Source: Streptomyces rhizosphaerihabitans
Lineage (GTDB): Bacteria; Actinomycetota; Actinomycetes; Streptomycetales; Streptomycetaceae
Length of the DNA stretch: 64,000 nucleotides
Direction of reading: 5' to 3'
Assembly: GCF_025399795.1 (NCBI RefSeq)
Contig: NZ_JAODTZ010000010.1
Span: 62,001-126,000 of the forward strand
Below, piece by piece: positions 1 through 64,000 of the stretch. Numbering within the stretch: the stretch's first letter is position 1; every line of letters begins with the position of its first letter. The notes below the pieces were generated by a model. It saw only the letters and a program-made list of their open reading frames with translations. It was not told the DNA's origin and ran no database searches. A program made the translations under genes and the position numbers.

Positions 1-102
1 CTGAGACTCCAGGACACCGGCACCTCGGCGGAGGCCGCGGGCCCCGACCGCTTCGGCGGTCCCGGGGGCGAGACCCTGGGACCGCCCAGACAACGGCCCT
101 GA
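1..102 (+). CDS. C-terminal end of an unidentified protein (partial)
   Basis: Frame 1 is open from the window edge to a TGA at 100-102 and would give the last 33 residues of a protein beginning outside the window. The readable end is Gly/Pro/Arg-rich with no recognisable motif. Another frame is also open here, so this assignment rests only on the stop and on plausible codon use. Confidence 0.3.
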   Translation: MRLQDTGTSAEAAGPDRFGGPGGETLGPPRQRP

Positions 103-119
103 GCCTTGCATCGCCAGGG

Positions 120-312
120 CAGCACGTGCTGGCGTGGGCGCCTGATCCCGTCCCGCCGGGGCGGTACGTGGCAGGGCTCTGAGTCAGGCCTTGCCGCCAG
201 CACGTGGTGGCGCGGGCCTGACCCCGCCTCGCCGGGGCCAACACGTGCTGGCACGGGCCTGAGTTCCGTCTCGCCGGGGACGTGCCGTGGCTCCGAGCCC
301 TGCCGCGCCGGA
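120..312. repeat. Degenerate tandem repeat with CACGTG palindromes
   Basis: About 41-42-bp units are recognisable at 198-238 and 239-280. A looser copy lies at 120-164 and a decayed one from 281. Each good unit begins with a CACGTG palindrome and ends in a CGCCGGGG-type block. The stretch holds no convincing gene and lies between the partial gene at the edge and the lipoprotein gene on the other strand. Confidence 0.5.
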
Positions 313-377
313 CGCGTGATGCCGGGCGCCGGGTCCCGGGATGCGGTGCCGTCCCCGAGCCGGGACCGCGGGTGCGG

Positions 378-839
378 TCAGTTTCCGTACGTCTTCCCAC
401 AGATGACCGCCGCCGGGCTGTCCGCGTTCCAGCCCCCGTACTTGCTGCCGAGGGCGCACACGTCCGAACGCTTCGGCATGGCGGGGGCGCCGGGAGGCCC
501 GGCGACGCGGGGTTTCGGGTGGCGCGGTTCGGGACGCGGGGCCGGGCGGACATGCTCTGGAACGGCCGGGGGTGCCACGGCCCGCGGTGGGGGAGCCGCC
601 CGGCGCCGGGGCGCCGCGTCGGGTGCCGGCTTGTGTGAGGGACCGACGCGCTCCAGCGCCTCCCGGGCCGGGGCCTGCACGATCTGGGACCCCCCTTTGC
701 CGTCCTCATGTGGCGCGGCGGGCCCGGACGGGGCGGAAGGGGAGCCGGAGGCGGGCGTCCGCTGGACGGTCACACAGCCGGAGAGGGCGGTGACTGCCAC
801 GGCGACCAGAAGCGTTGCGGTTGTCGTCGTTCGATACAC
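378..839 (-). CDS. Small secreted lipoprotein
   Basis: 153 aa from a GTG at 837-839. This start places a short basic N-terminus (VYRTTTT) before a hydrophobic stretch ending in the lipobox LSGC, with the lipidated cysteine at residue 22. The mature part is Pro/Ala/Arg-rich and probably unstructured. It ends in a compact motif with two cysteines (C128 and C147) around KYGGW, the kind of C-terminal cap seen on several Streptomyces lipoproteins of unknown function. The upstream in-frame extension is Arg/Pro-rich and was left out because it would bury the signal peptide. It should be anchored on the outer face of the membrane. No enzymatic motif is visible. Confidence 0.65.
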   Translation of the reverse strand: MYRTTTTATLLVAVAVTALSGCVTVQRTPASGSPSAPSGPAAPHEDGKGGSQIVQAPAREALERVGPSHKPAPDAAPRRRAAPPPRAVAPPAVPEHVRPAPRPEPRHPKPRVAGPPGAPAMPKRSDVCALGSKYGGWNADSPAAVICGKTYGN

Positions 840-1355
840 CCACGCAACTCTGCTGGTTCCGGACCGCTTTGGGGAGCGGAGACGTTCAGGATGCCCCGCA
901 CGGGTGATCCTTCCGCTCCTCCGGCGGGCACGGACATCGGCAAGCTGACACGCTGCCGGCGTGCGCGGGGTGCACGGGTCGCGCGGCGTGCGCGGGGTCC
1001 GGCCGGGGTGCCGGCCCCTCTTTGCGGGCAGTGGCCCACGACGCCCAACCGGCACGGGGCGCGAATCCGTCGCCCACCCGGGGGAGAAGGGACCCCGTTC
1101 AAGGGAGCCCGGACAAGGAGCCCCGTTCAAGGGCTCCCGGACAAGCATCCGTCGCCCGTAAGGCCCTCCGGGCGGCCTGGACGAACAGGATGGGCAACCG
1201 CGCCGTGATCGCCCTGCGCGGCACGGCGATCACGGCTTGTCCCAGGCAGGGTCCGCGCTCTTCCCGCGCACCTCCGACGGAATCGCCGGCCGGCGTTCGC
1301 CGCAGCGGCCGTATGCTTCCGACGGGACCCGCGTCGGCGACTGAAGGAGACCCCT
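840..1355. other. Gene-free stretch with a direct repeat and a hairpin
   Basis: This is the promoter region between the lipoprotein gene and the divergent oxidoreductase gene. It holds a 28-bp tandem direct repeat (1093-1120 and 1121-1148) built on CCCGTTCAAGGG, and a 12-bp perfect inverted repeat described separately. The open frames here have poor codon structure. Confidence 0.5.
1202..1236. promoter_or_regulatory. 12-bp perfect inverted repeat
   Basis: Arms GCCGTGATCGCC (1202-1213) and its exact complement (1225-1236) are separated by 11 nt. The repeat lies 120 bp upstream of the oxidoreductase start and has no T-run. It could be an operator or a transcript hairpin. Confidence 0.4.
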
Positions 1356-2267
1356 GTGAAGGTCGGCTGCATCGGACTCGGCGACATCGCGCAGAAGGCG
1401 TATCTGCCGGTGCTCGGTGTGCAGCCCGGGATCGAGCTGCATCTGCAGACGCGGACGCCCGCGACGCTCGACCGGGTCGCCGACAGCCTTCACCTGCCGC
1501 GGGCGCAGCGCCACACCGACCTGGCGGACCTGCTGGCCCAGGACCTCGACGCCGCGTTCGTGCACGTGGCCACCGTCGCCCACCCGGAGATCGTCACGCG
1601 TCTGCTGGAGGCGGGCGTACCGACATACGTCGACAAGCCGCTCGCGTACGAGCTCGCCGAGTCGGAGCGGCTGGTCCGGCTCGCGGAGGAGCGCAACGTC
1701 GGCCTCGCGGTCGGCTTCAACCGGCGTCACGCACCCGGATACACACAGTGCGCCGAACATCCGCGCGAGCTGATCCTGATGCAGAAGAACCGCACAGGGC
1801 TGCCCGAGGAGCCCCGCACCATGGTCCTCGACGACTTCATCCACGTCGTCGACACCCTGCGCTTCCTGGTGCCGGGACCGGTCGACGACGTGACGGTGCG
1901 GGCCCGCACCGAGGACGGGCTGCTGCACCACGTCGTGCTCCAGCTCGCCGGAGACGGATTCACGGCACTCGGTGTGATGAACCGGCTGAGCGGCTCGAAC
2001 GAGGAGATCCTCGAGGTCTCGGGCCAGGACACCAAGCGTCAGGTGGTCAATCTCGCCGAGGTGATCGACCACAAGGGGCAGCCGACCGTGCGGCGGCGCG
2101 GCGACTGGGTGCCGGTGGCCAGGCAGCGTGGCATCGAACAGGCGGTCCTCGCGTTCCTCGACGCCGTGCGCGCGGGAAAGGTGCTCAGCGCCCGGGACGC
2201 GCTGGCGACTCACGAGTTGTGCGAGCGGGTGGTACGAGCGGTTCAGGAGAGGTCCGCCGCAGTCTGA
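1356..2267 (+). CDS. Gfo/Idh/MocA-family NAD(P)-dependent oxidoreductase
   Basis: 303 aa, slightly short for the family (usually 330-390). The N-terminal Rossmann domain opens with GCIGLGDIAQ (residues 4-13). The family's EKP-type motif appears as VDKP at 92-95, whose lysine normally sits at the active site. The C-terminal half is the alpha/beta substrate domain. The ATG follows GAAGGAG at good spacing. Members oxidise or reduce sugars, inositols and related polyols; the substrate cannot be read here. Its last 83 bp overlap the 3' end of lnt on the opposite strand. No sugar transporter or kinase is adjacent. Confidence 0.85.
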   Translation: MKVGCIGLGDIAQKAYLPVLGVQPGIELHLQTRTPATLDRVADSLHLPRAQRHTDLADLLAQDLDAAFVHVATVAHPEIVTRLLEAGVPTYVDKPLAYELAESERLVRLAEERNVGLAVGFNRRHAPGYTQCAEHPRELILMQKNRTGLPEEPRTMVLDDFIHVVDTLRFLVPGPVDDVTVRARTEDGLLHHVVLQLAGDGFTALGVMNRLSGSNEEILEVSGQDTKRQVVNLAEVIDHKGQPTVRRRGDWVPVARQRGIEQAVLAFLDAVRAGKVLSARDALATHELCERVVRAVQERSAAV

Positions 2268-3771
2268 ACGCGCGCGTGCCCTCCGTCAGGCACAGTGCCG
2301 CCATCACCAGCAGGGCGCCGTGCACCGGCCAGTCTCCGAACCGGACGTACGGCGTGACGCCCCGGGCCAGCGGCACCTCGTAGACCATCGCGCCGCTCGC
2401 GTCCGTGCCGAGCCAGGAGCCGATGCGCTCACCGTTCGGCCCGTAGACGGCGGAGACACCCGTGAGGGTCGCGTGCACCATGGAGCGGCCGGTCTCGGCT
2501 GCGCGCAGCGCGGCGAGCGAGGCATGCTGCTCGGGCGCCCAACTGTGCTGGAACGTCGACGTGGAGGACTGGGCGACCAGCACCTCGGCGCCGTCCTGGG
2601 CGAGGTGGCGGCTCATGTCGGGAAACGCCGACTCGAAGCAGATCATGGGGCCGACGCGCAGCCCGTGCCCGACGTTCATCACCACCTGCTCGGTGCCCCG
2701 CCTGCGGTCCTCGCCCGCGGCCTTGCCGACGGAGGTGGCCCAGCCGAACAGGGAGCGCGCCGGCACGTACTCGCCGAACGGGACCAGCCGCATCTTGTCG
2801 TAGCGGTCGCCGGTCGGACCGTGCGGCCCCACCAGGACCGAGCTCTTGTAGATACCGGGCCGGTCGGACCGGCGCGCGTCGACGTTCACCAGGATGTCGG
2901 CGCCGACCTCGCGGGAAAGCGCCGCGACGCGGTGCGCCAGATCGGGCCGGTCGGCCAGGTCGAAGCCGACGCTGCTCTCGCCCCAGACGACCAGGTCGGC
3001 GCCCTGGCCCGCGAGTTCCCGGGTCAGCGCCTCCTCGCGCGCGAAGCGTCTGTCGCCGCTCGTGCTGCCGTCCACGACACCGGGCTGCACGACCGCGATG
3101 CGAACCCGGCCGTCGACCTCCGGGCGCGGCGACCACACCCATGCGGCCGAGGTCGCGGCGGCCGTCGCGACCAGTCCGGCCACGGCGGGCATACGGGACT
3201 CACGCACCGAGACCAGCACCGCGACGGCGACGTTGACCGCCACCACCAGGAAGCTGAGCAGCCACACCCCGCCCACCGAGGCCAGCCGCAGCGCCGGCTC
3301 CACCTGCCACTGACTCGAGCCGAGCAGACCCCAGGGACCGCCCAAGCCCTGCCAGGACCGGACGAGTTCGACCATCAGCCACCCCGACGGCAGAACGAGG
3401 AGGGCGGCGCCGACCTGGCCCGGTGACGGCACCCCGGCCAGGAACCGTCGGACGAGCCACCCCCACGGGGCCCACAGCGCGCCGAGCAGCGCCGCTATGA
3501 CCACCGTGAAGACATTCAGGCTCGGCAGCAGCCAGTGGTGCACGGCCAGGATGAAACCGAACCCGCCGAGCCAGCCGTCGTACGCGGCACGCCTGCCCGT
3601 GGGGGCCGAGCGGGCCAGCAGGATCCAGGGCACCAGCGCCACGTACGCGAACCACCACAAGGACGGGGCGGGGAAGGCGAACACGGGCAGCGCGCCCGCC
3701 AGCGCGGCGACGACACCGCGCCGCCAGGGAGAGACCAGCCATGGGTCGAACGCACGGTCGGGCCTTTTCAT
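2185..3771 (-). CDS. lnt: Apolipoprotein N-acyltransferase
   Basis: 528 aa integral membrane enzyme that transfers an acyl chain to the N-terminal cysteine of lipoproteins after signal peptide removal. Several hydrophobic helices occupy roughly residues 18-215, followed by the nitrilase domain with the catalytic triad in order: E265 (WGESS), K326 (YDKMRLVPFGEYVP) and C378 (ICFESAFP). The start chosen is the ATG at 3769-3771, preceded by GGGAGG; an in-frame Arg-rich extension upstream looks untranslated. Streptomyces typically carry more than one Lnt paralogue, so this need not be the only copy. Its final codons overlap the convergent oxidoreductase gene by 83 bp. Confidence 0.93.
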   Translation of the reverse strand: MKRPDRAFDPWLVSPWRRGVVAALAGALPVFAFPAPSLWWFAYVALVPWILLARSAPTGRRAAYDGWLGGFGFILAVHHWLLPSLNVFTVVIAALLGALWAPWGWLVRRFLAGVPSPGQVGAALLVLPSGWLMVELVRSWQGLGGPWGLLGSSQWQVEPALRLASVGGVWLLSFLVVAVNVAVAVLVSVRESRMPAVAGLVATAAATSAAWVWSPRPEVDGRVRIAVVQPGVVDGSTSGDRRFAREEALTRELAGQGADLVVWGESSVGFDLADRPDLAHRVAALSREVGADILVNVDARRSDRPGIYKSSVLVGPHGPTGDRYDKMRLVPFGEYVPARSLFGWATSVGKAAGEDRRRGTEQVVMNVGHGLRVGPMICFESAFPDMSRHLAQDGAEVLVAQSSTSTFQHSWAPEQHASLAALRAAETGRSMVHATLTGVSAVYGPNGERIGSWLGTDASGAMVYEVPLARGVTPYVRFGDWPVHGALLVMAALCLTEGTRAFRLRRTSPEPLVPPARTTRESPARPGR

Positions 3772-3818
3772 CCTTCGCCTCCCTGCCCCGAGGTCCCTCC
3801 AGTGTGCGCGTCGGCGGC

Positions 3819-3844
3819 GATCTCCGACAGGGGGCACGGAGATC
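3819..3844. terminator. Inverted repeat between the SnoaL gene and lnt
   Basis: Perfect 8-bp arms GATCTCCG and CGGAGATC flank a 10-nt loop. It lies 85 bp downstream of the SnoaL-like stop and 48 bp upstream of the lnt start. There is no U-tract, as is usual in high-GC actinomycetes. Confidence 0.4.
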
Positions 3845-3929
3845 GGGAAGGGGCGCGCCGATGGGGAAGCGCCCCAGGCCGCGGACGCGGGCCGAGAACG
3901 CGCCGGCTCCGGCGGAAGCGGGTGGCTGC

Positions 3930-4415
3930 TCAGGCGTTCGCGGGCGCGTTCAGGGGCTGCGGCATCCGGCGCCACTTCTCCTGGACGACCACCTGGCGCA
4001 GCCGCCAGCCGTCGCCGGTGCGCAGCAGGCCGAAGGCGTAACGGCCGCCGCACACGAGGTCGGGCGCGGTGGAATCCCCGTCCTGTCCCGCGAACCGCAT
4101 CGGGTTGATGTAGTCCGCCTGCACCTCGGCCGTGTCACCGGTGTCCTGATCCAGGACGCCGAACCGCAGGCGCCTGTTGACGATGAGGTGCTGGCGCATC
4201 GCGAACAGTTCCAGGCTCTGCGAGAGCCACCCGGCGACCTCGGTGGCGTCGCCCTCGATGCCACCCGCCGAGCGGTAGTCGGCGCGGCCCTCCGACGTGA
4301 ACAGCCCCCGGTACGCCTCCCAGTCGCCGTCGTCCACTGCCACCGCGTACGCGGTGACGATCTCGTCCACGGCGAACCGGTCCAGCACGGTCGCGAGCTC
4401 CACACGCTGCGTCAT
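3930..4415 (-). CDS. SnoaL-like / NTF2-fold protein
   Basis: 161 aa from the ATG at 4413-4415. The sequence has the alpha+beta cone layout of the family: an N-terminal helical segment with VDEIVTAYAVAVDDGDWEAYRGLF, a central strand set, and a C-terminal WRLRQVVVQEKW. Families with this fold include limonene-epoxide-hydrolase-like enzymes, polyketide cyclases and many proteins without known activity; no specific catalytic set can be assigned. It is divergent from the SDR gene at 4751 and shares with it a promoter carrying two tandem palindromes, which suggests joint control and perhaps a common substrate. Confidence 0.8.
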   Translation of the reverse strand: MTQRVELATVLDRFAVDEIVTAYAVAVDDGDWEAYRGLFTSEGRADYRSAGGIEGDATEVAGWLSQSLELFAMRQHLIVNRRLRFGVLDQDTGDTAEVQADYINPMRFAGQDGDSTAPDLVCGGRYAFGLLRTGDGWRLRQVVVQEKWRRMPQPLNAPANA

Positions 4416-4750
4416 CGGCTCAGTGTTGGCCACGGGGCCTGCCACGCCAAGAGGCTGTGCGGGGATATTCGATGTCCGGCAGGATTCGGTCCGGCATCGT
4501 CCGCTCCGTCCGGGCGGTCTCGTGGGTGAGGCGGCACCGCTACGCGGGTGAGCTGAGCCTGGAAGTCCGCGACGCCATGCCGAGACCGGCGCGGATCCGC
4601 GATCGCCGCTGATCCATGATCGACCGCGGACGAACGGGTCCATGGTGATTCCATGGGGGTGTCCCACCCCAGTCGATGGGGGTGTCCCACCCCAGTCGAT
4701 CACCCCTGCCGGGTGCGTCGGCGACTCGTCTGCCACTCCAGGAGGCTCTT
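4416..4750. other. Divergent promoter region
   Basis: 335 bp between the SnoaL-like and SDR genes. Apart from the tandem palindromes at 4655-4700 it contains two copies of CCATGG around TGATT (4640-4655). I see no coding sequence. Confidence 0.6.
4655..4700. promoter_or_regulatory. Two perfect 23-bp tandem palindromic units
   Basis: Two identical 23-bp units (4655-4677 and 4678-4700) each contain the inverted repeat GGGGTG-TCC-CACCCC followed by AGTCGAT. They end 50 bp before the SDR start codon and lie 240 bp from the SnoaL-like start. The exact repeat spacing of about two helical turns and the internal dyad are what a cooperative dimeric repressor site would look like. No regulator gene is adjacent. 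Confidence 0.6.
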
Positions 4751-5491
4751 ATGGCACGCCCTGTCACGATCGTCACGGGCGGCAGCCGAGGGATCGGCGC
4801 CGCGACCTGTACCCGGCTCGCGGCGGACGGGCACGACATCGTCGTCGGTTACGTGAGCGACGGCGAGGCCGCCGAGCGGACCGCGGCCGCCGTCCGCTCG
4901 GCCGGGGCACGCTGTGCCACGGTGCGTGTGGACACCTCCGACGAGGCCGACGTCGAGCGGCTCTTCGACACGGCCGCGAACCGGTTGGGGCAGGTGACAG
5001 GGCTGGTGAACAACGCCGGGGTGACCGGACCGCTCGGGCGGCTCGCGGACGCCGACCCCGCAGATCTGCGGCGTGTGATCGAGGTCAACCTGCTCGGCAC
5101 GTTGCTGTGTTCGCGTCGCGCCGCCCGGTCCATGGCCACCCTGGGAGGCGGCGCCATCGTGAACGTGTCCTCGGCGGCCGCCACGCTCGGCAGTCCCGGC
5201 GAATTCGTGCACTACGCGGCGAGCAAGGCGGCCGTCGACGCGCTGACCACGGGACTCGCCAAGGAACTCGGCCCCGACGGCATCCGGGTCAACGCCGTCG
5301 CGCCCGGCATGATCGACACCGAGATGCACGCGACCATGGGAGACCCGGGTCGTGCCGAACGCGCCGCTTCGTCGATCCCGCTGCGCCGCGTCGGCGGGGC
5401 GGAGGAAGTCGCCGCCGCCGTCGCGTGGTTGATGTCGCCCGAGGCGTCGTACACGACGGGGGCGGTGCTCCGGGTGTCCGGAGGGCGGTGA
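4751..5491 (+). CDS. Short-chain dehydrogenase/reductase (SDR)
   Basis: 246 aa classical SDR. The cofactor motif TGGSRGIG is at residues 9-16, NNAG at 87-90, and the catalytic Ser (140/141), Tyr155 and Lys159 are all present, followed by PGMIDTEM. The GGSRGIG form and length resemble 3-oxoacyl-ACP reductase-like and sugar dehydrogenase members. The ATG at 4751 follows CAGGAGGCTCTT, so longer in-frame starts within the palindromes were rejected. It probably acts in the cytosol on a small carbonyl or alcohol substrate that cannot be named. Confidence 0.9.
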   Translation: MARPVTIVTGGSRGIGAATCTRLAADGHDIVVGYVSDGEAAERTAAAVRSAGARCATVRVDTSDEADVERLFDTAANRLGQVTGLVNNAGVTGPLGRLADADPADLRRVIEVNLLGTLLCSRRAARSMATLGGGAIVNVSSAAATLGSPGEFVHYAASKAAVDALTTGLAKELGPDGIRVNAVAPGMIDTEMHATMGDPGRAERAASSIPLRRVGGAEEVAAAVAWLMSPEASYTTGAVLRVSGGR

Positions 5492-5523
5492 GCCGTCCGT
5501 GCGCGCCGGAATCGCGAGCGGCC

Positions 5524-5703
5524 CTACGCCGCCTCGATGATCTCGCCGCGTATCGCCTCGGCCCACTTCACGACCAACAGCTCGTACTCCGCCCGCTCCT
5601 GCGCGGACAGGGAGCCGCCTGTCCGCGTCCACAGGGCGCGGATCTGTTCGTTCAACGCGGCGGCAGACCGCATGGAACCAGGCGGAGTGACATCGGGGGA
5701 CAT
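5524..5703 (-). CDS. Small conserved actinomycete protein
   Basis: 59 aa from the ATG at 5701-5703; a longer start at 5733 would add ten residues. The sequence is helical and charged (LNEQIRALW, AEYELLVVKWAEAIRGEI) and looks like a short two-helix protein. I recognise the type as a recurrent Streptomyces hypothetical but know no function. It is convergent with the SDR, 32 bp apart. Confidence 0.6.
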   Translation of the reverse strand: MSPDVTPPGSMRSAAALNEQIRALWTRTGGSLSAQERAEYELLVVKWAEAIRGEIIEAA

Positions 5704-6043
5704 GCGCACCAGCCTAGGCGCAAGGACTGACACTGCGCTACCGGGCGGCTACTCAAGCCGTATGTGCTTCGTCACGACGCACCCGAACGACGACCCGCTG
5801 GACGCCGAACTCCCTGCCCAGCGGCTTGAGTTGCCCCGGACCGCGACGCGCTGACCGGGTGAACGGCAACGTCCACCGGGGCGTGTGCGAGCTGCGCGGA
5901 CAGGAGGGGTCCCCGCAGGGTGGCTGGACTCGCGTCGGGTGGGTGCACAAGCGTCGGACGGGTGTATACGGGGCGCGGGGCGGACAGTCCGGCATCGACG
6001 GGGCGGGACGCAACTCGACGCCATGAACCACTGGAGGAACCCG

Positions 6044-6325
6044 ATGGTCAAGAACATCCGTGTCAGCAAGCAGCTCGCCGACCAGATCCGCGCGACCGCC
6101 GAACCGGCCCTGCGGGCCGGGGCGCTCGACGATGCCGACGTGACGTCGGCGGCCGAGTTCCTCGCCGACCTCGGTGGTGCGCTCACGAACCTCGAAGCGC
6201 CGGTTGCCGCCCTTCTCGATGCCGTAGCCCGTGGCAACGAGGAGCTCGCGGCGGAGCTTCAGCCGCTGAAGAGCTCGCTGCACAGGACGGCCCGGCTGTT
6301 CTACGCGGCGGCTGAGAGCGCCTGA
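6044..6325 (+). CDS. Hypothetical helical protein
   Basis: 93 aa. The ATG at 6044 is preceded by GGAGG at 6033-6037, so the upstream ATG at 6023 is less likely. The sequence is predicted largely helical and rich in Ala/Leu/Glu (SAAEFLADLGGALTNLEAPV, then AVARGNEELAAELQPLK). There is no membrane segment or known motif. Low-complexity helical proteins of this size often act as partners or chaperone-like factors, but nothing here says so. It is convergent with the 57-aa gene at 6392. Confidence 0.6.
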   Translation: MVKNIRVSKQLADQIRATAEPALRAGALDDADVTSAAEFLADLGGALTNLEAPVAALLDAVARGNEELAAELQPLKSSLHRTARLFYAAAESA

Positions 6326-6391
6326 TCCCGGCCCGTCCCCCTCTCTCCGTCCCGTCCCGTCACGGGCGGCGGTTCCGGTTCTGTCATGGGC

Positions 6392-6565
6392 TCAGCCGTT
6401 CGGCCCGCTCGGCTCCAGCCGCTCCGTCCAGACCCGCGCCGCGATCGCGTCCGCCTCGTCCTGCGGGATTCCGGCCTTCACCAGGATGATCCCGCGGCTG
6501 CCGTCCGGAAACTTCACACTGCGCGCTTCCGTGCCCAAGCGGCTCAGCGTCGGCTCCTTCAGCAT
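6392..6565 (-). CDS. Very small protein, 57 aa
   Basis: Reads MLKEPTLSRLGTEARSVKF to a TGA at 6392-6394. The support is a nearly ideal ribosome binding site (GGAGGTGGAGC directly before the ATG), strong third-position GC, and a sensible protein pattern: a beta-like first half (VKFPDGSRGIILVKAGI) and an amphipathic helix (DEADAIAARVWTERLE). The function is unknown. It is easily missed because it is short and overlapped by a longer spurious frame. Confidence 0.6.
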   Translation of the reverse strand: MLKEPTLSRLGTEARSVKFPDGSRGIILVKAGIPQDEADAIAARVWTERLEPSGPNG

Positions 6566-7201
6566 GCTCCACCTCCAGTCGGGGAGACCACGCTAAAACG
6601 CCCCGGAGCAGTCCGCAGAAGTGTTCGGCCAGACGGCCTACAGCGCCTTCGATTCCCGCTCGTCGAAAGCTGCTTGGCCGGTCCCGGCCCCGGCAGGAAG
6701 ATCAGTCGGAAGGCTGCCGTCTCGCCCGCCGCATGATCCGCCGGGCCCACCCCGTTCCGCCGGTGTCGACTCCACGTACATGCGTCGGCTCCGTCGCTCC
6801 GGCGCGCCGATGGTCTCCTTGCCGGGGTGAGGGATGACATCGGGAGATGCGGCGGACAGGTGGGCGTGGCACCGGCCGGGGGTGTGGGCGGAGGCTGCCA
6901 GGAAGCTCGCCGACCCGTTCTCCCTCGTACGAGCGATGATGTCCCTGTTCCTCGACCGCAAGGCGCTCGACCTTGACCTGTGACGGTGGATCAAGCCGGA
7001 GACGCCCGGGCCGTTCGTCGTCGACCACGCATGATCAGCCCTTCGGCGGCGAACGCCGTCACCTCGGTGAGAGGGAGACGGCCGGGAGAACGGCCCCCAC
7101 GTCCTTCCAGCCGGCTACGTGGTGATCCCGTCCCGTGCGAGATCGGGCGCGCGATTGCGCCATGAAGAACTGGCGGGGAACGGTCGCCTCGGGCGGTCGT
7201 C
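6566..7201. other. Gene-poor stretch with a possible broken small ORF
   Basis: 636 bp between the 57-aa gene and the end of uppP. The only coding-like signal is on the plus strand. A frame from ATG 6834 reads 49 residues to a TGA at 6981 and, after that stop, continues in the same frame with coding-like sequence (RWIKPETPGPFVVDHA) to a second TGA at 7032. This could be a decayed gene in which a Trp codon became TGA. I do not recognise the protein. Confidence 0.3.
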
Positions 7202-8077
7202 TCAGCCGGCGGATTCGGCTGCGTGCGGGCTCAGCACATCGGCACCGACCAGCCCGATGATGACGAACCCGAGCGCGATCCGGTACCAGACGAACGGCAT
7301 GAAGCTCTTGTGCGAGATGAACTTCATGAACCAGGCGATCACCGCGTAACCGACCACGAAGGCGATGGCCGTCGCGAACATGGTGGGCCCCCACGAGACA
7401 TGGCCCTCCGCGGCCGCGTCCTTGAGCTCGAAAGCGCCGGAGGCGAGGACGGCCGGCATGGCGAGGAGGAAGGAGTAACGGGCCGCCGCGGCACGGCTGT
7501 AGCCCATGAAGAGGCCGCCACTGATGGTGGCGCCGGAGCGGGAGACCCCGGGGATCAGGGCCATCGCCTGGCAGACGCCGTACAACAGACCGTCCTTGGT
7601 GTTCAGGTCCTCAAGTACCTTGCGCTGCTTGGCCGCCCGGTGCCTGCCGCCCGTCTCGTCGCGTGCCGCGAGCCGGTCGGCGATGCCTATGACGACGCCC
7701 ATCACGATCAACATCGTGGCGGTGACCCGGAGATCGCGGAACGGTCCCTCGATCTGGTCCTTGAGTGTGATCCCGAGCACCCCGATCGGGATCGAGCCGA
7801 CGATCACCAGCCACCCCATCTGCGCGTCATGGTCGCCGCGTGTCGCCTTGTTCACGAGCGAACGGAACCACGCCGACAGAATCCTTCCGACGTCCTTGCG
7901 GAAGTAGATCAGCACCGCCGCCTCCGTGCCGAGCTGCGTGATCGCCGTGAACGCGGCACCGGGGTCCTCCCAGCCCGCGAACGCCGCGGTGAGCCGCAGA
8001 TGCGCGCTGGAGGAGACGGGAAGGAATTCGGTCAGCCCCTGGACGAGTCCGAGGACGAGGGATTCAAACCAAGACAT
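7202..8077 (-). CDS. uppP: Undecaprenyl-diphosphatase
   Basis: 291 aa polytopic membrane enzyme (BacA/UppP family) that dephosphorylates undecaprenyl pyrophosphate to recycle the lipid carrier for cell-wall precursors; overproduction gives bacitracin resistance. The first signature QGLTEFLPVSSSAHL covers residues 13-27 (E17, the SSS run, H26), and the second, PGVSRSG, lies at 176-182 (R180). Length and helix pattern are normal. The ATG at 8075-8077 is the natural start, and the long in-frame extension upstream runs antisense through the next operon. Streptomyces often have more than one copy. Confidence 0.95.
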   Translation of the reverse strand: MSWFESLVLGLVQGLTEFLPVSSSAHLRLTAAFAGWEDPGAAFTAITQLGTEAAVLIYFRKDVGRILSAWFRSLVNKATRGDHDAQMGWLVIVGSIPIGVLGITLKDQIEGPFRDLRVTATMLIVMGVVIGIADRLAARDETGGRHRAAKQRKVLEDLNTKDGLLYGVCQAMALIPGVSRSGATISGGLFMGYSRAAAARYSFLLAMPAVLASGAFELKDAAAEGHVSWGPTMFATAIAFVVGYAVIAWFMKFISHKSFMPFVWYRIALGFVIIGLVGADVLSPHAAESAG

Positions 8078-8465
8078 GAAGTTACGTGGTCCAAGTGCTG
8101 ATCGTGGAACGGGAGATGGGAGGACGGGAGATGGGGGACTGGAGATGTGGGGGAGATGCGGAACGGGAGACGGTACGCGGAGCCGAAGCGCCGGAGATGG
8201 GCGCGCCGGATCGCGGTGCGGGGTGATCACGGGCGCTGAGGGCAGCCTAACCTCCGCGTGCGAGGGCCCGGCCGCGGGGGGCTGCGGGGGTGACCGCGCG
8301 GTGACCGGGGTGTTGACCGGCCGCCCGGCCGCCGCGTACGTTGCAGCGGCAGGGAAAGCGCTTGCTGTCACCGGCTCGCGTCCGTTCGGCGGTACGCGTC
8401 CGTCCGGTGGCACCATGCGCCGGCCGACGTCTGACATCACGTCCGATGGAGCGCTGATCAGGTAG
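8078..8465. other. Divergent promoter region with GGAGATG iterations
   Basis: 388 bp between uppP and the Gfo/Idh operon. On the uppP side (about 8110-8200) the heptamer GGAGATG recurs several times at irregular spacing. On the operon side lies the LacI-type palindrome at 8356. I see no gene. Confidence 0.55.
8356..8363. promoter_or_regulatory. LacI-family-like operator core AAGCGCTT
   Basis: The sequence GGGAAAGCGCTTGCT contains the perfect 8-bp palindrome AAGCGCTT, the usual centre of LacI/GalR-family operators. It is about 100 bp upstream of the sugar-type Gfo/Idh-PmoA-cupin operon. No LacI gene is in the window, so the regulator would act in trans. Confidence 0.5.
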
Positions 8466-9691
8466 ATGACCGTATTCCGTACCGCAGCCGACCCCCAGGC
8501 TTCTACGAACCGCGCCGCGAACACCCCCTCGACGGTCGCCGCATCAGGGTCGCCGTCGTCGGCGCGGGCGCCATCGCGCGCGGGAGTCATCACCCCGCAC
8601 TCGCCCGGCTGGCGGAGGAGGGCGAGACGGAGATCGTCGCCGCCGTGGACATCGCCGAGGGTGCTGTCCGGGAGTTCTGCGGCGAGGCGGGCATTCCGCA
8701 CGCGTACACCGATCTGGAGCGGATGCTCGAGGAACGGCGGCCCGATCTGGTCGCCGTCTGCACCCCGCCCACGCTGCACCGGGAGCAGGCCGTCGCCGCG
8801 TTGCGTGCGGGCGCGTGGGTGTGGTGCGAGAAACCGCCCGTGCCGACGCTCGCCGACTTCGACGCCGTCGAGGCGGCGGAGGGCACGGACGGCGGGCCGT
8901 ACGCCGCGATCGTCTTCCAGCACCGCTTCGGCTCGGGCGCCCGGCATGTACGGCGCCTGATCGACGAGCGGGCCATGGGCCGGCCGCTCGTCGCGCACTG
9001 CCAGACCACCTGGTACCGCGACGCCGACTACTACGCCGTCCCCTGGCGCGGCCGCTGGGCGACCGAGGGCGGCGGCCCCGCGATGGGGCACGGCATCCAC
9101 CAGATGGATCTGCTGCTGGACCTGCTGGGACCGTGGACGGAGGTGCGCGCGATGGCCGGTCGTCTGGTGCACGACGTGGAGACGGAGGATGTCTCGACCG
9201 CCCTGGTCCGCTTCGCGAACGGCGCCCTGGCGACCGTCGTCAACAGCGTCCTGAGCCCCGACGAGGTCAGCCGCATCCGCGTCGACTGCGAACGTGCCAC
9301 CGTCGAACTGACCCATCTGTACGGCCACAGCAACGACAACTGGCGGATCACTCCCGCGCCCGATGTCCCGGAGGCGGACGTCGCGGCCTGGCGGGATTTC
9401 GGCGCGGACGTGCCCAGTTCGCACCTCGCGCAGCTGCGGGACCTCGTCGCGAGCATGCGGGCGGGCGAACGGCCGCGCAGCAGCGGTGCCGACGGGCGGA
9501 CCAGTCTGGAACTGATCACCGCCCTCTACAAGTCGGCGTTCACGGACACGACCGTCCACGCGGGGGAGATCGGCCCGGGAGACCCGTACTACACGGCACT
9601 GCACGGCGGCGCGCCCGGCTGGGCACCCGCCGGGCCCGAGGCGGCGGCGCCCGAGGCGCCCACGGAGGCACGTGCGGAGGCCCGGGCATGA
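8466..9691 (+). CDS. Gfo/Idh/MocA oxidoreductase with an apparent start-proximal frameshift
   Basis: A full oxidoreductase is encoded in the frame ending at the TGA 9689-9691. The dinucleotide motif is VAVVGAGAIARG, the active-site EKP lies in WCEKPPVP, and the substrate domain has the conserved GHGIHQMDLLLDL helix. That frame is open from 8435 but has no ATG, GTG or TTG before the GTG at 8645, which would cut away the Rossmann motif. An ATG at 8466 sits one frame off. If one C is added at the CC of 8470-8471, it would read MTRIPYRSRPPGFYEP straight into the domain. Either a 1-nt deletion has damaged the gene, the assembly has lost a base, or translation starts at a rare codon such as ATT 8474. 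Its stop overlaps the next start (ATGA). Confidence 0.75.
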
Positions 9692-10629
9692 GCGAGGTCC
9701 CGGGGTCCGGCCTGCGGATCGTCCACACGCACGGGGAGCGGATCGCGATCAGCGAAGTCTCCACCGGTGTCGAGCTGTTGAACTATGTCTACCGTCCCGA
9801 GGCCGCCTGGGAGTCCCCGAAGCCGTATCTGCATCCGCTGCGGACGCTGTCCGGCAACGTCGTCACGGACTACCGCCCGAACGACCACCGCTGGCACAAG
9901 GGCCTTCAGATGACGGCCTCGCACCTCTCCGGCCAGAACCTGTGGGGCGGCAACACCTATGTCCACGGACAGGGATATCTCGAACTCCCGGAGCGCGTCG
10001 GGTCGATGGCGCATGTCGCCTTCGGGGAGGTCGCCGCGGAGAGCGGCAGGGCGGTCATCTCCGAGCGGCTCACGTGGCATCCCTACGGTGGTGAGCTGTG
10101 GGCCGACGAGGAGCGCCGCGTCGAGGTCCACGACGTCGATCCCGGGGCGGGCTCCTGGGCGCTGACCTGGAGCTCAGCGGTCACCAACCGCCGCGAGGAG
10201 CCTCTGCGCTTCGGCAGTCCGACGACCGCGGGGCGCGAGATGGCCGGCTATACGGGCCTGTTCTGGCGCGGACCGCGCGCCTTCCGGGACGGGCTGGTCA
10301 TCGGACCGGACTCCGAAGGACCCGGGCTGATGGGGAGCCAGGCACCCTGGCTCGCCTACTCGGCGGAGCACGACGGCTCCGACGGCCACGCCACTCTCGT
10401 CTTCGCGCACGCGCCCGAGAACGACCACGCCGGGTCGCGGGGCGCCCACCCGGCCCACTGGTTCGTACGCAACGAACCCTTCGCCGCGGTCGCCCCGTCC
10501 CTGGCCTTCTTCGACGAACTGGAACTCGCGCCCGGCGCCACGCTCACCCGCCGCTACCGGGTGGTCGTCGCCGAGGGGGCCTGGGAACGCGAGGACGTCG
10601 TCAAGTACCTTGCGGAGCACCCCTGGTGA
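9688..10629 (+). CDS. PmoA family protein (DUF6807)
   Basis: 313 aa. The ATG overlaps the preceding stop by 4 nt, which implies translational coupling. The sequence has the features of the PmoA/DUF6807 family: an early YRPEAAWESPKPYLHPLRTLSG block, DYRPNDHRWHKGL, a WSSAVTNR strand, and near the C-terminus HPAHWFVRNEPFA. Family members are found next to Gfo/Idh oxidoreductases and are presumed to act on carbohydrates; the biochemical role is not established, and the name does not imply methane monooxygenase activity. The pairing here with Gfo/Idh and a cupin fits a sugar-modification operon. Confidence 0.8.
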   Translation: MSEVPGSGLRIVHTHGERIAISEVSTGVELLNYVYRPEAAWESPKPYLHPLRTLSGNVVTDYRPNDHRWHKGLQMTASHLSGQNLWGGNTYVHGQGYLELPERVGSMAHVAFGEVAAESGRAVISERLTWHPYGGELWADEERRVEVHDVDPGAGSWALTWSSAVTNRREEPLRFGSPTTAGREMAGYTGLFWRGPRAFRDGLVIGPDSEGPGLMGSQAPWLAYSAEHDGSDGHATLVFAHAPENDHAGSRGAHPAHWFVRNEPFAAVAPSLAFFDELELAPGATLTRRYRVVVAEGAWEREDVVKYLAEHPW

Positions 10630-11351
10630 ACGCCCTGACTCCCGGTTTCCCCGGGCTCCCGGGAGCCGTCGCCGTGTCGCATCTGCGGGTGTACGACTGG
10701 CCCGCGGTCGACGGCGTGTGCGGCGGAACTCCCCATCTCCACCTGACCTGTTCGGAGGCGTACGTCGTCACCGGCGGGCGCGGCTCGGTCCAGACGCTGA
10801 CGGCATCGGGGTACGAGGTGACGCCACTCGTGTCCGGCACGGTCGCCTGGTTCACCCCGGGCACGATCCACCGGCTGGTCAACGAGCGCGACCTGCGCAT
10901 CACCGTGCTCATGCAGAACAACGGTCTGCCGGAGGCGGGCGACGCGGTCATGACGCTGCCCCCGGAGTACCTGACCGATCCCGGGACCTACGCGGCGGCC
11001 ACCGTCGTCCCGGCGGAGGCGCCCGAGGGTGAGCAGGCGCGCTTCGCCCGCGCCCGGCGCGATCTCGCCCTGGAGGGGTACCGCGCATTGCGCGACGCGG
11101 ACGGACCCGCGCCCCTCGCGGCGTTCCACCGGGCCGCCGCGGCCCTGGTGCGGCCGCGCCTCGCGGAGTGGCGCGAACGATGGCGGCGCGGCGCCGAGGC
11201 CGCCGCCGCGGAGACGGGGGACCAGCTCGACCGACTGGAACGGGGGGACGCGTCGCACCTGGCCGGGGCCGTCGTGCGAGCCGAACAGCCTTCCGCGCGG
11301 GGCCGGTTCGGCATGTGCGGACGGCTCGACGTCTACGAGGCGGCCGACTAG
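10626..11351 (+). CDS. Cupin-domain protein
   Basis: 241 aa from a GTG whose last bases overlap the preceding TGA (GTGA). A single cupin barrel occupies about residues 15-110, with HLHLTCSEAYVVTGGRG and later GTVAWFTPGTIHRLVNE providing the His and Glu metal ligands. The C-terminal 130 residues are helical and Arg/Ala-rich (EWRERWRRGAEAAAAETG). It could bind a sugar or act as an isomerase; no DNA-binding domain is seen. It is the last gene of the Gfo/Idh-PmoA-cupin operon. Confidence 0.75.
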   Translation: MNALTPGFPGLPGAVAVSHLRVYDWPAVDGVCGGTPHLHLTCSEAYVVTGGRGSVQTLTASGYEVTPLVSGTVAWFTPGTIHRLVNERDLRITVLMQNNGLPEAGDAVMTLPPEYLTDPGTYAAATVVPAEAPEGEQARFARARRDLALEGYRALRDADGPAPLAAFHRAAAALVRPRLAEWRERWRRGAEAAAAETGDQLDRLERGDASHLAGAVVRAEQPSARGRFGMCGRLDVYEAAD

Positions 11352-11363
11352 GTCGTACTGTCG

Positions 11364-11412
11364 CCCGCTGCCCGCTGCCCGCTGCCCGCTGCCCGCTGCC
11401 CGCTGCCCGCTG
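11364..11412. repeat. Seven perfect copies of the heptamer CCCGCTG
   Basis: An uninterrupted 7 x 7-bp array begins 13 bp after the cupin stop and lies between convergent genes. The perfect identity of all copies points to recent expansion by slippage, so copy number is likely to vary between strains. Confidence 0.9.
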
Positions 11413-11468
11413 CCTACACCTGTGCCCGCACCTGCGCCTGAGCCTGTGCGCGTCCCCCGTGTCAGCGG

Positions 11469-11930
11469 CTACGCCGCCGCGGGCCCCGTCACCGTCCAGC
11501 CCGGGGCCTGGGGGTGGGCCGTGAGGGCCTCGTGTTCGACCTGCTCTCCGCATTCCCGGCACACCACCTGGGGGACCAGTTCGTGGCCGCAGGCGTGCTC
11601 CAGGACCATGGGCCGGAAGCCGCCCTCCTGGAGATGCCGGTCACCCCAGGCCATGAGTGTCAGCAGGACGGGCTCCAGTTCGAGCCCCGCCCGTGTCGGC
11701 CGGTATTCGTAGCGCCTGGGGCGGTCGCTGTACTCCGCCTTCTCCAGCAGCCCGGCGTCGACGAGGCGCTTCAGCCGGGTCGTCAGCACGTCGCGAGGGG
11801 CGCCGGTGTTGCGTACGAGCTGGTCGAAGCGTGTGGCTCCGAGAGACACCTCGCGCAGGACCAGCAGCGAGTACTTCTCGCCGACGACGGCAAGTGTCGC
11901 GGCGATCGAGCAGGGGCGGGGGTCTTTCAT
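11469..11930 (-). CDS. HxlR-family transcriptional regulator
   Basis: 153 aa. The winged helix spans about residues 8-95 with CSIAATLAVVGEKYSLLVLREV and the family's characteristic RFDQLVRNTGAPRDVLTTRLKRL. The first cysteine (C7) is the residue that senses redox or electrophiles in some HxlR proteins. A C-terminal extension contains CRECGE and an upstream CGH, a possible small metal or redox site that is not typical of the shortest family members. It is divergent from the thiolase gene, and two dyads lie between them, so autoregulation and control of the thiolase are likely. Confidence 0.88.
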   Translation of the reverse strand: MKDPRPCSIAATLAVVGEKYSLLVLREVSLGATRFDQLVRNTGAPRDVLTTRLKRLVDAGLLEKAEYSDRPRRYEYRPTRAGLELEPVLLTLMAWGDRHLQEGGFRPMVLEHACGHELVPQVVCRECGEQVEHEALTAHPQAPGWTVTGPAAA

Positions 11931-11951
11931 GCGGTCAGTCTACGAGGGTGG

Positions 11952-11966
11952 GTTGGATGTTCCAAC
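11952..11966. promoter_or_regulatory. Candidate HxlR operator
   Basis: Perfect inverted repeat GTTGGA-TGT-TCCAAC lies 21 bp from the hxlR start. A second, imperfect dyad based on AGTTGGAAAATCAAACT sits at about 11996-12012, nearer the thiolase. The shared TTGGA half-site in both supports a common regulator. Confidence 0.6.
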
Positions 11967-12079
11967 TCGCTGGGTTACTCTTGGGTCACTTGGAGAGTTG
12001 GAAAATCAAACTCACCGGGTTCAGGGGCCGGACCCGTCCGGTCGCCGGTTCCCGACCTCAGAGACCTGAGAGGCATCCC

Positions 12080-13255
12080 ATGCGTGACGCCGTGATCGTC
12101 GAAGCCGTACGCACCCCCGTGGGCAAGGGCAAGCCGAACGGCTCCTTCGCCCACGTCCACCCCGTGGAACTCCTCGCCCACACCCTCCGCGCGCTCGTCG
12201 AGCGCTCCGGGGTCGACCCGGCACTGATCGACGACGTCATCGGCGGCACCGTCGACCAGGTCGGCGAGCAGGCCATGAACACCACCCGGTACGCCGTGCT
12301 GTCCGCGGGATTCCCCGAGACGGTCCCCGCGACCACCGTGGACCGCCAGTGCGGCTCGTCCCAGCAGGCCGTGCACTTCGCCGCCCAGGGCGTCATGTCG
12401 GGGGCGTACGACATGGTCGTGGCCTGCGGCGTGGAGTCGATGAGCCGGGTGCCGATGTGGTCCAACGTGCCGGCCGGCACGGACCCCTTCGGACCCGGGG
12501 TCGCCGAGCGCTACCCCGAGGGTCTGGTGCCGCAGGGCATCAGTGCCGAGCTCATCGCCGCCAAGTGGGGTATCACCCGTGAGCGGATGGACACCTTCGC
12601 CGTCGGCTCGCACCAGAAGGCGGCACTGGCGTGGAGCAGTGGTCTGTTCGACGCCGAGGTCGCGCCCCTGGAGGGCGTCACCCGGGACGAGAGTGTCCGC
12701 CCCGGCAGCACCCCCGAGATACTCGCCGGACTGAAGCCCGCCTACTACGACCCCGCCTTCGGCGAACGCTTCCCGCAGATCGACTGGTCGGTCACGGCCG
12801 GGAACGCGAGCCCGGTCAACGACGGCGCGTCCGCCGTGCTCATCACGTCGAGCGAGACCGCCGCCCGCCTAGGACTGCGTCCCATCGCCCGTCTGCACAG
12901 TTTCGCCGTCACCGGTTCGGACCCGCTGCTGATGCTCACCGGCGTCATCCCGGCCACCGAGAAGGTGCTGCGCAAGGCCGGGCTGGACCTCGGCGACATC
13001 GACCTCTTCGAGGTGAACGAGGCCTTCGCGGCCGTCGTCCTGGCCTGGCAGCAGGAGACGGGCGCCGACCTGTCCAAGGTCAACGTGCACGGGGGAGCGA
13101 TCGCGATCGGCCATCCGCTCGGCGCGAGCGGCACCCGCCTCACCACGACCCTCGTGCACGCGATGCGCGCCCGTGGGGCCCGCTACGCCCTGCAGACGAT
13201 GTGCGAGGCGGGCGGACTGGCCAACGCGATGATCCTGGAGGCCGTACGCCCGTAG
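12080..13255 (+). CDS. Thiolase (acetyl-CoA C-acyltransferase)
   Basis: 391 aa, normal family length. It condenses or cleaves beta-ketoacyl-CoA. The acylated cysteine is C91 in RQCGSSQQAV; the general-base motif GHPLGASG gives H345, and the second catalytic cysteine is C375 in MCEAGG. The degradative (FadA-like) and biosynthetic types cannot be separated by sequence alone. The ATG at 12080 follows the leader region shared with the divergent HxlR gene. Its last codons are the first unit of a 32-bp tandem repeat. Confidence 0.92.
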   Translation: MRDAVIVEAVRTPVGKGKPNGSFAHVHPVELLAHTLRALVERSGVDPALIDDVIGGTVDQVGEQAMNTTRYAVLSAGFPETVPATTVDRQCGSSQQAVHFAAQGVMSGAYDMVVACGVESMSRVPMWSNVPAGTDPFGPGVAERYPEGLVPQGISAELIAAKWGITRERMDTFAVGSHQKAALAWSSGLFDAEVAPLEGVTRDESVRPGSTPEILAGLKPAYYDPAFGERFPQIDWSVTAGNASPVNDGASAVLITSSETAARLGLRPIARLHSFAVTGSDPLLMLTGVIPATEKVLRKAGLDLGDIDLFEVNEAFAAVVLAWQQETGADLSKVNVHGGAIAIGHPLGASGTRLTTTLVHAMRARGARYALQTMCEAGGLANAMILEAVRP

Positions 13256-13406
13256 CGACCGCGGATTCCGGAGGCCGCGCGCACGTGGACCGCAGATCCT
13301 GGAAGCCTCGGGTCCGTATCGGCACGGATTCTGAATCGACACGGATTCTGAGAGTCTCGGGCCCGTGCGACCGCGGATTCCGGGCTGTACGCCGGTGGCG
13401 CCGGCG
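13231..13406. repeat. Six degenerate 32-bp units starting inside the thiolase stop region
   Basis: Units begin at 13231, 13264, 13295, 13327, 13344 and 13376, each opening with GATTCCGG or GATTCTG/GATCCTGG and most ending in ACCGCG or a variant. The first unit encodes the last seven codons plus TAG of the thiolase. Unit 4 is truncated to 17 bp. The array fills the whole gap to the next gene. Confidence 0.8.
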
Positions 13407-13410
13407 TGAC

Positions 13411-14229
13411 TCAGTGACCGCGCAGATGGTGGCGCTTGCGCCAGGCCACCACCGTTCCGACCAGGGCGGGGACCGTGATCAAGGCCATCGCGATCAGGAA
13501 GGCCGGGGAGGTCGGCGAAGACGCACGGGCGCCGGCGACGGCGTACGCGGCGGTGTTCGGGATCGAACCGAGCGCCGTCGCGACCAGGAAGGGCAGCCAG
13601 CCCATGCGGGAGACGGCCGCGCAGTAGTTGGCGGCCCAGAACGGCACGCCGGGGAACAGCCGGGCCACCATCATCGAGCGGAAGCCGTGTCGGCTGAGCT
13701 GGCCGTCCGCCGCCTTCAGCCAGCGGGCCCGCAGCAGCGACCGCAGCGCGTCCTGCCCGAGGATCCTGCCGAGCCCGAAGGCGACACCGGCGCCGAGCAC
13801 CGTGCCCACCAGCGCGGTGCCCAGGCCCAGTTGCGAGCCGAACAGAGCGCCGGCCGCCAGATTGAGCAGGGGGCGGGGCACGAACGCGACCGTGCACAGC
13901 CCGTACGCCATGGCGAACGCGACGGCCGCCGCGGTGCCGCCGAGCTGGGGCGGCCAGCCGTCGGCGAGCAGCCGCTGCGGGTCGAAGAGCAGCACGCTCG
14001 ACGCGGCGGCCGCGAGCAGCACGACCAGCAGGGAGAGCCGCGACCACGGCGAGAGCAGTGCTCTCAGACAGCGAGCGCCCAGGCCGGTGCGTGCGGCGGT
14101 CAGGACCGCGGGTGCGGCGACGGCGGTCTCCGAGGCGACGACCAGGTCGGTGGCGACGGCGAGCTCCGTGGCGGCGGCCTGGGGAGTGGCCGTGGCGGTG
14201 CCCCCAGAGCGGGTGGTGGCATCGAGCAT
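13411..14229 (-). CDS. TVP38/TMEM64 family membrane protein
   Basis: 272 aa with a cytosolic N-terminal 60 residues and about six hydrophobic segments. The central part carries the SNARE-associated/VTT signature pattern: VPRPLLNLAAGALFGSQLG, GRILGQDALRSLL, then FRSMMVARLFPGVPFWAANY. Family members are DedA relatives implicated in lipid or membrane homeostasis, and recent work links the fold to lipid scrambling and transport. The start is the ATG at 14227-14229, with no strong Shine-Dalgarno. It is divergent from the AlkD-like gene 37 bp away. Confidence 0.85.
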   Translation of the reverse strand: MLDATTRSGGTATATPQAAATELAVATDLVVASETAVAAPAVLTAARTGLGARCLRALLSPWSRLSLLVVLLAAAASSVLLFDPQRLLADGWPPQLGGTAAAVAFAMAYGLCTVAFVPRPLLNLAAGALFGSQLGLGTALVGTVLGAGVAFGLGRILGQDALRSLLRARWLKAADGQLSRHGFRSMMVARLFPGVPFWAANYCAAVSRMGWLPFLVATALGSIPNTAAYAVAGARASSPTSPAFLIAMALITVPALVGTVVAWRKRHHLRGH

Positions 14230-14266
14230 CCGGTGACAGTAGCCGACGCACGTATGTGATCGCCGT

Positions 14267-15013
14267 ATGGTTCGTCTCATGGGCGTCACAGCTTCCGGAA
14301 CGTCAGGCGCGCGGTTCGAGGTGCCGGACAGTGTGCTCGCGGACACCGTCCTGGAACGGCTCACCACCCTCTATCCGGCGGCCGCGGACCCTCACCGGGC
14401 CGCGTCGATGCGTGCGTACATGAAGGACATCGCCCCCTTCCTCGGGCTGACGACCCCGGAGCGCCGGGCCCTGTCCCGCACCGTGCTCCTGGAGACGGAC
14501 CGTCCCGACGAGGCGGACTGCACGGCGATCGCGCTGCGCTGCTGGCGACTGCCGGAACGCGAGTACCGGTACTTCGCCGTCGACTACCTGCGCCGCCACG
14601 TGACGCGACTGTCGTCGGGGTTCCTGCCGGTCGCGCGGCACCTGGTCTCCACCGTGTCGTGGTGGGACACCGTCGACGCGCTCGCCGCGCATGTGGTGGG
14701 AGGCCTGGTGGCCGCCGACCCGCGACTGCGCACCGACATGGACGCCTGGATCGAGGACGACGATCTGTGGGTCGCCCGTACTGCGCTGCTCCATCAGCTC
14801 CGCCACAAGGAGGCCACCGACACGGGGCGCCTCTTCGCGTACTGCGTCCGTCAGTCGGGCCATCCCGACTTCTTCATCCGCAAAGCCATCGGATGGTGTC
14901 TGCGCGAATACGCCAAGACCGACCCGCGGGCGGTACGGGACTTCGTCGCCGCGGAGCGGGCGAGGCTCGCGCCGCTGTCCGTGCGCGAGGCCCTCAAGAA
15001 CATCGGCCCCTGA
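14267..15013 (+). CDS. DNA alkylation repair protein (AlkD-like glycosylase)
   Basis: 248 aa, all-helical HEAT-like repeat protein. The AlkD hallmarks are present: YMKDIAPFLGL near the N-terminus, WWDTVDALAAHVVG with the conserved Trp and catalytic-type Asp, and FIRKAIGWCLREYAKTDP near the C-terminus. AlkD excises bulky cationic alkylated bases such as N3- and N7-alkylpurines without base flipping. An ATG 12 bp further in (14279) is an equally plausible start. Confidence 0.9.
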   Translation: MVRLMGVTASGTSGARFEVPDSVLADTVLERLTTLYPAAADPHRAASMRAYMKDIAPFLGLTTPERRALSRTVLLETDRPDEADCTAIALRCWRLPEREYRYFAVDYLRRHVTRLSSGFLPVARHLVSTVSWWDTVDALAAHVVGGLVAADPRLRTDMDAWIEDDDLWVARTALLHQLRHKEATDTGRLFAYCVRQSGHPDFFIRKAIGWCLREYAKTDPRAVRDFVAAERARLAPLSVREALKNIGP

Positions 15014-15368
15014 GACCGCGGGCTGCCCTCGCATCCCCCGGCTCACGACGCACCGCTCGCACCGTCCGCACCACACCGGGCCACGGGGCACCGAAAACCA
15101 TTCGACGTGGGCAGACGCGTCGGCAATGATCTCCCCATGTTCCGGTACGCCTTCCTCCTCGCAGCATCCGCAGTCGCGGATGCCCCGAAGGCTGCCGTCC
15201 CGATCATCACGGCAGCCGTCGACGGCGCCCGAAGCTGACCCTTCCCGGATTGTCCGGCGGACCCCGCAGGGGGAGGGTCGGTAACTCCTGGGGGTCCCCG
15301 TCCCGGCCCGTACGCGCCGGGGCCATCACTCAGCTCCGCTGACACCGAAGAGGCTTCGAGGTACAGCC
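15014..15368. other. Intergenic region before tuf3
   Basis: 355 bp containing the tuf3 promoter and a possible 33-aa reading frame. No strong hairpin or repeat stands out. GGGGGACCC-type runs lie near 15270-15300. Confidence 0.4.
15137..15238 (+). CDS. Possible 33-aa protein
   Basis: ATG 15137 to TGA 15236-15238 reads MFRYAFLLAASAVADAPKAA and a second hydrophobic stretch. Codon third positions are mostly G/C and the product looks like a short membrane-active or signal-like peptide. There is no convincing ribosome binding site, so it may be spurious. Confidence 0.3.
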   Translation: MFRYAFLLAASAVADAPKAAVPIITAAVDGARS

Positions 15369-16538
15369 ATGCCCAAGACGGCTTACGTGCGCACCAAACC
15401 GCACCTGAACATCGGCACCATGGGTCACGTCGACCACGGCAAGACCACTCTGACCGCCGCCATCACCAAGGTCCTCGCCGAGCGGGGATCCGGCACCTTC
15501 GTTCCGTTCGACCGGATCGACCGCGCGCCGGAGGAGGCCGCCCGCGGCATCACCATCAACATCGCGCACGTCGAGTACGAGACCGACACCCGGCACTACG
15601 CGCACGTGGACATGCCGGGCCACGCCGACTACGTCAAGAACATGGTCACCGGCGCGGCCCAGCTCGACGGGGCCATCCTCGTCGTGTCCGCGCTCGACGG
15701 GATCATGCCGCAGACCGCCGAACACGTGCTGCTCGCCAGGCAGGTGGGTGTCGACCACATCGTCGTCGCCCTCAACAAGGCCGACATGGCGGACGAGGAG
15801 CTCGCCGACCTCGTGGAGCTGGAGGTCCGCGAGCTGCTCTCCGCGCAGGGATACGGGGGCGACTCGGTACCCGTCGTGCGGGTGTCCGGCCTCAAGGCCC
15901 TTGAGGGGGACCCCCGTTGGACCGCGGCGATCGACGCGCTGCTCGACGCGGTGGACACCTACGTGCCGATGCCCGAGCGCTATCTCGACGCGCCGTTCCT
16001 GATGCCCGTCGAGAACGTGCTCACCATCACCGGACGCGGAACGGTCGTCACCGGAGCCGTGGAGCGCGGCACGATCCGCATCGGCGACCGCGTCGAGGTG
16101 CTGGGCGCGGGCGTCGACACGGTGGTCACCGGCCTGGAGACCTTCGGCAAGCCCATGGAGGAGGCGCAGGCCGGCGACAACGTGGCGCTGCTGCTGCGCG
16201 GTGTGCCCCGCGACGCGGTCCGCCGCGGACACATCGTCGCCGCGCCCGGCAGTGTCGTACCCAGCAGCCGTTTCACGGCGCGGGTGTACGTCCTGTCGAC
16301 GCGCGAGGGCGGCCGTACGACAGCGGTCTCCACCGGGTACCGGCCGCAGTTCTACATCCGGACCGCGGACGTGGTCGGCGACGTCGACCTCGGCGAGCGG
16401 GCCGTCGCCCGGCCCGGCGACACCGTCATCATGACGGTCGAGCTCGGCCGCGAGGTGCCGCTCGAGCCGGGCCTCGGCTTCGCGATCCGCGAGGGCGGCC
16501 GGACGGTCGGCGCCGGGACGGTGACGTCGGTCGGCTGA
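15369..16538 (+). CDS. tuf3: Elongation factor Tu, divergent tuf3-type paralogue
   Basis: 389 aa GTPase that delivers aminoacyl-tRNA to the ribosome. All G motifs are present: GHVDHGKT (19-26), RGITI (59-63), DMPGH (81-85), NKAD (136-139, where the common EF-Tu has NKCD) and SGLKAL in place of SALKAL. Domain 3 keeps [13 protein letters not shown]. It stands alone, not behind rpsL-rpsG-fusA, and several substitutions mark it as the extra Streptomyces tuf (tuf3). In S. coelicolor that gene is reported to be weakly expressed and associated with stringent or stress conditions. Whether it alters sensitivity to elfamycins or GE2270-type antibiotics cannot be read from sequence. Confidence 0.9.
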
Positions 16539-16609
16539 CGTCCGGCCGGTACCTCGGTCGGTTGACGTCCGGCCCGGTACTTCGGTCGGCCGGCGTCCGG
16601 CCGGTACGG
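16528..16609. repeat. Three 27-28-bp units spanning the tuf3 stop codon
   Basis: Units 16528-16554, 16555-16582 and 16583-16609 all follow the pattern CGGTCGG-nTGACGTCCGGCCGGTAC. The first includes the final codons and TGA (16536-16538) of tuf3; the second also contains TGA in the same frame. Confidence 0.85.
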
Positions 16610-16615
16610 CGACGA

Positions 16616-16644
16616 GGGTGCCCGCCATGACAGGGCGGGCACCC
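16616..16644 (+). terminator. Strong hairpin downstream of tuf3
   Basis: Perfect 11-bp stem GGGTGCCCGCC / GGCGGGCACCC with a 7-nt loop, 78 bp after the stop. There is no T-run, which is normal for actinomycete terminators. Confidence 0.75.
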
Positions 16645-16678
16645 GTTCGTGGTGTTGCCGGTGCCGCACAATGGACCC

Positions 16679-17524
16679 GTGGACGAGCCGATACCCGTGA
16701 CGCGGGCCGTGGATCACGGGACCGCCAAGCTGATGCCCGACGTGGACCGTGCGCGGGCGTGGCTGCTGACCGTGGACGGCGCACCCCAGTCGTACGTCGA
16801 TCTGGACGAGCCGACGCATCTGGAGTTCGAGTACACCCGGCGCCTTGGGCATGTACTGGACACGGTGACGGAACCGGGGCGCGCCCTGGACGTGCTGCAC
16901 CTCGGCGGCGGGGCGCTCACGCTGCCCCGCTACGTCGCGGCCACCCGGCCCGGTTCGCGGCAGGACGTGGTGGAGGCGGACCAGGGCCTGCTGGCCATGA
17001 TCGGCGACTGTCTGCCGGTGCCCGGCGGCGTCGGCATCGAGGTGCACTGCGCCGATGCCCGAACCTGGATCGAAGCCGCGGCCCCCGACTCCACGGACAT
17101 CCTGATCGCGGATGTCTTCGGCGGCTCGCGCGTACCGGCGCACCTGACGTCGACCGCCTACGCCGACGCCGCCGAACGCGTGCTGCGGCCGGGCGGTGTC
17201 TACCTCGCCAACCTCGCGGACGCGGCGCCCTTCGCCTTTCTCCGCTCCCAACTCGCCACGTTCTCCACGGTGTTCGAGGAGATCGCCCTCATCGCCGAAC
17301 CCGGCGTCCTGCGCGGTCGGCGCTTCGGCAACGCGGTGCTCGTGGCCTCCCACCGCCCGCTCGACATGGCCGCCCTGGCCCGTCGCACCGCCGCTGACGC
17401 CTTTCCGGCACGGGTCGAACACGGCCCAGGGCTAAGGGACTTCATCGGCGGGGCCGCTCCGGTGCGCGACGAGAACGCGGTTCCGTCGCCCGAGCCGCCC
17501 GGCGGATCCTTCGGCATCGGCTGA
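16679..17524 (+). CDS. Spermidine-synthase-like methyltransferase-fold protein
   Basis: 281 aa from the GTG at 16679 (VDEPIPVTR); GTGs at 16649 and 16652 would lengthen it. It has the Rossmann-like fold of polyamine aminopropyltransferases: LDVLHLGGGALTLPRYVA as motif I, a DVVEAD acidic strand end, and DILIADVFGG in the position of the catalytic Asp region. The key DxxD set of true spermidine synthases is only partly evident, and actinomycete members of this group lack demonstrated aminopropyl transfer, so the activity is open. It directly follows the tuf3 terminator and is probably transcribed on its own. Confidence 0.8.
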   Translation: MDEPIPVTRAVDHGTAKLMPDVDRARAWLLTVDGAPQSYVDLDEPTHLEFEYTRRLGHVLDTVTEPGRALDVLHLGGGALTLPRYVAATRPGSRQDVVEADQGLLAMIGDCLPVPGGVGIEVHCADARTWIEAAAPDSTDILIADVFGGSRVPAHLTSTAYADAAERVLRPGGVYLANLADAAPFAFLRSQLATFSTVFEEIALIAEPGVLRGRRFGNAVLVASHRPLDMAALARRTAADAFPARVEHGPGLRDFIGGAAPVRDENAVPSPEPPGGSFGIG

Positions 17525-18056
17525 CGCGTGCCCCCGCGCGTGACGCGTGCCCCGCGCGTCGGACACTGGAGCGGCAGCGCTCTGTTGCGCCGCCCGGTCC
17601 GCCGCGTCGGGTTTCCGGACATCCGGGACGCACGACACCGCCGCCGGGACCGCCGGGGCCAGTGGGAGTGGGCCAGTGTCCCGCAGCCCACGGCGCGGGC
17701 GTCCGGCCGAAGGCCGGCTCCACGGGTCCCGCCGCCCCGTGACCGGCGGGACCCTTGCGATCACCCCCGCCGGACGCACGCCCGGTCTTCCCGGGCAAGC
17801 GGTACCTCGACCGGCAACTCGACGACCCGGCCGGACAGGGCGTCGCCGCGGTCCGGCCGATCCGGGACGAGATCGAGCGGCGCATCCGTGCCCTGGTGAC
17901 CGAACTGACCGGACTGACCGGACTCATCGACTGGGCGATCCGTCGTACCGAGCACGCGGCGGCTGCACGCTCCACCCCGTCGGGGGCTTCGCACCCCGGC
18001 TCACCCTCCTTGAAGGTGGTCAGGAGGCTCGAAGCCCCGCGCTTCGGTCTCCGGGC
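17525..18056. other. Gene-free stretch holding an arsC remnant
   Basis: 532 bp between the spermidine-synthase-like gene and the Pro/Gln-rich paralogues. The only interpretable content is the arsC-like fragment at 17785-17907. The remainder is very GC-rich without a convincing reading frame. Confidence 0.5.
17785..17907 (+). pseudogene. Remnant of the C-terminus of an arsenate reductase (ArsC, LMW phosphatase type)
   Basis: One frame reads VFPGKRYLDRQLDDPAGQG and then AVRPIRDEIERRIRALVTEL. This matches the end of thioredoxin/mycothiol-dependent ArsC proteins, where it follows the CGDxCP motif. The upstream part of ArsC (P-loop CxxNxxRS and the redox cysteines) is absent in every frame, and no arsR, arsB or acr3 is nearby. 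The fragment runs on without a stop into unrelated sequence. It is best read as a deletion remnant of an ars locus. Confidence 0.65.
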
Positions 18057-19115
18057 TCAGGAACCTGTCGGGTCGCCGTGCAGCCGTACCGTGCTGAGGA
18101 TCTTCTGCACGGTCGCGTTCGGGATCTCCTCCGAGACGCCCTTGGCGCCATAGAGCGTCCAGGACACGAAGTCGCCCGCCGAGTTCTTGAAGGCGAACGT
18201 GATCGCCTTGCCGTCGGAGTCGCACTTGTCCTTCTTGGCGACGCCCGAGGAGTACGTCGTCGCGACGCTGCCCTTGACTCCCGAAGCCGTGGTGTACGCC
18301 TGGGGCTTGCCGATCTTCAGCAGCTTCTTCGAGGCGTCCTTCTGGTCCGTGTAGCCGCCGAAGACCCACCACGCGGAATCATTGCGCGCCACGTCGTCGG
18401 TGTTCTTCGCACCGCTCTGGCCCTTGGTGCCTGCGGCGGCCAGTGCCGAGTCGCTCGTGTTGCCGTCCTTGTCGTCGTCCGACGTGCACCACTTCTCCTT
18501 GAGGAACGCGGGCGCGGACATGCCGATGAGTACGGAGCCGTCGCCCTTCTTGTCGTCCTCGAAGCCGATGAAGGTGCCGGGCGTCTTGACATCCCAGTCC
18601 GCCGGTACGTCGAAGGCGGTGCCCCACTTGGGGTTCACGACCACCTTCCAGCCGGCGATCGTCGCCTTCTCCTCGTCGCCGCCGCGCGGGTTGCCGTCGC
18701 TCCCGCTCGCGCTCGCGCTCGGCGACGTGGCGGCCGACGCCTTCGGGGACTTGGACGTGTCGGCGCCCGCCTTGTCGTCCTTGCCGCCACCGCCCAGGAC
18801 GAGGAATCCGGTGACTCCGGCGGCGATCACGACCACCGAGGCCGCGACGATCGCGGTGATCTTCGTCTTGTTGCCGCCACCGCCACCGCCACCGCCACCG
18901 CCGCCGGGTGCCTGGGGCGCGCCGAGGGGGTCCGACGGGGCTCCCCACTGAGGCTGTCCCGGCTGCGGTCCGTACGGGCCCGGCTGCTGCGGATACCCCG
19001 GCTGCTGGTATCCGGGCTGCTGGTACGGATTCGGCTGCTGGTACCCCGGCTGCTGGTACGGGTTCTGGTCCTGCGGGTTCTGCTCGCCCCCGGGCGGCTG
19101 CTGTCCTGGCCACAT
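18057..19115 (-). CDS. Pro/Gln/Tyr-rich single-pass membrane protein, paralogue A
   Basis: 352 aa. Residues 1-60 are a cytosolic low-complexity region of GYQQPNPYQQP-type repeats. A run of 11 glycines follows, then one membrane helix (ITAIVAASVVVIAAGVTGFLVL), a Ser/Ala/Asp-rich linker, and an extracellular domain from IAGWKVVVNPKWGTAFDVPADW to the C-terminus with two widely spaced cysteines (EKWC, KDKC). The ATG at 19113-19115 was chosen because the neighbouring paralogue starts identically. The family is common in Streptomyces; its function is unknown. Confidence 0.85.
   Translation of the reverse strand: MWPGQQPPGGEQNPQDQNPYQQPGYQQPNPYQQPGYQQPGYPQQPGPYGPQPGQPQWGAPSDPLGAPQAPGGGGGGGGGGGNKTKITAIVAASVVVIAAGVTGFLVLGGGGKDDKAGADTSKSPKASAATSPSASASGSDGNPRGGDEEKATIAGWKVVVNPKWGTAFDVPADWDVKTPGTFIGFEDDKKGDGSVLIGMSAPAFLKEKWCTSDDDKDGNTSDSALAAAGTKGQSGAKNTDDVARNDSAWWVFGGYTDQKDASKKLLKIGKPQAYTTASGVKGSVATTYSSGVAKKDKCDSDGKAITFAFKNSAGDFVSWTLYGAKGVSEEIPNATVQKILSTVRLHGDPTGS
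18868..18905. repeat. CCGCCA-type trinucleotide run encoding poly-Gly
   Basis: An almost perfect CCACCG iteration encodes the 11-Gly run just before the membrane helix of paralogue A. Paralogue B lacks it. Such a run can change length in frame. Confidence 0.75.
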
Positions 19116-19229
19116 GGCCGGTAACGATAGAGGGGCTTGTGACCCGAGTGCCATGGCGGTCCCCGAAACGACCGTGCCGCCAGGCCACTTGTCCCATTGA
19201 TCCCGGCTCGGGACTCCGTCCGATCCGAT

Positions 19230-20261
19230 TCAGGATCCCGTCGGGTCGCCGTGCAGACGTACGGTGCTCAGGATCTTCAGGATGGTCGCGTCGGGGATCT
19301 CGTCCTTCACGCCGGTGGCTCCGTAAAGGTTCCACGCCACGTAGTCGCCCACCGAGTTCTTGAACCCGAACGTGATGGCCTTGCCGTCGCTCGCGCACTT
19401 GCCCTTCCGGGGAGTGTTCTTGGACCTGGCCCAGGCGATGCTGCCCGTGACGCCCGATTTCGTGGTGTACGGCTTGGCCTTCTCGTCGAAGGTGAGGCTC
19501 TTCTTGTCCGGCTGGGTGTAGCCGCCGAACACCCACCAGGGGACCTGGTTCACGGCGACCTCGTCGGTGCTCTTCGCTCCGCTCGCGCCCTTGGTGCCCG
19601 CGGCGCCGAGCGCGGTGTCCTCCGTACGGCCGTCCCTGTCGTCGTCGGACGAACACCACTTGGACTTGAAGTACGCGGGCGCCGACATCACGATCAGCGG
19701 TTTGTCGTCGGCTTTCGCGTTGTCCTTCTCGAATCCGATCGAGGTGCCCGGCGAGGCCACCTCCCAGTTCGCGGGGACGTCGAAGGCCGTTCCCCACTTG
19801 GGATTGACGACGACCTTCCAGCCGGCGACCGTCGGCTGCTCGCCCGCACCGCCGCGCGGGTCGCCGTCGGAGGGCGACCCGCTCGGGTCCTTCGGGGCGC
19901 TCGTCGTGGGGTTCGCGTCCTTGCCGCTGTCGCCGCCGTCGGCCTTGTCGTCCTTGCTCCCGCCGAGCAGGAGCGCGCCCGTCACCCCGGCGGCCACGAC
20001 CACGGCGCCGGCCGCCACGATCGCGATCACCTTCGTCCGGTTGCCGTTCCCGCGCGGCGGCTCGGGCGCGCCCGCGGGAGCCGGTGCGCCCCACTGAGGC
20101 TGTCCTGGCTGCGGTCCGTACGGGCCCGGCTGCTGCGGATACCCGGGCTGCTGGTATCCGGGCTGCTGATAGGGGTTCGGCTGCTGGTACCCCGGCTGCT
20201 GGTACGGGTTCTGGTCCTGCGGGTTCTGCTCGCCTCCGGGCGGCTGCTGTCCTGGCCACAT
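19230..20261 (-). CDS. Pro/Gln/Tyr-rich single-pass membrane protein, paralogue B
   Basis: 343 aa with the same architecture as its downstream neighbour: an N-terminal 60-residue GYQQP-rich segment that is identical residue for residue in the two proteins, one membrane helix (VIAIVAAGAVVVAAGVTGALLL), an acidic linker, and a C-terminal domain starting VAGWKVVVNPKWGTAFDVPANW. Both end in ILSTVRLHGDPTGS. The middle regions have diverged clearly, so the identical ends suggest gene conversion or strong constraint. It precedes paralogue A by 114 bp and is probably co-transcribed with it. Confidence 0.85.
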   Translation of the reverse strand: MWPGQQPPGGEQNPQDQNPYQQPGYQQPNPYQQPGYQQPGYPQQPGPYGPQPGQPQWGAPAPAGAPEPPRGNGNRTKVIAIVAAGAVVVAAGVTGALLLGGSKDDKADGGDSGKDANPTTSAPKDPSGSPSDGDPRGGAGEQPTVAGWKVVVNPKWGTAFDVPANWEVASPGTSIGFEKDNAKADDKPLIVMSAPAYFKSKWCSSDDDRDGRTEDTALGAAGTKGASGAKSTDEVAVNQVPWWVFGGYTQPDKKSLTFDEKAKPYTTKSGVTGSIAWARSKNTPRKGKCASDGKAITFGFKNSVGDYVAWNLYGATGVKDEIPDATILKILSTVRLHGDPTGS

Positions 20262-20391
20262 GGGCAGTCACGTTAGTGGCGTCTGTGAAACGTTTCTGTC
20301 ACCGCGTTTCGTCAGGCCTGTACCGGAGTGCGTCTCCGCCTGTACCGCTGATCGACTTCGGCGTCAGGCGTCCGGGCTGGTCAAGAATTGC

Positions 20392-20403
20392 TACCCATGG
20401 GTA
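20392..20403. promoter_or_regulatory. Perfect 12-bp palindrome TACCCATGGGTA
   Basis: This lies 10 bp upstream of the thioesterase start codon, where it would overlap the promoter or leader. A TetR- or MarR-type repressor site is possible; no such gene is adjacent to it. Confidence 0.45.
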
Positions 20404-20413
20404 ACATCGCGGT

Positions 20414-20866
20414 ATGAGCGCAGACCAGATGACGATCGGCGAGATGCTCGCCGCGACCGTGCCGATGGCCCGGACCTTGAACCTCGATTTCGTGGAGACC
20501 ACTCCGGAGAAGGCCGTCGTGGCTCTCCCGGACCAGGGCGACTTCCACAACCACGTCGGCGGACCGCACGCCGGGGCCATGTTCACGCTGGGGGAGTCGG
20601 CGAGTGGGGCGATCGTTCTCGCCGCCTTCGGGGACCAGCTCTCCCGCGCCGTACCGCTCGCGGTCAGCGCCGAGATCGCGTACAAGAAGCTCGCGATGGG
20701 CCCCGTCACGGCCACCGCGACGCTCGGACGGCCCGCTGCCGACGTCGTCGCCGAACTCGACGCCGGTCAGCGCCCCGAGTTCCCCGTCGCCATCGCCATC
20801 CAGCGAGCTGACGGCGCCGTGACCGGCGAGATGACCGTGATCTGGACGCTCCGCCCGAACGGTTAG
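20414..20866 (+). CDS. DUF4442 hotdog-fold protein (thioesterase-like)
   Basis: 150 aa. The hotdog helix region is FHNHVGGPHAGAMFTLGES, matching the HGG-type segment of acyl-CoA thioesterase relatives, followed by strands AVSAEIAYKKLAMGPVTATA. The family is usually annotated DUF4442; hydrolysis of acyl-CoA is likely but unproven. The ATG at 20414 is close to the palindrome at 20392. It ends in a terminator-like hairpin facing the PIG-L gene. Confidence 0.8.
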   Translation: MSADQMTIGEMLAATVPMARTLNLDFVETTPEKAVVALPDQGDFHNHVGGPHAGAMFTLGESASGAIVLAAFGDQLSRAVPLAVSAEIAYKKLAMGPVTATATLGRPAADVVAELDAGQRPEFPVAIAIQRADGAVTGEMTVIWTLRPNG

Positions 20867-20887
20867 GAACACGCTGTATGAATGCGG

Positions 20888-20919
20888 CTCCCTGGCCGGT
20901 CAGGCAGGCCGCCAGGGAG
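20888..20919. terminator. Hairpin after the DUF4442 gene
   Basis: Perfect 9-bp arms CTCCCTGGC / GCCAGGGAG around a 14-nt loop, 22 bp past the stop, between convergent genes. Confidence 0.6.
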
Positions 20920-21078
20920 ATCTCGTCGCGACCGGGTGGCTCGGCGACTCGAAGAACGTTGACTGCACCTGCGTCTTCGGCGTCGCTGTCGACCGCGTTC
21001 CCCCACCCGGATTGCCGTACCTCGCCCGGTCGTTGTCGTGCGGTCGACGAGCCTTCCCCGGCCGGTCGGACGGGCGGA

Positions 21079-21912
21079 TCAGCGCAGGCCGGCGAAGAGA
21101 TCGCTCTCGGGTACGGCCGCGCCGGTGGCGTCCTGGACACGTACGAAGGTCTCGATGCCCATCAACTCGCCGAACCTTTCCTTGCCCATCTTGAGGAAGA
21201 AGATGTTCTCGCCCTGACTGGCGTGTGCGGCCAACGCGTCGAACTTCTGACCGCTGAACGCGGTGGTGTCCACCCACGTGGTGATCTCATCGTCGGGGAG
21301 GCCGATCTCGGCCATCGCGGCGGCCTCGGCAGGATCCGGCTCCGGCATGTCCTCATGAAACTCGCGCATGATCTCGCCGAACCGCTGCATCATCGAGCGG
21401 GGCATCGTGGTCCAGTACACCTTCGGTGTCAGCGCGGTCATCTCCAGCGCCGCCATCGTGATGCGGTGGGCCTGGATGTGGTCGGGGTGGCCGTAGAAGC
21501 CGTTCTCGTCGTAGGTGACGACCACATCAGGCCGATAGTGCCGCATGAGTTCCGCGAGTCGGGCCGCGCCTTCCTGCACGGGGGTCCGCCAGAAGGATCC
21601 GGGGGCGTCGTTGCTCGGCCAGCCCGTCATCCCGGAGTCGGCGTAGTCCAGCGTCTCCAGATCGCTGACCTTCAGGACGTCACGGCTCGCCTCAAGTTCT
21701 TGACGGCGCATCAAGGCGACCGCCGCCGGATCGTGCCCGGGATCGCCCGGCTTGACACCCTCCGGTCCGTCACCGCAACCGCCGTCGGTACACGTCACGA
21801 GAACCGTGCGGATGCCTTCCGCCGCGTACCGCGCGAGGACCCCTCCGGTTCCGGTGGCCTCGTCGTCGGGGTGGGCGTGTACTGCCATGAGCGTCAAGGG
21901 CCGGTCGGTCAT
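21079..21912 (-). CDS. PIG-L family deacetylase (Mca/MshB-like)
   Basis: 277 aa zinc-dependent N-deacetylase fold. The metal motif HAHPDDE lies at residues 12-18 and the second ligand region is GFYGHPDHIQAHR. The ATG at 21910-21912 follows AGGAGG. In actinomycetes the group includes MshB (mycothiol synthesis) and Mca (mycothiol conjugate amidase, detoxification). The length, the YAAEGIRTVLVTCTDGGCG block and the C-terminal GIETFVRV region are Mca/MshB-like, but the GCGDGPEGV loop differs from classical Mca, so the substrate is left open. Confidence 0.85.
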   Translation of the reverse strand: MTDRPLTLMAVHAHPDDEATGTGGVLARYAAEGIRTVLVTCTDGGCGDGPEGVKPGDPGHDPAAVALMRRQELEASRDVLKVSDLETLDYADSGMTGWPSNDAPGSFWRTPVQEGAARLAELMRHYRPDVVVTYDENGFYGHPDHIQAHRITMAALEMTALTPKVYWTTMPRSMMQRFGEIMREFHEDMPEPDPAEAAAMAEIGLPDDEITTWVDTTAFSGQKFDALAAHASQGENIFFLKMGKERFGELMGIETFVRVQDATGAAVPESDLFAGLR

Positions 21913-22395
21913 GAAACAGTCCTCCTGCAGAAATACGTCTTGGTCCGAGTGCGCGGCGGGCGTACCGCGACCGTGGGGCCCGGATCCTGCTGGAGCGGAC
22001 GACCTTGTGGTCTCCGTGTTCCCCGCCCGTGCGGCGCCGGTCCCTCGGTCGGTGCAACCGTGCCGGCCGGACCGCCTGTTCCCGGAGCGGCCGCTCGGCC
22101 TTCCAGGCATCGGCGTTTCGACGCGAACGAGATGCAGGCGCGGCCTGCTGTCCTGTCGTAGCGCATCTGTCAGATAGCCAGCCGTTGGCCTGCTGGGATG
22201 CCAGGTCGTTCGAGGAGGCGGACGCCCGGGGTTCTCGAACGACCTGGCTTTCGCCGAAGTCGCGATCTCGATAGAGGCAGAACCTCCGGTGGAGGGGGTC
22301 CTGGGTTGCTGGGGCGGTGTGGATCCGTGCGAATCGTCGGCTACCGCCCGCGGAGTGGAGGAGTGCCGTCACCTGCGCGGTCTCGGCCCGCGGGC
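21913..22395. other. Gene-free region with a 15-bp perfect inverted repeat
   Basis: 483 bp upstream of the PIG-L gene and downstream of the DUF1772 gene, both on the minus strand. Apart from the long inverted repeat at 22200-22248, no coding or repetitive structure is evident. Confidence 0.5.
22200..22248. terminator. 15-bp perfect inverted repeat
   Basis: Arms GCCAGGTCGTTCGAG (22200-22214) and CTCGAACGACCTGGC (22234-22248) with a 19-nt loop. It is 148 bp downstream of the DUF1772 stop, so a terminator is plausible. The moderate GC content of the arms and the long loop would also fit a recombination or protein-binding site. Confidence 0.45.
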
Positions 22396-22842
22396 TCAGG
22401 CGAGGGCGGCGACGAGCAGGGTGAAGGCGGCGATGATGACGGCGACGCGGACGTAGTGGAAGCGTTCCCAGCGGCGCAACTGCTGCTTCCAGTCGGCGGG
22501 CCGGTTGTCAGGGGTCCACGTCTTGTTCAGGTTGTTGATCGGGACGAGCAGCAGGATCGACATGACCACGCTGAGCATCAGCAGCGCGCCGGCGGTGACG
22601 ACGAGGCCGGTGCCGTGGTGGTGCCATCCGGCGATGGCCCAGACCACGACGAGGACGAGCGAGCCGATGTACCAGACCGGCATCACGGCGCCGAGCATCC
22701 GGCCCCCGTGGGCATGGCCGAGTTGGCCGCTGTCCTCGGGGAGTGCGTTGAGGATCGGGTTCATGACGAAGGCGACAGAGAACTCCACCCCCACCATCAG
22801 GCCGACGATCACGGTGGTGACGACCTCGAGTGCATCGAGCAT
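22396..22842 (-). CDS. DUF1772 (anthrone-oxygenase-like) membrane protein
   Basis: 148 aa with four predicted membrane helices (about residues 5-28, 50-70, 78-100 and 126-147). Between helices 3 and 4 lie the family features VPINNLNKTW and WKQQLRRWERFHYVRV. Homologues are annotated as DUF1772 or anthrone-oxygenase-like; enzymatic activity is uncertain. It is divergent from a TetR gene and their shared promoter contains two matched dyads, so this gene is very likely the TetR target. Confidence 0.85.
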   Translation of the reverse strand: MLDALEVVTTVIVGLMVGVEFSVAFVMNPILNALPEDSGQLGHAHGGRMLGAVMPVWYIGSLVLVVVWAIAGWHHHGTGLVVTAGALLMLSVVMSILLLVPINNLNKTWTPDNRPADWKQQLRRWERFHYVRVAVIIAAFTLLVAALA

Positions 22843-22860
22843 GATGACCCCTCCTGGGAT

Positions 22861-22873
22861 ATAGCGCCGCTAG
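22861..22873. promoter_or_regulatory. TetR operator candidate, site 1
   Basis: ATAGC-GCC-GCTAG, 18 bp upstream of the DUF1772 start, shares arms and spacer length with site 2 at 22912. Confidence 0.6.
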
Positions 22874-22911
22874 GTGATGAGGCAACGCTAGTCCTGCTGC
22901 CGCTCCGTTGT

Positions 22912-22924
22912 CTAGCGATGCTAG
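22912..22924. promoter_or_regulatory. TetR operator candidate, site 2
   Basis: Perfect CTAGC-GAT-GCTAG ending 9 bp before the tetR ATG. It is 51 bp centre to centre from site 1, with a further GCTAG half-site between them. Repression of both divergent genes is expected. Confidence 0.65.
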
Positions 22925-22933
22925 GATCGAATC

Positions 22934-23512
22934 ATGTCGGTACAGGAACGCAAGCAGCGCGAACGGGCGGAGCGCGAGCGCCTCATCGTGGCGACGGCCC
23001 GCGAACTCGCCGAGCGGCAGGGCTGGGACGCGGTCACCACCCGCCGGCTCGCCGAGCGCATCGAGTACAGCCAGCCCGTCCTCTACAGTCACTTCCGCGG
23101 CAAACGGGAGATCATCGGCGCCGTCGCCCTCGAGGGCGCTGCCGAGCTGGCCGCGGCGGTGCGGGCCGCGACCTCCACCGTGGACGGCCCGCGTGAGCGG
23201 GTCACCGCCCTCGCCCTCGCCTACCTCGACTTCGCCGAACGCAATCCGGCGGTCTACGACGCCATCTTCCAGCTCGACGGCGGTCTGGCGTTCGCACACG
23301 AGGACACCCCGGAGCCCTTGAAGGACGCCTTCGCCGCGCTGCTGGAGAGCCTGGGCGAGGTCGCCGGGGACGGTGTCCACCCGGGGCTGTTCACCGAGGT
23401 GTTCTGGGCGTCCCTGCACGGCCTTGCGACCCTGACCCGGGCCGGACGGCTGCTGCCGGAGGACGCCGCGCCGAGGGTGGAGCTGCTGGTGGACCGGCTC
23501 GCCATGGCCTGA
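22934..23512 (+). CDS. TetR-family transcriptional regulator
   Basis: 192 aa. The N-terminal helix-turn-helix covers about residues 15-62, with the characteristic TTRRLAERIEYSQPVLYSHFRGKREII. The C-terminal ligand domain resembles the TetR_C/WHG-type group (YLDFAERNPAVYDAIF; FWASLHGLATLTRAGRL). The inducer cannot be inferred. It is divergent from the DUF1772 gene with matched operators in the gap. Confidence 0.92.
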   Translation: MSVQERKQRERAERERLIVATARELAERQGWDAVTTRRLAERIEYSQPVLYSHFRGKREIIGAVALEGAAELAAAVRAATSTVDGPRERVTALALAYLDFAERNPAVYDAIFQLDGGLAFAHEDTPEPLKDAFAALLESLGEVAGDGVHPGLFTEVFWASLHGLATLTRAGRLLPEDAAPRVELLVDRLAMA

Positions 23513-23531
23513 CACGCTGTCCGAACGGACG

Positions 23532-23560
23532 GGCAGCCGGGGTCTTCCGGCCCGGCTGCC
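23532..23560. terminator. Bidirectional hairpin between tetR and paaI-like genes
   Basis: Perfect 10-bp stem GGCAGCCGGG / CCCGGCTGCC with a 9-nt loop, located between two convergent stops. Confidence 0.75.
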
Positions 23561-23600
23561 GGCCTACGGCATCGCTTCTGGTCACTCGCCCCGGCCCCGG

Positions 23601-24005
23601 TCAGCGGCGCGGTGCCCGTACGCTCACCGTCTGGGTGACCCGGGTGCAGAGCTGTTGCCGGTCGTCCTCGATGTCGCACTCCACGACCGCCGTGTCGCGT
23701 CCGACCCGCAGCACGCGGGCCTTCGCGTACGCGGCACCCTCGCGAACGGGCCGCAGGAAATGGGTGGTGGAGGTGGTGGTGGCGGGAACGGCGCCCGCGG
23801 GGCCGTTCAGCGCGGCGCACACCGCCGAGGCGACGTCGGCCAGGCCCATCAGCGCGCCACCGTGCAACCCGCCGCCCACGGTGGACAGTTCGGGCACGAA
23901 GTCGAGTTCGGCATCCACTCCCTCTGCCGACAGGGCGGTGAAGCGTACGCCCAGCGTCCTGGCGTAGGGGGCCATGGCGTATATGTCTTCGGCGGTGACG
24001 GTCAC
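23601..24005 (-). CDS. PaaI-family hotdog thioesterase
   Basis: 134 aa. The PaaI-type motif GGGLHGGALMGLADVASAVC spans residues 45-64, with the general base Asp in the following helix, then STTHFLRPVREGAAYAKARVLRVGRDTAVVE. Family members hydrolyse aromatic or fatty acyl-CoA in the cytosol. The C-terminus reads TRVTQTVSVRAPRR. It is the second hotdog protein within 3.5 kb, but the two are different subfamilies and not tandem duplicates. Confidence 0.88.
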   Translation of the reverse strand: MTVTAEDIYAMAPYARTLGVRFTALSAEGVDAELDFVPELSTVGGGLHGGALMGLADVASAVCAALNGPAGAVPATTTSTTHFLRPVREGAAYAKARVLRVGRDTAVVECDIEDDRQQLCTRVTQTVSVRAPRR

Positions 24006-24268
24006 AGCGAGCTCCTTGTGGGAGACGTGGGGCGGAAGTTGGTGATCCGTTCTATCAACTCCTGTGAAGGCAAGGGGAGTTCCAGCAGCGGAGAGCGTGA
24101 ATGTGATTCTGTCCTTCGCCCCGGAACCGGGGCCGCGCGCCCCGGGTCACCCCGCCGGGCGCCAATCGTGCGGCGAACACAATGCGTCGTTCAGCTGACT
24201 GCCACTGCCCGGCCACAGCCGGTCAGCACCGTGCCTCTTGACCCCAATCTCGTTCACCTGGAGGGCAC

Positions 24269-26131
24269 ATGAGCACGGCAGGACAGCAGAACGGGCCGGA
24301 CAGACGGGCTCTGCTGCGTGCCGCGGTCGCCGTACCGGCGGCCGGCGCGGCGGCAGTGGCGTTCGAGGAGGCCCCGGCGCGGGCCGCCACCACCGGCCGG
24401 GGAGGCCGGTTCGACACCGAGAGCCCGCGCTTCGCGCTGGCCGTCCTTCCCGACACGCAGTACCTCTTCGACGCCGACAGCGCGGACCCGGCCCCGCTGC
24501 GCGAGACCTTCCGCTACCTCGTGGCGGAGCGGGCCGAGGCGAACATCGCCTTCATGACGTACCTCGGCGACGTCACCGAACACGGCACCGAGGACGAGAT
24601 CGGACGCGCCGCCGACACCTTCCGCACCCTCCACGGCAAGGTCCCCTACAGCGTCCTGGCGGGCAACCACGACATCCCGTCCTCGACGGACGACCAGCGG
24701 GGCGACACGGCCTATCTCGCGGCGTTCGGCCCCGACCGCTACGCCTCCATGCCCACCTTCCGCGGCGCCTCTCCCGACGGCTACAACAGCTACCACGTGC
24801 TCCGCGCGGGCGGCCGGGAGTGGCTGGTGCTCGCCCTGGACTGGAGGGTGTCGGCCAAGGGACTGCGCTGGGCACAGGGCGTGCTGGACGCCCACCCCAC
24901 GCTTCCCGCCGTGCTCACCACGCACGACATCGCATGGGCGGACGACGACGGCGCGGCCCGGCTCTCGGACAACGGCAAACGCCTGTGGGACGGTCTCGTC
25001 CGGGGCAACGACCAGATCTTCCTCGCCCTGGGCGGCCACTACTGGCCGTCTGGGCGCACGGTCCTGTCCAACGACGCCGACAACGATGTCCACGTTCACA
25101 TCACCAACTATCAGGACCGCTACTACGGCGGTGCCGGGATGATCCGCACCTACTCCTTCGACCTGGTCCGGGGCGTCATCGACGTCGAGACGTTCGCGCC
25201 GTGGTTCCTCGCCCGGGACCCCGAGAGGCGGACGCCGCTGGAAGCCGAGACCATCGAACTGACCGGCCCTGTCGACCGGTTCAGCCTGCGTATCGACTTC
25301 GACGAGCGCTTCGAGGGCTTCGCGCCCGTCGTCCCGACGAAGCCGCGTCCCGCCTCCGCCGTGATGCCGCACGGCACGGTGGCGTACTGGCGTTTCGACG
25401 GCTCCGGGACGGCGCCGGGCGCACCCGTCGCGGACGGCACGGTCGTACCGGACCTCACGGGCCACGGGAACGACCTGACCGTGAGCCGGCTGCACGCGAG
25501 CGGCCCGGGCGTCCTCACCTGGTCGCCGGACCACCATCCCGGTCAACCCGCCCGTGCCAGCCTCCACTTCGACGGCGGCAAGAGCCCGGACCGCGGCGCC
25601 GTCCTGACGACGAGCGCCCAAGCCGCCCTGAACAGCGCGAAGTTCACCCGGGGCTACACCATCGAGACGTTCATCCGGCTGCCCGACCCCTTCGAGGGCG
25701 ACCACGCCTGGATGGGCATCCTGAGCTGGGAGGGCCGCAACGGCGACGCGGGCAAGACGACCGGCTGGTCCCCGCTGGAGCCCACCTGCAGCCTCAACCT
25801 GTCGCCGGAGCGTTTCCTGCAGTTCGTCGTCTATCCGGCACGGCAGGACGCCGACCCGACTTCCTGGAGCCATGTCCTCCCCGTGGGCCGCTGGACCCAT
25901 GTCGCCGTCGTCAACGACGGCCGCCGCACCGTGCTGTACGTCGACGGCTCGAGGATCGCCCGGAATCCGACGCAGCCGTCCACCGGGATCGCGACGCTCG
26001 GCAAGCCCTTCGTCATCGGTGCCACCCAGTTCGACGAGGGCTTCGGGCAGGGTTTCTACGGCTGGATCGGCGACACCCGCATCGTCGACCACGCCCTGTC
26101 CGTACGGGACTTCCTCACGCCCTTCGCCTAG
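24269..26131 (+). CDS. Tat-exported metallophosphoesterase with LamG-like jellyroll domain
   Basis: 620 aa. The N-terminus (DRRALLRAAVAVPAAGAAAV...ARAA) is a twin-arginine-type signal. A calcineurin-like phosphoesterase domain follows, with metal motifs PDTQY, YLGDVTEHG, GNHD and LGGHYWPSG. From about residue 370 a LamG/pentraxin-like jellyroll appears (YWRFDGSGTAP, WTHVAVVNDGRRTVLYVDG), typical of carbohydrate or surface binding. It is probably a secreted phosphatase or nuclease-type enzyme held near a polymer. The start overlaps a GTTCACCTGGA element (24252-24262) that matches one PHO-box unit, but no adjacent second unit exists. Confidence 0.88.
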   Translation: MSTAGQQNGPDRRALLRAAVAVPAAGAAAVAFEEAPARAATTGRGGRFDTESPRFALAVLPDTQYLFDADSADPAPLRETFRYLVAERAEANIAFMTYLGDVTEHGTEDEIGRAADTFRTLHGKVPYSVLAGNHDIPSSTDDQRGDTAYLAAFGPDRYASMPTFRGASPDGYNSYHVLRAGGREWLVLALDWRVSAKGLRWAQGVLDAHPTLPAVLTTHDIAWADDDGAARLSDNGKRLWDGLVRGNDQIFLALGGHYWPSGRTVLSNDADNDVHVHITNYQDRYYGGAGMIRTYSFDLVRGVIDVETFAPWFLARDPERRTPLEAETIELTGPVDRFSLRIDFDERFEGFAPVVPTKPRPASAVMPHGTVAYWRFDGSGTAPGAPVADGTVVPDLTGHGNDLTVSRLHASGPGVLTWSPDHHPGQPARASLHFDGGKSPDRGAVLTTSAQAALNSAKFTRGYTIETFIRLPDPFEGDHAWMGILSWEGRNGDAGKTTGWSPLEPTCSLNLSPERFLQFVVYPARQDADPTSWSHVLPVGRWTHVAVVNDGRRTVLYVDGSRIARNPTQPSTGIATLGKPFVIGATQFDEGFGQGFYGWIGDTRIVDHALSVRDFLTPFA

Positions 26132-26161
26132 GCATCGGCCCCTGATCGCGACCTCTCGTCA

Positions 26162-26206
26162 AGGCGCCCGGCCGGTCCGGCAGTTCGCGCCGGACCGGCC
26201 GGGCGC
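26162..26206. terminator. Long terminator after the LamG metallophosphatase
   Basis: Perfect 18-bp stem GGCGCCCGGCCGGTCCGG and its complement with a 9-nt loop, 30 bp after the stop. It works in either direction and is also downstream of the marR remnant. Confidence 0.85.
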
Positions 26207-26277
26207 CCGGGGGAGTGCCCGTAGGCAGGAGGAGCGCACCGGCACCCTCTCGCGAGAGTCCGGGGACGTGAGCCGGG

Positions 26278-26436
26278 TCAGTACTTGAGCTTGAGGAGGA
26301 TGCGGGCCGGCTCTTCCAGCCCGGCCGGCTCCAGCTTCTCCGTCAGGGCGGGTGCCAGGGCCTCGCGGCGGGCCCGGTCAGCACGCTCGAAGAGGTCCCG
26401 GCCCTCCTCGGCGATGGTCGCCTCGGCGTCGCGGTC
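26278..26436 (-). pseudogene. 3' remnant of a MarR-type regulator gene
   Basis: The minus-strand frame ending at 26278 reads EATIAEEGRDLFERADRARR followed by EALAPALTEKLEP and ends RILLKLKY. This is the pattern of a MarR-family C-terminus after the wing (DRRAVxVTxTEEGR). The DNA-binding half should lie at higher coordinates but is replaced there by the antisense of an SDR fragment. It has no start codon of its own. Confidence 0.55.
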
Positions 26437-26757
26437 AGCGTGATCGAGCCCGGCGCGGTGGCCACCGAGTTCGTCGCCAACGTCCGCGCCGACCGCGGCA
26501 TCGAGGCCCTCGTCGCCGGGACGGGTGTCTACCAGCCGGTGATCGGCACCTGTCTGGAGCGCACCGCGAAGTCGTTCTCCACGGCCCAGGGCGCCCGCGA
26601 GTGCGCGCAGGCCGTCGTCGTCGCACTGACGGCCGACGAGCCCGGGTTCCGCTACCGGAGCTCCGAGTGGGCAGCGGGTTTCACGGGCATCGAACTCGCC
26701 GACGCGGACGGCTCGGCCGTGCAGGACCTCACCACGTCCTGGCTGGCGGAGTGAGCA
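26419..26757 (+). pseudogene. 3' remnant of a short-chain dehydrogenase gene
   Basis: The plus-strand frame begins abruptly with RLGVAVSVIEPGAVATEFVA, the region after the SDR catalytic Tyr-Lys. It continues for about 105 residues through GVYQPVIGTCLERTAKSF and SSEWAAGFTGIELADADGS to TSWLAE and a stop. The cofactor-binding and catalytic parts are missing. A GTG at 26440 could start a 104-aa product, but it would have no active site. Confidence 0.7.
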
Positions 26758-26867
26758 CCTGTTCCCTTCCGGCCGTTCATGCCCGACCCTGATCTGCGGG
26801 CGGTGCGCACGCACCGCCCGCAGATCGCGGCGATGCGTGCCGGGAACCGGGAACGAGGGGTGCGGGC

Positions 26868-27965
26868 ATGGGCGTACGCGGGCGGACGGCTGCCCTGGTG
26901 ACCGGCGGCAGCGGGTTCGTCGGGAGTCATCTGGTGAGGCGGCTGCTGGAGCGGGGCTACCGGGTCCACACCACCGTACGAGGGACCGCGGACGCGGCGA
27001 AGGTGCGGCCGCTCCGGGAGATGCAGGAGGCTTTTCCCGGCAGGCTGGCTCTGTTCGAGGCGGATCTGCTGGCCGAGGGGTCCTTCGACGCGGCGATGAG
27101 CGGCTGTGGCGTGGTCTTCCATGTGGCGTCGCCGTTCCTGATGCCGGAGAGGATCAAGGACGGCCGCCGGGACATGGTCGACCCGGCCCTGCTCGGCACG
27201 CGCAATGTGCTGGCGGGAGTGGAACGGACACCGACGGTCGAGAAGCTCGTCCTCACCTCCACCGTCGGCGCGATCTTCGGCGACTACATCGACGTCCGCA
27301 GCATGGACGGCGGCGTCCTGTCGGAGAAGTACTTCAACACCACCAGTACGGTCGAGAACAACCCGTACCACTACGCGAAGACGCTCGCGGAGCGCGCGGC
27401 CTGGACGGCGGAGGCGGCCCAGGACCGCTGGCGCCTGGTGTCCGTCAACCCCGGCCTGATCCTCGGCCCGTCCCTCACCCCCGCATCGGAATCCGGCAGC
27501 CTGTTCCTGCTGGACGAACTCTTCAAGGGCTACTTCTTCTACGGCGCCCCCGATTTCAGCTTCACCACGGCGGACGTCCGCGAGGTCGCCGACGCGCACA
27601 TCGCGGCGGCGGAGCGCAGCGGCGCCAAGGGCCGCTACATCGTCGCGGCCGAGACCATGACGTCCTTCCACGACATGGCGCGCGTCATCCGCGGCCGGTA
27701 TCCCCGCGCCCTCCGGCTGCCCCGCACCGCGCTCCCGCACTGGCCGGTCCGCATCCTCGGTCCGGCGTTCGGACTGACCCAGGACTACATCCGCAAACAC
27801 CTCGGCATCCGGTTCCGGGTGGACAACAGCCGGAGCGTGCGGGAACTGGGGATCACCTACCGCCCGGTCGAGGAGACCCTCCTCGACCACTACGAGACCT
27901 GGCGGAACCGGCGCGGGACGGCCGCGGGAAAGCCGACGCGTGCCGATGGAGCGGCGGGGTCCTGA
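26868..27965 (+). CDS. NAD-dependent epimerase/dehydratase (extended SDR, flavanone/cinnamoyl reductase-like)
   Basis: 365 aa. The cofactor motif TGGSGFVGSHLVRRLLERG lies near residues 13-31. LTSTVGAIFGDYID provides the catalytic Ser/Thr and YHYAKTLAERAAW the YxxxK pair; NPGLILGP is typical of the dihydroflavonol-4-reductase-like group. Such enzymes reduce ketones or aldehydes on small molecules with NADPH. The C-terminal 60 residues (ALRLPRTALPHWPVR onward) are the substrate-binding part. It stands alone between the marR/sdr scar and DedA. Confidence 0.88.
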   Translation: MGVRGRTAALVTGGSGFVGSHLVRRLLERGYRVHTTVRGTADAAKVRPLREMQEAFPGRLALFEADLLAEGSFDAAMSGCGVVFHVASPFLMPERIKDGRRDMVDPALLGTRNVLAGVERTPTVEKLVLTSTVGAIFGDYIDVRSMDGGVLSEKYFNTTSTVENNPYHYAKTLAERAAWTAEAAQDRWRLVSVNPGLILGPSLTPASESGSLFLLDELFKGYFFYGAPDFSFTTADVREVADAHIAAAERSGAKGRYIVAAETMTSFHDMARVIRGRYPRALRLPRTALPHWPVRILGPAFGLTQDYIRKHLGIRFRVDNSRSVRELGITYRPVEETLLDHYETWRNRRGTAAGKPTRADGAAGS

Positions 27966-28175
27966 TCACGGATTTTCCCCGGCGCGCGCATGCCACCAGG
28001 GGCCGGAACCGCAGCGCGGACGCCCCCCGCTCCCGGCGTGACAAGCCGCACGTCCGGGCCGCCCTTCAGGACGACCAGGTAGGCTTCCCGGCGAGCGCTC
28101 CGGGGAAGCGCACCCCGGTGATCATGCGAAACGCGGTCGCCCGGGTTACGTACACCGAAACGGGAGGAACCGGCG

Positions 28176-28826
28176 TTGCACGTCCAGGACTGGCTCGAGA
28201 CGGTGCCCGCGGTCAGTATCTACGCGCTCGTGGCCCTGGTCATCGGCTTGGAGAGCCTGGGTATCCCGCTGCCCGGAGAGATCGTCCTGGTCTCGGCGGC
28301 GCTGCTCTCCTCGCAGCACGGCGGCATCAACCCGGTAGTCCTCGGCGCGTGCGCCAGCCTCGGGGCGATCGTCGGCGACTCCATCGGATACGCCATCGGC
28401 CGCAAGGGCGGACGTCCGCTGCTCGCGTGGCTCGGCGCGAAGTTCCCCAGACACTTCGGCGAAGCCCATGTCGCCACGGCCGAGCGTTCCTTCCAGAAGT
28501 GGGGCATGTGGGCCGTCTTCTTCGGCCGCTTCATCGCCCTGCTGCGGATCTTCGCGGGCCCGCTCGCCGGTGTGCTGCGGATGCCGTACTGGAAGTTCCT
28601 GATCGCCAACGTCCTCGGTGGCATCATCTGGGCCGGCGGCACCACCGCGGTCATCTACTACGTCGGTGTCGTCGCAGAGTCCTGGCTGAAGCGCTTCTCG
28701 TGGCTCGGCCTGGTCGCCGCGGTGCTCATCGGTGTCGCCTCCATGCTGATCGTCCGCCGCAAGGCGAAGAAGGCGGCCACCGAGCACGGTGCGGCGGAGC
28801 CGGAGCCCGTCCCCGCCGCGGAGTAG
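28176..28826 (+). CDS. DedA-family membrane protein
   Basis: 216 aa from a TTG at 28176, preceded by GGGAGGAAC. DedA/VTT signatures are clear: LESLGIPLPGEIVLVSAALL, a GDSIGYAIGRKGG loop, and FFGRFIALLRIFAGPLAGVLRM, followed by two more membrane helices and a charged Ala/Glu/Pro tail. DedA proteins support membrane potential and lipid carrier recycling, and some members flip undecaprenyl phosphate. That would complement uppP elsewhere in this window. Confidence 0.9.
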   Translation: MHVQDWLETVPAVSIYALVALVIGLESLGIPLPGEIVLVSAALLSSQHGGINPVVLGACASLGAIVGDSIGYAIGRKGGRPLLAWLGAKFPRHFGEAHVATAERSFQKWGMWAVFFGRFIALLRIFAGPLAGVLRMPYWKFLIANVLGGIIWAGGTTAVIYYVGVVAESWLKRFSWLGLVAAVLIGVASMLIVRRKAKKAATEHGAAEPEPVPAAE

Positions 28827-28863
28827 AACCCGCCCCCGCCCCCGCCGCCGCCGACGAGAGCGG

Positions 28864-29394
28864 CTACTCGTGGATCTCGCGGTGCGCCTTCGCCAGCTCC
28901 ACGTAGAAGACGCCGTTCAGCGAGAGCCCCTCGCGCTCTTCGTCGGTCAGCGGACGCTTGACCTTGGCGGGGACACCCGCGACGAGTGAGCCGGGCGGGA
29001 CCTGCATCCCCTGGGGCACCAGCGCCTGCGCGGCCACCAGCGATCCGGCCCCGATCACGGCCCCGTTGAGCACCGTGGCGCCCATGCCGATCAGACAGTC
29101 GTCCTCCACGGTGGCGCCGTGCACCACGGCGTTGTGGCCGATCGAGACCCGCTCCCCGACGGTGAGGGGGAAACCGGGGTCCACATGCAGAGTGCAGTTG
29201 TCCTGCACATTGCTGTCGGCGCCGATGACGATCGGGCCGCAGTCGGCGCGCAGTACCGCGCCGTACCAGACACTCGCGCCCGCGTTCAGCCGGACGTCTC
29301 CGATGAGCACGGAGGTGGGCGCCACGAACGCCTCCTGGTCCACCTGCGGGGCCTTGCCGCCGATTCCCCTGATCAGCGCCTGCTGTGTCGTCAC
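28864..29394 (-). CDS. Gamma-class carbonic anhydrase-like hexapeptide protein
   Basis: 176 aa left-handed beta-helix. The GTG at 29392-29394 starts VTTQQALIRGIGGKAPQ. Hexapeptide turns run from VAPTSVLIGDVRLNAGASVW to PPGSLVAGVPAKVKRPL. Histidines at the zinc positions are present (TLHVD; VSIGHNAVVHGATVED). Many relatives (YrdA/PaaY-like) lack measurable carbonic anhydrase activity, so the reaction is not certain. The C-terminal helix LSLNGVFYVELAKAHREIHE packs on the helix. It is convergent with dedA. Confidence 0.88.
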   Translation of the reverse strand: MTTQQALIRGIGGKAPQVDQEAFVAPTSVLIGDVRLNAGASVWYGAVLRADCGPIVIGADSNVQDNCTLHVDPGFPLTVGERVSIGHNAVVHGATVEDDCLIGMGATVLNGAVIGAGSLVAAQALVPQGMQVPPGSLVAGVPAKVKRPLTDEEREGLSLNGVFYVELAKAHREIHE

Positions 29395-29533
29395 CGTGTC
29401 ACCGTCTCGTCGTCTCGTGGTCCGGTCCCTCTGAGTACACCGGCACCGTATGTCATCCGCCGTGCGCCCCGGTGGGGCGAAGATCACAGCCGTGCGGCCG
29501 CATCGGCATGGCCACTCTGAGTACCGTGAACGG

Positions 29534-30352
29534 GTGTCCAGGAGCAAGAACACGTTCTCATCATGGCGGCGACGCCTCGCGCAGCGCGCCGTCCACGCGG
29601 GCTGGGCCTGGGTGCAGCGCGCGGGTGCGGTCTCGGCCGAGCACCCGGGACGGTTCCGCTTCGGTGCCATGGGGGAGAACACCAGACTGGCCTTCCCGCT
29701 GGGCACGGTCTTCGGCGAACGCTGGATCCACCTCGGCTCGTACTGCATCGTCGCCGAGCAGGTCACGCTGACGGCGGGCCTGATGCCCGATCTCGACCTC
29801 GGTCCCGACCCGATCCTGCGCATCGGGGACGGCGTCGTCCTCGGCCGCGGCAGCCATGTCATCGCCGACACGACGGTCACGATCGGCAGCGACTGCTACT
29901 TCGGGCCCTATGTGTATGTCACGTCGACCAACCACTCGTACGACGATCCGCACGAGCCCATCGGCAAGCAGTGGCCGCGGATGGAGCCCGTGGAGATCGG
30001 GCCCGGCTGCTGGATCGGGACCGGTGCGGTGATCCTTCCCGGTGCGCGGATCGGACGCAACGTCGTGGTCGCCGCCGGTGCGGTGGTACGCGGTTCGGTG
30101 CCGGACCACTCCGTCGTCGCGGGCGCCCCCGCGCGGGTCGTCCGACGCTGGGACCCCGTGGACGGATGGCAGCCGCCGCTGCGCACACCGCCGCCGGTGC
30201 CGATTCCCGACGGGGTGACCCCGGAGCAGTTGCTGGCGCTGTCGGAACTGGACGAGGAGACGGTCGCGCGGCTCGCGGAGCTGGACCTCGACGCGCGGGA
30301 CGCCGCCGAGGACGTACACGCGCAGTCGGGTGACATCCGCGCCGAGTCCTGA
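29534..30352 (+). CDS. Left-handed beta-helix acyltransferase (maltose/galactoside O-acetyltransferase-like)
   Basis: 272 aa from the GTG at 29534. An N-terminal 60-residue basic helical region is followed by hexapeptide repeats (LRIGDGVVLGRGSHVIADTTVTIG) with the catalytic-type His in TSTNHSYDDPHEPIG, then VEIGPGCWIGTGAVILPGARIG and VVAGAPARVVRRW. The residues after VTPEQLLALSELDEE form an acidic helical tail not usual for short members. Likely substrates are sugars or cell-envelope glycans with acyl-CoA as donor. It is divergent from the gamma-CA gene. Confidence 0.85.
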   Translation: MSRSKNTFSSWRRRLAQRAVHAGWAWVQRAGAVSAEHPGRFRFGAMGENTRLAFPLGTVFGERWIHLGSYCIVAEQVTLTAGLMPDLDLGPDPILRIGDGVVLGRGSHVIADTTVTIGSDCYFGPYVYVTSTNHSYDDPHEPIGKQWPRMEPVEIGPGCWIGTGAVILPGARIGRNVVVAAGAVVRGSVPDHSVVAGAPARVVRRWDPVDGWQPPLRTPPPVPIPDGVTPEQLLALSELDEETVARLAELDLDARDAAEDVHAQSGDIRAES

Positions 30353-30683
30353 ACGGGACGGACCCGGTCCGTCGATCGGGGGCGGACGGTTCGTTGCGCG
30401 GAGGTGGGCCGGTCCCTCGTGCAGGGCGGACGGGTTGTCGGCGCGGGCGTGGGCAGGTGCCTCGTGCAGGGGGACCGTCCGTCGTGCGGGGTGGGGCGGG
30501 GCCGTCGGCTGGGGTGGGCCGGCTTCTCGACCGGGTGGACGGTCCGGTGGTCCGGTGTGGTGGGTCCGTCGTTCGGGTGGGCCGGTTTCCAGGCCGGGCG
30601 GGCGGTCCGGTGTCCCGGTGTGGGCCGGGTCCTCGACCGGGTGGACGGTCCGGTGTGGGCCGGGTCCGTCGGCCGGAGCCGGT
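30353..30683. repeat. GC-rich degenerate repeat tract behind the DMT exporter gene
   Basis: On the minus strand, blocks beginning CCGGCCCAC recur about eight times at 21-60-bp spacing from the exporter stop outward. Two copies of a 24-bp block, 30526-30549 and 30632-30655, are identical. The tract fills the gap between two convergent stops and contains no convincing gene. Confidence 0.7.
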
Positions 30684-31541
30684 TCAGCCGGTCGCCAGCA
30701 GCACCGTGCCGACCAGCGCCAGCGCCGCTCCGGCGGCCTGCACCGCGCGCAGCCGCTCCCTGAGGACACCGCGCGCGGCCAGGGCGGTGACCACCGGGTA
30801 GAGCGAGGCGAGAACGGCGGCGACGGTGACCGGGCCGTGCTGGGCGGCGACCGAGTACGTACCGTTGGCTGCGACGTCGGCGAGACCGACGAAGGCGAAC
30901 GCGGGCAGCGAGACCCAGGGGAAGCCGCCCTGGGCAAGGGCGGGCGAGCCGCGTCGAACGGAGACGGCCAGGGCGGCGCCACCGGTGACGACATTGGTCA
31001 CGCGCTGCACGAACAGTGCCAGGAAGAGTCCGGTGACCGACGACGACGCCTCCGCGATCAGCGCGAACACCGTGCCGAAACCGGCGGCCGCGATCAGCGT
31101 CAGGAGGATCGCCTGCCGCTGCACGGCCGCGCCCCGCAGCTGGGGCCCGCCCGCGAGGACGACACCCGCCACGGCGACCGCGATGCCCGCGATCTGCAGC
31201 AGGCCCGGACGCTCCCCGAGGAACAGGCCGACGCCGATGGGGACGGCCACGGCCAGCGATCCGAGCGGGGAGACCACGCCCATCGGACCGAGCGCGAGCG
31301 CCTTGTAGAAGGAGAGCAGAGCGACCGGGCCCACCAGCCCCGCGGCGACCGCGAACCACAGCTGCGGCCCCGCCGCGCTCCAGCCGCCGGTGGCCAGCAC
31401 GATCGCGCCGAGGACGACCGCCGCGATCGACTGGGAGGCGACGACCACCGTGAGAGCGGGCGTGCGCCGGGTCAGCAGACCTCCGCCGAAGTCGGCCAGG
31501 CCCCACAGGAGGCTGGTGGCCAGGGCGAAGAGTGCTGTCAC
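30684..31541 (-). CDS. DMT-superfamily (EamA) exporter
   Basis: 285 aa from the GTG at 31539-31541, ten predicted membrane helices in two EamA repeats. The first repeat contains TSLLWGLADFGGGLL and SFYKALALGPMGVVSPLGSL; the second contains QGGFPWVSLPAFAFVGLADVAAN and SLYPVVTALAARGVLRERL. EamA proteins export metabolites such as amino acids or cysteine derivatives; the substrate is unknown. It is divergent from an XRE-cupin regulator with a clear dyad in the gap, which suggests regulation by that protein. Confidence 0.88.
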   Translation of the reverse strand: MTALFALATSLLWGLADFGGGLLTRRTPALTVVVASQSIAAVVLGAIVLATGGWSAAGPQLWFAVAAGLVGPVALLSFYKALALGPMGVVSPLGSLAVAVPIGVGLFLGERPGLLQIAGIAVAVAGVVLAGGPQLRGAAVQRQAILLTLIAAAGFGTVFALIAEASSSVTGLFLALFVQRVTNVVTGGAALAVSVRRGSPALAQGGFPWVSLPAFAFVGLADVAANGTYSVAAQHGPVTVAAVLASLYPVVTALAARGVLRERLRAVQAAGAALALVGTVLLATG

Positions 31542-31590
31542 GGGGTGCCTCGCAGTACAGTTCGGTGGACGATCAGGTGCACCACACGAT

Positions 31591-31608
31591 AGTTCATCTG
31601 ATTGAACT
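31591..31608. promoter_or_regulatory. Candidate XRE-cupin operator
   Basis: Perfect inverted repeat AGTTCA-TCTGAT-TGAACT, 50 bp from the exporter start and 27 bp from the regulator start. Confidence 0.65.
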
Positions 31609-31634
31609 CTGTCATTCACAATATTGGACGGAAT

Positions 31635-32207
31635 GTGTCGGATCTCGACCTGCTGACTCAATCCCTGGCGCGCAATGTGAAGCGCTGGCGCACCGAGCGC
31701 GGCTTCACCCTGGAGGCGCTCGCCGCTCGCGCCGGCGTCAGCCGCGGCATGCTCATCCAGATCGAGCAGGCCAGGACCAATCCCAGCCTGGGTACCGTCG
31801 TCAAGATCGGCGACGCGCTCGGCGTCAGCATCACCAGCCTCCTCGACTACGAGCAGGGGCCCAAGGTCCGGATCGTCCCCGCCGACCAGGCCGTACGGCT
31901 GTGGCACACCGAAGCGGGCAGCTACAACCGGCTGCTGGCCGGCACCGAGGCACCCGGCCCGCTGGAGATGTGGGACTGGCGGCTCATGCCCGGCGAAGGC
32001 AGTCCCTCCGACCCGCACCCGACCGGCACCGTCGAACTCGTGCACGTCATCGAGGGCGACATGACCCTCACCGTCGACGGCGTCGAGTATCTGGTCCCCG
32101 AGGGGGCGAGCGTGTCGTTCGAGGCCAACACCCCGCACACGTACGCCAACAGGGGCGAGGTCCCGGTCGAGATGGTCATGGCCGTGTCGGTCCCGCTCGT
32201 GCACTGA
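31635..32207 (+). CDS. XRE-family regulator with C-terminal cupin
   Basis: 190 aa from the GTG at 31635; a TTG at 31602 would add 11 residues and overlap the dyad. The HTH_3 domain lies at about residues 6-65 (RGFTLEALAARAGVSRGMLIQIEQ and ARTNPSLGTVVKIGDALG). The cupin_2 barrel is at about 95-185 (HPTGTVELVHVIEGDMTLTV; FEANTPHTYANRG). Regulators of this build bind a small ligand or metal in the cupin and often control the adjacent transporter, here EamA. The stop codon is part of a 35-bp tandem repeat. Confidence 0.92.
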   Translation: MSDLDLLTQSLARNVKRWRTERGFTLEALAARAGVSRGMLIQIEQARTNPSLGTVVKIGDALGVSITSLLDYEQGPKVRIVPADQAVRLWHTEAGSYNRLLAGTEAPGPLEMWDWRLMPGEGSPSDPHPTGTVELVHVIEGDMTLTVDGVEYLVPEGASVSFEANTPHTYANRGEVPVEMVMAVSVPLVH

Positions 32208-32383
32208 AGTCCCTGATGGGCCCGTCCCTGTTCGCGAACTGAAGTCCCCGGTGGGCCGGTCTCGACTCGTGCGCTGAAGTCCCTGGCGGGGCCGTCCCGA
32301 TTCGTGTCGTGCGCTGAAGTCCTGGGCGGGACCGTCCCGATTCGTGAACCGAAGCTCCGCCGGGCCGTTCCGAATCGTGTGCC
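32204..32383. repeat. Five 35-bp units spanning the XRE-cupin stop codon
   Basis: Units start at 32204, 32239, 32274, 32314 and 32349 with CTGAAGTCC (the last decayed to CCGAAGCTCC), each followed by a GGGnCCGTCCC block and TTCGTG. Unit 3 carries a 5-bp insertion. Because 35 is not divisible by 3, the TGAs of units 1-3 fall in all three frames. Confidence 0.88.
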
Positions 32384-32462
32384 GACGGCCTTCGGCGGGT
32401 CGATTCGGCCGTGCGTCGACGGCTCCCGTCGGGCGGGTCCGCACGGCTGTTAGCGTGCCGTC

Positions 32463-33020
32463 ATGCGCGCACCCATCGGACACTTCGACCACGCCGTCCC
32501 CGCCCCCGACTGCCTGGACGAACTCACCCGTCCCGTCGCCGACGCCGTGCGCGTCTGGCGTGGCGGCACCGCCGCCGAGCAGATCGTCTACGTCGACACG
32601 AACCCCGAGTGGGCCGACACCGCCACCTTCGTCGAGCACTACGGCAAGGACCTGCTCGACCGGTCCGCCAACTGCGTGGTGGTCGCGGGCAGGCGTGGCA
32701 GCGAGACCACGCTCGCCGCCTGCCTCGTCCTGTCCACCGCCCGCGTCGACGTCAACGGTGCCGTACGACGTCAACTGGGCGCCCGGAAGGCCTCGTTCGC
32801 TCCGATGGACACCGCGACCGGCGAGACCGGCATGGAGTACGGCGGCATCACGCCCGTCGGACTCCCGGGCGACTGGCCGGTGTTGATCGACTCGGCCGTC
32901 GTCGAGTTGCCGTACGTCCTCGTGGGCAGTGGCCGCCGACGCGGCAAACTCCTGGTACCGGGCAGGGCGTTCGCGGAACTGCCGAACGCGGTGGTGATGG
33001 AGGGTCTGGGCGTCGCCTGA
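32463..33020 (+). CDS. YbaK/EbsC-type aminoacyl-tRNA deacylase
   Basis: 185 aa. It resembles the YbaK/ProX trans-editing family that clears mischarged tRNA: the Lys-containing AVRRQLGARKASFAPMDTATGETGMEYGGITPVGLPGDWPVLID block aligns with the conserved substrate pocket, and ELPYVLVGSGRRRGKLLV is the typical C-terminal strand pair. The N-terminal segment (residues 1-70) is longer than in the shortest YbaK proteins. Specificity for Cys-tRNA-Pro or another pair cannot be read. Confidence 0.85.
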   Translation: MRAPIGHFDHAVPAPDCLDELTRPVADAVRVWRGGTAAEQIVYVDTNPEWADTATFVEHYGKDLLDRSANCVVVAGRRGSETTLAACLVLSTARVDVNGAVRRQLGARKASFAPMDTATGETGMEYGGITPVGLPGDWPVLIDSAVVELPYVLVGSGRRRGKLLVPGRAFAELPNAVVMEGLGVA

Positions 33021-33123
33021 CGGTCCACGCCGGTCGTGAACCGTCCGTCCTCGACGGGATCCGCCCTCCTCGACGGGCCGGTGTCCGATGGGGATCCGTT
33101 CCTGCCGGGGGTCGGTGGCCTGC

Positions 33124-34452
33124 TCAGGCGGCGGCGTGATGCGCGAGCGTCCGATGCGGATCCGCCTCGCCGGGTGCGGGTGCCGGATCGGCGTGGACCA
33201 GGGCGGCGGTCAGCTTCGGGACGGCGTGCAGCAGGGCGTGTTCGGCCTCCACGGCGATGTCGTGGGCCCGGCGCACGGTCGCCTCGCCGTCCACCACGAC
33301 CGCCACTTCCGCGCGCAGCCGGTGCCCGATCCAGCGCATCCGCAGTTCGCCCACGTCGCGCACCCCCGCGACCTCCCGCAGCGCGCGCTCGGCGCGGTCC
33401 ACCAACTCCGGCTCCACGGCGTCCATCACGCGCCGGAAGACCTCCCTGGCGGCATCGCGCAGCACCAGCAGGATCGCGGCGGTGATCGTCAACCCCACCA
33501 GCGGGTCGGCGAGTTGCCATCCGAGGGCCGCGCCGCCCGCGCCCACCAGCACCGCGAGTGAGGTGAACCCGTCGGTACGGGCGTGGAGTCCGTCCGCTAC
33601 CAGCGCGGCGGAGCCGATCTCACGCCCTACGCGAATGCGGTGCCGGGCGACCCACTCGTTGCCGGCGAAGCCGACGAGCGCGGCGACCGCGACCGCGGGG
33701 AGGTGCCGCACAGGGTGCGGATCGAGCAGCCGGCCGACCGCCGCCCAGGCCGCGAAGGCGGCGGACGCGGCGATCGTCAGCACGATCACGATGCCCGCCA
33801 GGTCCTCCGCCCGCCCGTAGCCGTAGGTGAAGCGCCGGGTCGCCGCACGGCGGCCCAGCACGAAGGCGACCCCGAGCGGCAGGGCCGTCAGCGCGTCGGC
33901 CGCGTTGTGCACGGTGTCGCCGAGCAGCGCGACCGACCCCGACAGCACGACAACGGCCGCCTGTGCCAGGGCCGTTGTACCGAGGACCGCCAGGGAGACC
34001 CACAGCGCCCGCATGCCCCGGGCCGACGATTCCAGCGCGGAGTCGAGCTTGTCGGCCGTTTCGTGGGAGTGGGGGGTGAGGAGATGACGCAGCCGGCTCC
34101 CGAGGCCGCGCGGATGAGTGTGACCCCGAGGACGGGAACGGGGGTGAGGGTGAGGGTGCGGCCGACCGGGGGAGTGGGCGTGAGGGTGCGCTTGAGTGTG
34201 GCCGTGCCCGTGCGTGTGCCCGGTTTCGTGACTGTGTTGTCCCGGGCCGTTGGTGTCCTCGTGCCCACGGTCCTGACCGTGGCTGTCTCCGTGCCTCTGA
34301 CCCGGCCCGTCGGCTCCCTCGTGCCCGTTTTCGTGGCTGTGGCCCCGCCCGTCGGCGTCCTCGGAACCATGGTTGCCGTTGCCGTTGCCGTTGCGATTGC
34401 CGTTGGTGTCCTCGTGGTGATGGCCGTGGTCGTGGTCGTGCCGGTCGTTCAC
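33124..34452 (-). CDS. Cation diffusion facilitator (zinc/cobalt exporter)
   Basis: 442 aa from the GTG at 34450-34452, preceded by GGAAGGGG. The first 130 residues are an exceptionally His/Asp/Gly-rich cytosolic tail (HDHDHGHHHEDTNGN, then HTHGHGHTQAHPHAH). Six membrane helices follow, with the metal sites GDTVHNAADAL (helix 2 HxxxD) and HARTDGFTSLAVL (helix 5 HxxxD). A C-terminal cytosolic domain ends in AEVAVVVDGEATV. It is divergent from an ArsR-type repressor 59 bp away, the usual arrangement for metal-inducible export. Confidence 0.93.
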   Translation of the reverse strand: MNDRHDHDHGHHHEDTNGNRNGNGNGNHGSEDADGRGHSHENGHEGADGPGQRHGDSHGQDRGHEDTNGPGQHSHETGHTHGHGHTQAHPHAHSPGRPHPHPHPRSRPRGHTHPRGLGSRLRHLLTPHSHETADKLDSALESSARGMRALWVSLAVLGTTALAQAAVVVLSGSVALLGDTVHNAADALTALPLGVAFVLGRRAATRRFTYGYGRAEDLAGIVIVLTIAASAAFAAWAAVGRLLDPHPVRHLPAVAVAALVGFAGNEWVARHRIRVGREIGSAALVADGLHARTDGFTSLAVLVGAGGAALGWQLADPLVGLTITAAILLVLRDAAREVFRRVMDAVEPELVDRAERALREVAGVRDVGELRMRWIGHRLRAEVAVVVDGEATVRRAHDIAVEAEHALLHAVPKLTAALVHADPAPAPGEADPHRTLAHHAAA

Positions 34453-34505
34453 GTACGTCCCCTTCCGTGCGGGAGTGGACGCGCGGGTGTCCACGACGCC
34501 ATTAT

Positions 34506-34521
34506 GTGCGTATGAGCGCAC
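34506..34521. promoter_or_regulatory. Candidate ArsR operator
   Basis: GTGCG-TATGAG-CGCAC overlaps the arsR start codon. Related TGCGCA-type half-sites recur just downstream inside the gene. Binding here would repress both arsR and the CDF exporter. Confidence 0.45.
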
Positions 34522-34871
34522 GCATGCACCTATCACCTGCGCACGATGCGCACCCGCGCACCCCCGGCGAGGAACAGTTCGCGCTCGCCGCCGAACTCCT
34601 CGCCCTCCTCGGTGATCGCACCCGCCTCGCGCTGCTGCACGCCCTGACCGGCGGCGAGGCCGATGTCACGACGCTGACCGAGGTGTGCGGGGCGGCCCGT
34701 CCGGCCGTCAGTCAGCACCTGGCCCGGCTCCGTCTCGCCGGGCTCGTGAACACGAGGAAGGAAGGGCGCAGGGTGATCTACTCGCTCGGGGACGGGCATC
34801 TGCGCCGGGTGGTCGACGAGGCGCTGAGCCTGGCCGACCACCGGCTGTCCGACCGTCCGGCGCACGACTGA
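34512..34871 (+). CDS. ArsR/SmtB-family metal-responsive repressor
   Basis: 119 aa from the ATG at 34512. The winged helix spans about residues 18-100: ALLGDRTRLALLHALTGGEAD, then CGAARPAVSQHLARLRLAGLV as recognition helix, and KEGRRVIYSLGDGHL as wing. Its N-terminus is His-rich (MSARMHLSPAHDAHP), and the C-terminal helix carries D and H residues (VDEALSLADHRLSDRPAHD) that match the alpha-5 zinc site of CzrA/NmtR-type sensors. A zinc, cobalt or nickel sensor controlling the divergent exporter is the likely role. Confidence 0.9.
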   Translation: MSARMHLSPAHDAHPRTPGEEQFALAAELLALLGDRTRLALLHALTGGEADVTTLTEVCGAARPAVSQHLARLRLAGLVNTRKEGRRVIYSLGDGHLRRVVDEALSLADHRLSDRPAHD

Positions 34872-34908
34872 GGCCACCGTGCGGGGGCTCCGGGCGTGTG
34901 CTGGAGCC

Positions 34909-35001
34909 GATGTGCGGGCGAGCCCGCGACACCTGGGGGCGACATACGGTCGAGCCCGCGTGCACCCGGGGTGGCATGCGGTCGAGTCAGTGCCCCGGGC
35001 G
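34909..35001. repeat. Three 32-bp units spanning the ppk2 stop codon
   Basis: Units 34909-34940, 34941-34973 and 34974-35001 share GCGGTCGAGCCCGCG-type cores and CCTGGGGG/CCCGGGG ends. The last contains the ppk2 stop (TCA at 34987-34989) and its final codons. The array lies between the arsR and ppk2 stops. Confidence 0.75.
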
Positions 35002-35925
35002 ACGCTGCCAGCCCGCGGCCACGCGGTCGCCCGTGGGCGCCGCGTCGTCCTCGCTCTCCTCGCCCTCTTCCAGCAGGTTCGCCGCCGCGCCCACGATGCT
35101 CGGGTCGGGGCTGCCGACGACCTCCTCGTCCTTGTCGGCGTAGGCGAAGCGGGCCAGGACGCTGCGCATGGCCTCGACGCGGGCCCGCTTCTTGTCGTTG
35201 CTCTTCACCACCGTCCAGGGCGCCTGCTCGGTGTCCGTCTCGCGGAACATGGCGACCTTGGCCGCCGTGTAGTCGTCCCAGAGGTCCAGCGAGGCCAGGT
35301 CCATGGGGCTCAGTTTCCACTGTCGTACCGGGTCGACCTGACGGATCGTGAAGCGGGTGCGCTGCTCACTCTGGGAGACCGAGAACCAGAACTTGATCAG
35401 GTCCACGCCGTCGTCGACGAGCATCCGCTCGAAGGCGGGCGCCTGCCGCATGAAACGCCGGTACTCGTCGTCCGTGCAGAAGCCCATCACCCGCTCCACA
35501 CCCGCGCGGTTGTACCAGGACCGGTCGAACATCACGATCTCGCCCGCGGTCGGCAGATGCTCCACGTACCGCTGGAAGTACCACTGCCCGCGCTCCCGCT
35601 CGGTCGGCTTCTCCAGCGCCACCACACGGGCACCGCGCGGGTTGAGATGCTCGGTGAACCGCTTGATCGTGCCGCCCTTGCCGGCCGCGTCGCGCCCCTC
35701 GAAGACGACGACGAGCCGACGTCCGGTCACCTTGATCCAGCTCTGCAGCTTCAGCAGCTCGATCTGCTGGAGCCGCTTGTGCCACTCGTACTCCTTGCGC
35801 TCCATGCGCTGCTCGTACGGGTAGTTCTCCCGCCAGGTGTCCACCGGGCTGCCGTCCGGCCTGATCAGTACGGGGTCGTCGTGGTCGGAGTAGTCCACCC
35901 GCATACCTGCCAGCAGTTCCGTCAT
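34987..35925 (-). CDS. ppk2: Polyphosphate kinase 2
   Basis: 312 aa, class I single-domain PPK2. It transfers phosphate between polyphosphate and ADP/GDP. Walker A is FEGRDAAGKGG (residues 75-85), Walker B is VMFDRSWYNR (131-140), and the lid region PAFERMLVDDGVDLIKFWFSVS follows. The C-terminal 40 residues are acidic and variable. The ATG follows AGGAGGG. It is the third gene of a unit reading pit, a small membrane protein and ppk2 on one strand with gaps of 19 and 56 bp, linking phosphate import to polyphosphate chemistry. Confidence 0.95.
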   Translation of the reverse strand: MTELLAGMRVDYSDHDDPVLIRPDGSPVDTWRENYPYEQRMERKEYEWHKRLQQIELLKLQSWIKVTGRRLVVVFEGRDAAGKGGTIKRFTEHLNPRGARVVALEKPTERERGQWYFQRYVEHLPTAGEIVMFDRSWYNRAGVERVMGFCTDDEYRRFMRQAPAFERMLVDDGVDLIKFWFSVSQSEQRTRFTIRQVDPVRQWKLSPMDLASLDLWDDYTAAKVAMFRETDTEQAPWTVVKSNDKKRARVEAMRSVLARFAYADKDEEVVGSPDPSIVGAAANLLEEGEESEDDAAPTGDRVAAGWQRRPGH

Positions 35926-35981
35926 CCGGCCCTCCTTTTCCCGTGCTCCGATTGTCCGTCGATCGGCTTGTTTCCGCCGTT

Positions 35982-36215
35982 TCAGTGGAATTGCGGCACG
36001 ATCAGATAGATGCCGTACGCCACCACGGCCGCGCAGCCGAGGAAGCAGAGCGTGGCCTGGGCGAACCCCAGGGCGTCGCCGCCGGTGGCGTCGTCCCGCG
36101 CGGCCTCGACGCGGGCGAGGCCCAGCACGCCGAGGGCGAAGACGACGACCGCTGCCACGGTGACTCCGACGCTCACCGCGGCGACCTCGCCGAGTGCGGT
36201 CCAGTCGAGATGCAT
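35982..36215 (-). CDS. Small two-helix membrane protein downstream of pit
   Basis: 77 aa. Helix 1 covers VAAVSVGVTVAAVVVFALGVLGL and helix 2 covers ATLCFLGCAAVVAYGIYLIV; the connecting loop is charged (ARVEAARDDATGG). The start follows GAAGGAGGG. Its position between pit and ppk2 is shared with small membrane proteins next to Pit-type transporters in other Streptomyces, so an accessory role in phosphate transport is a reasonable guess, not a demonstrated one. Confidence 0.8.
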   Translation of the reverse strand: MHLDWTALGEVAAVSVGVTVAAVVVFALGVLGLARVEAARDDATGGDALGFAQATLCFLGCAAVVAYGIYLIVPQFH

Positions 36216-36234
36216 CTTCGGAACCCTCCTTCGC

Positions 36235-37388
36235 TCAGGCGGCCGTGCCGACGCCGGCCGGCGTCGCGGTACGGACGGTGACCTCGTGGTGGTCGTTGAC
36301 GTTCGAGGCGTGCACCGGGTTGCGGCGCGAGGCGGCGACGATGAACGAGGCGACAGCCACCGCGACGAGCGCGATCACCACGGTGCCGAAGGTCCCGCCG
36401 TGCTTCACCACGCTCGCCGACACCCCGCCGACCAGCGCGGCGGCCGGCAGCGTGACCAGCCAGGCGACCGCCATACGGCCCGCGGTTCCCCAGCGCACCT
36501 CGGCCAGTTTCCTGCCCAGTCCCGCGCCGAGGATGCCGCCCGAACAGACCTGCGTGGTGGAGAGCGCGAACCCCAGGTGGGCGGAGGCGAGAATCACCGT
36601 CGTGGAGGCCGCTTCGGCCGCGAAGCCCTGCGGTGACCTGATGTCGGTGAGCCCCTTGCCCATGGTTCGGATGATCCGTCGGCCGCCCAGGTAGGTGCCG
36701 AGCCCTATGGCGAGCCCCGCCGAGGCGATGACCCACACCGGCGGACCCGCGTCATGGCCGAGCGCGCCCGCCGAGATCAGCGTCAGCGTGATGACGCCCA
36801 TCGTCTTCTGCGCGTCGTTCGTGCCGTGCGCCGGCGACACCAGGGAGGCCGAGGCGATCTGTCCGAGCCGGAAACCCCTGGTCACCGACTTCTCGCGGGC
36901 GCGGGCGGTGATCCGGTACGCGAGGTAGGTGGCCAGCAGCGCGGCGACACCCGCCACGATCGGCGAGGCCACCGCCGGGATGAGGATCTTCTCGGCCGCC
37001 TTGTCGAAGTGCACGCCCTGCTCGCCGGCGCCGACCCACACCGCGCCGATGAGTCCGCCGAACAGGGCGTGCGAAGAACTGGAGGGAAGTCCGAGCAGCC
37101 AGGTCAGCAGGTTCCACAGAATCGCCCCGACCAGGCCCGCGAAGATCATGCCCGGAGTGACGAGCGTGTCGTCGACGATCCGCCGGAGATCGTCTTGGCG
37201 ACCTCGGTGGACAGGAACGCACCGCCCACGTTCAGAACACCGCTGATGAGGACCGCTGTTCGCGGTTTGAGGGCCCCGGTCGCGATGGACGTGGCCATCG
37301 CGTTCGCCGTGTCGTGGAATCCGTTGGTGAAATCGAAGGCCAGAGCCGTGACGATGACGACCGCCACGAGGAACGTGATGTGGTCCAT
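36235..37388 (-). pseudogene. pit: Pit-type inorganic phosphate transporter, frameshifted
   Basis: The protein begins at the ATG 37386-37388 with MDHITFLVAVVIVTALAFDF and the Pit signature TNGFHDTANAMATSIATGAL. It reads to AKTISGG and then leaves frame: between the Gly codon at 37182-37184 and the expected Ile at 37177-37179 only two bases remain. The next frame continues perfectly with IVDDTLVTPGMIFAGLVG, GLPSSSSHALFGGLIGA and the second signature SPAHGTNDAQKTMGVI to the TGA at 36235. So about 70 N-terminal residues are separated from the remaining 310 or so by one missing base. Everything else is intact, so this is either a very recent inactivating mutation or an assembly indel. A GTTCAGCTCGA element upstream (37455-37465) resembles one PHO-box unit only. 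Confidence 0.85.
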
Positions 37389-37553
37389 CTCCCGATGGAA
37401 GCAATCGGAGGCGTACGGCGGGAGAACCGGAGAAGAAGGCGACGCGTGCCCGAGTCGAGCTGAACACATGTTTACGGTCGTATCGGGCAACCTTCCGACG
37501 GAGTACGTCACTTGATGATCCGTCAAATCGCTTGCTCTCGCGGTGCCGTGCGG

Positions 37554-38504
37554 ATGACGATGTCGATCGTGCCGGTCTTCACCGCCCCCGACGGAACCCG
37601 ACTCGCCCATCACACAAGGGGCGAGGGCGAACCGCTGCTCTGCCTGCCGGGCGGACCGATGCGTGCCTCCGCCTACCTCGGAGACCTCGGCGGACTGACG
37701 AGGCACCGCCGGCTGTGCGTGCTCGATCTACGGGGCACCGGCGACTCGGCGCTCCCGGCCGATCCGGCGACGTATCGCTGCGACCGGCAGGTCGACGACG
37801 TCGAGGCGTTCCGCGCGCACCTCGGACCCGACCGGGTCGATCTGCTCGCCCACTCGGCGGGCGGCGACCTCGCGCTCCTCTACGCCGTCCGCCACCCGCG
37901 GCGCGTTCGCACCCTCACGCTGGTCACCGGACGGGCACGGGCCCTCGGCGTCGACTTCACCGCGGAGCACCGTGCGGAGGGTGCGGCGCGGCGCACGGCG
38001 GAACCGTGGTTCGAGAGCGCGCACGAGGCGTACGGGCGGATCTGGGCCGGAACGGCGACCGATGCCGACCTGGACGCGGCCACCCCGTTCTTCTACGGCC
38101 GTTGGGACGCGACGGCGCGGGCGCATGCCGCGACCGAGGTCGAGCAGACCAACGAGGAGGCCGCCGATCGCTACGCGGCTCCCGGCGCCTTCCGGCCCGC
38201 CGCGGCCCGCGCGGTCGCGGCCGGCTGGGACGCGCGCGTGCTGCTCGTCGCGGGCGAGCTGGACAGCGGACCGCTGCCGCGTGTCGCCGCCGCCGTCGCG
38301 GACCTGTTCCCCAGCGCCGAACTGGCCGTCCTGCCGGGCTGCGGACATTTCCCGTGGCTCGACGCCCCCGAGGCCTTCCGCGAGACCGTCGCGGGCTTCC
38401 TCGACCGGGCGGACCGGGAAGACGACCGGAAGGACGATCGGAGGGACGACCCGGAGGATGTCCGGCCGTCCGGCCGGGACGATGACCGGCGGGTCGGCCG
38501 GTAG
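37554..38504 (+). CDS. Alpha/beta hydrolase (proline-iminopeptidase-like)
   Basis: 316 aa from the ATG at 37554 (another ATG lies 6 bp on). The fold is clear: LLCLPGGPMRASAYLGDLGG as oxyanion region, LCVLDLRGTGDS, the nucleophile elbow LLAHSAGGDLALLYA (Ser), Asp in LLVAGELDSGPLP and His in LPGCGHFPW. The GGP plus DLRGTGDS combination is typical of prolyl-aminopeptidase-like hydrolases. The last 35 residues are an extraordinary Asp/Arg tail (REDDRKDDRRDDPED) encoded by repetitive GACGA-type DNA and are unlikely to be part of the fold. Confidence 0.85.
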   Translation: MTMSIVPVFTAPDGTRLAHHTRGEGEPLLCLPGGPMRASAYLGDLGGLTRHRRLCVLDLRGTGDSALPADPATYRCDRQVDDVEAFRAHLGPDRVDLLAHSAGGDLALLYAVRHPRRVRTLTLVTGRARALGVDFTAEHRAEGAARRTAEPWFESAHEAYGRIWAGTATDADLDAATPFFYGRWDATARAHAATEVEQTNEEAADRYAAPGAFRPAAARAVAAGWDARVLLVAGELDSGPLPRVAAAVADLFPSAELAVLPGCGHFPWLDAPEAFRETVAGFLDRADREDDRKDDRRDDPEDVRPSGRDDDRRVGR

Positions 38505-38567
38505 AGCGATTGGCGGGGCAAGCGGCGGCTTCGACGGTTCGGGCCGGTCGCCGGGTACCGCCGACGC

Positions 38568-39008
38568 TCAGTTCAGTCTCAGGTCGACATATTCCACGGT
38601 CTCGCCCGGCAGGACGTAGCGTTCGATCTCCACGAAGCCGTGTCGCCGGGCGAAGCGCGGTCCGTCCTCGTTGGCCGCCAGGACGACCGTCTCGATCACC
38701 TTGGCGCCCAGGGCGCGGGCCTGGTCCAGACCGCGGGCGTACAGCTCCTCGCCGAAGCCCTGCCCGCGGTGCTCGGCGAGCACCCGCGCGATCACCGTCG
38801 CCGTCGCGCTGTCGTCGGTGGGCGGACGCACGGTCGTGCAGCCCACCAGGACGTCGCCGAGGTAGGCGACCTCCAGGCGGTTGCGCCGGACGCGCTCGCG
38901 CACGTCGTCGAGCGACATGGCGGCGGGCGGGACGATCGTGTTGTGGACGTACTGCCAGTCCGCGAGGCGGGCCTCGTCGTTCGGTGCTTCTATGTGAAGG
39001 ATGGGCAC
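38568..39008 (-). CDS. GNAT-family N-acetyltransferase
   Basis: 146 aa from the GTG at 39006-39008 (VPILHIEAPND). Longer in-frame starts exist but add Pro/Arg-rich sequence, and no clear Shine-Dalgarno marks either. The acetyl-CoA motif A is VIARVLAEHRGQGFGEELYARGL with the Q/RGxGxG variant RGQGFGEE. Motif B is VLAANEDGPRFARRHGFVEIERY, where RRHGF is the usual helix before the C-terminal strands. The substrate is unknown. Confidence 0.82.
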   Translation of the reverse strand: MPILHIEAPNDEARLADWQYVHNTIVPPAAMSLDDVRERVRRNRLEVAYLGDVLVGCTTVRPPTDDSATATVIARVLAEHRGQGFGEELYARGLDQARALGAKVIETVVLAANEDGPRFARRHGFVEIERYVLPGETVEYVDLRLN

Positions 39009-39162
39009 CGGAGCAGGAAACCCGTACGGGCGCGTGACGTCAACAGCATGCGCCCGGGCCCTTGTTGAGCCGGGCTCTGTTGCGCCGGGCCGCCAGGCCG
39101 GGTCGGTTGGCGCAGCGCGCAGCCGAACGCCGGGCCGGCGGGGCCCCGTCGGTTTCGGCACG

Positions 39163-39204
39163 TCGGTTCAGGCGCCTCGGTTCAGTCCCGTCGGTTCAGC
39201 CGAG
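39163..39204. repeat. Three 14-bp units spanning the stop of the CoA-binding protein gene
   Basis: TCGGTTCAGGCGCC, TCGGTTCAGTCCCG and TCGGTTCAGCCGAG run head to tail. The third includes the stop codon (TCA on the plus strand at 39196-39198) and the last codons. Confidence 0.85.
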
Positions 39205-39603
39205 TCGCGGGATCTCGATGGCCGGGCAGCGGTCCATCACCATGTCGAGCCCGGCGGCGCGCGTCCGCTCGTACGCCGCCTCGTCGATGACGTCCAGCTG
39301 GAACCAGACGGCCTTGGCACCGATGGCGACGGCCTCGTCCGCGACCGGCCCGGCCAGGTCGCTGTTGACGAATACGTCGACGACGTCGACGTCGAAGGGG
39401 ATGTCCGCGAGGGAGGCGTACCCCTGCTCGCCGTGGACGGTCTCGGCCTTCGGGTGCACGGGCACGATCCGCTTGCCGTAGCGCTGGAGGACGTCGGCGA
39501 CGCCGTGGGCCGCGCGGCGCTGGTTCGACGAGAGTCCGACGATCGCCCAGGTGTCACCCCTCTCGGTGAGGATCTTGCGGATCGTCTCTGCGTCGCCGTA
39601 CAC
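39196..39603 (-). CDS. CoA-binding domain protein (YccU-like)
   Basis: 135 aa Rossmann-like protein with WAIVGLSSNQRRAAHGVADVLQRYGKRIVPVHP, the signature of the CoA_binding_2 family, followed by VDVVDVFVNSDLAGPVADEAVAIGAKAVWFQLDVID and a conserved DRCPAIE near the end. Members bind CoA or related nucleotides; no catalytic activity is known. The start is the ATG at 39601-39603. Confidence 0.9.
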   Translation of the reverse strand: MYGDAETIRKILTERGDTWAIVGLSSNQRRAAHGVADVLQRYGKRIVPVHPKAETVHGEQGYASLADIPFDVDVVDVFVNSDLAGPVADEAVAIGAKAVWFQLDVIDEAAYERTRAAGLDMVMDRCPAIEIPRLG

Positions 39604-39687
39604 GTTCGGCCTCCAGGAGAATCAGTCAGGGTCCGTCGTGAGCGACAACAGTGGGTGGAGCGCGGTGATTCCTCGGGAGGCCGGTGG

Positions 39688-40593
39688 TCACTGGCGGTGT
39701 GCGTCCTCCGCTCCGCCGTCCGGTGCGTCGTCGTCGGGGCTGTTCGCTGTGATGCCGTGCTTGCCGTGTGCTTGCAGGTGGTCGAGCAGCAGACGGTTCA
39801 GCGTCTCCGGTGCCTCTTCGGGGATCCAGTGGCTGACGCCGGGGAGGATCTCGAACCGGTACGGCCCGTTGACCCACCGCCCGGTATCCCGTGCGGGAGC
39901 CGGGCCGAACGCGGTGTCCTGCGTGCTCCAGGCGTACAGGGTGGGGACCTCGATGACGCCGATCGCGCCGTCGGGGCGGCCGGACCGGTACCAGTTCAGT
40001 GCCGCGGTGAGGGCGCCCGGCTGGGACAGATGCCGGACGTAGGCGTCCGCACTGGCCTGCGGGACCTTTCCCGCGTAGAGCGTGCGCAGCAGCTCGGCAT
40101 CGTCGGCCAGCATGCGGTCCTCGGTCGCGGGCGTCTCGCGCCAGTCGCGCATGTAGTGGGATCGCGCGCGCTGGTCCTCGTCGGTGCGCAGAGCGTCGGC
40201 GAGAGCGCCGGGGTGCGGGGTCGAGACGACCGTCAGGGTGCGGACGCGGCCGGGATGGGCGCCGGCTGTCCACCATGCCACCGCGCCGCCCCAGTCGTGA
40301 CCGACCAGGTCGAACGCCGACCAGCCCAGTTCCTCCGTGATCGCGACGACATCGTCGACCAGGACGCTGATGTGGTAGTCCTCGGGCCGCTTGGGGCGGA
40401 CTCCGGGGGAGTAGCCGCGCTGGTCGGGCGCCACGACGCGACAGCCCTGCGCGGCCAGCGCCGTGATCTGCCGCTGCCACGCCAGCCCCGTCTGGGGGAA
40501 GCCGTGCAGCAGCAGTACGGGGCGGCCCTCGGGCGGACCTGCCGCGATGGCGTCGAACACGCCCGCGGCGGTGGAGATGCTCAGCTCGGCCAC
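39688..40593 (-). CDS. Epoxide-hydrolase-like alpha/beta hydrolase
   Basis: 301 aa from the GTG at 40591-40593, preceded by GAGGGAG. HGFPQTGLAW is the HGxP oxyanion motif. The nucleophile elbow is LVGHDWGGAVAWW, with Asp as nucleophile as in epoxide hydrolases and haloalkane dehalogenases. The second acid lies in TQDTAFGP and the His in LPGVSHWIPEE. The Tyr residues that activate the epoxide would come from the cap domain (residues 140-215). It lies downstream of an AraC gene on the same strand. Confidence 0.88.
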   Translation of the reverse strand: MAELSISTAAGVFDAIAAGPPEGRPVLLLHGFPQTGLAWQRQITALAAQGCRVVAPDQRGYSPGVRPKRPEDYHISVLVDDVVAITEELGWSAFDLVGHDWGGAVAWWTAGAHPGRVRTLTVVSTPHPGALADALRTDEDQRARSHYMRDWRETPATEDRMLADDAELLRTLYAGKVPQASADAYVRHLSQPGALTAALNWYRSGRPDGAIGVIEVPTLYAWSTQDTAFGPAPARDTGRWVNGPYRFEILPGVSHWIPEEAPETLNRLLLDHLQAHGKHGITANSPDDDAPDGGAEDAHRQ

Positions 40594-40679
40594 GATCCAC
40601 TCCCTCAAACCGACTGGTCGGTCAGCCTTCAGGCAGCGGAAGGGGATTGTCAAGGTCGTGCTCTTCGTCCGCCCCGGCG

Positions 40680-40757
40680 CGGGTGTCGGGTTCCCGGGGT
40701 TTGAGCCCCACTGGTGTCGAACCCTGTGGGTGTCGAGCCCCGCAGGTGCCGATTCTC
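40680..40757. repeat. Short GTGTCGAnCCC iterations
   Basis: Four loosely conserved 16-30-bp segments start with GTGTCG or GTGCCG between the AraC stop and the hydrolase start. Their role is unclear. Confidence 0.4.
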
Positions 40758-40793
40758 AAAGCTCCGCGACCGAACCGCCGCCGATTCCACGTG

Positions 40794-40806
40794 AGTTGGA
40801 CCAACT
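40794..40806. promoter_or_regulatory. Perfect 13-bp palindrome AGTTGG-A-CCAACT
   Basis: It is located 23 bp beyond the AraC stop and about 200 bp upstream of the epoxide-hydrolase-like gene. It could be a regulator site for the latter, although AraC sites are usually direct repeats. Confidence 0.45.
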
Positions 40807-40828
40807 GATGATCTACGGCGTGACCGGT

Positions 40829-41608
40829 CTACCTGCCGCTGATGTCCGAACTTCCGTACGCCGTCGGCGGTCGGCCGAGAAGCTTTTTGAACGCGGCTGT
40901 GTAGGCGGCGGGGTTGTCGTAGCCCAGCAGCGCGGCGAGGCGCGTGACGGGCATGCCCGTGGTGAGGTGCTGCAGGGAGTGCAGGATGCAGGCACGTTGC
41001 CGCCACTGCGAGAAGCTCAGACCGGTGCCGCGCCGGAACAGGCGGGCGAGGGTGCGTTCGCTGACGTTGAGGGTCGCGCACCAACGTGCGGGCGGATCGT
41101 GGATGTCCGGTTTCTGCAGGAACGCCTCGCACAGGCGGCGCAGCCGCGGATCGGACGGCATCGGGACATCGAGAGGCAGGGGGGTGAGGTTCCTGAGCTC
41201 GTGGAGGATGAGGGCGGCCACCGCCGCGTCGCGGCTGTGCTCGGGGTAGCGCGGCTCCATCTCGACGGCTTCCAGGATCAGCGCTCGTAGCAGGGCGGAG
41301 ACGTCGACGGCCCGGCAACGGGCGGGAAACCATGGCACGGCGGCGGGTTCGATGTAGAGGCTCCGGGTGCTGACACCCGCCATCGTGACCTGATGTCTGG
41401 TCATGGGCGGGATCAGTACGGCCCGGGCGGTGGGAATGGTCCAAGTGCCGTCCGCCGTCTCGACCCGCATGACACCGGTGGCCGCGTACAGGACCTGGCA
41501 GCGCCGGTGCTCGTGCCAGACGAGCAGGTGGTCGTGGGGGTAGTCGGTGCCGACGGCCAGAACGGCTCGATCGAGGTCGTCCACCTCCGTGACCGGGATG
41601 TTGCGCAT
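40829..41608 (-). CDS. AraC-family transcriptional regulator
   Basis: 259 aa. An N-terminal cupin-like sensing domain (HLLVWHEHRRCQVLYAATGVM; PPMTRHQVTMAG) is followed by the double HTH: ARWCATLNVSERTLARLFRRGTGLSFSQWRQRACI, then VTRLAALLGYDNPAAYTAAFKKLLGRPPTAYG. The arrangement matches the AraC_binding plus HTH_18 group. Possible targets are the downstream hydrolase and the divergent TauE-like exporter, which starts about 100 bp away. Confidence 0.92.
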   Translation of the reverse strand: MRNIPVTEVDDLDRAVLAVGTDYPHDHLLVWHEHRRCQVLYAATGVMRVETADGTWTIPTARAVLIPPMTRHQVTMAGVSTRSLYIEPAAVPWFPARCRAVDVSALLRALILEAVEMEPRYPEHSRDAAVAALILHELRNLTPLPLDVPMPSDPRLRRLCEAFLQKPDIHDPPARWCATLNVSERTLARLFRRGTGLSFSQWRQRACILHSLQHLTTGMPVTRLAALLGYDNPAAYTAAFKKLLGRPPTAYGSSDISGR

Positions 41609-41708
41609 ACCGCGAGGTTACGTGGGATCACGCCCGTGTCTGCTCCACGTAGGAAGTCGGCAATTCGTCGATTGCCCGCCAAGCCGCGATATCCCTAGCG
41701 TCTTGCCC

Positions 41709-42515
41709 GTGCTGACCTCGTTTTCGACTCTCCTGTTGTTCGGGTGCCTGACCGGCCTCACAACCGTGCTCTTCGGCTTCGGCGGCGGTTTTGTCACCGT
41801 CCCGGTCGTCTACGGCGTCCTGACCGCGACGGCGCCTGCGGGTACGGACGCCATGCATGTCGCCGTGGCGACCTCGGCGGCGGTCATGGTCGTGAATGCC
41901 GCGGCGGCGGCGCTGGCGCAGTGGCGTGCGGGCCGCCTGCGCCGCGCGTACGTCTGGCCGCTGGCGGCGTTCATCGTGATCGGCGCCGCAGCAGGCTCTC
42001 TCGTGGCCACGTTGGTCGACGGAACCGCGCTGCGCCTGCTGTTCGCCGCCTACCTGCTGGTGACGATCGCCGACAGTGCGCTGCGGAAGGGCTTCCTATC
42101 CTTGCCGCGGCACACGCGTCCCAAACCCTTGGGCCGGGGCATCACCACGCTCGGCGGCATGGGCATCGGTCTGGTGGCCGGCGGCCTGGGAGTGGGAGGA
42201 AGCGTCATGACGGTTCCCCTCCTGCGACGCAGGGGCCTGGCCATGGCCGAGGCGACCGCCATGGCCAACCCCCTCAGCGTCCCCGTCGCCGTGGCCGGCA
42301 CCCTCGTCTACGCCCTCGCCCCCACCGCACCCGCCGGCACAGGGCAGTTCGGATACATCGATCTCACCGCGGCCGCCGCCCTGCTCACCGGATCGCTGCC
42401 CACCATCGCGATGGCGAGGCGCGTCACCGCCCGTGTTCCGGACCGCGTTCACTCGACCGTGTATGTGGCCCTGCTCGTGGTGGTCCTGATCGTGATGGTG
42501 GGCACGGGGGCCTGA
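41709..42515 (+). CDS. TauE/SafE-family membrane exporter
   Basis: 268 aa from the GTG at 41709; a TTG at 41703 is the alternative. It has eight or so membrane helices in two repeats. The family motif GFGGGFVTVPVVY occurs in the first and GGLGVGGSVMTVPLLRRRGL in the second. Proteins of this family move sulfite, sulfoacetate or other organic anions, and the function is usually deduced from context, which here gives no sulfur genes. It is divergent from the AraC gene. Confidence 0.88.
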   Translation: MLTSFSTLLLFGCLTGLTTVLFGFGGGFVTVPVVYGVLTATAPAGTDAMHVAVATSAAVMVVNAAAAALAQWRAGRLRRAYVWPLAAFIVIGAAAGSLVATLVDGTALRLLFAAYLLVTIADSALRKGFLSLPRHTRPKPLGRGITTLGGMGIGLVAGGLGVGGSVMTVPLLRRRGLAMAEATAMANPLSVPVAVAGTLVYALAPTAPAGTGQFGYIDLTAAAALLTGSLPTIAMARRVTARVPDRVHSTVYVALLVVVLIVMVGTGA

Positions 42516-42558
42516 CGCGGCGATCCCCGACTCCTCGGGACCGAACAGGCAGGCCCCC
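42505..42558. terminator. Compound hairpin at the end of the TauE-like gene
   Basis: Outer arms GGGGGCCTG and CAGGCCCCC enclose a smaller CCCCGA/TCGGGG-type stem. The left arm includes the last codons and stop. Confidence 0.5.
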
Positions 42559-42789
42559 AGAATTCGATCTCGGCCGGAAAGGGAGTGCAGAGTTTCCACT
42601 GCGAGGGCGCGGCTGTGAACGCCGCGTGATGGCTTGCGGAAGCCGGTGGGCGCCCGTGCGCGGCGCGGGGGCTCAGTTGCCGGGCGTGTGGCCCCGGAGT
42701 CCCCCGGCAGGCGTCGCGAAGCGCGGGCGCATGTCCGGAACGGCCCCCACCTCCCCGCACCCGGCCGTACGTCCGCCTAGGCTCACCTC

Positions 42790-43608
42790 GTGCTCCGTAT
42801 CCTCGACGCCCGTACGGGCGAACCCACCGACGCAGCCCTCGCCCGCGGTCTGGTCCGCGTCCACGTGCATCTGCCCGGGTTCGGCATCACGGGTCTGCGG
42901 GTGCTCCTGGTCGCCGACGTCCTGGTGCGCGCCCTGGAGATCGGCGGCAACCCCGTCTGGGCGACGCTGACTTCGGCGCCGGACCCGGCGGACGCCGTGG
43001 ACCGGGCAGATACTGCGGACGAGGCAGTCTCAGCGGACCCGGCGGACCCGGCGGACCCGAATGACCCGGCGGACCCCTGGGATGAGGCGGGACTTCGGGC
43101 GCGCGCCGCCCAACTCGGAATCCGGCCGTTCGAGGACCATCGCGACACGGAGCCGGGACCGGTGGCGACCCGGACCATTGACGTCCTCGCTCCGGGGGCC
43201 GCCCCGACGGACGGGCTGCGCGTCGAGGTGGCCCCCGTCGACACCGGGCGCGGTCCCGCTCCCGTTCCCGGGGATCCCACCGCGCTGCGTCTGGCTCTGC
43301 TCGCGCGGCGCCGGGACCTGCCCCTGCGCCTCGACGCGGACGCCCTGGCGGAGGCCGAGGGCACGCTCAAGCGCTGGCGTGCCGCCGTCGCCGGATGGGC
43401 GACGCGGCCCTCCAAGCCGGTCCCCGAGGACGTACGCCTGCGGATGCGTGCCGCCTGGGAGGACGACCTGGACGTCCTCTCCGTGCTGGATGTGCTGCGG
43501 TGGGTGGAGACGTCGGACGTCGTGGAGGGCGCCCGCTTCGAGACGTACGCCTACGCCGACCGACTGCTCGGCCTCGAACTCACCCGCGAGATCGGAACGT
43601 CGCTGTGA
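42790..43608 (+). CDS. Conserved actinomycete protein, possibly cysteinyl-tRNA-synthetase-like
   Basis: 272 aa. I recognise the layout of a Streptomyces hypothetical family with a faint resemblance to class I cysteine ligases (CysS/MshC): an N-terminal strand-helix (GLVRVHVHLPGFGITGLRVLLVADVLVRALEI) in the place of their HIGH-containing segment, and a C-terminal helical DISVLxxL...GAKFETFxYADxxLGLxL-type tail (LDVLSVLDVLRWVETSDVV, FETYAYADRLLGLELTREIG). The HIGH and KMSKS catalytic motifs are not present, so enzyme activity is doubtful. Residues 66-98 are an Asp/Ala/Pro repeat from GCGGACCCG iterations. It is coupled to the next gene by GTGA. Confidence 0.7.
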   Translation: MLRILDARTGEPTDAALARGLVRVHVHLPGFGITGLRVLLVADVLVRALEIGGNPVWATLTSAPDPADAVDRADTADEAVSADPADPADPNDPADPWDEAGLRARAAQLGIRPFEDHRDTEPGPVATRTIDVLAPGAAPTDGLRVEVAPVDTGRGPAPVPGDPTALRLALLARRRDLPLRLDADALAEAEGTLKRWRAAVAGWATRPSKPVPEDVRLRMRAAWEDDLDVLSVLDVLRWVETSDVVEGARFETYAYADRLLGLELTREIGTSL

Positions 43609-44147
43609 ACGCGCGCGCCGCTGCGGGCCCGAGGCGAAGACTGGTCGTCCTGCGGCACGCCAAGTCCGCCTGGCCCGAGGGAGCGCCCGACCACGAGCGG
43701 CCGCTCGCGACGCGCGGCCGTCGCGATGCCCCGGCCGCCGGACGCGCCATGGCGGGAGCCGACCTGCTGCCGGACCTCGCGCTCTGCTCGACCGCCGTAC
43801 GCGCCAGGGAGACCTGGGAGTTGGCCGCCGAGCAGTGGGGCACTCCGCCGCCCGTACGATTCGATGAGCGGCTGTACGGCGCGGACGTACCGGAGTTGCT
43901 GGAAGCCGTGCGCGAAGTTCCTGAACACGTACGGACCTTGCTGCTGGTCGGGCACAACCCGGGACTTGAGGAGCTGGTCCTCGAACTGGCCGGGGACGGC
44001 TTCGACGACACGCTGGACCAGGTCCGGACGAAGTTCCCGACCTCGGCCGTCGCGGTCCTGGTCTGGCACGGCAGTGCCTGGAACGAACTCGGGCCCGGCG
44101 ACGCTCTGTTGACGGGCGTCGTCGTGCCGAGGGGCAAGAAGGAATGA
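43605..44147 (+). CDS. sixA: SixA-type phosphohistidine phosphatase
   Basis: 180 aa from a GTG overlapping the preceding stop by 4 nt. The histidine phosphatase signature LVVLRHAKSAWPEG holds the catalytic His and Arg. CSTAVRARETWELAA and LLVGHNPGLEELVLELAG supply the second Arg and second His. Without the cap domain of larger mutases it fits the SixA subgroup, which removes phosphate from phosphohistidine. The coupling to the upstream unassigned protein suggests a joint function. Confidence 0.88.
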   Translation: MNARAAAGPRRRLVVLRHAKSAWPEGAPDHERPLATRGRRDAPAAGRAMAGADLLPDLALCSTAVRARETWELAAEQWGTPPPVRFDERLYGADVPELLEAVREVPEHVRTLLLVGHNPGLEELVLELAGDGFDDTLDQVRTKFPTSAVAVLVWHGSAWNELGPGDALLTGVVVPRGKKE

Positions 44148-44233
44148 ATCCTGGCGGCGTGAGCCGTGGACCGACGGGCGGATGCGGTACGGCGGAGCAC
44201 CTCGCGGGTGACGGCGCGTTTGCGTTGTCACGC

Positions 44234-44271
<38 letters not shown>

Positions 44272-44353
44272 CGGGAGCACGGGGACGAGGGTGCGGGCCG
44301 GTGGCCTGGCGAGGAGAAGGTGTGACCCGCGCCGATCGAGGGGACGAGCTGGC

Positions 44354-44388
44354 GCCGTCTGCCGTCTGCCGTCTGCCGTCTGCCGTCC
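44354..44388. repeat. GCCGTCT x 5
   Basis: Heptamer array with four perfect copies and one variant, similar in form to the CCCGCTG array at 11364. Confidence 0.88.
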
Positions 44389-44548
44389 GCCGCGGGCCAC
44401 GCGCGCGTGCGGCGCGTGCGAATCTGAGCGAGCGGTCCTGGTCCGTGTGCTCGTCGGCCTCGTATGTGCGGTGCGTGATCGCGGGCTCGGTCATCGCCCC
44501 GGTCCTGGTCCGTCGGTCACGCGCGCGTGCAGCGCATACGCTGGCGTG

Positions 44549-45175
44549 ATGCAGGACGAGTACCGCACAGTGACCCGCGAGGGCGTGCACGAGACCGAGA
44601 TCAACCGCTCCCGTTTCCTGTGCGCCCTCGCCCCGGCCGCTACCGAGCGGGAGGCCCAGGACTTCATCGCCGCCGTCAGGAAGGAGCACGCGGACGCCAC
44701 GCACAACTGCTTCGCGTACGTCATCGGCGCCGACGCCGCCGTGCAGAAGGCGAGCGACGACGGCGAACCGGGCGGCACCGCGGGCGTCCCCATGCTCCAG
44801 ATGCTGCTGCGCCGCGACATGCGGTACGTCGTCGCCGTCGTCACCCGCTACTACGGCGGGGTCAAACTGGGGGCGGGCGGACTGATCAGGGCGTACGGGG
44901 GCTCGGTGGGCGAGGCGCTGGACGCGCTCGGCACCATCACCCGCCGCCGGTTCCGGCTGGCCACGGTGACCGTCGACCACCAGCGGGCCGGCAAGGTGCA
45001 GAATGATCTGCGGTCCACCGGTCGCGAGGTACGTGATGTGCGTTACGGCGAGGCGGTCACCATCGAGATCGGGTTGCCGGACGCCGATGTGGAGGCCTTC
45101 CGGGCGTGGTTGGCCGACGCGACCGCGGGGACGGCCGGCTTCGAGCTGGGCGGCGAGGCCTACGGAGACGCGTGA
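44549..45175 (+). CDS. YigZ/IMPACT-family protein
   Basis: 208 aa from the ATG at 44549. The UPF0029 N-terminal domain carries HETEINRSRFLCALAPAATE, THNCFAYVIG, the SDDGEPGGTAGVPMLQML signature and VVTRYYGGVKLGAGGLIRAYG. The C-terminal DUF1949 domain is about residues 140-200. Eukaryotic IMPACT blocks Gcn1-Gcn2 signalling; bacterial YigZ has an EF-G-like fold and no settled function. Confidence 0.92.
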   Translation: MQDEYRTVTREGVHETEINRSRFLCALAPAATEREAQDFIAAVRKEHADATHNCFAYVIGADAAVQKASDDGEPGGTAGVPMLQMLLRRDMRYVVAVVTRYYGGVKLGAGGLIRAYGGSVGEALDALGTITRRRFRLATVTVDHQRAGKVQNDLRSTGREVRDVRYGEAVTIEIGLPDADVEAFRAWLADATAGTAGFELGGEAYGDA

Positions 45176-45284
45176 CAATCCGGGCAATCGTCAAATGATG
45201 GGTGTATTTCGGTGAGGGGTATGGCGGGCCGATACGGGAGTAACCGCCCGTGATGTCAGGCCCGGCCGTTACCCTTCGGGGATC

Positions 45285-46448
45285 ATGAGGCTCCTGCACA
45301 CTTCCGACTGGCATCTGGGCCGGGCGTTCCACCGGGTGAACATGCTCGGAGCCCAGTCCGACTTCATCGGCCATCTCGTCGCGACCGCGCGCGAGCACGA
45401 GGTGGACGCGGTGGTCGTCTCGGGAGACGTGTACGACCGTGCCGTCCCGCCGCTGGCCGCGGTCCAGCTCTTCGACGACGCCCTGCACCGGCTGGCCGAC
45501 CTCGGCGTGCCCACCGTGATGATCTCCGGGAACCACGACTCGGCGCGCCGGCTCGGCGTCGGCGCCGGACTCATCGGGCGGGCGGGCGTCCATCTGCGGA
45601 CCGACCCCGCGGCGTGCGGCACACCCGTGGTGCTGACCGACGCCCACGGCGACGTGGCCTTCTACGGCCTGCCCTATCTCGAACCCGCCCTGGTGAAGGA
45701 CGAGTTCGGGGTGGAGAAGGCGGCCCACGAAGCAGTGCTGGCCGCCGCCATGGACCGGGTCCGCGCCGACCTCGCCACCCGAGCTCCGGGCACCCGCTCG
45801 GTCGTCCTCGCCCACGCCTTCGTCACCGGCGGCGAGGTGAGCGACAGCGAGCGGGACATCACCGTCGGCGGCGTCGCCTCCGTGCCCGCCGGAGTCTTCG
45901 ACGGCGTCGACTACACCGCCCTCGGCCACCTGCACGGCAGCCAGATCATCGGCGAGCGCGTGCGGTACTCGGGTTCCCCGCTGCCGTACTCGTTCTCGGA
46001 GGCAGGACACCGCAAGAGCATGTGGCTCGTGGACCTCGGCCCCGGCGGCTCGCTGGCCACGGAGCGGATCGACTGCCCCGTGCCCCGCCCGCTCGCCCGC
46101 GTCCGCGGACATCTGGAAGACCTGCTCGCCGACCCGGAGCTGGGCAGCCACACGGGCTCCTGGGTCGAGGCGACCCTCACCGACCCGGTGCGGCCCGCAG
46201 ACCCCATGGCACGGCTGGCCGAACGCTTCCCGCACACGCTCAGCCTCGTCTTCGACCCCGAACGCTCCCCGCACGCCCCGGACGTCTCGTACGCCCGCCG
46301 ACTCGCGGGCCGCAGCGAAGAGGAGATCGCCGAGGACTTCGTGGCCCATGTGCGCGGCGCGGGCCCCGACGCCCACGAACAGGCCGTGCTCCGGGACGCG
46401 TTCGACGCGGTCCGGGCCGACGAGAGCGTACGGGAGACCGCCCGGTGA
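45285..46448 (+). CDS. sbcD: Exonuclease SbcD
   Basis: 387 aa. Mre11-type nuclease subunit that with SbcC trims hairpins and blocked DNA ends. Phosphoesterase motifs in order: DWHLG (residues 8-12), GDVYD (47-51), GNHD (82-85), LAHAFVTGGE, and YTALGHLHGSQ. The C-terminal 130 residues form the capping and SbcC-docking part. It is followed 55 bp later by sbcC on the same strand. Confidence 0.96.
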   Translation: MRLLHTSDWHLGRAFHRVNMLGAQSDFIGHLVATAREHEVDAVVVSGDVYDRAVPPLAAVQLFDDALHRLADLGVPTVMISGNHDSARRLGVGAGLIGRAGVHLRTDPAACGTPVVLTDAHGDVAFYGLPYLEPALVKDEFGVEKAAHEAVLAAAMDRVRADLATRAPGTRSVVLAHAFVTGGEVSDSERDITVGGVASVPAGVFDGVDYTALGHLHGSQIIGERVRYSGSPLPYSFSEAGHRKSMWLVDLGPGGSLATERIDCPVPRPLARVRGHLEDLLADPELGSHTGSWVEATLTDPVRPADPMARLAERFPHTLSLVFDPERSPHAPDVSYARRLAGRSEEEIAEDFVAHVRGAGPDAHEQAVLRDAFDAVRADESVRETAR

Positions 46449-46503
46449 CATCACGCCCGCCGCACATCCAGGGGGCCGACCGGCCGGAGACCGAGGGAAA
46501 CCG

Positions 46504-49500
46504 ATGAGGCTGCACCGCCTGGACATCACCGCCTTCGGCCCGTTCGGCGGCGCCCAGCAGGTCGACTTCGACGAGCTGTCCGCCGCCGGGCTCTTCCTGC
46601 TGCACGGACCGACGGGCGCGGGCAAGACCTCCGTCCTCGACGCCGTCTGCTACGCGCTGTACGGAGCGGTTCCCGGCGCCCGGCAGAGCGGTCAGGGCCT
46701 CGGCCTGCGCAGTGACCACGCGGCACCCGCCACCCGTACCGAGGTCCGCCTCGAACTCACCGTCGCCGGACGCCGGTTGGAAGTCACCCGGCAGCCGCCG
46801 TGGGAGCGCGCCAAGAAGCGCGGCACGGGCACCACGACGGAGAAGGCGCAGAGCTGGCTTCGCGAGTACGACTCCTTGGCCGGCTCCTGGAAGGACCTCA
46901 GCCGCTCCCACCAGGAGATCGGCGAGGAGATCACCCAGCTGCTGGGCATGAGCCGCGAGCAGTTCTGCCAGGTCGTGCTGCTGCCCCAGGGTGACTTCGC
47001 GCGCTTCCTGCGGGCCGATGCCGAGGCCCGGGGCAAACTGCTCGGCCGGCTCTTCGACACCCACCGCTTCGCCGAGGTCGAAAAGCGCCTCGCCGAGCGA
47101 CGGCGCGCCGCCGAGGCCGAAGTGCGCGCCGGTGACGCCGCGTTGCTGGCCGACGCGCACCGGATGCACCAGGAGGCCGGGCCCACCGTCGAGGAGCCGC
47201 TGCCCGACCTCGCGCCCGGCGATCCGGGCCTCACCGAGTCCGTGCTCTCCTGGGCCGCGGTGGCCCGCAGTGCCGCTCGCGAGGGGCTGGCCATCGCCCA
47301 CTGCGCGCGCAGGGCCGCCGAATCGGCACAGGCCGCGGCCGACCGCGCGCTCGACGACGTGCGCGAAGTGGACCGGTTGCAGCGCCGGTTCGCCGAGGCG
47401 CAGGAGCGCTCCGCGCGTCTGGAGGAGCGCGCCGACGTCCATCGGGACGACCGGATGCGGATGGAGCGAGCGCGCAAGGCCGAGGCGGTGGCCCCCGCAC
47501 TCGACCTGCGCGACACCGCCGAAGCGGAGCAGCGGCGAGCGGCCGCCGAGGAGACACGCGCGCGTGCCGCCCTGCCGGAGGCGTTCGCCGACGCCGGAGC
47601 GCCCGGTCTCGCGTCCGCCGCGCGCAAGGCCGCCGAGGAACTGGGTGGCCTGGAATCCGCACGCCGCGCGGAGCGGCGCCTCGCCGAACTCGGCACGGAG
47701 CGAGCCTCCTTGGACCGACAGGAGCGCGCCGACGAGGACGTTCTCCAGGACGCCGAGAGCTGGCTGGCCGGCTGGGAGGACACCCGCGCGGGCGTCGAGG
47801 CGCGGATCGACTCCGCACAGGAGGCCGCGGCGCGCGCCGAGCAGCTCGCCGTCCAGCGTGAACCGGCGTTCAAGCGGCTCGCCGCGGCCCGCCTGCGCGA
47901 CGAGTTGGCCCGGGACACCGAGCACGCCCACGCGAGGAGCCTCGCCGCACGTGAGCACGCCACGGAGGTACACGCCCGCTGGCTCGACCTGAAGGAACAA
48001 CGCCTCCGGGGCATCGCCGCCGAACTCGCCGCCGGACTGGTGGACGGCGAGTCCTGCGCCGTGTGCGGGGCCACCGAACACCCGGCGCCCGCCCGGAAGA
48101 TCGCCGGTCACGTCGACCGCGAGACGGAGGAGCGGGCCCTCGCCGCCTATCAGCACGCCGACGAGGAGCGCGCCGAGGCCGAGCGCCGGCTCGGTGTCGT
48201 ACGCGAGGCGCTGGCCGCCGCGACCGCCGAGGCGAGCGACGCGCCTACGGGTCAACTCGCGCAACAGGCCGAGGAGTTGGAGCGGCTGCATGCCGAGGCC
48301 CGCGCTGTGGCCTCCGGGCTGCATGCCGCGCGCGAGGCCCGCGAACAGGCCGAGCGGGAACACGAGCGGCGGTTGACCGCCCAGCAGGGGGCCGCCCGCC
48401 GGGTCGCCTCACGGGCCTCGCTCCGGGATTCCCTCGACCGCGAAAAGGTATCGCTGGAAGGGGAGTTGGAGCAGGCGCGGGGCACCGCCGGCAGTGTGTC
48501 CGAGCGGGCCGCGCAGCTGGAGAGCATGGTCGCGTTGCTCGGCGAGGCCGCGGACCGCGTGCGAACGGCCGAGGACATCACGCGGCGCCTCAAGGAAGCC
48601 GACGCGCGCCTCGCCGACGCGGCCTGCCGCGCCGGATTCGAGACCCCGCAGGCCGCGGCCGCCGCGCTGCTCGACGACGCGGCTCACCGCGATCTCCAAC
48701 GACGGCTCGACGCCTGGCAGTTGGAGGAGTCATCGGTGCGCGCCGTACTCGCCGAGGCCGACACCACGGCCGCGGCGCGGCGCCCGTCCGTCGATCTGCG
48801 GTCCGCCGAGCAGACGGCCGAGTCCGCCGCCCGGCGCCTGCGGGACACCGCGTCGACGCAGGACGCGGCGGCCCGGCGCTGCGCGGAGCTGGACGCCCTC
48901 TCCACCCGGGCGACGAGAGGTGCCCGCCGGCTCGCCCCGCTGCGCGAGGAGTACGACCGCGTGGCCCGGCTCGCCGGTCTGGCGGCCGGCACGTCGGCGG
49001 ACAACGAGCGCAAGATGCGCCTGGAGTCGTACGTCCTCGCCGCCCGTCTGGAGCAGGTCGCCGCCGCCGCGACCGCGCGCCTCCAGCGGATGTCCTCGGG
49101 GCGTTACACCCTGGTGCACTCCGACGACCGGGCGGGCCGCGGACGCAGCGGGCTCGGACTGCATGTCGTGGACGCCTGGACCGGACGGGAACGTGACACG
49201 GCGACGCTCTCCGGGGGCGAGACCTTCTTCGCCTCCCTCGCCCTGGCCCTCGGCCTCGCGGACGTGGTCACCGACGAGGCGGGCGGGGTACGGCTCGACA
49301 CGCTCTTCATCGACGAGGGTTTCGGCAGCCTCGACGACCAGACCCTCGACGAGGTGCTCGACGTCCTCGACTCGCTGCGGGAACGCGACCGCAGCGTCGG
49401 CATCGTCAGCCACGTCGCCGACCTGCGCCGCCGCATCCATGCCCAGTTGGAGGTCGTGAAGGGGAGAACGGGTTCGGTCGTACGGCAGCGGGGCGCGGAG

Positions 49501-49506
49501 GCCTGA
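46504..49506 (+). CDS. sbcC: Exonuclease SbcC
   Basis: 1000 aa SMC-like ATPase. Walker A is GPTGAGKTS (residues 35-43). Long coiled coils follow (about 190-450 and 530-850), with the zinc hook CAVC at residues 518-521 at their apex. The ABC signature TLSGGE and Walker B LFIDEGFGSLDD (about 934-945) are at the C-terminus. The ATG at 46504 is the natural start; longer frames run into sbcD. With SbcD it forms the nuclease that processes palindromes and protein-blocked ends. Confidence 0.96.
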   Translation: MRLHRLDITAFGPFGGAQQVDFDELSAAGLFLLHGPTGAGKTSVLDAVCYALYGAVPGARQSGQGLGLRSDHAAPATRTEVRLELTVAGRRLEVTRQPPWERAKKRGTGTTTEKAQSWLREYDSLAGSWKDLSRSHQEIGEEITQLLGMSREQFCQVVLLPQGDFARFLRADAEARGKLLGRLFDTHRFAEVEKRLAERRRAAEAEVRAGDAALLADAHRMHQEAGPTVEEPLPDLAPGDPGLTESVLSWAAVARSAAREGLAIAHCARRAAESAQAAADRALDDVREVDRLQRRFAEAQERSARLEERADVHRDDRMRMERARKAEAVAPALDLRDTAEAEQRRAAAEETRARAALPEAFADAGAPGLASAARKAAEELGGLESARRAERRLAELGTERASLDRQERADEDVLQDAESWLAGWEDTRAGVEARIDSAQEAAARAEQLAVQREPAFKRLAAARLRDELARDTEHAHARSLAAREHATEVHARWLDLKEQRLRGIAAELAAGLVDGESCAVCGATEHPAPARKIAGHVDRETEERALAAYQHADEERAEAERRLGVVREALAAATAEASDAPTGQLAQQAEELERLHAEARAVASGLHAAREAREQAEREHERRLTAQQGAARRVASRASLRDSLDREKVSLEGELEQARGTAGSVSERAAQLESMVALLGEAADRVRTAEDITRRLKEADARLADAACRAGFETPQAAAAALLDDAAHRDLQRRLDAWQLEESSVRAVLAEADTTAAARRPSVDLRSAEQTAESAARRLRDTASTQDAAARRCAELDALSTRATRGARRLAPLREEYDRVARLAGLAAGTSADNERKMRLESYVLAARLEQVAAAATARLQRMSSGRYTLVHSDDRAGRGRSGLGLHVVDAWTGRERDTATLSGGETFFASLALALGLADVVTDEAGGVRLDTLFIDEGFGSLDDQTLDEVLDVLDSLRERDRSVGIVSHVADLRRRIHAQLEVVKGRTGSVVRQRGAEA

Positions 49507-49527
49507 GACTTGTGCCGGGTGCCGGCG

Positions 49528-49565
49528 CCCGGGCACGGACGGTCCGCCCGGGCACGGACGGTCCG
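49528..49565. repeat. Two 19-bp direct repeats after sbcC
   Basis: CCCGGGCACGGACGGTCCG occurs twice head to tail, starting 21 bp after the sbcC stop, between convergent genes. Confidence 0.8.
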
Positions 49566-49599
49566 GGGAAGCCTCCCCGTGGCGGTCTCGGGGGCGGTC

Positions 49600-50046
49600 T
49601 CAGTGGCCCAGTGGGCGGCGCGGCAGCGGTGAGGAGTAGACGACGCTCGTCGTCACCGAGCCCAGTGTGCCGATCTTGCCGGACACCGTCTCCAGGTGCC
49701 CCATCGAGCGCGCGGCGACCTTGATGACGAAGCAGTCGTCGCCCGTGACGTGGTGTGCTTCCAGGATCTCGGGCGTGACCTCGACGAGGTCGTGGAACGG
49801 CTTGTAGTTGCCGTTCGGATACCTGAGCCGGACGAACGCCAGGATCGGCAGGCCCAGGCTCTCGGGGTCGACGACAGCCGCGTACCCCTGTATGACGCCC
49901 GCCTCCTCCAGGCGGCGCACCCGCTCGGTGACCGCGCTCGCGGACATGGAGACGGCCCGTGCCAGCTCGGCGAAGCTGGACCGGCCCTCGCGCTGGAGGA
50001 CGTCGAGGATGCGCCAGTCGGTGGCGTCCGGGGAATACGCGGTCAT
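49600..50046 (-). CDS. Lrp/AsnC-family regulator 1
   Basis: 148 aa from the ATG at 50044-50046. The HTH lies at residues 7-55 (DWRILDVLQREGRSSFAELARAV; ASAVTERVRRLEEAGVIQGYAAV). The RAM/ligand domain is about residues 65-140 (YKPFHDLVEVTPEILEAHHVTGDDCFVIKVAA). It is divergent from the rhodanese-domain gene, which is its probable target. Confidence 0.92.
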   Translation of the reverse strand: MTAYSPDATDWRILDVLQREGRSSFAELARAVSMSASAVTERVRRLEEAGVIQGYAAVVDPESLGLPILAFVRLRYPNGNYKPFHDLVEVTPEILEAHHVTGDDCFVIKVAARSMGHLETVSGKIGTLGSVTTSVVYSSPLPRRPLGH

Positions 50047-50233
50047 CCGTGATGAATACCAGGAGAATCCCCGGCCGATCAAGAGTGCTGCCGTGGATCG
50101 TCACTTCAGGACGGAGATCGACAGACGTAGATTTCTGGTCAGGAAGTCCCGCGGGATTCGGTGCGCGAGAAGCACCGGGGTGGCAAGGACGGCACCGGTC
50201 CGGCGGGATCAGGGAGCAAGGAAGGGCCAGACC

Positions 50234-50791
50234 ATGACTGCGACTGCTGAGGGCATCACGACCAGTACGGTGACCGGTTCCGCGTCGGCCACCGCCGGGG
50301 CGGACACGACGACCGGTTCCGTGACAGTGGCGAACCCCGTTCTGCGGGTGGCGCCGGCGTCCCCGGCCGCGGCTGCCGCCTACTTCGGCGCGAGCCTCGC
50401 CTTCCACGCGGACGTGTCCGACGTGGCCGCGGCCCTCGCCGCCGACGGCGACCCCGGGTTCGTCGTACTCGACTCCCGCTCCACCGCCTCGTGGGAACAG
50501 GGCCACATCCCCGGCGCGGTCCACCTGCCCACCGCGCTCATCCCCGAGCAGGCCGAGCAGTTCCTCGACAAGTCGGTGCCGGTCGTCACCTATTGCTGGG
50601 GCCCCGGATGCAACGGCGCGACCCGGGCGGCCCTCGCCCTCACCGAACTCGGCTTCCAGGTCAAGGAGATGCTCGGCGGATTCGAGTACTGGGCGCGCGA
50701 GGGCTTCGAGTTCGAGACCTGGGAGGGGCGTGAGCGCCCCGCCGTGGACCCGCTGACGGCACCCGTGGAGGCGGCGGACTGCGGCTGCTGA
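50234..50791 (+). CDS. Rhodanese-like sulfurtransferase domain protein
   Basis: 185 aa from the ATG at 50234. A Thr/Ala/Ser-rich N-terminus of about 45 residues is followed by a single rhodanese domain: FVVLDSRSTASWEQGHIPGAVHLPTAL and the active-site loop VTYCWGPGCNGATRAA with the nucleophilic cysteine. The last residues DCGC carry two further cysteines. Such proteins relay sulfane sulfur. Control by the divergent Lrp regulator is likely. Confidence 0.88.
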   Translation: MTATAEGITTSTVTGSASATAGADTTTGSVTVANPVLRVAPASPAAAAAYFGASLAFHADVSDVAAALAADGDPGFVVLDSRSTASWEQGHIPGAVHLPTALIPEQAEQFLDKSVPVVTYCWGPGCNGATRAALALTELGFQVKEMLGGFEYWAREGFEFETWEGRERPAVDPLTAPVEAADCGC

Positions 50792-50912
50792 CCCCGAGGA
50801 ACGGGGATCGCGCCGACGGCTTCGGCACCCGCGTTGCGCGTCGATGTCTGCCTCCGGCCTCCTGAGGATGCCTGCTGTACGGGGGCTGACGCGTGCCGTG
50901 TAACTTCTGCGC

Positions 50913-51428
50913 ATGCCAAGATACGCGGACCCTGGTGCGGTCCAGTGGGTGGAGTCGGGCGGCGGGCCGCTCATAGCGATTCCGGAAGTGGTGCTCCCGT
51001 TCTGGTCGGGGGCCGACGGCGACGACATGTCCTGCGACTACGACCGGGCCTGTGACGTCGACGGGTTCATCGGCTTCCTGCCCGTGGGCGACACCAGGGC
51101 CCTCGTCCTCGGCGACGATCCCGCCTCGACCACCTACCTCCCCGAGCACGGCGCCTTCGTACGCTGGTGCGCCGCCGAGTCCGAGGACGAACTGCTCTCC
51201 GTCGTCCCGGCGGCGCTGGCGGAGGCGGTGTGGGAGCCGGAAGCGCGGTGGAACGTGCCCGGCCCCGTCATCCTCTTCGACGCCGCCTGGCCGGGCGCCG
51301 CCTTCGAGAGCACGGACCACCTGAGGGTGGCGCTCGAACCGGGCCGGTACGGGGTCCGCGCGGCCCGTGTCGAACCGGGACCCGAGACGTGGGTGGGCCT
51401 CGTACAACTGCGTCGGCTGACGCCCTGA
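50913..51428 (+). CDS. Immunity protein 21 family protein
   Basis: 171 aa. The sequence matches the Imm21 pattern: QWVESGGGPLIAIPEVVLPFW near the N-terminus, DYDRACDVDGFIGFLPVG, and a C-terminal TWVGLVQLRRL. Imm21 proteins were predicted as antidotes in polymorphic toxin loci, but in Streptomyces they often stand alone. No toxin, secretion or repeat-rich partner gene adjoins it here, so the immunity role is untested. Confidence 0.72.
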   Translation: MPRYADPGAVQWVESGGGPLIAIPEVVLPFWSGADGDDMSCDYDRACDVDGFIGFLPVGDTRALVLGDDPASTTYLPEHGAFVRWCAAESEDELLSVVPAALAEAVWEPEARWNVPGPVILFDAAWPGAAFESTDHLRVALEPGRYGVRAARVEPGPETWVGLVQLRRLTP

Positions 51429-51453
51429 CCCTCTGATGCCCTGACACCCTTGG
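51422..51453. repeat. Two 16-bp units spanning the Imm21 stop
   Basis: GCCCTGACCCTCTGAT and GCCCTGACACCCTTGG run head to tail; the first contains the TGA stop. Confidence 0.65.
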
Positions 51454-51469
51454 GGACTGGCATCGGGGC

Positions 51470-51524
51470 GCTCTGACAGGGGGCGCGGCGGCCGGCTCCG
51501 GCCGCCGCGCGGGGCCGTCAGAGC
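51470..51524. terminator. Nested hairpin between Imm21 and DUF885 genes
   Basis: Inner perfect 11-bp stem GCGCGGCGGCC / GGCCGCCGCGC (51483-51493 and 51500-51510) inside outer arms GCTCTGAC / GTCAGAGC. It includes the DUF885 stop and serves both converging genes. Confidence 0.8.
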
Positions 51525-53209
51525 CGGGACAGTTCGTCCACCAGGTCGTCCAGGCCCAGCGAACCCTGGGACAGAGCGGCCATGTGCCAGGCCTTCGCGT
51601 CGAACGCGTCACCGTGGCGCTTCTTCGCGTTCTCACGGCCCAGCAGCCAGGCGCGTTCGCCGAGCTTGTAGCCGATGGCCTGGCCGGGCATCGTGAGGTA
51701 GCGGGTCAGCTCGCTCTCCACGAAATCGGCCGGCCGGCTGCTGTGCGCGCCGAAGAACTCCTGCGCCAGGTCCGGAGTCCACCGCTCGCCCGGGTGGAAG
51801 GGGGAGTCGGCGGGGATCTCCAGTTCCAGGTGCATGCCGATGTCGACGATGACCCTGGCGGCCCGCATCATCTGCGCGTCGAGGTAGCCGAGCCGCTGCT
51901 CCGCGTCGGCCAGGAAGCCGAGCTCGTCCATCAGCCGCTCCGCGTACAGCGCCCAGCCCTCGCAGTTGGCGCTGACCTGGCCGACGGTGGCCTGGTAGCG
52001 GGACAGGTCGTCGACGACGTACGCCCATTGCGCGAGCTGGAGGTGATGGCCGGGCACCCCCTCGTGGTACCAGGTCGAGACGAGATCGTAGACGGGGAAG
52101 CGGGTCTGTCCCATCGTGGGCAGCCAGGTGCGGCCCGGCCGCGAGAAGTCCTGCGACGGGGCGGTGTAGTACGGGGCCGCCGCACCGCCGGGCGGTGCGA
52201 TGCGGGACTCCACCTTCCGTACCGGCTCGGCGAGTTCGAAGTGCGTGCCGTCCAGGGCCGTGATCGCCTCGTCCATCAGCCCCTGGAGCCACCTCTGGAC
52301 CTCGTCGACGCCCTCGATGTGCCGGCCGTGCTCGTCGAGGTGCGCGAGCGCCACCCAGGGTGTGGCCGCGCCGGGCAGGATCTTCTCGGCCTCGGTCCGC
52401 ATCTCGCCGAGGAGACGGTGGTACTCGGCCCAGCCGTACGCGTACGCCTCGTCGAGGTCGAGATCCGTACCGTTGAAGTACCGGGCCAGCCGCGCGTACC
52501 GCTCGTGGCCCACCGTGTTCGGCGCGCCCTCGATCGTGGGCGCGTACACCTCGCGCATCCAGTCCCGCAGGGCGACCAGCGCCTCCGTCGCGGTACGCGC
52601 CGCCGTGTCCAGCTCCTCGCGCGCGGAGTCGGGGCCCGCCGAGACGAAGTCCTCGAACCAGCCGCGGCCCTGGCCGTCCGTGTCCGACCACTCGGTGAGC
52701 TGCTCGATGAACGTCGCGGTCGGGCGCGGGCCCGCGTACAGCTTGCGGTCGAGCCCGAGCGCAAGCGACTCCCGGTAGCCCGAGAGCGCGGCCGGTACCG
52801 CGCGCAGCCGCTCGGCGACCGCGGCCCAGTCCTCGTCGGTCTCAGTCGGTGTCAGGGTGAAGACCTGCCGCACACTGTGCGCCGCCGTGTGCAGATTGCC
52901 GACCGACCGCAGGCCCTCGCCCGCGTCGTGGACCGCGAGTGCGGCGGTGAGCCGTTCACGCAGCAGCCGGGCGCAACGGCGCTCGATGTCACGTTCCGCG
53001 CCCGGCTGCCGCTCCGCCTCGTCCAGCCGCGCGAGTGTCACCCGCGCCAGCTCGGCGACGGCGTCCTGGCCGGTGGGCGAGGTGTCGGGGAGCCTGCTGT
53101 GACTCTCCTTCACACCGAGGTAGGTGCCGAGGACCGGGTCGAGGGCGATGAGCTCGTCGACGTACGCGTCGGCGACCTCGCGGGGCAGCGGGTTCTTCGT
53201 CTGTGACAT
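51518..53209 (-). CDS. DUF885 metallopeptidase-like protein
   Basis: 563 aa, mostly helical, from the ATG at 53207-53209 (an upstream GTG would add two residues). The zinc motif HEGVPGHHLQ near residue 380 is of the HExxGHH type found in DUF885 proteins, with the third ligand in the CEGWALYAERLMDELG helix. Members are thought to be cytosolic or exported peptidases; no signal peptide is present here. The family occurs widely and its substrates are not known. Confidence 0.88.
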   Translation of the reverse strand: MSQTKNPLPREVADAYVDELIALDPVLGTYLGVKESHSRLPDTSPTGQDAVAELARVTLARLDEAERQPGAERDIERRCARLLRERLTAALAVHDAGEGLRSVGNLHTAAHSVRQVFTLTPTETDEDWAAVAERLRAVPAALSGYRESLALGLDRKLYAGPRPTATFIEQLTEWSDTDGQGRGWFEDFVSAGPDSAREELDTAARTATEALVALRDWMREVYAPTIEGAPNTVGHERYARLARYFNGTDLDLDEAYAYGWAEYHRLLGEMRTEAEKILPGAATPWVALAHLDEHGRHIEGVDEVQRWLQGLMDEAITALDGTHFELAEPVRKVESRIAPPGGAAAPYYTAPSQDFSRPGRTWLPTMGQTRFPVYDLVSTWYHEGVPGHHLQLAQWAYVVDDLSRYQATVGQVSANCEGWALYAERLMDELGFLADAEQRLGYLDAQMMRAARVIVDIGMHLELEIPADSPFHPGERWTPDLAQEFFGAHSSRPADFVESELTRYLTMPGQAIGYKLGERAWLLGRENAKKRHGDAFDAKAWHMAALSQGSLGLDDLVDELSRL

Positions 53210-53272
53210 GCGCACATCCTCATACGGGGACGGGCGCCGCGTCAGCCCGGTCCACCGGGCTTTTTCACCGCA

Positions 53273-53779
53273 TCAGCCGGATTTGGCCGGGGACGATGTC
53301 CCCGGCGCGGCAGGCGGCAGCAGGGGGCCGCAGTCCCACTGCTGGAATATCAACCGCGTCTCGACCCGCGCCACCTCCCGCTGCGAGGTGAACTCGTCGA
53401 GCACCAGCCGCTGCAGATCCGACATGTCCGCGACCGCGACATGGACGAGGTAGTCGTCGGGACCGGTGAGATGGAAGACGGTCCGGGACTCCGGCAGCAG
53501 CTTGATCCGGTCCACGAAGGGCCCCACCAGTTCCCGGCGGTGCGGCCGCACCTGTACGGACAGCAACGCCTCCAGACCCCGTCCGAGCTTCGCCGGGTCC
53601 AGCCGCAGCTGATGGCCGAGAATCACCCCTGCCCGCCGCAGTCGGGTCACCCGGTCGAGGCAGGTCGAGGGCGCGACCCCCACCTGCGCGGCGAGATCGC
53701 GGTACGTCGTCCGTGCGTCGTTCTGCAACAACCGCAACAGATGAAGATCCACCGGATCGAGTACGACGGAATCGGCCAT
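53273..53779 (-). CDS. Lrp/AsnC-family regulator 2
   Basis: 168 aa from the ATG at 53777-53779. The HTH reads DLHLLRLLQNDARTTYRDLAAQVGVAPSTCLDRVTRLRRAGVI, followed by the RAM domain (TVFHLTGPDDYLVHVAVADMSDLQRLVLDEF) and a Pro/Ala/Ser-rich tail. It is divergent from the trans-sulfuration enzyme with only 60 bp between starts, the classical arrangement for an amino-acid-responsive regulator of the neighbouring enzyme. Confidence 0.92.
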   Translation of the reverse strand: MADSVVLDPVDLHLLRLLQNDARTTYRDLAAQVGVAPSTCLDRVTRLRRAGVILGHQLRLDPAKLGRGLEALLSVQVRPHRRELVGPFVDRIKLLPESRTVFHLTGPDDYLVHVAVADMSDLQRLVLDEFTSQREVARVETRLIFQQWDCGPLLPPAAPGTSSPAKSG

Positions 53780-53839
53780 GGCGCGAACGTAACACGGGAT
53801 GTGGCGCCCGAACCCCGCCCGGTGTTCAGGCTTCCGCCC

Positions 53840-55051
53840 ATGGACTCCGTTGTGTACGACACGCAGGGCGCGCAGGACGCGCAGGACGACCTGAGCGGAA
53901 ACCGCCAGGTCTTCGCGGCTCGGACCAGGGCACTCGCCACCGAAGCCGTGCACGCCGGCCGGGAGGATCTGGCGGGTCTGGGGCTGCACGCGGCCCCGAT
54001 CGACCTGTCCACCACCTACCCCTCGTACGACAGCCGCGGTGAGGCCGCCCGGATCGACGCCTTCGCGGCCGACGGCGCCGAACCCGAGGGCCCGCCCGTC
54101 TACGCCCGCCTCGGCAATCCGACCGTCGCCCGCTTCGAGACCGCCCTCGCGCGCCTCGAAGGCACCGAGAGCGCGGTCGCCTTCGCGAGCGGCATGGCCG
54201 CGCTGAGCGCCGTCCTCCTCGTACGCAACGCGATGGGGCTGCGCCATGTCGTCGCCGTACGTCCCCTGTACGGCTGCAGCGACCACCTCCTCACGGCAGG
54301 GCTGCTCGGCAGCGAGGTCACCTGGGTCGACCCGGCCGGCATCGCCGACGCGCTGCGTCCGGACACGGGCCTCGTGATGGTCGAGTCCCCGGCCAACCCG
54401 ACGCTCGCCGAGCTCGATCTGCGGGCCGTGGCCCACTCCTGCGGTTCCGTCCCGCTCCTCGCCGACAACACCTTCGCCACGCCCGTGCTGCAACGCCCTG
54501 CCGAACACGGCGCGCGCCTGATCCTGCACAGTGCCACCAAGTACCTGGGCGGACACGGGGACGTGATGGCCGGAGTGGTCGCGTGCGACGAGGAGTTCGC
54601 CCGGAAGCTGCGCCAGGTGCGGTTCGCGACGGGGGGTGTCCTGCATCCACTGGCCGGCTATCTGCTGCTGCGGGGCCTTTCGACCCTGCCGGTACGGGTC
54701 CGGGCCGCGTCCTCGAACGCCGCGGAACTCGCCCGCCGGCTCGCCGACGATCCGCGCGTCGCCCGCGTCCACTATCCGCGCATCGGTGGCGCCATGATCG
54801 CCTTCGAGGTGCACGGCGACCCGCACGACGTGATCGCCGGAGTCCGGCTGATCACCCCCGCCGTGAGCCTCGGCAGCGTCGACAGCCTCATCCAGCACCC
54901 GGCCTCCATAAGCCACCGCATCGTCCCCACGGCGGACCGCCAGGACGCGGGCGTGAGCGACCGCCTGCTGCGCCTGTCGGTAGGCCTGGAGGATGTGGAC
55001 GACCTGTGGTCCGACCTGGAGGGAGCACTGGGGTTCACCAGCGGGGGCTGA
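53840..55051 (+). CDS. PLP-dependent trans-sulfuration enzyme (cystathionine gamma-synthase/lyase family)
   Basis: 403 aa. The Cys/Met metabolism fold is clear: YARLGNPTVARFETALARLEG, the cofactor-stacking RPLYGCSDHLL, ESPANPTLAELD, DNTFATPVLQRP and the Schiff-base lysine K234 in HSATKYLGGHGD. The C-terminal SLGSVDSLIQHPASISH and LLRLSVGLEDVDDL complete it. Whether it makes cystathionine, cleaves it, or degrades methionine cannot be told from sequence. It is divergent from Lrp regulator 2. Confidence 0.9.
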   Translation: MDSVVYDTQGAQDAQDDLSGNRQVFAARTRALATEAVHAGREDLAGLGLHAAPIDLSTTYPSYDSRGEAARIDAFAADGAEPEGPPVYARLGNPTVARFETALARLEGTESAVAFASGMAALSAVLLVRNAMGLRHVVAVRPLYGCSDHLLTAGLLGSEVTWVDPAGIADALRPDTGLVMVESPANPTLAELDLRAVAHSCGSVPLLADNTFATPVLQRPAEHGARLILHSATKYLGGHGDVMAGVVACDEEFARKLRQVRFATGGVLHPLAGYLLLRGLSTLPVRVRAASSNAAELARRLADDPRVARVHYPRIGGAMIAFEVHGDPHDVIAGVRLITPAVSLGSVDSLIQHPASISHRIVPTADRQDAGVSDRLLRLSVGLEDVDDLWSDLEGALGFTSGG

Positions 55052-55832
55052 GGGTGCGGGGGAGTGACACTGACGTCTGGCGGCGCCTCGGGGGGTGCCG
55101 GGCGACGCAGGCAGCGCCGGGCGGCACCGGCAATGCCTGGCGGGGGCCGGCCCGGTCGCACCAGCGGCACACGCAGTGCCCGGCGGCACCAGGGGTGCTT
55201 GGCGGTTGTCGACGGTGGTGGCCGTGTCCGGAGGTGCCGGGTGAGTCATGGGCACCCCGGCGCCGCTGCGGACTTCGTTCCGCCGGTCAGCTGGTCCCCG
55301 GGGTATGGCACAGGTCGGCCGCGACCTGGGAGCCTCACCTCGGGCGAAACCGCCGCCACCTGGCGTGCCTGCGCCGGGCGGAGTGGCTGACCCGGCTTCT
55401 CGGGCGGGTCCGGCGCCACTCGGCTTCTCGGGCCGATCGGCGGTACCCGGGGCTCTCGCGTCGGGCGAACCGCCGCCACCCGGCGTGCCTGCGCCGGGCG
55501 GGAGCGGTAGGCCCGGGTCTTCGCGCCGGTCCCTGCCCCCGGCTTCTCGCGGTGGTCCGTGAGTACCCCGGGCTCTCACGTCGGACCGCCGCTGCACGGG
55601 TCCTCGCCTCTGCCCACCAGTACCGGACCTTCGTTTGCTCCGAACCGCCCGCCGCCCGGCATGCCCGCGCCGGGCGGCGGGCGGCCGACCGGCCGGCATC
55701 CCGGCGGTGGAGCGGTGGAGCGGTGGCGGGGGGAGCGGACGGGTCCGCGGACCCGTCCGCCCCGGACGCCCAGGTCTGCGAACGGACGGGCCCGCGGGCC
55801 GACGGGGCCGCGGCCCCGAACTCTGGGGGCGG
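55052..55832. repeat. 781-bp gene-free tract with about 120-bp repeats
   Basis: A roughly 42-bp core (CCGCCGCCACC then GGCGTGCCTGCGCCGGGCGG) occurs at 55341-55382 and 55462-55501, with a decayed third copy near 55638-55685. Frames on both strands are open because of GC content and translate to Pro/Gly strings (PPPPGVPAPGG). The tract separates two convergent genes. Confidence 0.65.
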
Positions 55833-57293
55833 CTAGTCCCGACTGGTCCACGTTCCGTGCTGTGCGTGGCTCTGGCCCTGGTCGTACGGCAGACGCGAGC
55901 TCACCGGTGCGGCGTCCAGGCGGGCGGTGATGACCAGGGTGCCCTCCTCGATCTGGTAGTCGAGCGGGAGGCCGAGGCTGCGCATGGCGGCCACCATTCC
56001 GGTGTTGGATGCCTGCGTGACGGCGTACACGCTCTCGCAGCCGGCCTCGACGGCCATCGTCACCAGGCGGCCCAGCAGTTCGACGCCGATGCCGCGCCGC
56101 TGCCAGTCGTCCTCGACGAGCAGCGCGACCTCCGTCTCGTCGCCGTCCCACAGGAGATGGCCGAGCCCGACGATCCTGCCGGATGCCGTCTGGACGGCCA
56201 GAGTGCGTCCGAAACTGGGGCTGAGCAGGTGGCTGAGGTAGCGGTCCGCGTCGCCGACGGGGCCGTGGTACCGCATGCTCAGCGTGCGCGGCGAGCAGCG
56301 CTCGTGCATCGCCTTGGCGGCCTCGACGTCGGCGGCGTCGGCTCGCCGTACGGTGATCGCGTTGCCTTGAGGAAGCGTCAGCATGTCCTGCCCGCCCGGA
56401 ATGCGCGGACCGAGCCGCGCGTCCAGCTCGACCAGTGCCCGCGCCCGGGCGAACTCGGTCGGTGTGAACGGCAGATACGGCCGCTCCACCGTGATCACCC
56501 CGCCCTCCGGTGCCCGCAGCCGCATCACCGTGTCCTCGAGTGCCCCCTCCACGGGAGCCCCTTCCGCGGCCCGGCCGGAGACGGGAGAGACGGCGGGCAG
56601 CGAGCGGATCGTGCACCGGCCGAGCAACTGCCGCAACGCGAGCGGCAGTTCGGAGGCGTCGAGGGCGGTGCGGGTGGCCAGGCCGAGCACCCGGGTCGGC
56701 GCGTCCACCAGATCGTGGGCGTCGGCCCGCTCGATCCAGGTCGCGGTGCCGCCCGCCTGCGCCACATTGCGGGTGATCTCGGACGTGGCCAGCTCGGCGG
56801 GGGCGCGCAGCAGGAACTCGTCGACCGTCCCGTCCGCCAGCGGGTGCGTCTGGAGGCTCAGGATGTCGACCTGGTGCTGTGCGAGCGCCGTGCACAGTGC
56901 GGCGAGCGAACCCGGCGCGTCCTTGACCGTCGTACGCATCCGCCACAGCACGGTCGCCTCAACGCCGGCCACCGGTGCGGCGGTTCCCGCCTCTTCCCCG
57001 GGAAGCCCGCCCGCTCGCCCGTCCGAGGGCGGCCGGGCGCCGGGATCGCTCGTCGGCGGCGCGTGACCGTGGCGCCGTGCCCACCATGTGTGGAATCCGG
57101 CCGTGGCGACCAGGATCACCGCGGAGATGAGCAGCAGCGCGGTACCGTCCGGCCCGTGCCCGATCAGATTGGCCACACCGTCCGCGACCGCTACGGCCGT
57201 GAACAGTGCGGCGAGTTCGACGATGTCCCGCCGCCAGTGGTGGACGGGCCGTCCGTGCTTCGCACGCGTCACATCAGACATGTCTGGAGTCAT
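55833..57293 (-). CDS. Membrane-anchored ACT-GNAT acetyltransferase
   Basis: 486 aa. Two membrane helices at the N-terminus (IVELAALFTAVAVADGVANLIG; ALLLISAVILVATAGFHTWW). An ACT-type regulatory domain at about residues 115-190 (MRTTVKDAPGSLAALCTALAQHQVDILSLQTH), then a linker. A GNAT domain at about 310-450 follows (ITVRRADAADVEAAKAMHERCS; VEDDWQRRGIGVELLGRLVTMA; SLGLPLDYQIEEG). RRGIG is the acetyl-CoA P-loop. Soluble ACT/cNMP-GNAT proteins of actinomycetes acetylate lysines under amino-acid or cAMP control; a membrane version would be unusual. An ATG 12 bp inside is also possible as start. Confidence 0.85.
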   Translation of the reverse strand: MTPDMSDVTRAKHGRPVHHWRRDIVELAALFTAVAVADGVANLIGHGPDGTALLLISAVILVATAGFHTWWARRHGHAPPTSDPGARPPSDGRAGGLPGEEAGTAAPVAGVEATVLWRMRTTVKDAPGSLAALCTALAQHQVDILSLQTHPLADGTVDEFLLRAPAELATSEITRNVAQAGGTATWIERADAHDLVDAPTRVLGLATRTALDASELPLALRQLLGRCTIRSLPAVSPVSGRAAEGAPVEGALEDTVMRLRAPEGGVITVERPYLPFTPTEFARARALVELDARLGPRIPGGQDMLTLPQGNAITVRRADAADVEAAKAMHERCSPRTLSMRYHGPVGDADRYLSHLLSPSFGRTLAVQTASGRIVGLGHLLWDGDETEVALLVEDDWQRRGIGVELLGRLVTMAVEAGCESVYAVTQASNTGMVAAMRSLGLPLDYQIEEGTLVITARLDAAPVSSRLPYDQGQSHAQHGTWTSRD

Positions 57294-57480
57294 ACAGTCA
57301 CTGTGAAGGAACGGTGTTGCGTGATCACGAACGGCTTGTGACTGATCGGTTAAGTGTCGTTCTGCCCTTTTTGCAGTTCTTTTTACGGGTCTTTTGCCTC
57401 GAACGCGCGAGCGGACTGCTCACCTGGTCAGGGCCGCCCGATCCCTGATCGCCCTGTCCCAGGAATGTGGCGGCCCTACG

Positions 57481-60132
57481 TCAGGCGGCGGCCTCCTGCG
57501 TCAGCGCCGTCCGTAGCCGCCGGGCCTGCGTCACCACCTTGGACGAGCCGCGCCGCTCGGCGGTCCCGGCGAGATGCGCGAGATCACCGCGGGCCCCGGA
57601 CCGCTCGGCACAGTCGGCCGCGACAGCCAGCAGCTCGCCGAGCCCCCGCACCGGGCCGCCGCCCGCCCCGTCCGCTGCCAGGTCGGCCAGCAGGACCGGC
57701 AGCAGGTCGCGCAGCACGGACCAGACGGTGGCGTACGCGCCCGTGGCCGCCGCCGTGCGTATCGACTCGGCCAGCCGGGACTGCTTCAGCGCTCCCCTGC
57801 GCACCAGCTCCCCGATGTCCGTGCCGAGCCGCCCGGCGTCGAGCTGCCCCCGCGCGGCGAGGATCAGCAGGGCGTCCACCGCGGCGAGCCGGTCCTCGGG
57901 ATGCCGGGCCCCGAGCCCGTACGCCACGCACAGGTGCAGTGCTTCGCCCGCCTCACCGTCGGCCTCGGCGAGGAGCGGCAGTATCGCGGCGTCCGCGCGA
58001 CTGTCCTCCACCGCGGCCGTGCTGATGTCGCCCAGCAGCCGCGCCGCCACCAGCTCCCGCCGTCCCGGTACCACGGCCGGCCAGTGCTGCAGGCCCCTGA
58101 CGCCCCAGTGCCGGCAGTACCAGCGGTCCTTGAACACCGTGAAGGGGCGTCCCAGATGCCGGAACTCCGGGGGGAACAGGCCTTGTATGTCTTCGAGTTC
58201 ACCCAGTTCCAGCAGGATACGGACGCCTGAGGTCCGTCGGCGGCTCTCCGGAAGCAGCGGGCCTTCGGCGGCGAGCCACTGAGCCAGCCGGTACCCCTCG
58301 GGGCTGCCGAGCGCGCGGGCCCGCGCCGCGGCCGCCGCCGCCGTCGCCGGGTCGTCGCGCCGTACTCGCAGCAGCGCCTGCGCGAAGTCGGCGGTGCCCG
58401 GCCGGGCGTCGAGCCGCCGGTACTCGGTGAGGCGTGCCACCAGCTCGTCGGGCTCCAGCAGCCCGGTGTCCCAGGTGGGAGTGGCCAGCAGGAACGGCAT
58501 CGGGTCGGCGCGGAGCCGGTAGGACACTTCCCACAGGCGCGCCTCGAAAGCGCGGGACAGAGCACTGTGGTGGCAGTTGCCGCTTGTCGTGCCCTGCTGC
58601 ACCGCAGCATGGAGCGTGTCCATGTCGATCTGCTCGAACAGGGTCGCGAGGACGACTTCGAGACCCTGTGGCGACTCACGGTAGTGCCTGCCCGCGTTCG
58701 AGTACCGCGAATCGCCGTCCCCCCACCAGAATCGCGCGACCACGGGGCCGAGGGCCTCCACCAGAGCGTCCCGGTCGCGGTGGGCGTGGCGGACCAGGCC
58801 GTCCAGGGTGCGCTCGAACGCCGCGACGCCGCCACCGGACGCCAGCAGCGCGCTGACCTCCTCGGCCAGTTCGGTCACCGAGTCCGGTGCCGTCGCCAGC
58901 CGCGCCCGCTCCGGGACGGGCGGCAGCACTTCCTCCTGGACCACCGAAGCGGAGCCGAGAGCCTCGATGCCGAGGAGTCGCTGCGCCCGCAGCCGCAGCC
59001 CCGGACTCAAGTCGTCGGCGAGCTCGCCGAGCCGATCCCGCGCGTCACCCGAGTCGGGCAGTGCGGTGACATGGCGCTCCACCAGCTTCAGCGCACGCTC
59101 CTGCACCTCCGTGTCCTCGTGCCCGAAGGCTTCCGCCACCGCGGGCAGCAGTACATCCGCCGTGGACGGATCGTGCCTGAGGACCTTGCCCAGCAGGACG
59201 AGCTGGGCCCGTACCAGCTTCTTCTCGGTGCGGAAGAGTACGCCCGAGGACATCTCGGCCAGCTGCCGGGACGTCAACTCGCCGTCCAGCGCGAGAGCGG
59301 CGAGCACCGACTGCGCGTGCCAGGCGACGGCCGGAACGGCCTGGCAGGCGAGCGCCGTCCAGTCGGAGGTGCGCTCGCGTTCCTCCTCACGTGTCGGGCC
59401 GAGGGACGACAACAGGCGCAGGAACACCCGTTGGTCGGCGGGGACGCCGCCGCGCAGCAGCCGGGCCACGCAGGCGTCCACCAGAACCTTGCGGTCGAGG
59501 TCGCCCTCCTCGGCCAGTTCGGCGAGGGCGTTGTACCAGCTGCCAGGTCCGTCGCCGAACAACCACGTGATCCGCCCCGTGACCTCCAGCGACTCGAAGA
59601 GGGCGGCGATCATCCGGGGCAGGTGCGGCTCCTTGCGCAGTCGCTGCACCACGGTGCCTCCGCTGTGCCACGAAGCACCGATGTGCTCGAACCAGCCCTG
59701 CACATAGGCGTCGGTCGTCGGAACCTCGCAGCCGGACAGCCCCACCAGCCCCGACAGAAGCGCGAACGGGAGCCGGGACGTCACCGGCCGACCGGCGAGC
59801 CGGTGCGTCAGGTCGGCGAGCCAGTCGGACTCGCGGTCGCCCAGCACATGGAGGAGGACACCGGGGGAGGCCTGGGACCAGCGCATGTCGGCCGCGGCGA
59901 TCCAGGTCGCCGCCCCTGCGGCGCCCGTGTGACAAGCGGCTCCCGCCGCGTGCAGCGCGGGATAGGCCACTCGGGATTCCGCGTTCCACGGCGCGGTCCG
60001 CAACTCCTTGCGGAGTTCCTTCAACGCGGGCAGACAGGCGCGGCGTTCGCCGTCGGTCATCCCGTCCAGGAGACCGGCGGCCTCGACCGTCCGCCCCGCC
60101 CGTACCGCGTTCAACAGTGCTTCGCCGCTCAT
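57481..60132 (-). CDS. DUF6493-family large helical protein
   Basis: 883 aa from the ATG at 60130-60132, which overlaps the stop of the SWIM gene by 3 nt. The sequence is almost entirely helical with HEAT-like stretches (EVQERALKLVERHVTALPDSG; LVRAQLVLLGKVLRHD). Conserved aromatic blocks include FTVFKDRWYCRHWGVRGLQHWPAVVPGRRELVAARLLGD. I recognise it as the DUF6493-type partner of SWIM proteins in Streptomyces. Its function is not established. Overlapping stop and start imply coupled expression with the SWIM gene, so a complex is likely. Confidence 0.8.
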   Translation of the reverse strand: MSGEALLNAVRAGRTVEAAGLLDGMTDGERRACLPALKELRKELRTAPWNAESRVAYPALHAAGAACHTGAAGAATWIAAADMRWSQASPGVLLHVLGDRESDWLADLTHRLAGRPVTSRLPFALLSGLVGLSGCEVPTTDAYVQGWFEHIGASWHSGGTVVQRLRKEPHLPRMIAALFESLEVTGRITWLFGDGPGSWYNALAELAEEGDLDRKVLVDACVARLLRGGVPADQRVFLRLLSSLGPTREEERERTSDWTALACQAVPAVAWHAQSVLAALALDGELTSRQLAEMSSGVLFRTEKKLVRAQLVLLGKVLRHDPSTADVLLPAVAEAFGHEDTEVQERALKLVERHVTALPDSGDARDRLGELADDLSPGLRLRAQRLLGIEALGSASVVQEEVLPPVPERARLATAPDSVTELAEEVSALLASGGGVAAFERTLDGLVRHAHRDRDALVEALGPVVARFWWGDGDSRYSNAGRHYRESPQGLEVVLATLFEQIDMDTLHAAVQQGTTSGNCHHSALSRAFEARLWEVSYRLRADPMPFLLATPTWDTGLLEPDELVARLTEYRRLDARPGTADFAQALLRVRRDDPATAAAAAARARALGSPEGYRLAQWLAAEGPLLPESRRRTSGVRILLELGELEDIQGLFPPEFRHLGRPFTVFKDRWYCRHWGVRGLQHWPAVVPGRRELVAARLLGDISTAAVEDSRADAAILPLLAEADGEAGEALHLCVAYGLGARHPEDRLAAVDALLILAARGQLDAGRLGTDIGELVRRGALKQSRLAESIRTAAATGAYATVWSVLRDLLPVLLADLAADGAGGGPVRGLGELLAVAADCAERSGARGDLAHLAGTAERRGSSKVVTQARRLRTALTQEAAA

Positions 60133-61577
60133 CGCACATCGCCCCCGTCGACCGGAACTTCCAGGAATTCTTCGCGTCGTCCGCCGGCCGGAGCCGGACT
60201 GTCCCCGTGCTCGGCCCGAGCGCCCCGCCGCACCATCCGCACCGCGAGGGCGTGCTTGCAGGGCCCGCGTCCGCCCCGGTACTTCGCCCACCACAGGCAG
60301 GAGCAGCTCAGCGTTCCCGCGTCGTCGCGGACCCGCTGCACATGTCCGTCGTCGGCCGTCACCGTGCCGATGGCGCCGTCCAGGGCCACCGCACCCGCCG
60401 ACACCAGGGCGCGGGCCGACCGCAGGCGCGGATTGTGCCGCTCGACCCGCCCCGCCTCATAGGGCAGTTCGCGGTGGAAGTACGCCGCCTCCGCGGTGTC
60501 GTACCCCACGCGCCCCGAGGTGCCCAGCCGGACCAGGGCGGCCCTCACCCGCTCGGCCGGCAGGCCGGAGGCGGCGGCCAGGTCGCCCACGTCGACGCGC
60601 GGCTCCCAGGCCAGGAGCACCGCGATCAGCTCCGCGTCCTCGCCGGCCTCGTCAGTGGCGAGGGCGTCCAGAACCCCGCCCTCCCCGGAGAAGCCCCGGG
60701 AGGCGTCCGGCGACAGCGTGAGCGTGAGCCGCATGCCGGGCAGGACGGCCTCCCAGGCGCCGGCCGCGACGGCTTCACCGGTGACCGGTGGGCCGTACAC
60801 CCGCAGGGCCGTCGCATGGCGCAGCACCCGCTGGAGCGCGATCAGCCGCTCGGGGCCGGGCAGACACACCGCCCCCGGAACCGGCCGGGTCGTCGGACGC
60901 AGTCCCCGGCCTGTCGGCACCACCCACCGCGGACCTCCCGACATCCCGCGCGCGGTGCCGCGCGGCAGGGAGCGCAGGAACCGCACGGCCTCCGCCGCGG
61001 GCAGCTCGGCCCGCAGATCGAACCCGGCCGCTATCACCTGGGCCTCGGCGAATCCCCGCAGCCAGCGGTCCGGCAACGGCACCTTCTTCTCCACCACCGG
61101 TCCGTCCAGCGTGGTCACGGCCATTTCGTCGGGGCCGACCCGAAGGTGCAGCGGATCGTCCGTTCCGATGCGGGAAAGGGCCTCGCGCAGCGGGTTGTTC
61201 ACGTCGACATTCGTCGTCCCGTGCCCGATCTCGTCCCCGTCGAGGCCCGCTGTCAGGACGTCCAGACGCGCGTACACCCCGCCGCAGCCGGAGAAGGACT
61301 CGAACCGGAGCCGGTCGCCGTTGCCCGTGACCACCGGGTCCAGGGAGGCGCGCAGCTGCGGCTGGTAGTAGCGAGCCGCAGCGACATCGGCCACCGCCAG
61401 CAGTCCCGCGGCCGCCACTTGAGGCGACGTCAGAAAGCCCGCGAAGAACCGCGGATGGTCCTCGATCCCCGTGGGCGTCGCGCCCCGCGAGGTCTCAAGT
61501 CCCAGGCGCCGTCCGTCCGGTGCGGACTCCAGCGTGGAGGGTCGGGTGTAGGCCACGGCCTGCAACGATCGCGTCAT
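60129..61577 (-). CDS. SWIM zinc-finger protein
   Basis: 482 aa from the ATG at 61575-61577. The C-terminal SWIM motif CSCLWWAKYRGGRGPCKHALAV has the CxC...CxH spacing for zinc. The rest is helical and strand-rich with an early RGATPTGIEDHPRFFAGFLTSPQVAA segment. SWIM domains bind nucleic acid or protein. In several bacteria SWIM proteins occur with MoxR ATPases and vWA proteins in putative conflict or stress systems; here only the DUF6493 partner is seen. The C-terminal tail is Arg/Glu/Gly-rich. Confidence 0.85.
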   Translation of the reverse strand: MTRSLQAVAYTRPSTLESAPDGRRLGLETSRGATPTGIEDHPRFFAGFLTSPQVAAAGLLAVADVAAARYYQPQLRASLDPVVTGNGDRLRFESFSGCGGVYARLDVLTAGLDGDEIGHGTTNVDVNNPLREALSRIGTDDPLHLRVGPDEMAVTTLDGPVVEKKVPLPDRWLRGFAEAQVIAAGFDLRAELPAAEAVRFLRSLPRGTARGMSGGPRWVVPTGRGLRPTTRPVPGAVCLPGPERLIALQRVLRHATALRVYGPPVTGEAVAAGAWEAVLPGMRLTLTLSPDASRGFSGEGGVLDALATDEAGEDAELIAVLLAWEPRVDVGDLAAASGLPAERVRAALVRLGTSGRVGYDTAEAAYFHRELPYEAGRVERHNPRLRSARALVSAGAVALDGAIGTVTADDGHVQRVRDDAGTLSCSCLWWAKYRGGRGPCKHALAVRMVRRGARAEHGDSPAPAGGRREEFLEVPVDGGDVR

Positions 61578-61711
61578 GGAAAAACCGTAGAGGCGGCCAC
61601 TGACAATCCCTCTGACCTGTGACGACTTGCTCGTCAGGTGACTGGCACGGCGGGCCCGCCGTGCCGCGCGCCCAGGGACGGTCCGGTGCGCGGCAGGCGG
61701 TTCGAGTACGT

Positions 61712-63307
61712 CTACTGCCCTACGCGCCCGGGCTGGAGCACCTGGGTGAACAGCACGGTGCCGTCCTGTTCGCGGAGCCGTACCGTCAGTTCGCCGCTGT
61801 CGCCGTCGATGTCGACCTCGCCGAAGAACTGATAACCGCCGGCGGGCGAGACGTTCGAGGCGACGGGCGCCTTCACGAACACCCGCTCCGGACCGAACGT
61901 GTTGTCCAGCGCGCTCGCCGGGAAGGCGCCGGCGTTGAGCGGACCGGAGACGAACTCCCAGAACGGCTCGAAGTCGGTGAAGGCGGCCCGTGACGGCTGG
62001 TAGTGCTGCGCCGAGGTGTGGTGCACATCGGCGGTGAGCCACACCGTGCCCGTGATCCGCCGGTGCTTGACGAACCGCAGCAGCTCGGCCAGCTGCAGCT
62101 CACGTCCGAGGGGCAGGCCCGGGTCGCCCTGCGCGACCGCCTCGATGTTCGGCTGTCCTTCGGTCGTGTCCGGCACGACGAGGCCGAGCGGCATGTCCGC
62201 GGCGATCACCTTCCACACGGCGCGCGAGCGCGGCAGCTCGCGCTTCAGCCACTCGAGCTGTTCGGCGCCGAGGATGCCCTGCGGGTCCGTGGTCTGGTTG
62301 TCCGGGGAGTTGGCGTTGCGGTAGGTGCGCATGTCGAGGACGAACACGTCCAGGAGCGGCCCGTGCCGTACGACCCGGTGCACACGGCCTTCCCGGTCGC
62401 CGGGCCGCAGGGTCGAGACGGGGAAGTACTCGCTGAACGCGCGCCGGGCCCGAGCCGCCAGGACGTCGACGCTCTTCTCGGTGTAGCGCGCGTCCGTGCT
62501 CGCGATGACCTCACCCGGGTACCAGTTGTTGCGCACCTCGTGGTCGTCCCACTGGATGATGGAGGGCACCTGGGCGTTGAACCGTCTGAGGTTCTCGTCG
62601 AGCAGGTTGTAGCGGAAGTTGCCGCGGAACTCCGCCAGCGACTCGGCGACCTTGGACTTCTCCTCGGTCGTGATGTTCCGCCACGTGCTGCCGTCGGGGA
62701 GCGCGGCGGTCGCGGCGATCGGGCCGTCCGCGTAGATGTTGTCACCGCTGCACAGGAAGAAGTCGGGGTCGAGCCGGGCCATCGCGTCGTAGATGCGGTA
62801 GCCGCCGATGTCCGGGTTGATGCCCCAGCCCTGCCCGGCCAGGTCGCCCGACCACAGGAAGCGGACGCCGTCGCGCCGCCCGTGCGGAGTCGTACGGAAC
62901 GTCCCGCTCACCGGCTCGCCGGTGCGCCGGGGGTCGTCGGGGTCGGCGAGCAGGACGCGGTAGTGGATCTGTTCGCCGGAGGGCAGTCCGCGCAGCCGGG
63001 TGGTCCCCGTGAAGTCCGTGTCCGCGCCCAGCAGTGGTCCGTGCCAGCTGCGCGGGTTGCGGAACGTCCCGGTCGCCGAGGTCTCGACGATCATCCGGGC
63101 GGGGCGGTCGGAGCGGACCCACACCAGGCCGGAGTCGGCGGTCACGTCGCCGGCCTGGACGCCCCAGCCCGCCTTCGGCCGGCCGGACAGGGCGAACGCC
63201 GGCGCCGAACCGAGCGCGGTGGGCAGGGTCAGTGCCGCCGACGCGGCCAGGGAGCCGCGCAGCACGCTGCGGCGGCCGGGAAACGAGCTGGGCGGACGGT
63301 GCGACAT
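61712..63307 (-). CDS. phoD: Alkaline phosphatase D
   Basis: 531 aa from the ATG at 63305-63307 after GGAGG. The Tat signal PGRRSVLRGSLAASAALTLP ends in APAFA. A short beta domain follows (GWGVQAGDVTADSGLVWVRSD), then the PhoD metallophosphatase core: FLCSGDNIYADG, IIQWDDHEVRNNW, DMRTYRN, ADMPLGLVVPD and GTVWLTADVHHTSAQHY. It is a Ca/Fe-dependent phosphodiesterase and phosphomonoesterase secreted under phosphate starvation. A PHO box lies upstream (63372-63393), consistent with PhoP control. Confidence 0.94.
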   Translation of the reverse strand: MSHRPPSSFPGRRSVLRGSLAASAALTLPTALGSAPAFALSGRPKAGWGVQAGDVTADSGLVWVRSDRPARMIVETSATGTFRNPRSWHGPLLGADTDFTGTTRLRGLPSGEQIHYRVLLADPDDPRRTGEPVSGTFRTTPHGRRDGVRFLWSGDLAGQGWGINPDIGGYRIYDAMARLDPDFFLCSGDNIYADGPIAATAALPDGSTWRNITTEEKSKVAESLAEFRGNFRYNLLDENLRRFNAQVPSIIQWDDHEVRNNWYPGEVIASTDARYTEKSVDVLAARARRAFSEYFPVSTLRPGDREGRVHRVVRHGPLLDVFVLDMRTYRNANSPDNQTTDPQGILGAEQLEWLKRELPRSRAVWKVIAADMPLGLVVPDTTEGQPNIEAVAQGDPGLPLGRELQLAELLRFVKHRRITGTVWLTADVHHTSAQHYQPSRAAFTDFEPFWEFVSGPLNAGAFPASALDNTFGPERVFVKAPVASNVSPAGGYQFFGEVDIDGDSGELTVRLREQDGTVLFTQVLQPGRVGQ

Positions 63308-63371
63308 GGATACGCCTCCGGGGACGGATTCGGCCAGTGTGCAGTGCCACAACTACTGGTGCGCCGCAGCG

Positions 63372-63393
63372 CACACGGAAACCGCGGGTGAAC
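63372..63393 (-). promoter_or_regulatory. PHO box upstream of phoD
   Basis: Reading toward phoD: GTTCACCCGCG directly followed by GTTTCCGTGTG, two 11-nt direct-repeat units of which the first matches the Streptomyces PhoP consensus (GTTCACC-type). It lies 65-87 bp upstream of the start codon. Confidence 0.7.
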
Positions 63394-63460
63394 AACCAGC
63401 ACTGGAAAGTGCGGAATTGACGTACCGATCTCGGGGCTGGACCGGGTTGGCGGGAGCGGG

Positions 63461-63874
63461 ATGCCCGTGGGCCGGCTGCGGGCCCGCCTGGTGTCCATGG
63501 CCACCGGACTCGGCATCCCGCTGGTCGCGGTCGACCCCGCCTGCACCAGCAGGTGGGGCGCCCAGCACTTGCAGAAACCCCTCACCAGCACCATCAGGAA
63601 AACCACCCGCCACGACGCTGCCGCCGTGGCGATCGGAAGGCGCGTCCCGGGGCATCCGATCCGGCGGCGGACGGCACCGCCCCGTACCCACCAGCGTGAT
63701 GGGTACGGGCATCGGACCGTCCAGGCCCGACCGGCCACCCCGGGGCGTGAGGCGCTGTTCATCAGCGGCCTCCGGCCGCGGGCCGCCCCCGCATTCCCGG
63801 ACCACGGACACGATCCGTGCCGCCCGGACGCGGAGCGAACGCGGGCAACCTGGGGGTACCTCCCACGCCCTTAA
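63461..63874 (+). pseudogene. C-terminal remnant of a TnpB-like (IS200/IS605-type) transposase
   Basis: The frame reads ARLVSMATGLGIPLVAVDPA then CTSRWGAQHLQKPLTSTIRK and HDAAAVAIGRRVPGHPIRRR. This is the end of a RuvC-type TnpB protein as found in Streptomyces, with the last catalytic Asp in VDPACTS. The N-terminal and central parts are missing upstream, where phoD and its promoter lie. The fragment ends in degenerate Arg/Pro sequence. Confidence 0.65.
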
Positions 63875-63890
63875 GGCAGTGGGGGAGCCC
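63851..63890. repeat. Palindromic repeat element at the remnant's end
   Basis: TGGGGGTACCTCCCACGCCC followed by TTAAGGCAGTGGGGGAGCCC: an inner GGGGTACCTCCC-type palindrome plus CCCAC/GTGGG arms around CCTTAAGG. This kind of element recurs in Streptomyces genomes and here marks the end of the transposase remnant. Confidence 0.6.
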
Positions 63891-63954
63891 AACACCGTCC
63901 GGGGCGTTCGGCCGAGCACGAGTCCTGGCAACAGGACTCACTCCCGCTCAGTCC

Positions 63955-64000
63955 CTAGGAACGGTTGCCGAGGTCCATGGTGCGTTTGCGCTCGACGACC
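63955..64000 (-). CDS. C-terminal end of an unidentified protein (partial)
   Basis: The minus strand from the window edge reads VVERKRTMDLGNRS to a TAG at 63955-63957. The codon pattern is coding-like, but too little is visible to name the product. Confidence 0.4.
   Translation of the reverse strand, partial: VVERKRTMDLGNRS

Follow-up and report, generated by a model that had tools for sequence, protein, structure and literature searches.

A probable recent tandem duplication of a palindromic 23-bp unit upstream of a short-chain dehydrogenase gene in Streptomyces rhizosphaerihabitans

The window analysed here, a stretch of 64,000 nt from the genome of Streptomyces rhizosphaerihabitans, contains a SnoaL-like gene and a short-chain dehydrogenase (SDR) oxidoreductase gene that diverge from a 335-bp gap (Table 1). 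The original prediction described two identical palindromes in this gap, and direct reading and a pattern search confirmed them. The sequence GGGGTGTCCCACCCC is present twice with no mismatches, each copy having arms GGGGTG and CACCCC around a 3-nt spacer. The copies belong to a 48-bp stretch of perfect 23-bp periodicity (100% matches between copies), although a unit taken to start at position 4650 gives copies with a single-base difference (TCC/TCG). With the palindrome that adjoins them, three perfect palindromes lie within 54 bp (4640-4693). The two copies had been placed on the same face of the helix, but their centres are 23 bp apart, which at the 10.5 bp per turn of B-DNA is about 2.2 turns and leaves them offset by about 70 degrees. 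The statement that no regulator is encoded nearby was inexact, as an HxlR-type gene lies 6.8 kb away. A perfect heptanucleotide array (GCCCGCT, 7.4 copies) occupies positions 11363-11414 of the window.

Table 1. Features of the SnoaL-SDR locus and the nearest regulator gene identified; positions are those of the window.
Feature	Position	Strand	Basis or remark
SnoaL-like gene	3930..4415	-	Pfam PF13577; divergent from SDR gene
Degenerate TGATCGATGATCGATCA copy, 3 mismatches; candidate operator of SDR promoter	4610..4626	+	Overlaps kept block 4613-4632
Third palindrome, CCATGG-TGATT-CCATGG	4640..4656	no strand	One base in common with palindrome copy 1
Perfect 23-bp tandem duplication, 2.1 copies	4653..4700	no strand	Tandem Repeats Finder
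Palindrome copy 1, GGGGTG-TCC-CACCCC	4656..4670	no strand	Pattern search
Palindrome copy 2, same as copy 1	4679..4693	no strand	Pattern search
AGGAGG, likely ribosome-binding site of SDR gene	4740..4745	+	Read directly; kept in relatives
SDR oxidoreductase gene	4751..5491	+	Pfam PF13561, PF00106
HxlR-type regulator gene	11469-11930	-	6.8 kb from repeats; nearest regulator gene identified

When the intergenic region was aligned with those of the closest relatives found, three genomes with SDR identities of 93, 89 and 87%, two segments proved to be kept, the approximately 60 bp adjoining SnoaL and a promoter-like block, TCCATGATCGACCGCGGACG (4613-4632), which the third relative (87%) keeps in part only. 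The repeat-bearing segment is missing from all three. The repeats start 20 bp downstream of the block that the two nearest relatives retain, and this block is 137 nt from the SDR start compared to 69 and 88 nt in those relatives; the leader is therefore longer in this genome and the repeats fall within its extra part. From this arrangement the repeats, which had been assigned to a divergent promoter, sit downstream of the conserved promoter-like block and are probably within the transcribed leader of the SDR gene. Scanning 4380-4800 for promoter and terminator consensus sequences found neither, and a search of a plasmid collection with the SnoaL-SDR intergenic region gave no match. The leader itself (query 4600-4760) was found in no other genome among 100 relatives, two of which gave short, weak matches. 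At the opposite end of the gap, conservation in the genus is good over the approximately 60 bp that adjoin the SnoaL start (4416-4480, with GATATTC among them); the best matches have 80-92% identity, and this segment is probably the SnoaL promoter and leader.

The orthologous promoters were examined in a genus sample of one genome per species, in which an SDR match with E <= 1e-60 is present in 111 of 199 genomes, this one among them. In 36 genomes including this one, the sequence preceding the SDR gene was read over as much as 220 nt (one region, L024, comprised 132 nt), and the SDR-matching genomes beyond these 36 were covered by an exact search for the 15-mer alone. The general form of the palindrome, GGGGTGNNNCACCCC, is found upstream of the SDR gene in this genome only and in none of the other 35 read. 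The motif is thus absent, at the level of sequence, from the orthologous promoters, a result that the original prediction had named as evidence against itself. The SnoaL and SDR genes are divergent in 21 other genomes (26 rows minus two of this genome and three duplicates), with a compact gap of 143-277 bp in 14 and a wide gap of 731-1233 bp in seven; none has GGGGTGNNNCACCCC between the two genes.

A search of the 10.2-Mb genome for other copies, the check proposed in the original prediction, found no third exact copy of GGGGTGTCCCACCCC, so there is no set of genes sharing the motif. With any middle triplet allowed, GGGGTGNNNCACCCC occurs at five sites compared to one for a reversed control, or four to one if the pair in the window is counted once. 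Searches with the 15-mer at <=2 mismatches gave 36 matches on the forward strand and 29 on the reverse, where the control gave 30 and 15 (65 vs 45); in these counts a near-palindromic site can score on both strands. No common gene type was seen around the six one-mismatch sites. These excesses over the controls, and the crowding of three palindromes into 54 bp, count mildly against a simple duplication as the explanation.

The GGGGTGNNNCACCCC excess and the presence of two exact intergenic dyads would suit a young, lineage-specific site at which two dimers of a regulator govern the divergent genes. The pair does resemble known transcription-factor operators with tandem dyads in having two identical intergenic inverted repeats, but, unlike them, it lacks a regulon and a known partner and is not conserved at those orthologous promoters that were read. 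All 35 of those promoters lack it, the genome has no other exact copy, the distance between the dyads does not correspond to an integral number of helical turns, and a different, conserved box is located in the same promoter (see below). A twin operator is therefore unlikely, and the sequence comparisons do not support reading the repeats as a conserved transcription-factor operator. A CsoR-type copper operator is extremely improbable. CsoR sites are G/C-tract inverted repeats, which gives a general resemblance, and one of the two CsoR-family genes has a one-mismatch copy of the palindrome, GGGCTGTCCCACCCC, at a distance of about 1.6 kb. However, the dyad upstream of that gene is TATACCCACCAGGGGTATA and the other CsoR gene is preceded by TACCC-N4-GGGTA; since both motifs differ from the palindrome in the window, this candidate was rejected. 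A dispersed palindromic repeat of the REP or MITE type was also rejected, because there are only two exact copies and they lie side by side.

Elsewhere in the genus, the exact 15-mer occurs at 22 places in 391 other genomes, one per genome, compared to 17 places in 16 genomes for its reversed control, a frequency close to background. Ten of the 22 belong to one homologous coding family, typed as EccB from one member; by alignment the 15-mer is inside the gene in all ten, nine of which were flagged by a crude coding test. No SDR or SnoaL ortholog is encoded within about 1.5 kb on either side of the 22 places, where the sole SDR matches have about 31% identity. The tandem pair was found in one of 199 genus genomes, the genome studied here. 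Across 84,980 species genomes, a scan that may omit records of this genome or a very near one found tandem GGGGTGNNNCACCCC with a gap of 4-14 nt at seven places, four in Nitrospirae/Nitrospirota MAGs, one in Leisingera and two in Streptomyces (L043 and L044), and none of them has the SDR or SnoaL gene of the window within the flanking sequence retrieved. The Nitrospirae/Nitrospirota pairs are on four contigs (L040, L041, L045 and L046), two of them from one MAG, and tandem GGGGTGNNNCACCCC is possibly a repeat characteristic of that group.

At one of the two Streptomyces places, in Streptomyces sp. SKN60, a nearly identical palindrome, GGGGTGTCACACCCC, is doubled in tandem (L043:5495-5534), but at the 3' end of a gene, of DUF475/TerC type, where the pair in the window is upstream of one. 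The genome studied here has a single palindrome of the GGGGTGTCACACCCC type at the end of the same DUF475/TerC-type gene (L004:1501-1515), so such palindromes also double outside divergent promoters. Literature searches with the 15-mer, its reverse complement, TCA and TGA variants and one CsoR-like string found nothing, nor did a search on palindromic operators of Streptomyces SDR or SnoaL genes. Searches combining palindromes with tandem duplication, slippage, inverted repeats and hairpins returned no bacterial case by title among the papers listed.

How often such structures arise in this genome was estimated from 864 kb, made up of the window and forty 20-kb stretches. Exact tandem duplications with a period of 15-45 and at least two copies number 32 in this sample, a tally that counts nested runs of one array separately. 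Like the other 31 runs, the pair in the window consists of exact head-to-tail copies beside single-copy sequence, as is general for short tandem duplications of this exactness in bacteria rich in G+C; it differs from that general type in that its unit holds a perfect 6-3-6 palindrome and sits upstream of a gene. Perfect 6-3-6 palindromes are also frequent (602 in the 864 kb, 43 of them in the window). When random 23-mers from this genome were doubled, 6.4% contained a palindrome with 6-bp arms and a spacer of 0-5, and 1.5% one with a spacer of exactly 3. Among the real duplications, three of 32 contain a palindrome, the pair in the window included, and another 48-nt duplication of period 23 (L118:16728-16775) has none. 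With both ingredients common, a duplication holding a palindrome is to be expected somewhere in such a genome. A crude coding mask divided the 32 duplications into 13 coding and 19 not, a split left unused because the mask miscalled the pair in the window as coding, long spurious frames crossing it.

If the SDR transcript starts near position 4620, the mRNA leader would contain one small triloop hairpin for each copy of the repeat. A copy folded alone is predicted to form such a hairpin, at -10.2 kcal/mol, and within the folded leader the copies pair differently. The leader as a whole has a z-score of -1.25, with 18 of 200 shuffles folding equally well, and the stretch from the ribosome-binding site to the start codon has a predicted openness of 0.65 with two copies, 0.65 with one and 0.60 with none. 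As the leader is not unusually stable and the openness nearly unchanged, little effect on expression would be expected from these models. Repeat hairpins that set the stability or translation of the SDR mRNA would fit the stable fold of the lone copy and the location of the repeats, 3' to the promoter-like block. Against such a functional leader element are the ordinary stability of the leader, a ribosome-binding site whose predicted openness is nearly independent of the copies, and the fact that the relatives manage without the repeats; we regard it as quite unlikely.

A different element in the same upstream region is a better operator candidate on sequence grounds. This is a degenerate copy of the palindromic motif TGATCGATGATCGATCA, here called the TGATC box, and it is the sole match to the motif at <=3 mismatches in the window, where 0.05 would be expected and 5 of 100 shuffles contain at least one. 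Twelve of the other 35 upstream regions have a -10-like sequence, TANNNTGATC, that precedes the SDR start by 39-79 nt, and in five of those 12 it runs into a perfect TGATCGATGATCGATCA just upstream of the SDR gene. Within the 36 regions, this genome's included, six have the motif within 3 mismatches and nine within 4, whereas 20 composition shuffles averaged 0.0 and 0.05; the count is partly circular because the motif was derived from some of the same regions. Most of the 36 regions are without the box.

Searching the genus for the exact 17-mer is free of this circularity. It is present in 80 of 101 genomes compared to none for the reversed control, and in 42 of 46 loci, among the matches listed, aceE lies directly downstream (18-166 nt). 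The remaining four of these listed loci are two SDR loci and two that show only a neighbouring GntR-family gene. The product of the GntR-family gene beside aceE is one speculative candidate for a protein that binds the box. The genome studied here also has an exact copy at aceE (L153:1501-1517; G000:C51:77632-77648). In two genomes, G072 and G087, a second exact copy lies just upstream of SDR relatives of 65% and 63% identity; these may be paralogs, as is suggested by the 65% SDR relative that the present genome holds of its own. The box at aceE is thus a palindromic promoter-region element with a degenerate copy in the same SDR upstream region as the repeats. It differs from the duplicated palindrome in being unrelated in sequence and conserved across the genus.

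Literature searches for the TGATCGATGATCGATCA box, and for a Streptomyces regulon linking palindromes at aceE1 and crotonyl-CoA genes, found nothing. In S. avermitilis, SAV742 is reported to bind the aceE1 promoter (PMC5107987), and it recognises GCCGA/TCGGC repeats, unlike TGATCGATGATCGATCA. A one-mismatch form of the box, TGAGCGATGATCGATCA, was seen in the interval that separates a TetR-type gene from a crotonyl-CoA carboxylase/reductase gene (L161:1501-1517, G094:C12). This form occurs in 7 of 15 genomes, this one included, among the matches listed, with the context read at L161 only. Doubled GGCAC...GTGCC inverted repeats are located near the box both at aceE (L153, about 1560-1640) and at the crotonyl-CoA reductase gene (L161, about 1570-1610).

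Taken together, the likely explanation of the repeats is that a 23-bp unit, in which a short G+C palindrome is present by coincidence, was recently duplicated in tandem in this lineage, within an extended SDR leader. The original prediction held that so exact a repeat implies function or very recent duplication. Its second half stands, given a tandem pair confined to this genome among 199 of the genus; its first half, taken as an operator, is contradicted, as far as sequence goes, by the 35 promoters without the motif and the lack of a further exact copy. Between the promoter-like block and the ribosome-binding site at 4740, the unit would have been doubled through slipped-strand replication, a process that its ability to form a hairpin would promote. 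The duplication is probably near-neutral, with an effect on expression that would be small or nil, and the feature is real but most likely ordinary. The older TGATC box (4610-4626) is the more probable site of transcriptional control at the SDR promoter.

A decidedly unlikely course of events is that the lineage has newly acquired its own operator or leader hairpin just downstream of the TGATC box and then duplicated it, layering a second control on a central-metabolism regulon. If true, the TGATC box would tie the SDR promoter to that of aceE (pyruvate dehydrogenase), and a newly acquired control would overlie an older one. Under the preferred reading, a recent duplication, the locus serves as a caution. 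Perfect duplicated palindromes resemble operators, yet both ingredients are common in a G+C-rich genome and it is conservation that distinguishes them. The TGATC box is the more promising element and worth following, since copies of TGATCGATGATCGATCA at SDR promoters predict control in common with pyruvate dehydrogenase (aceE).
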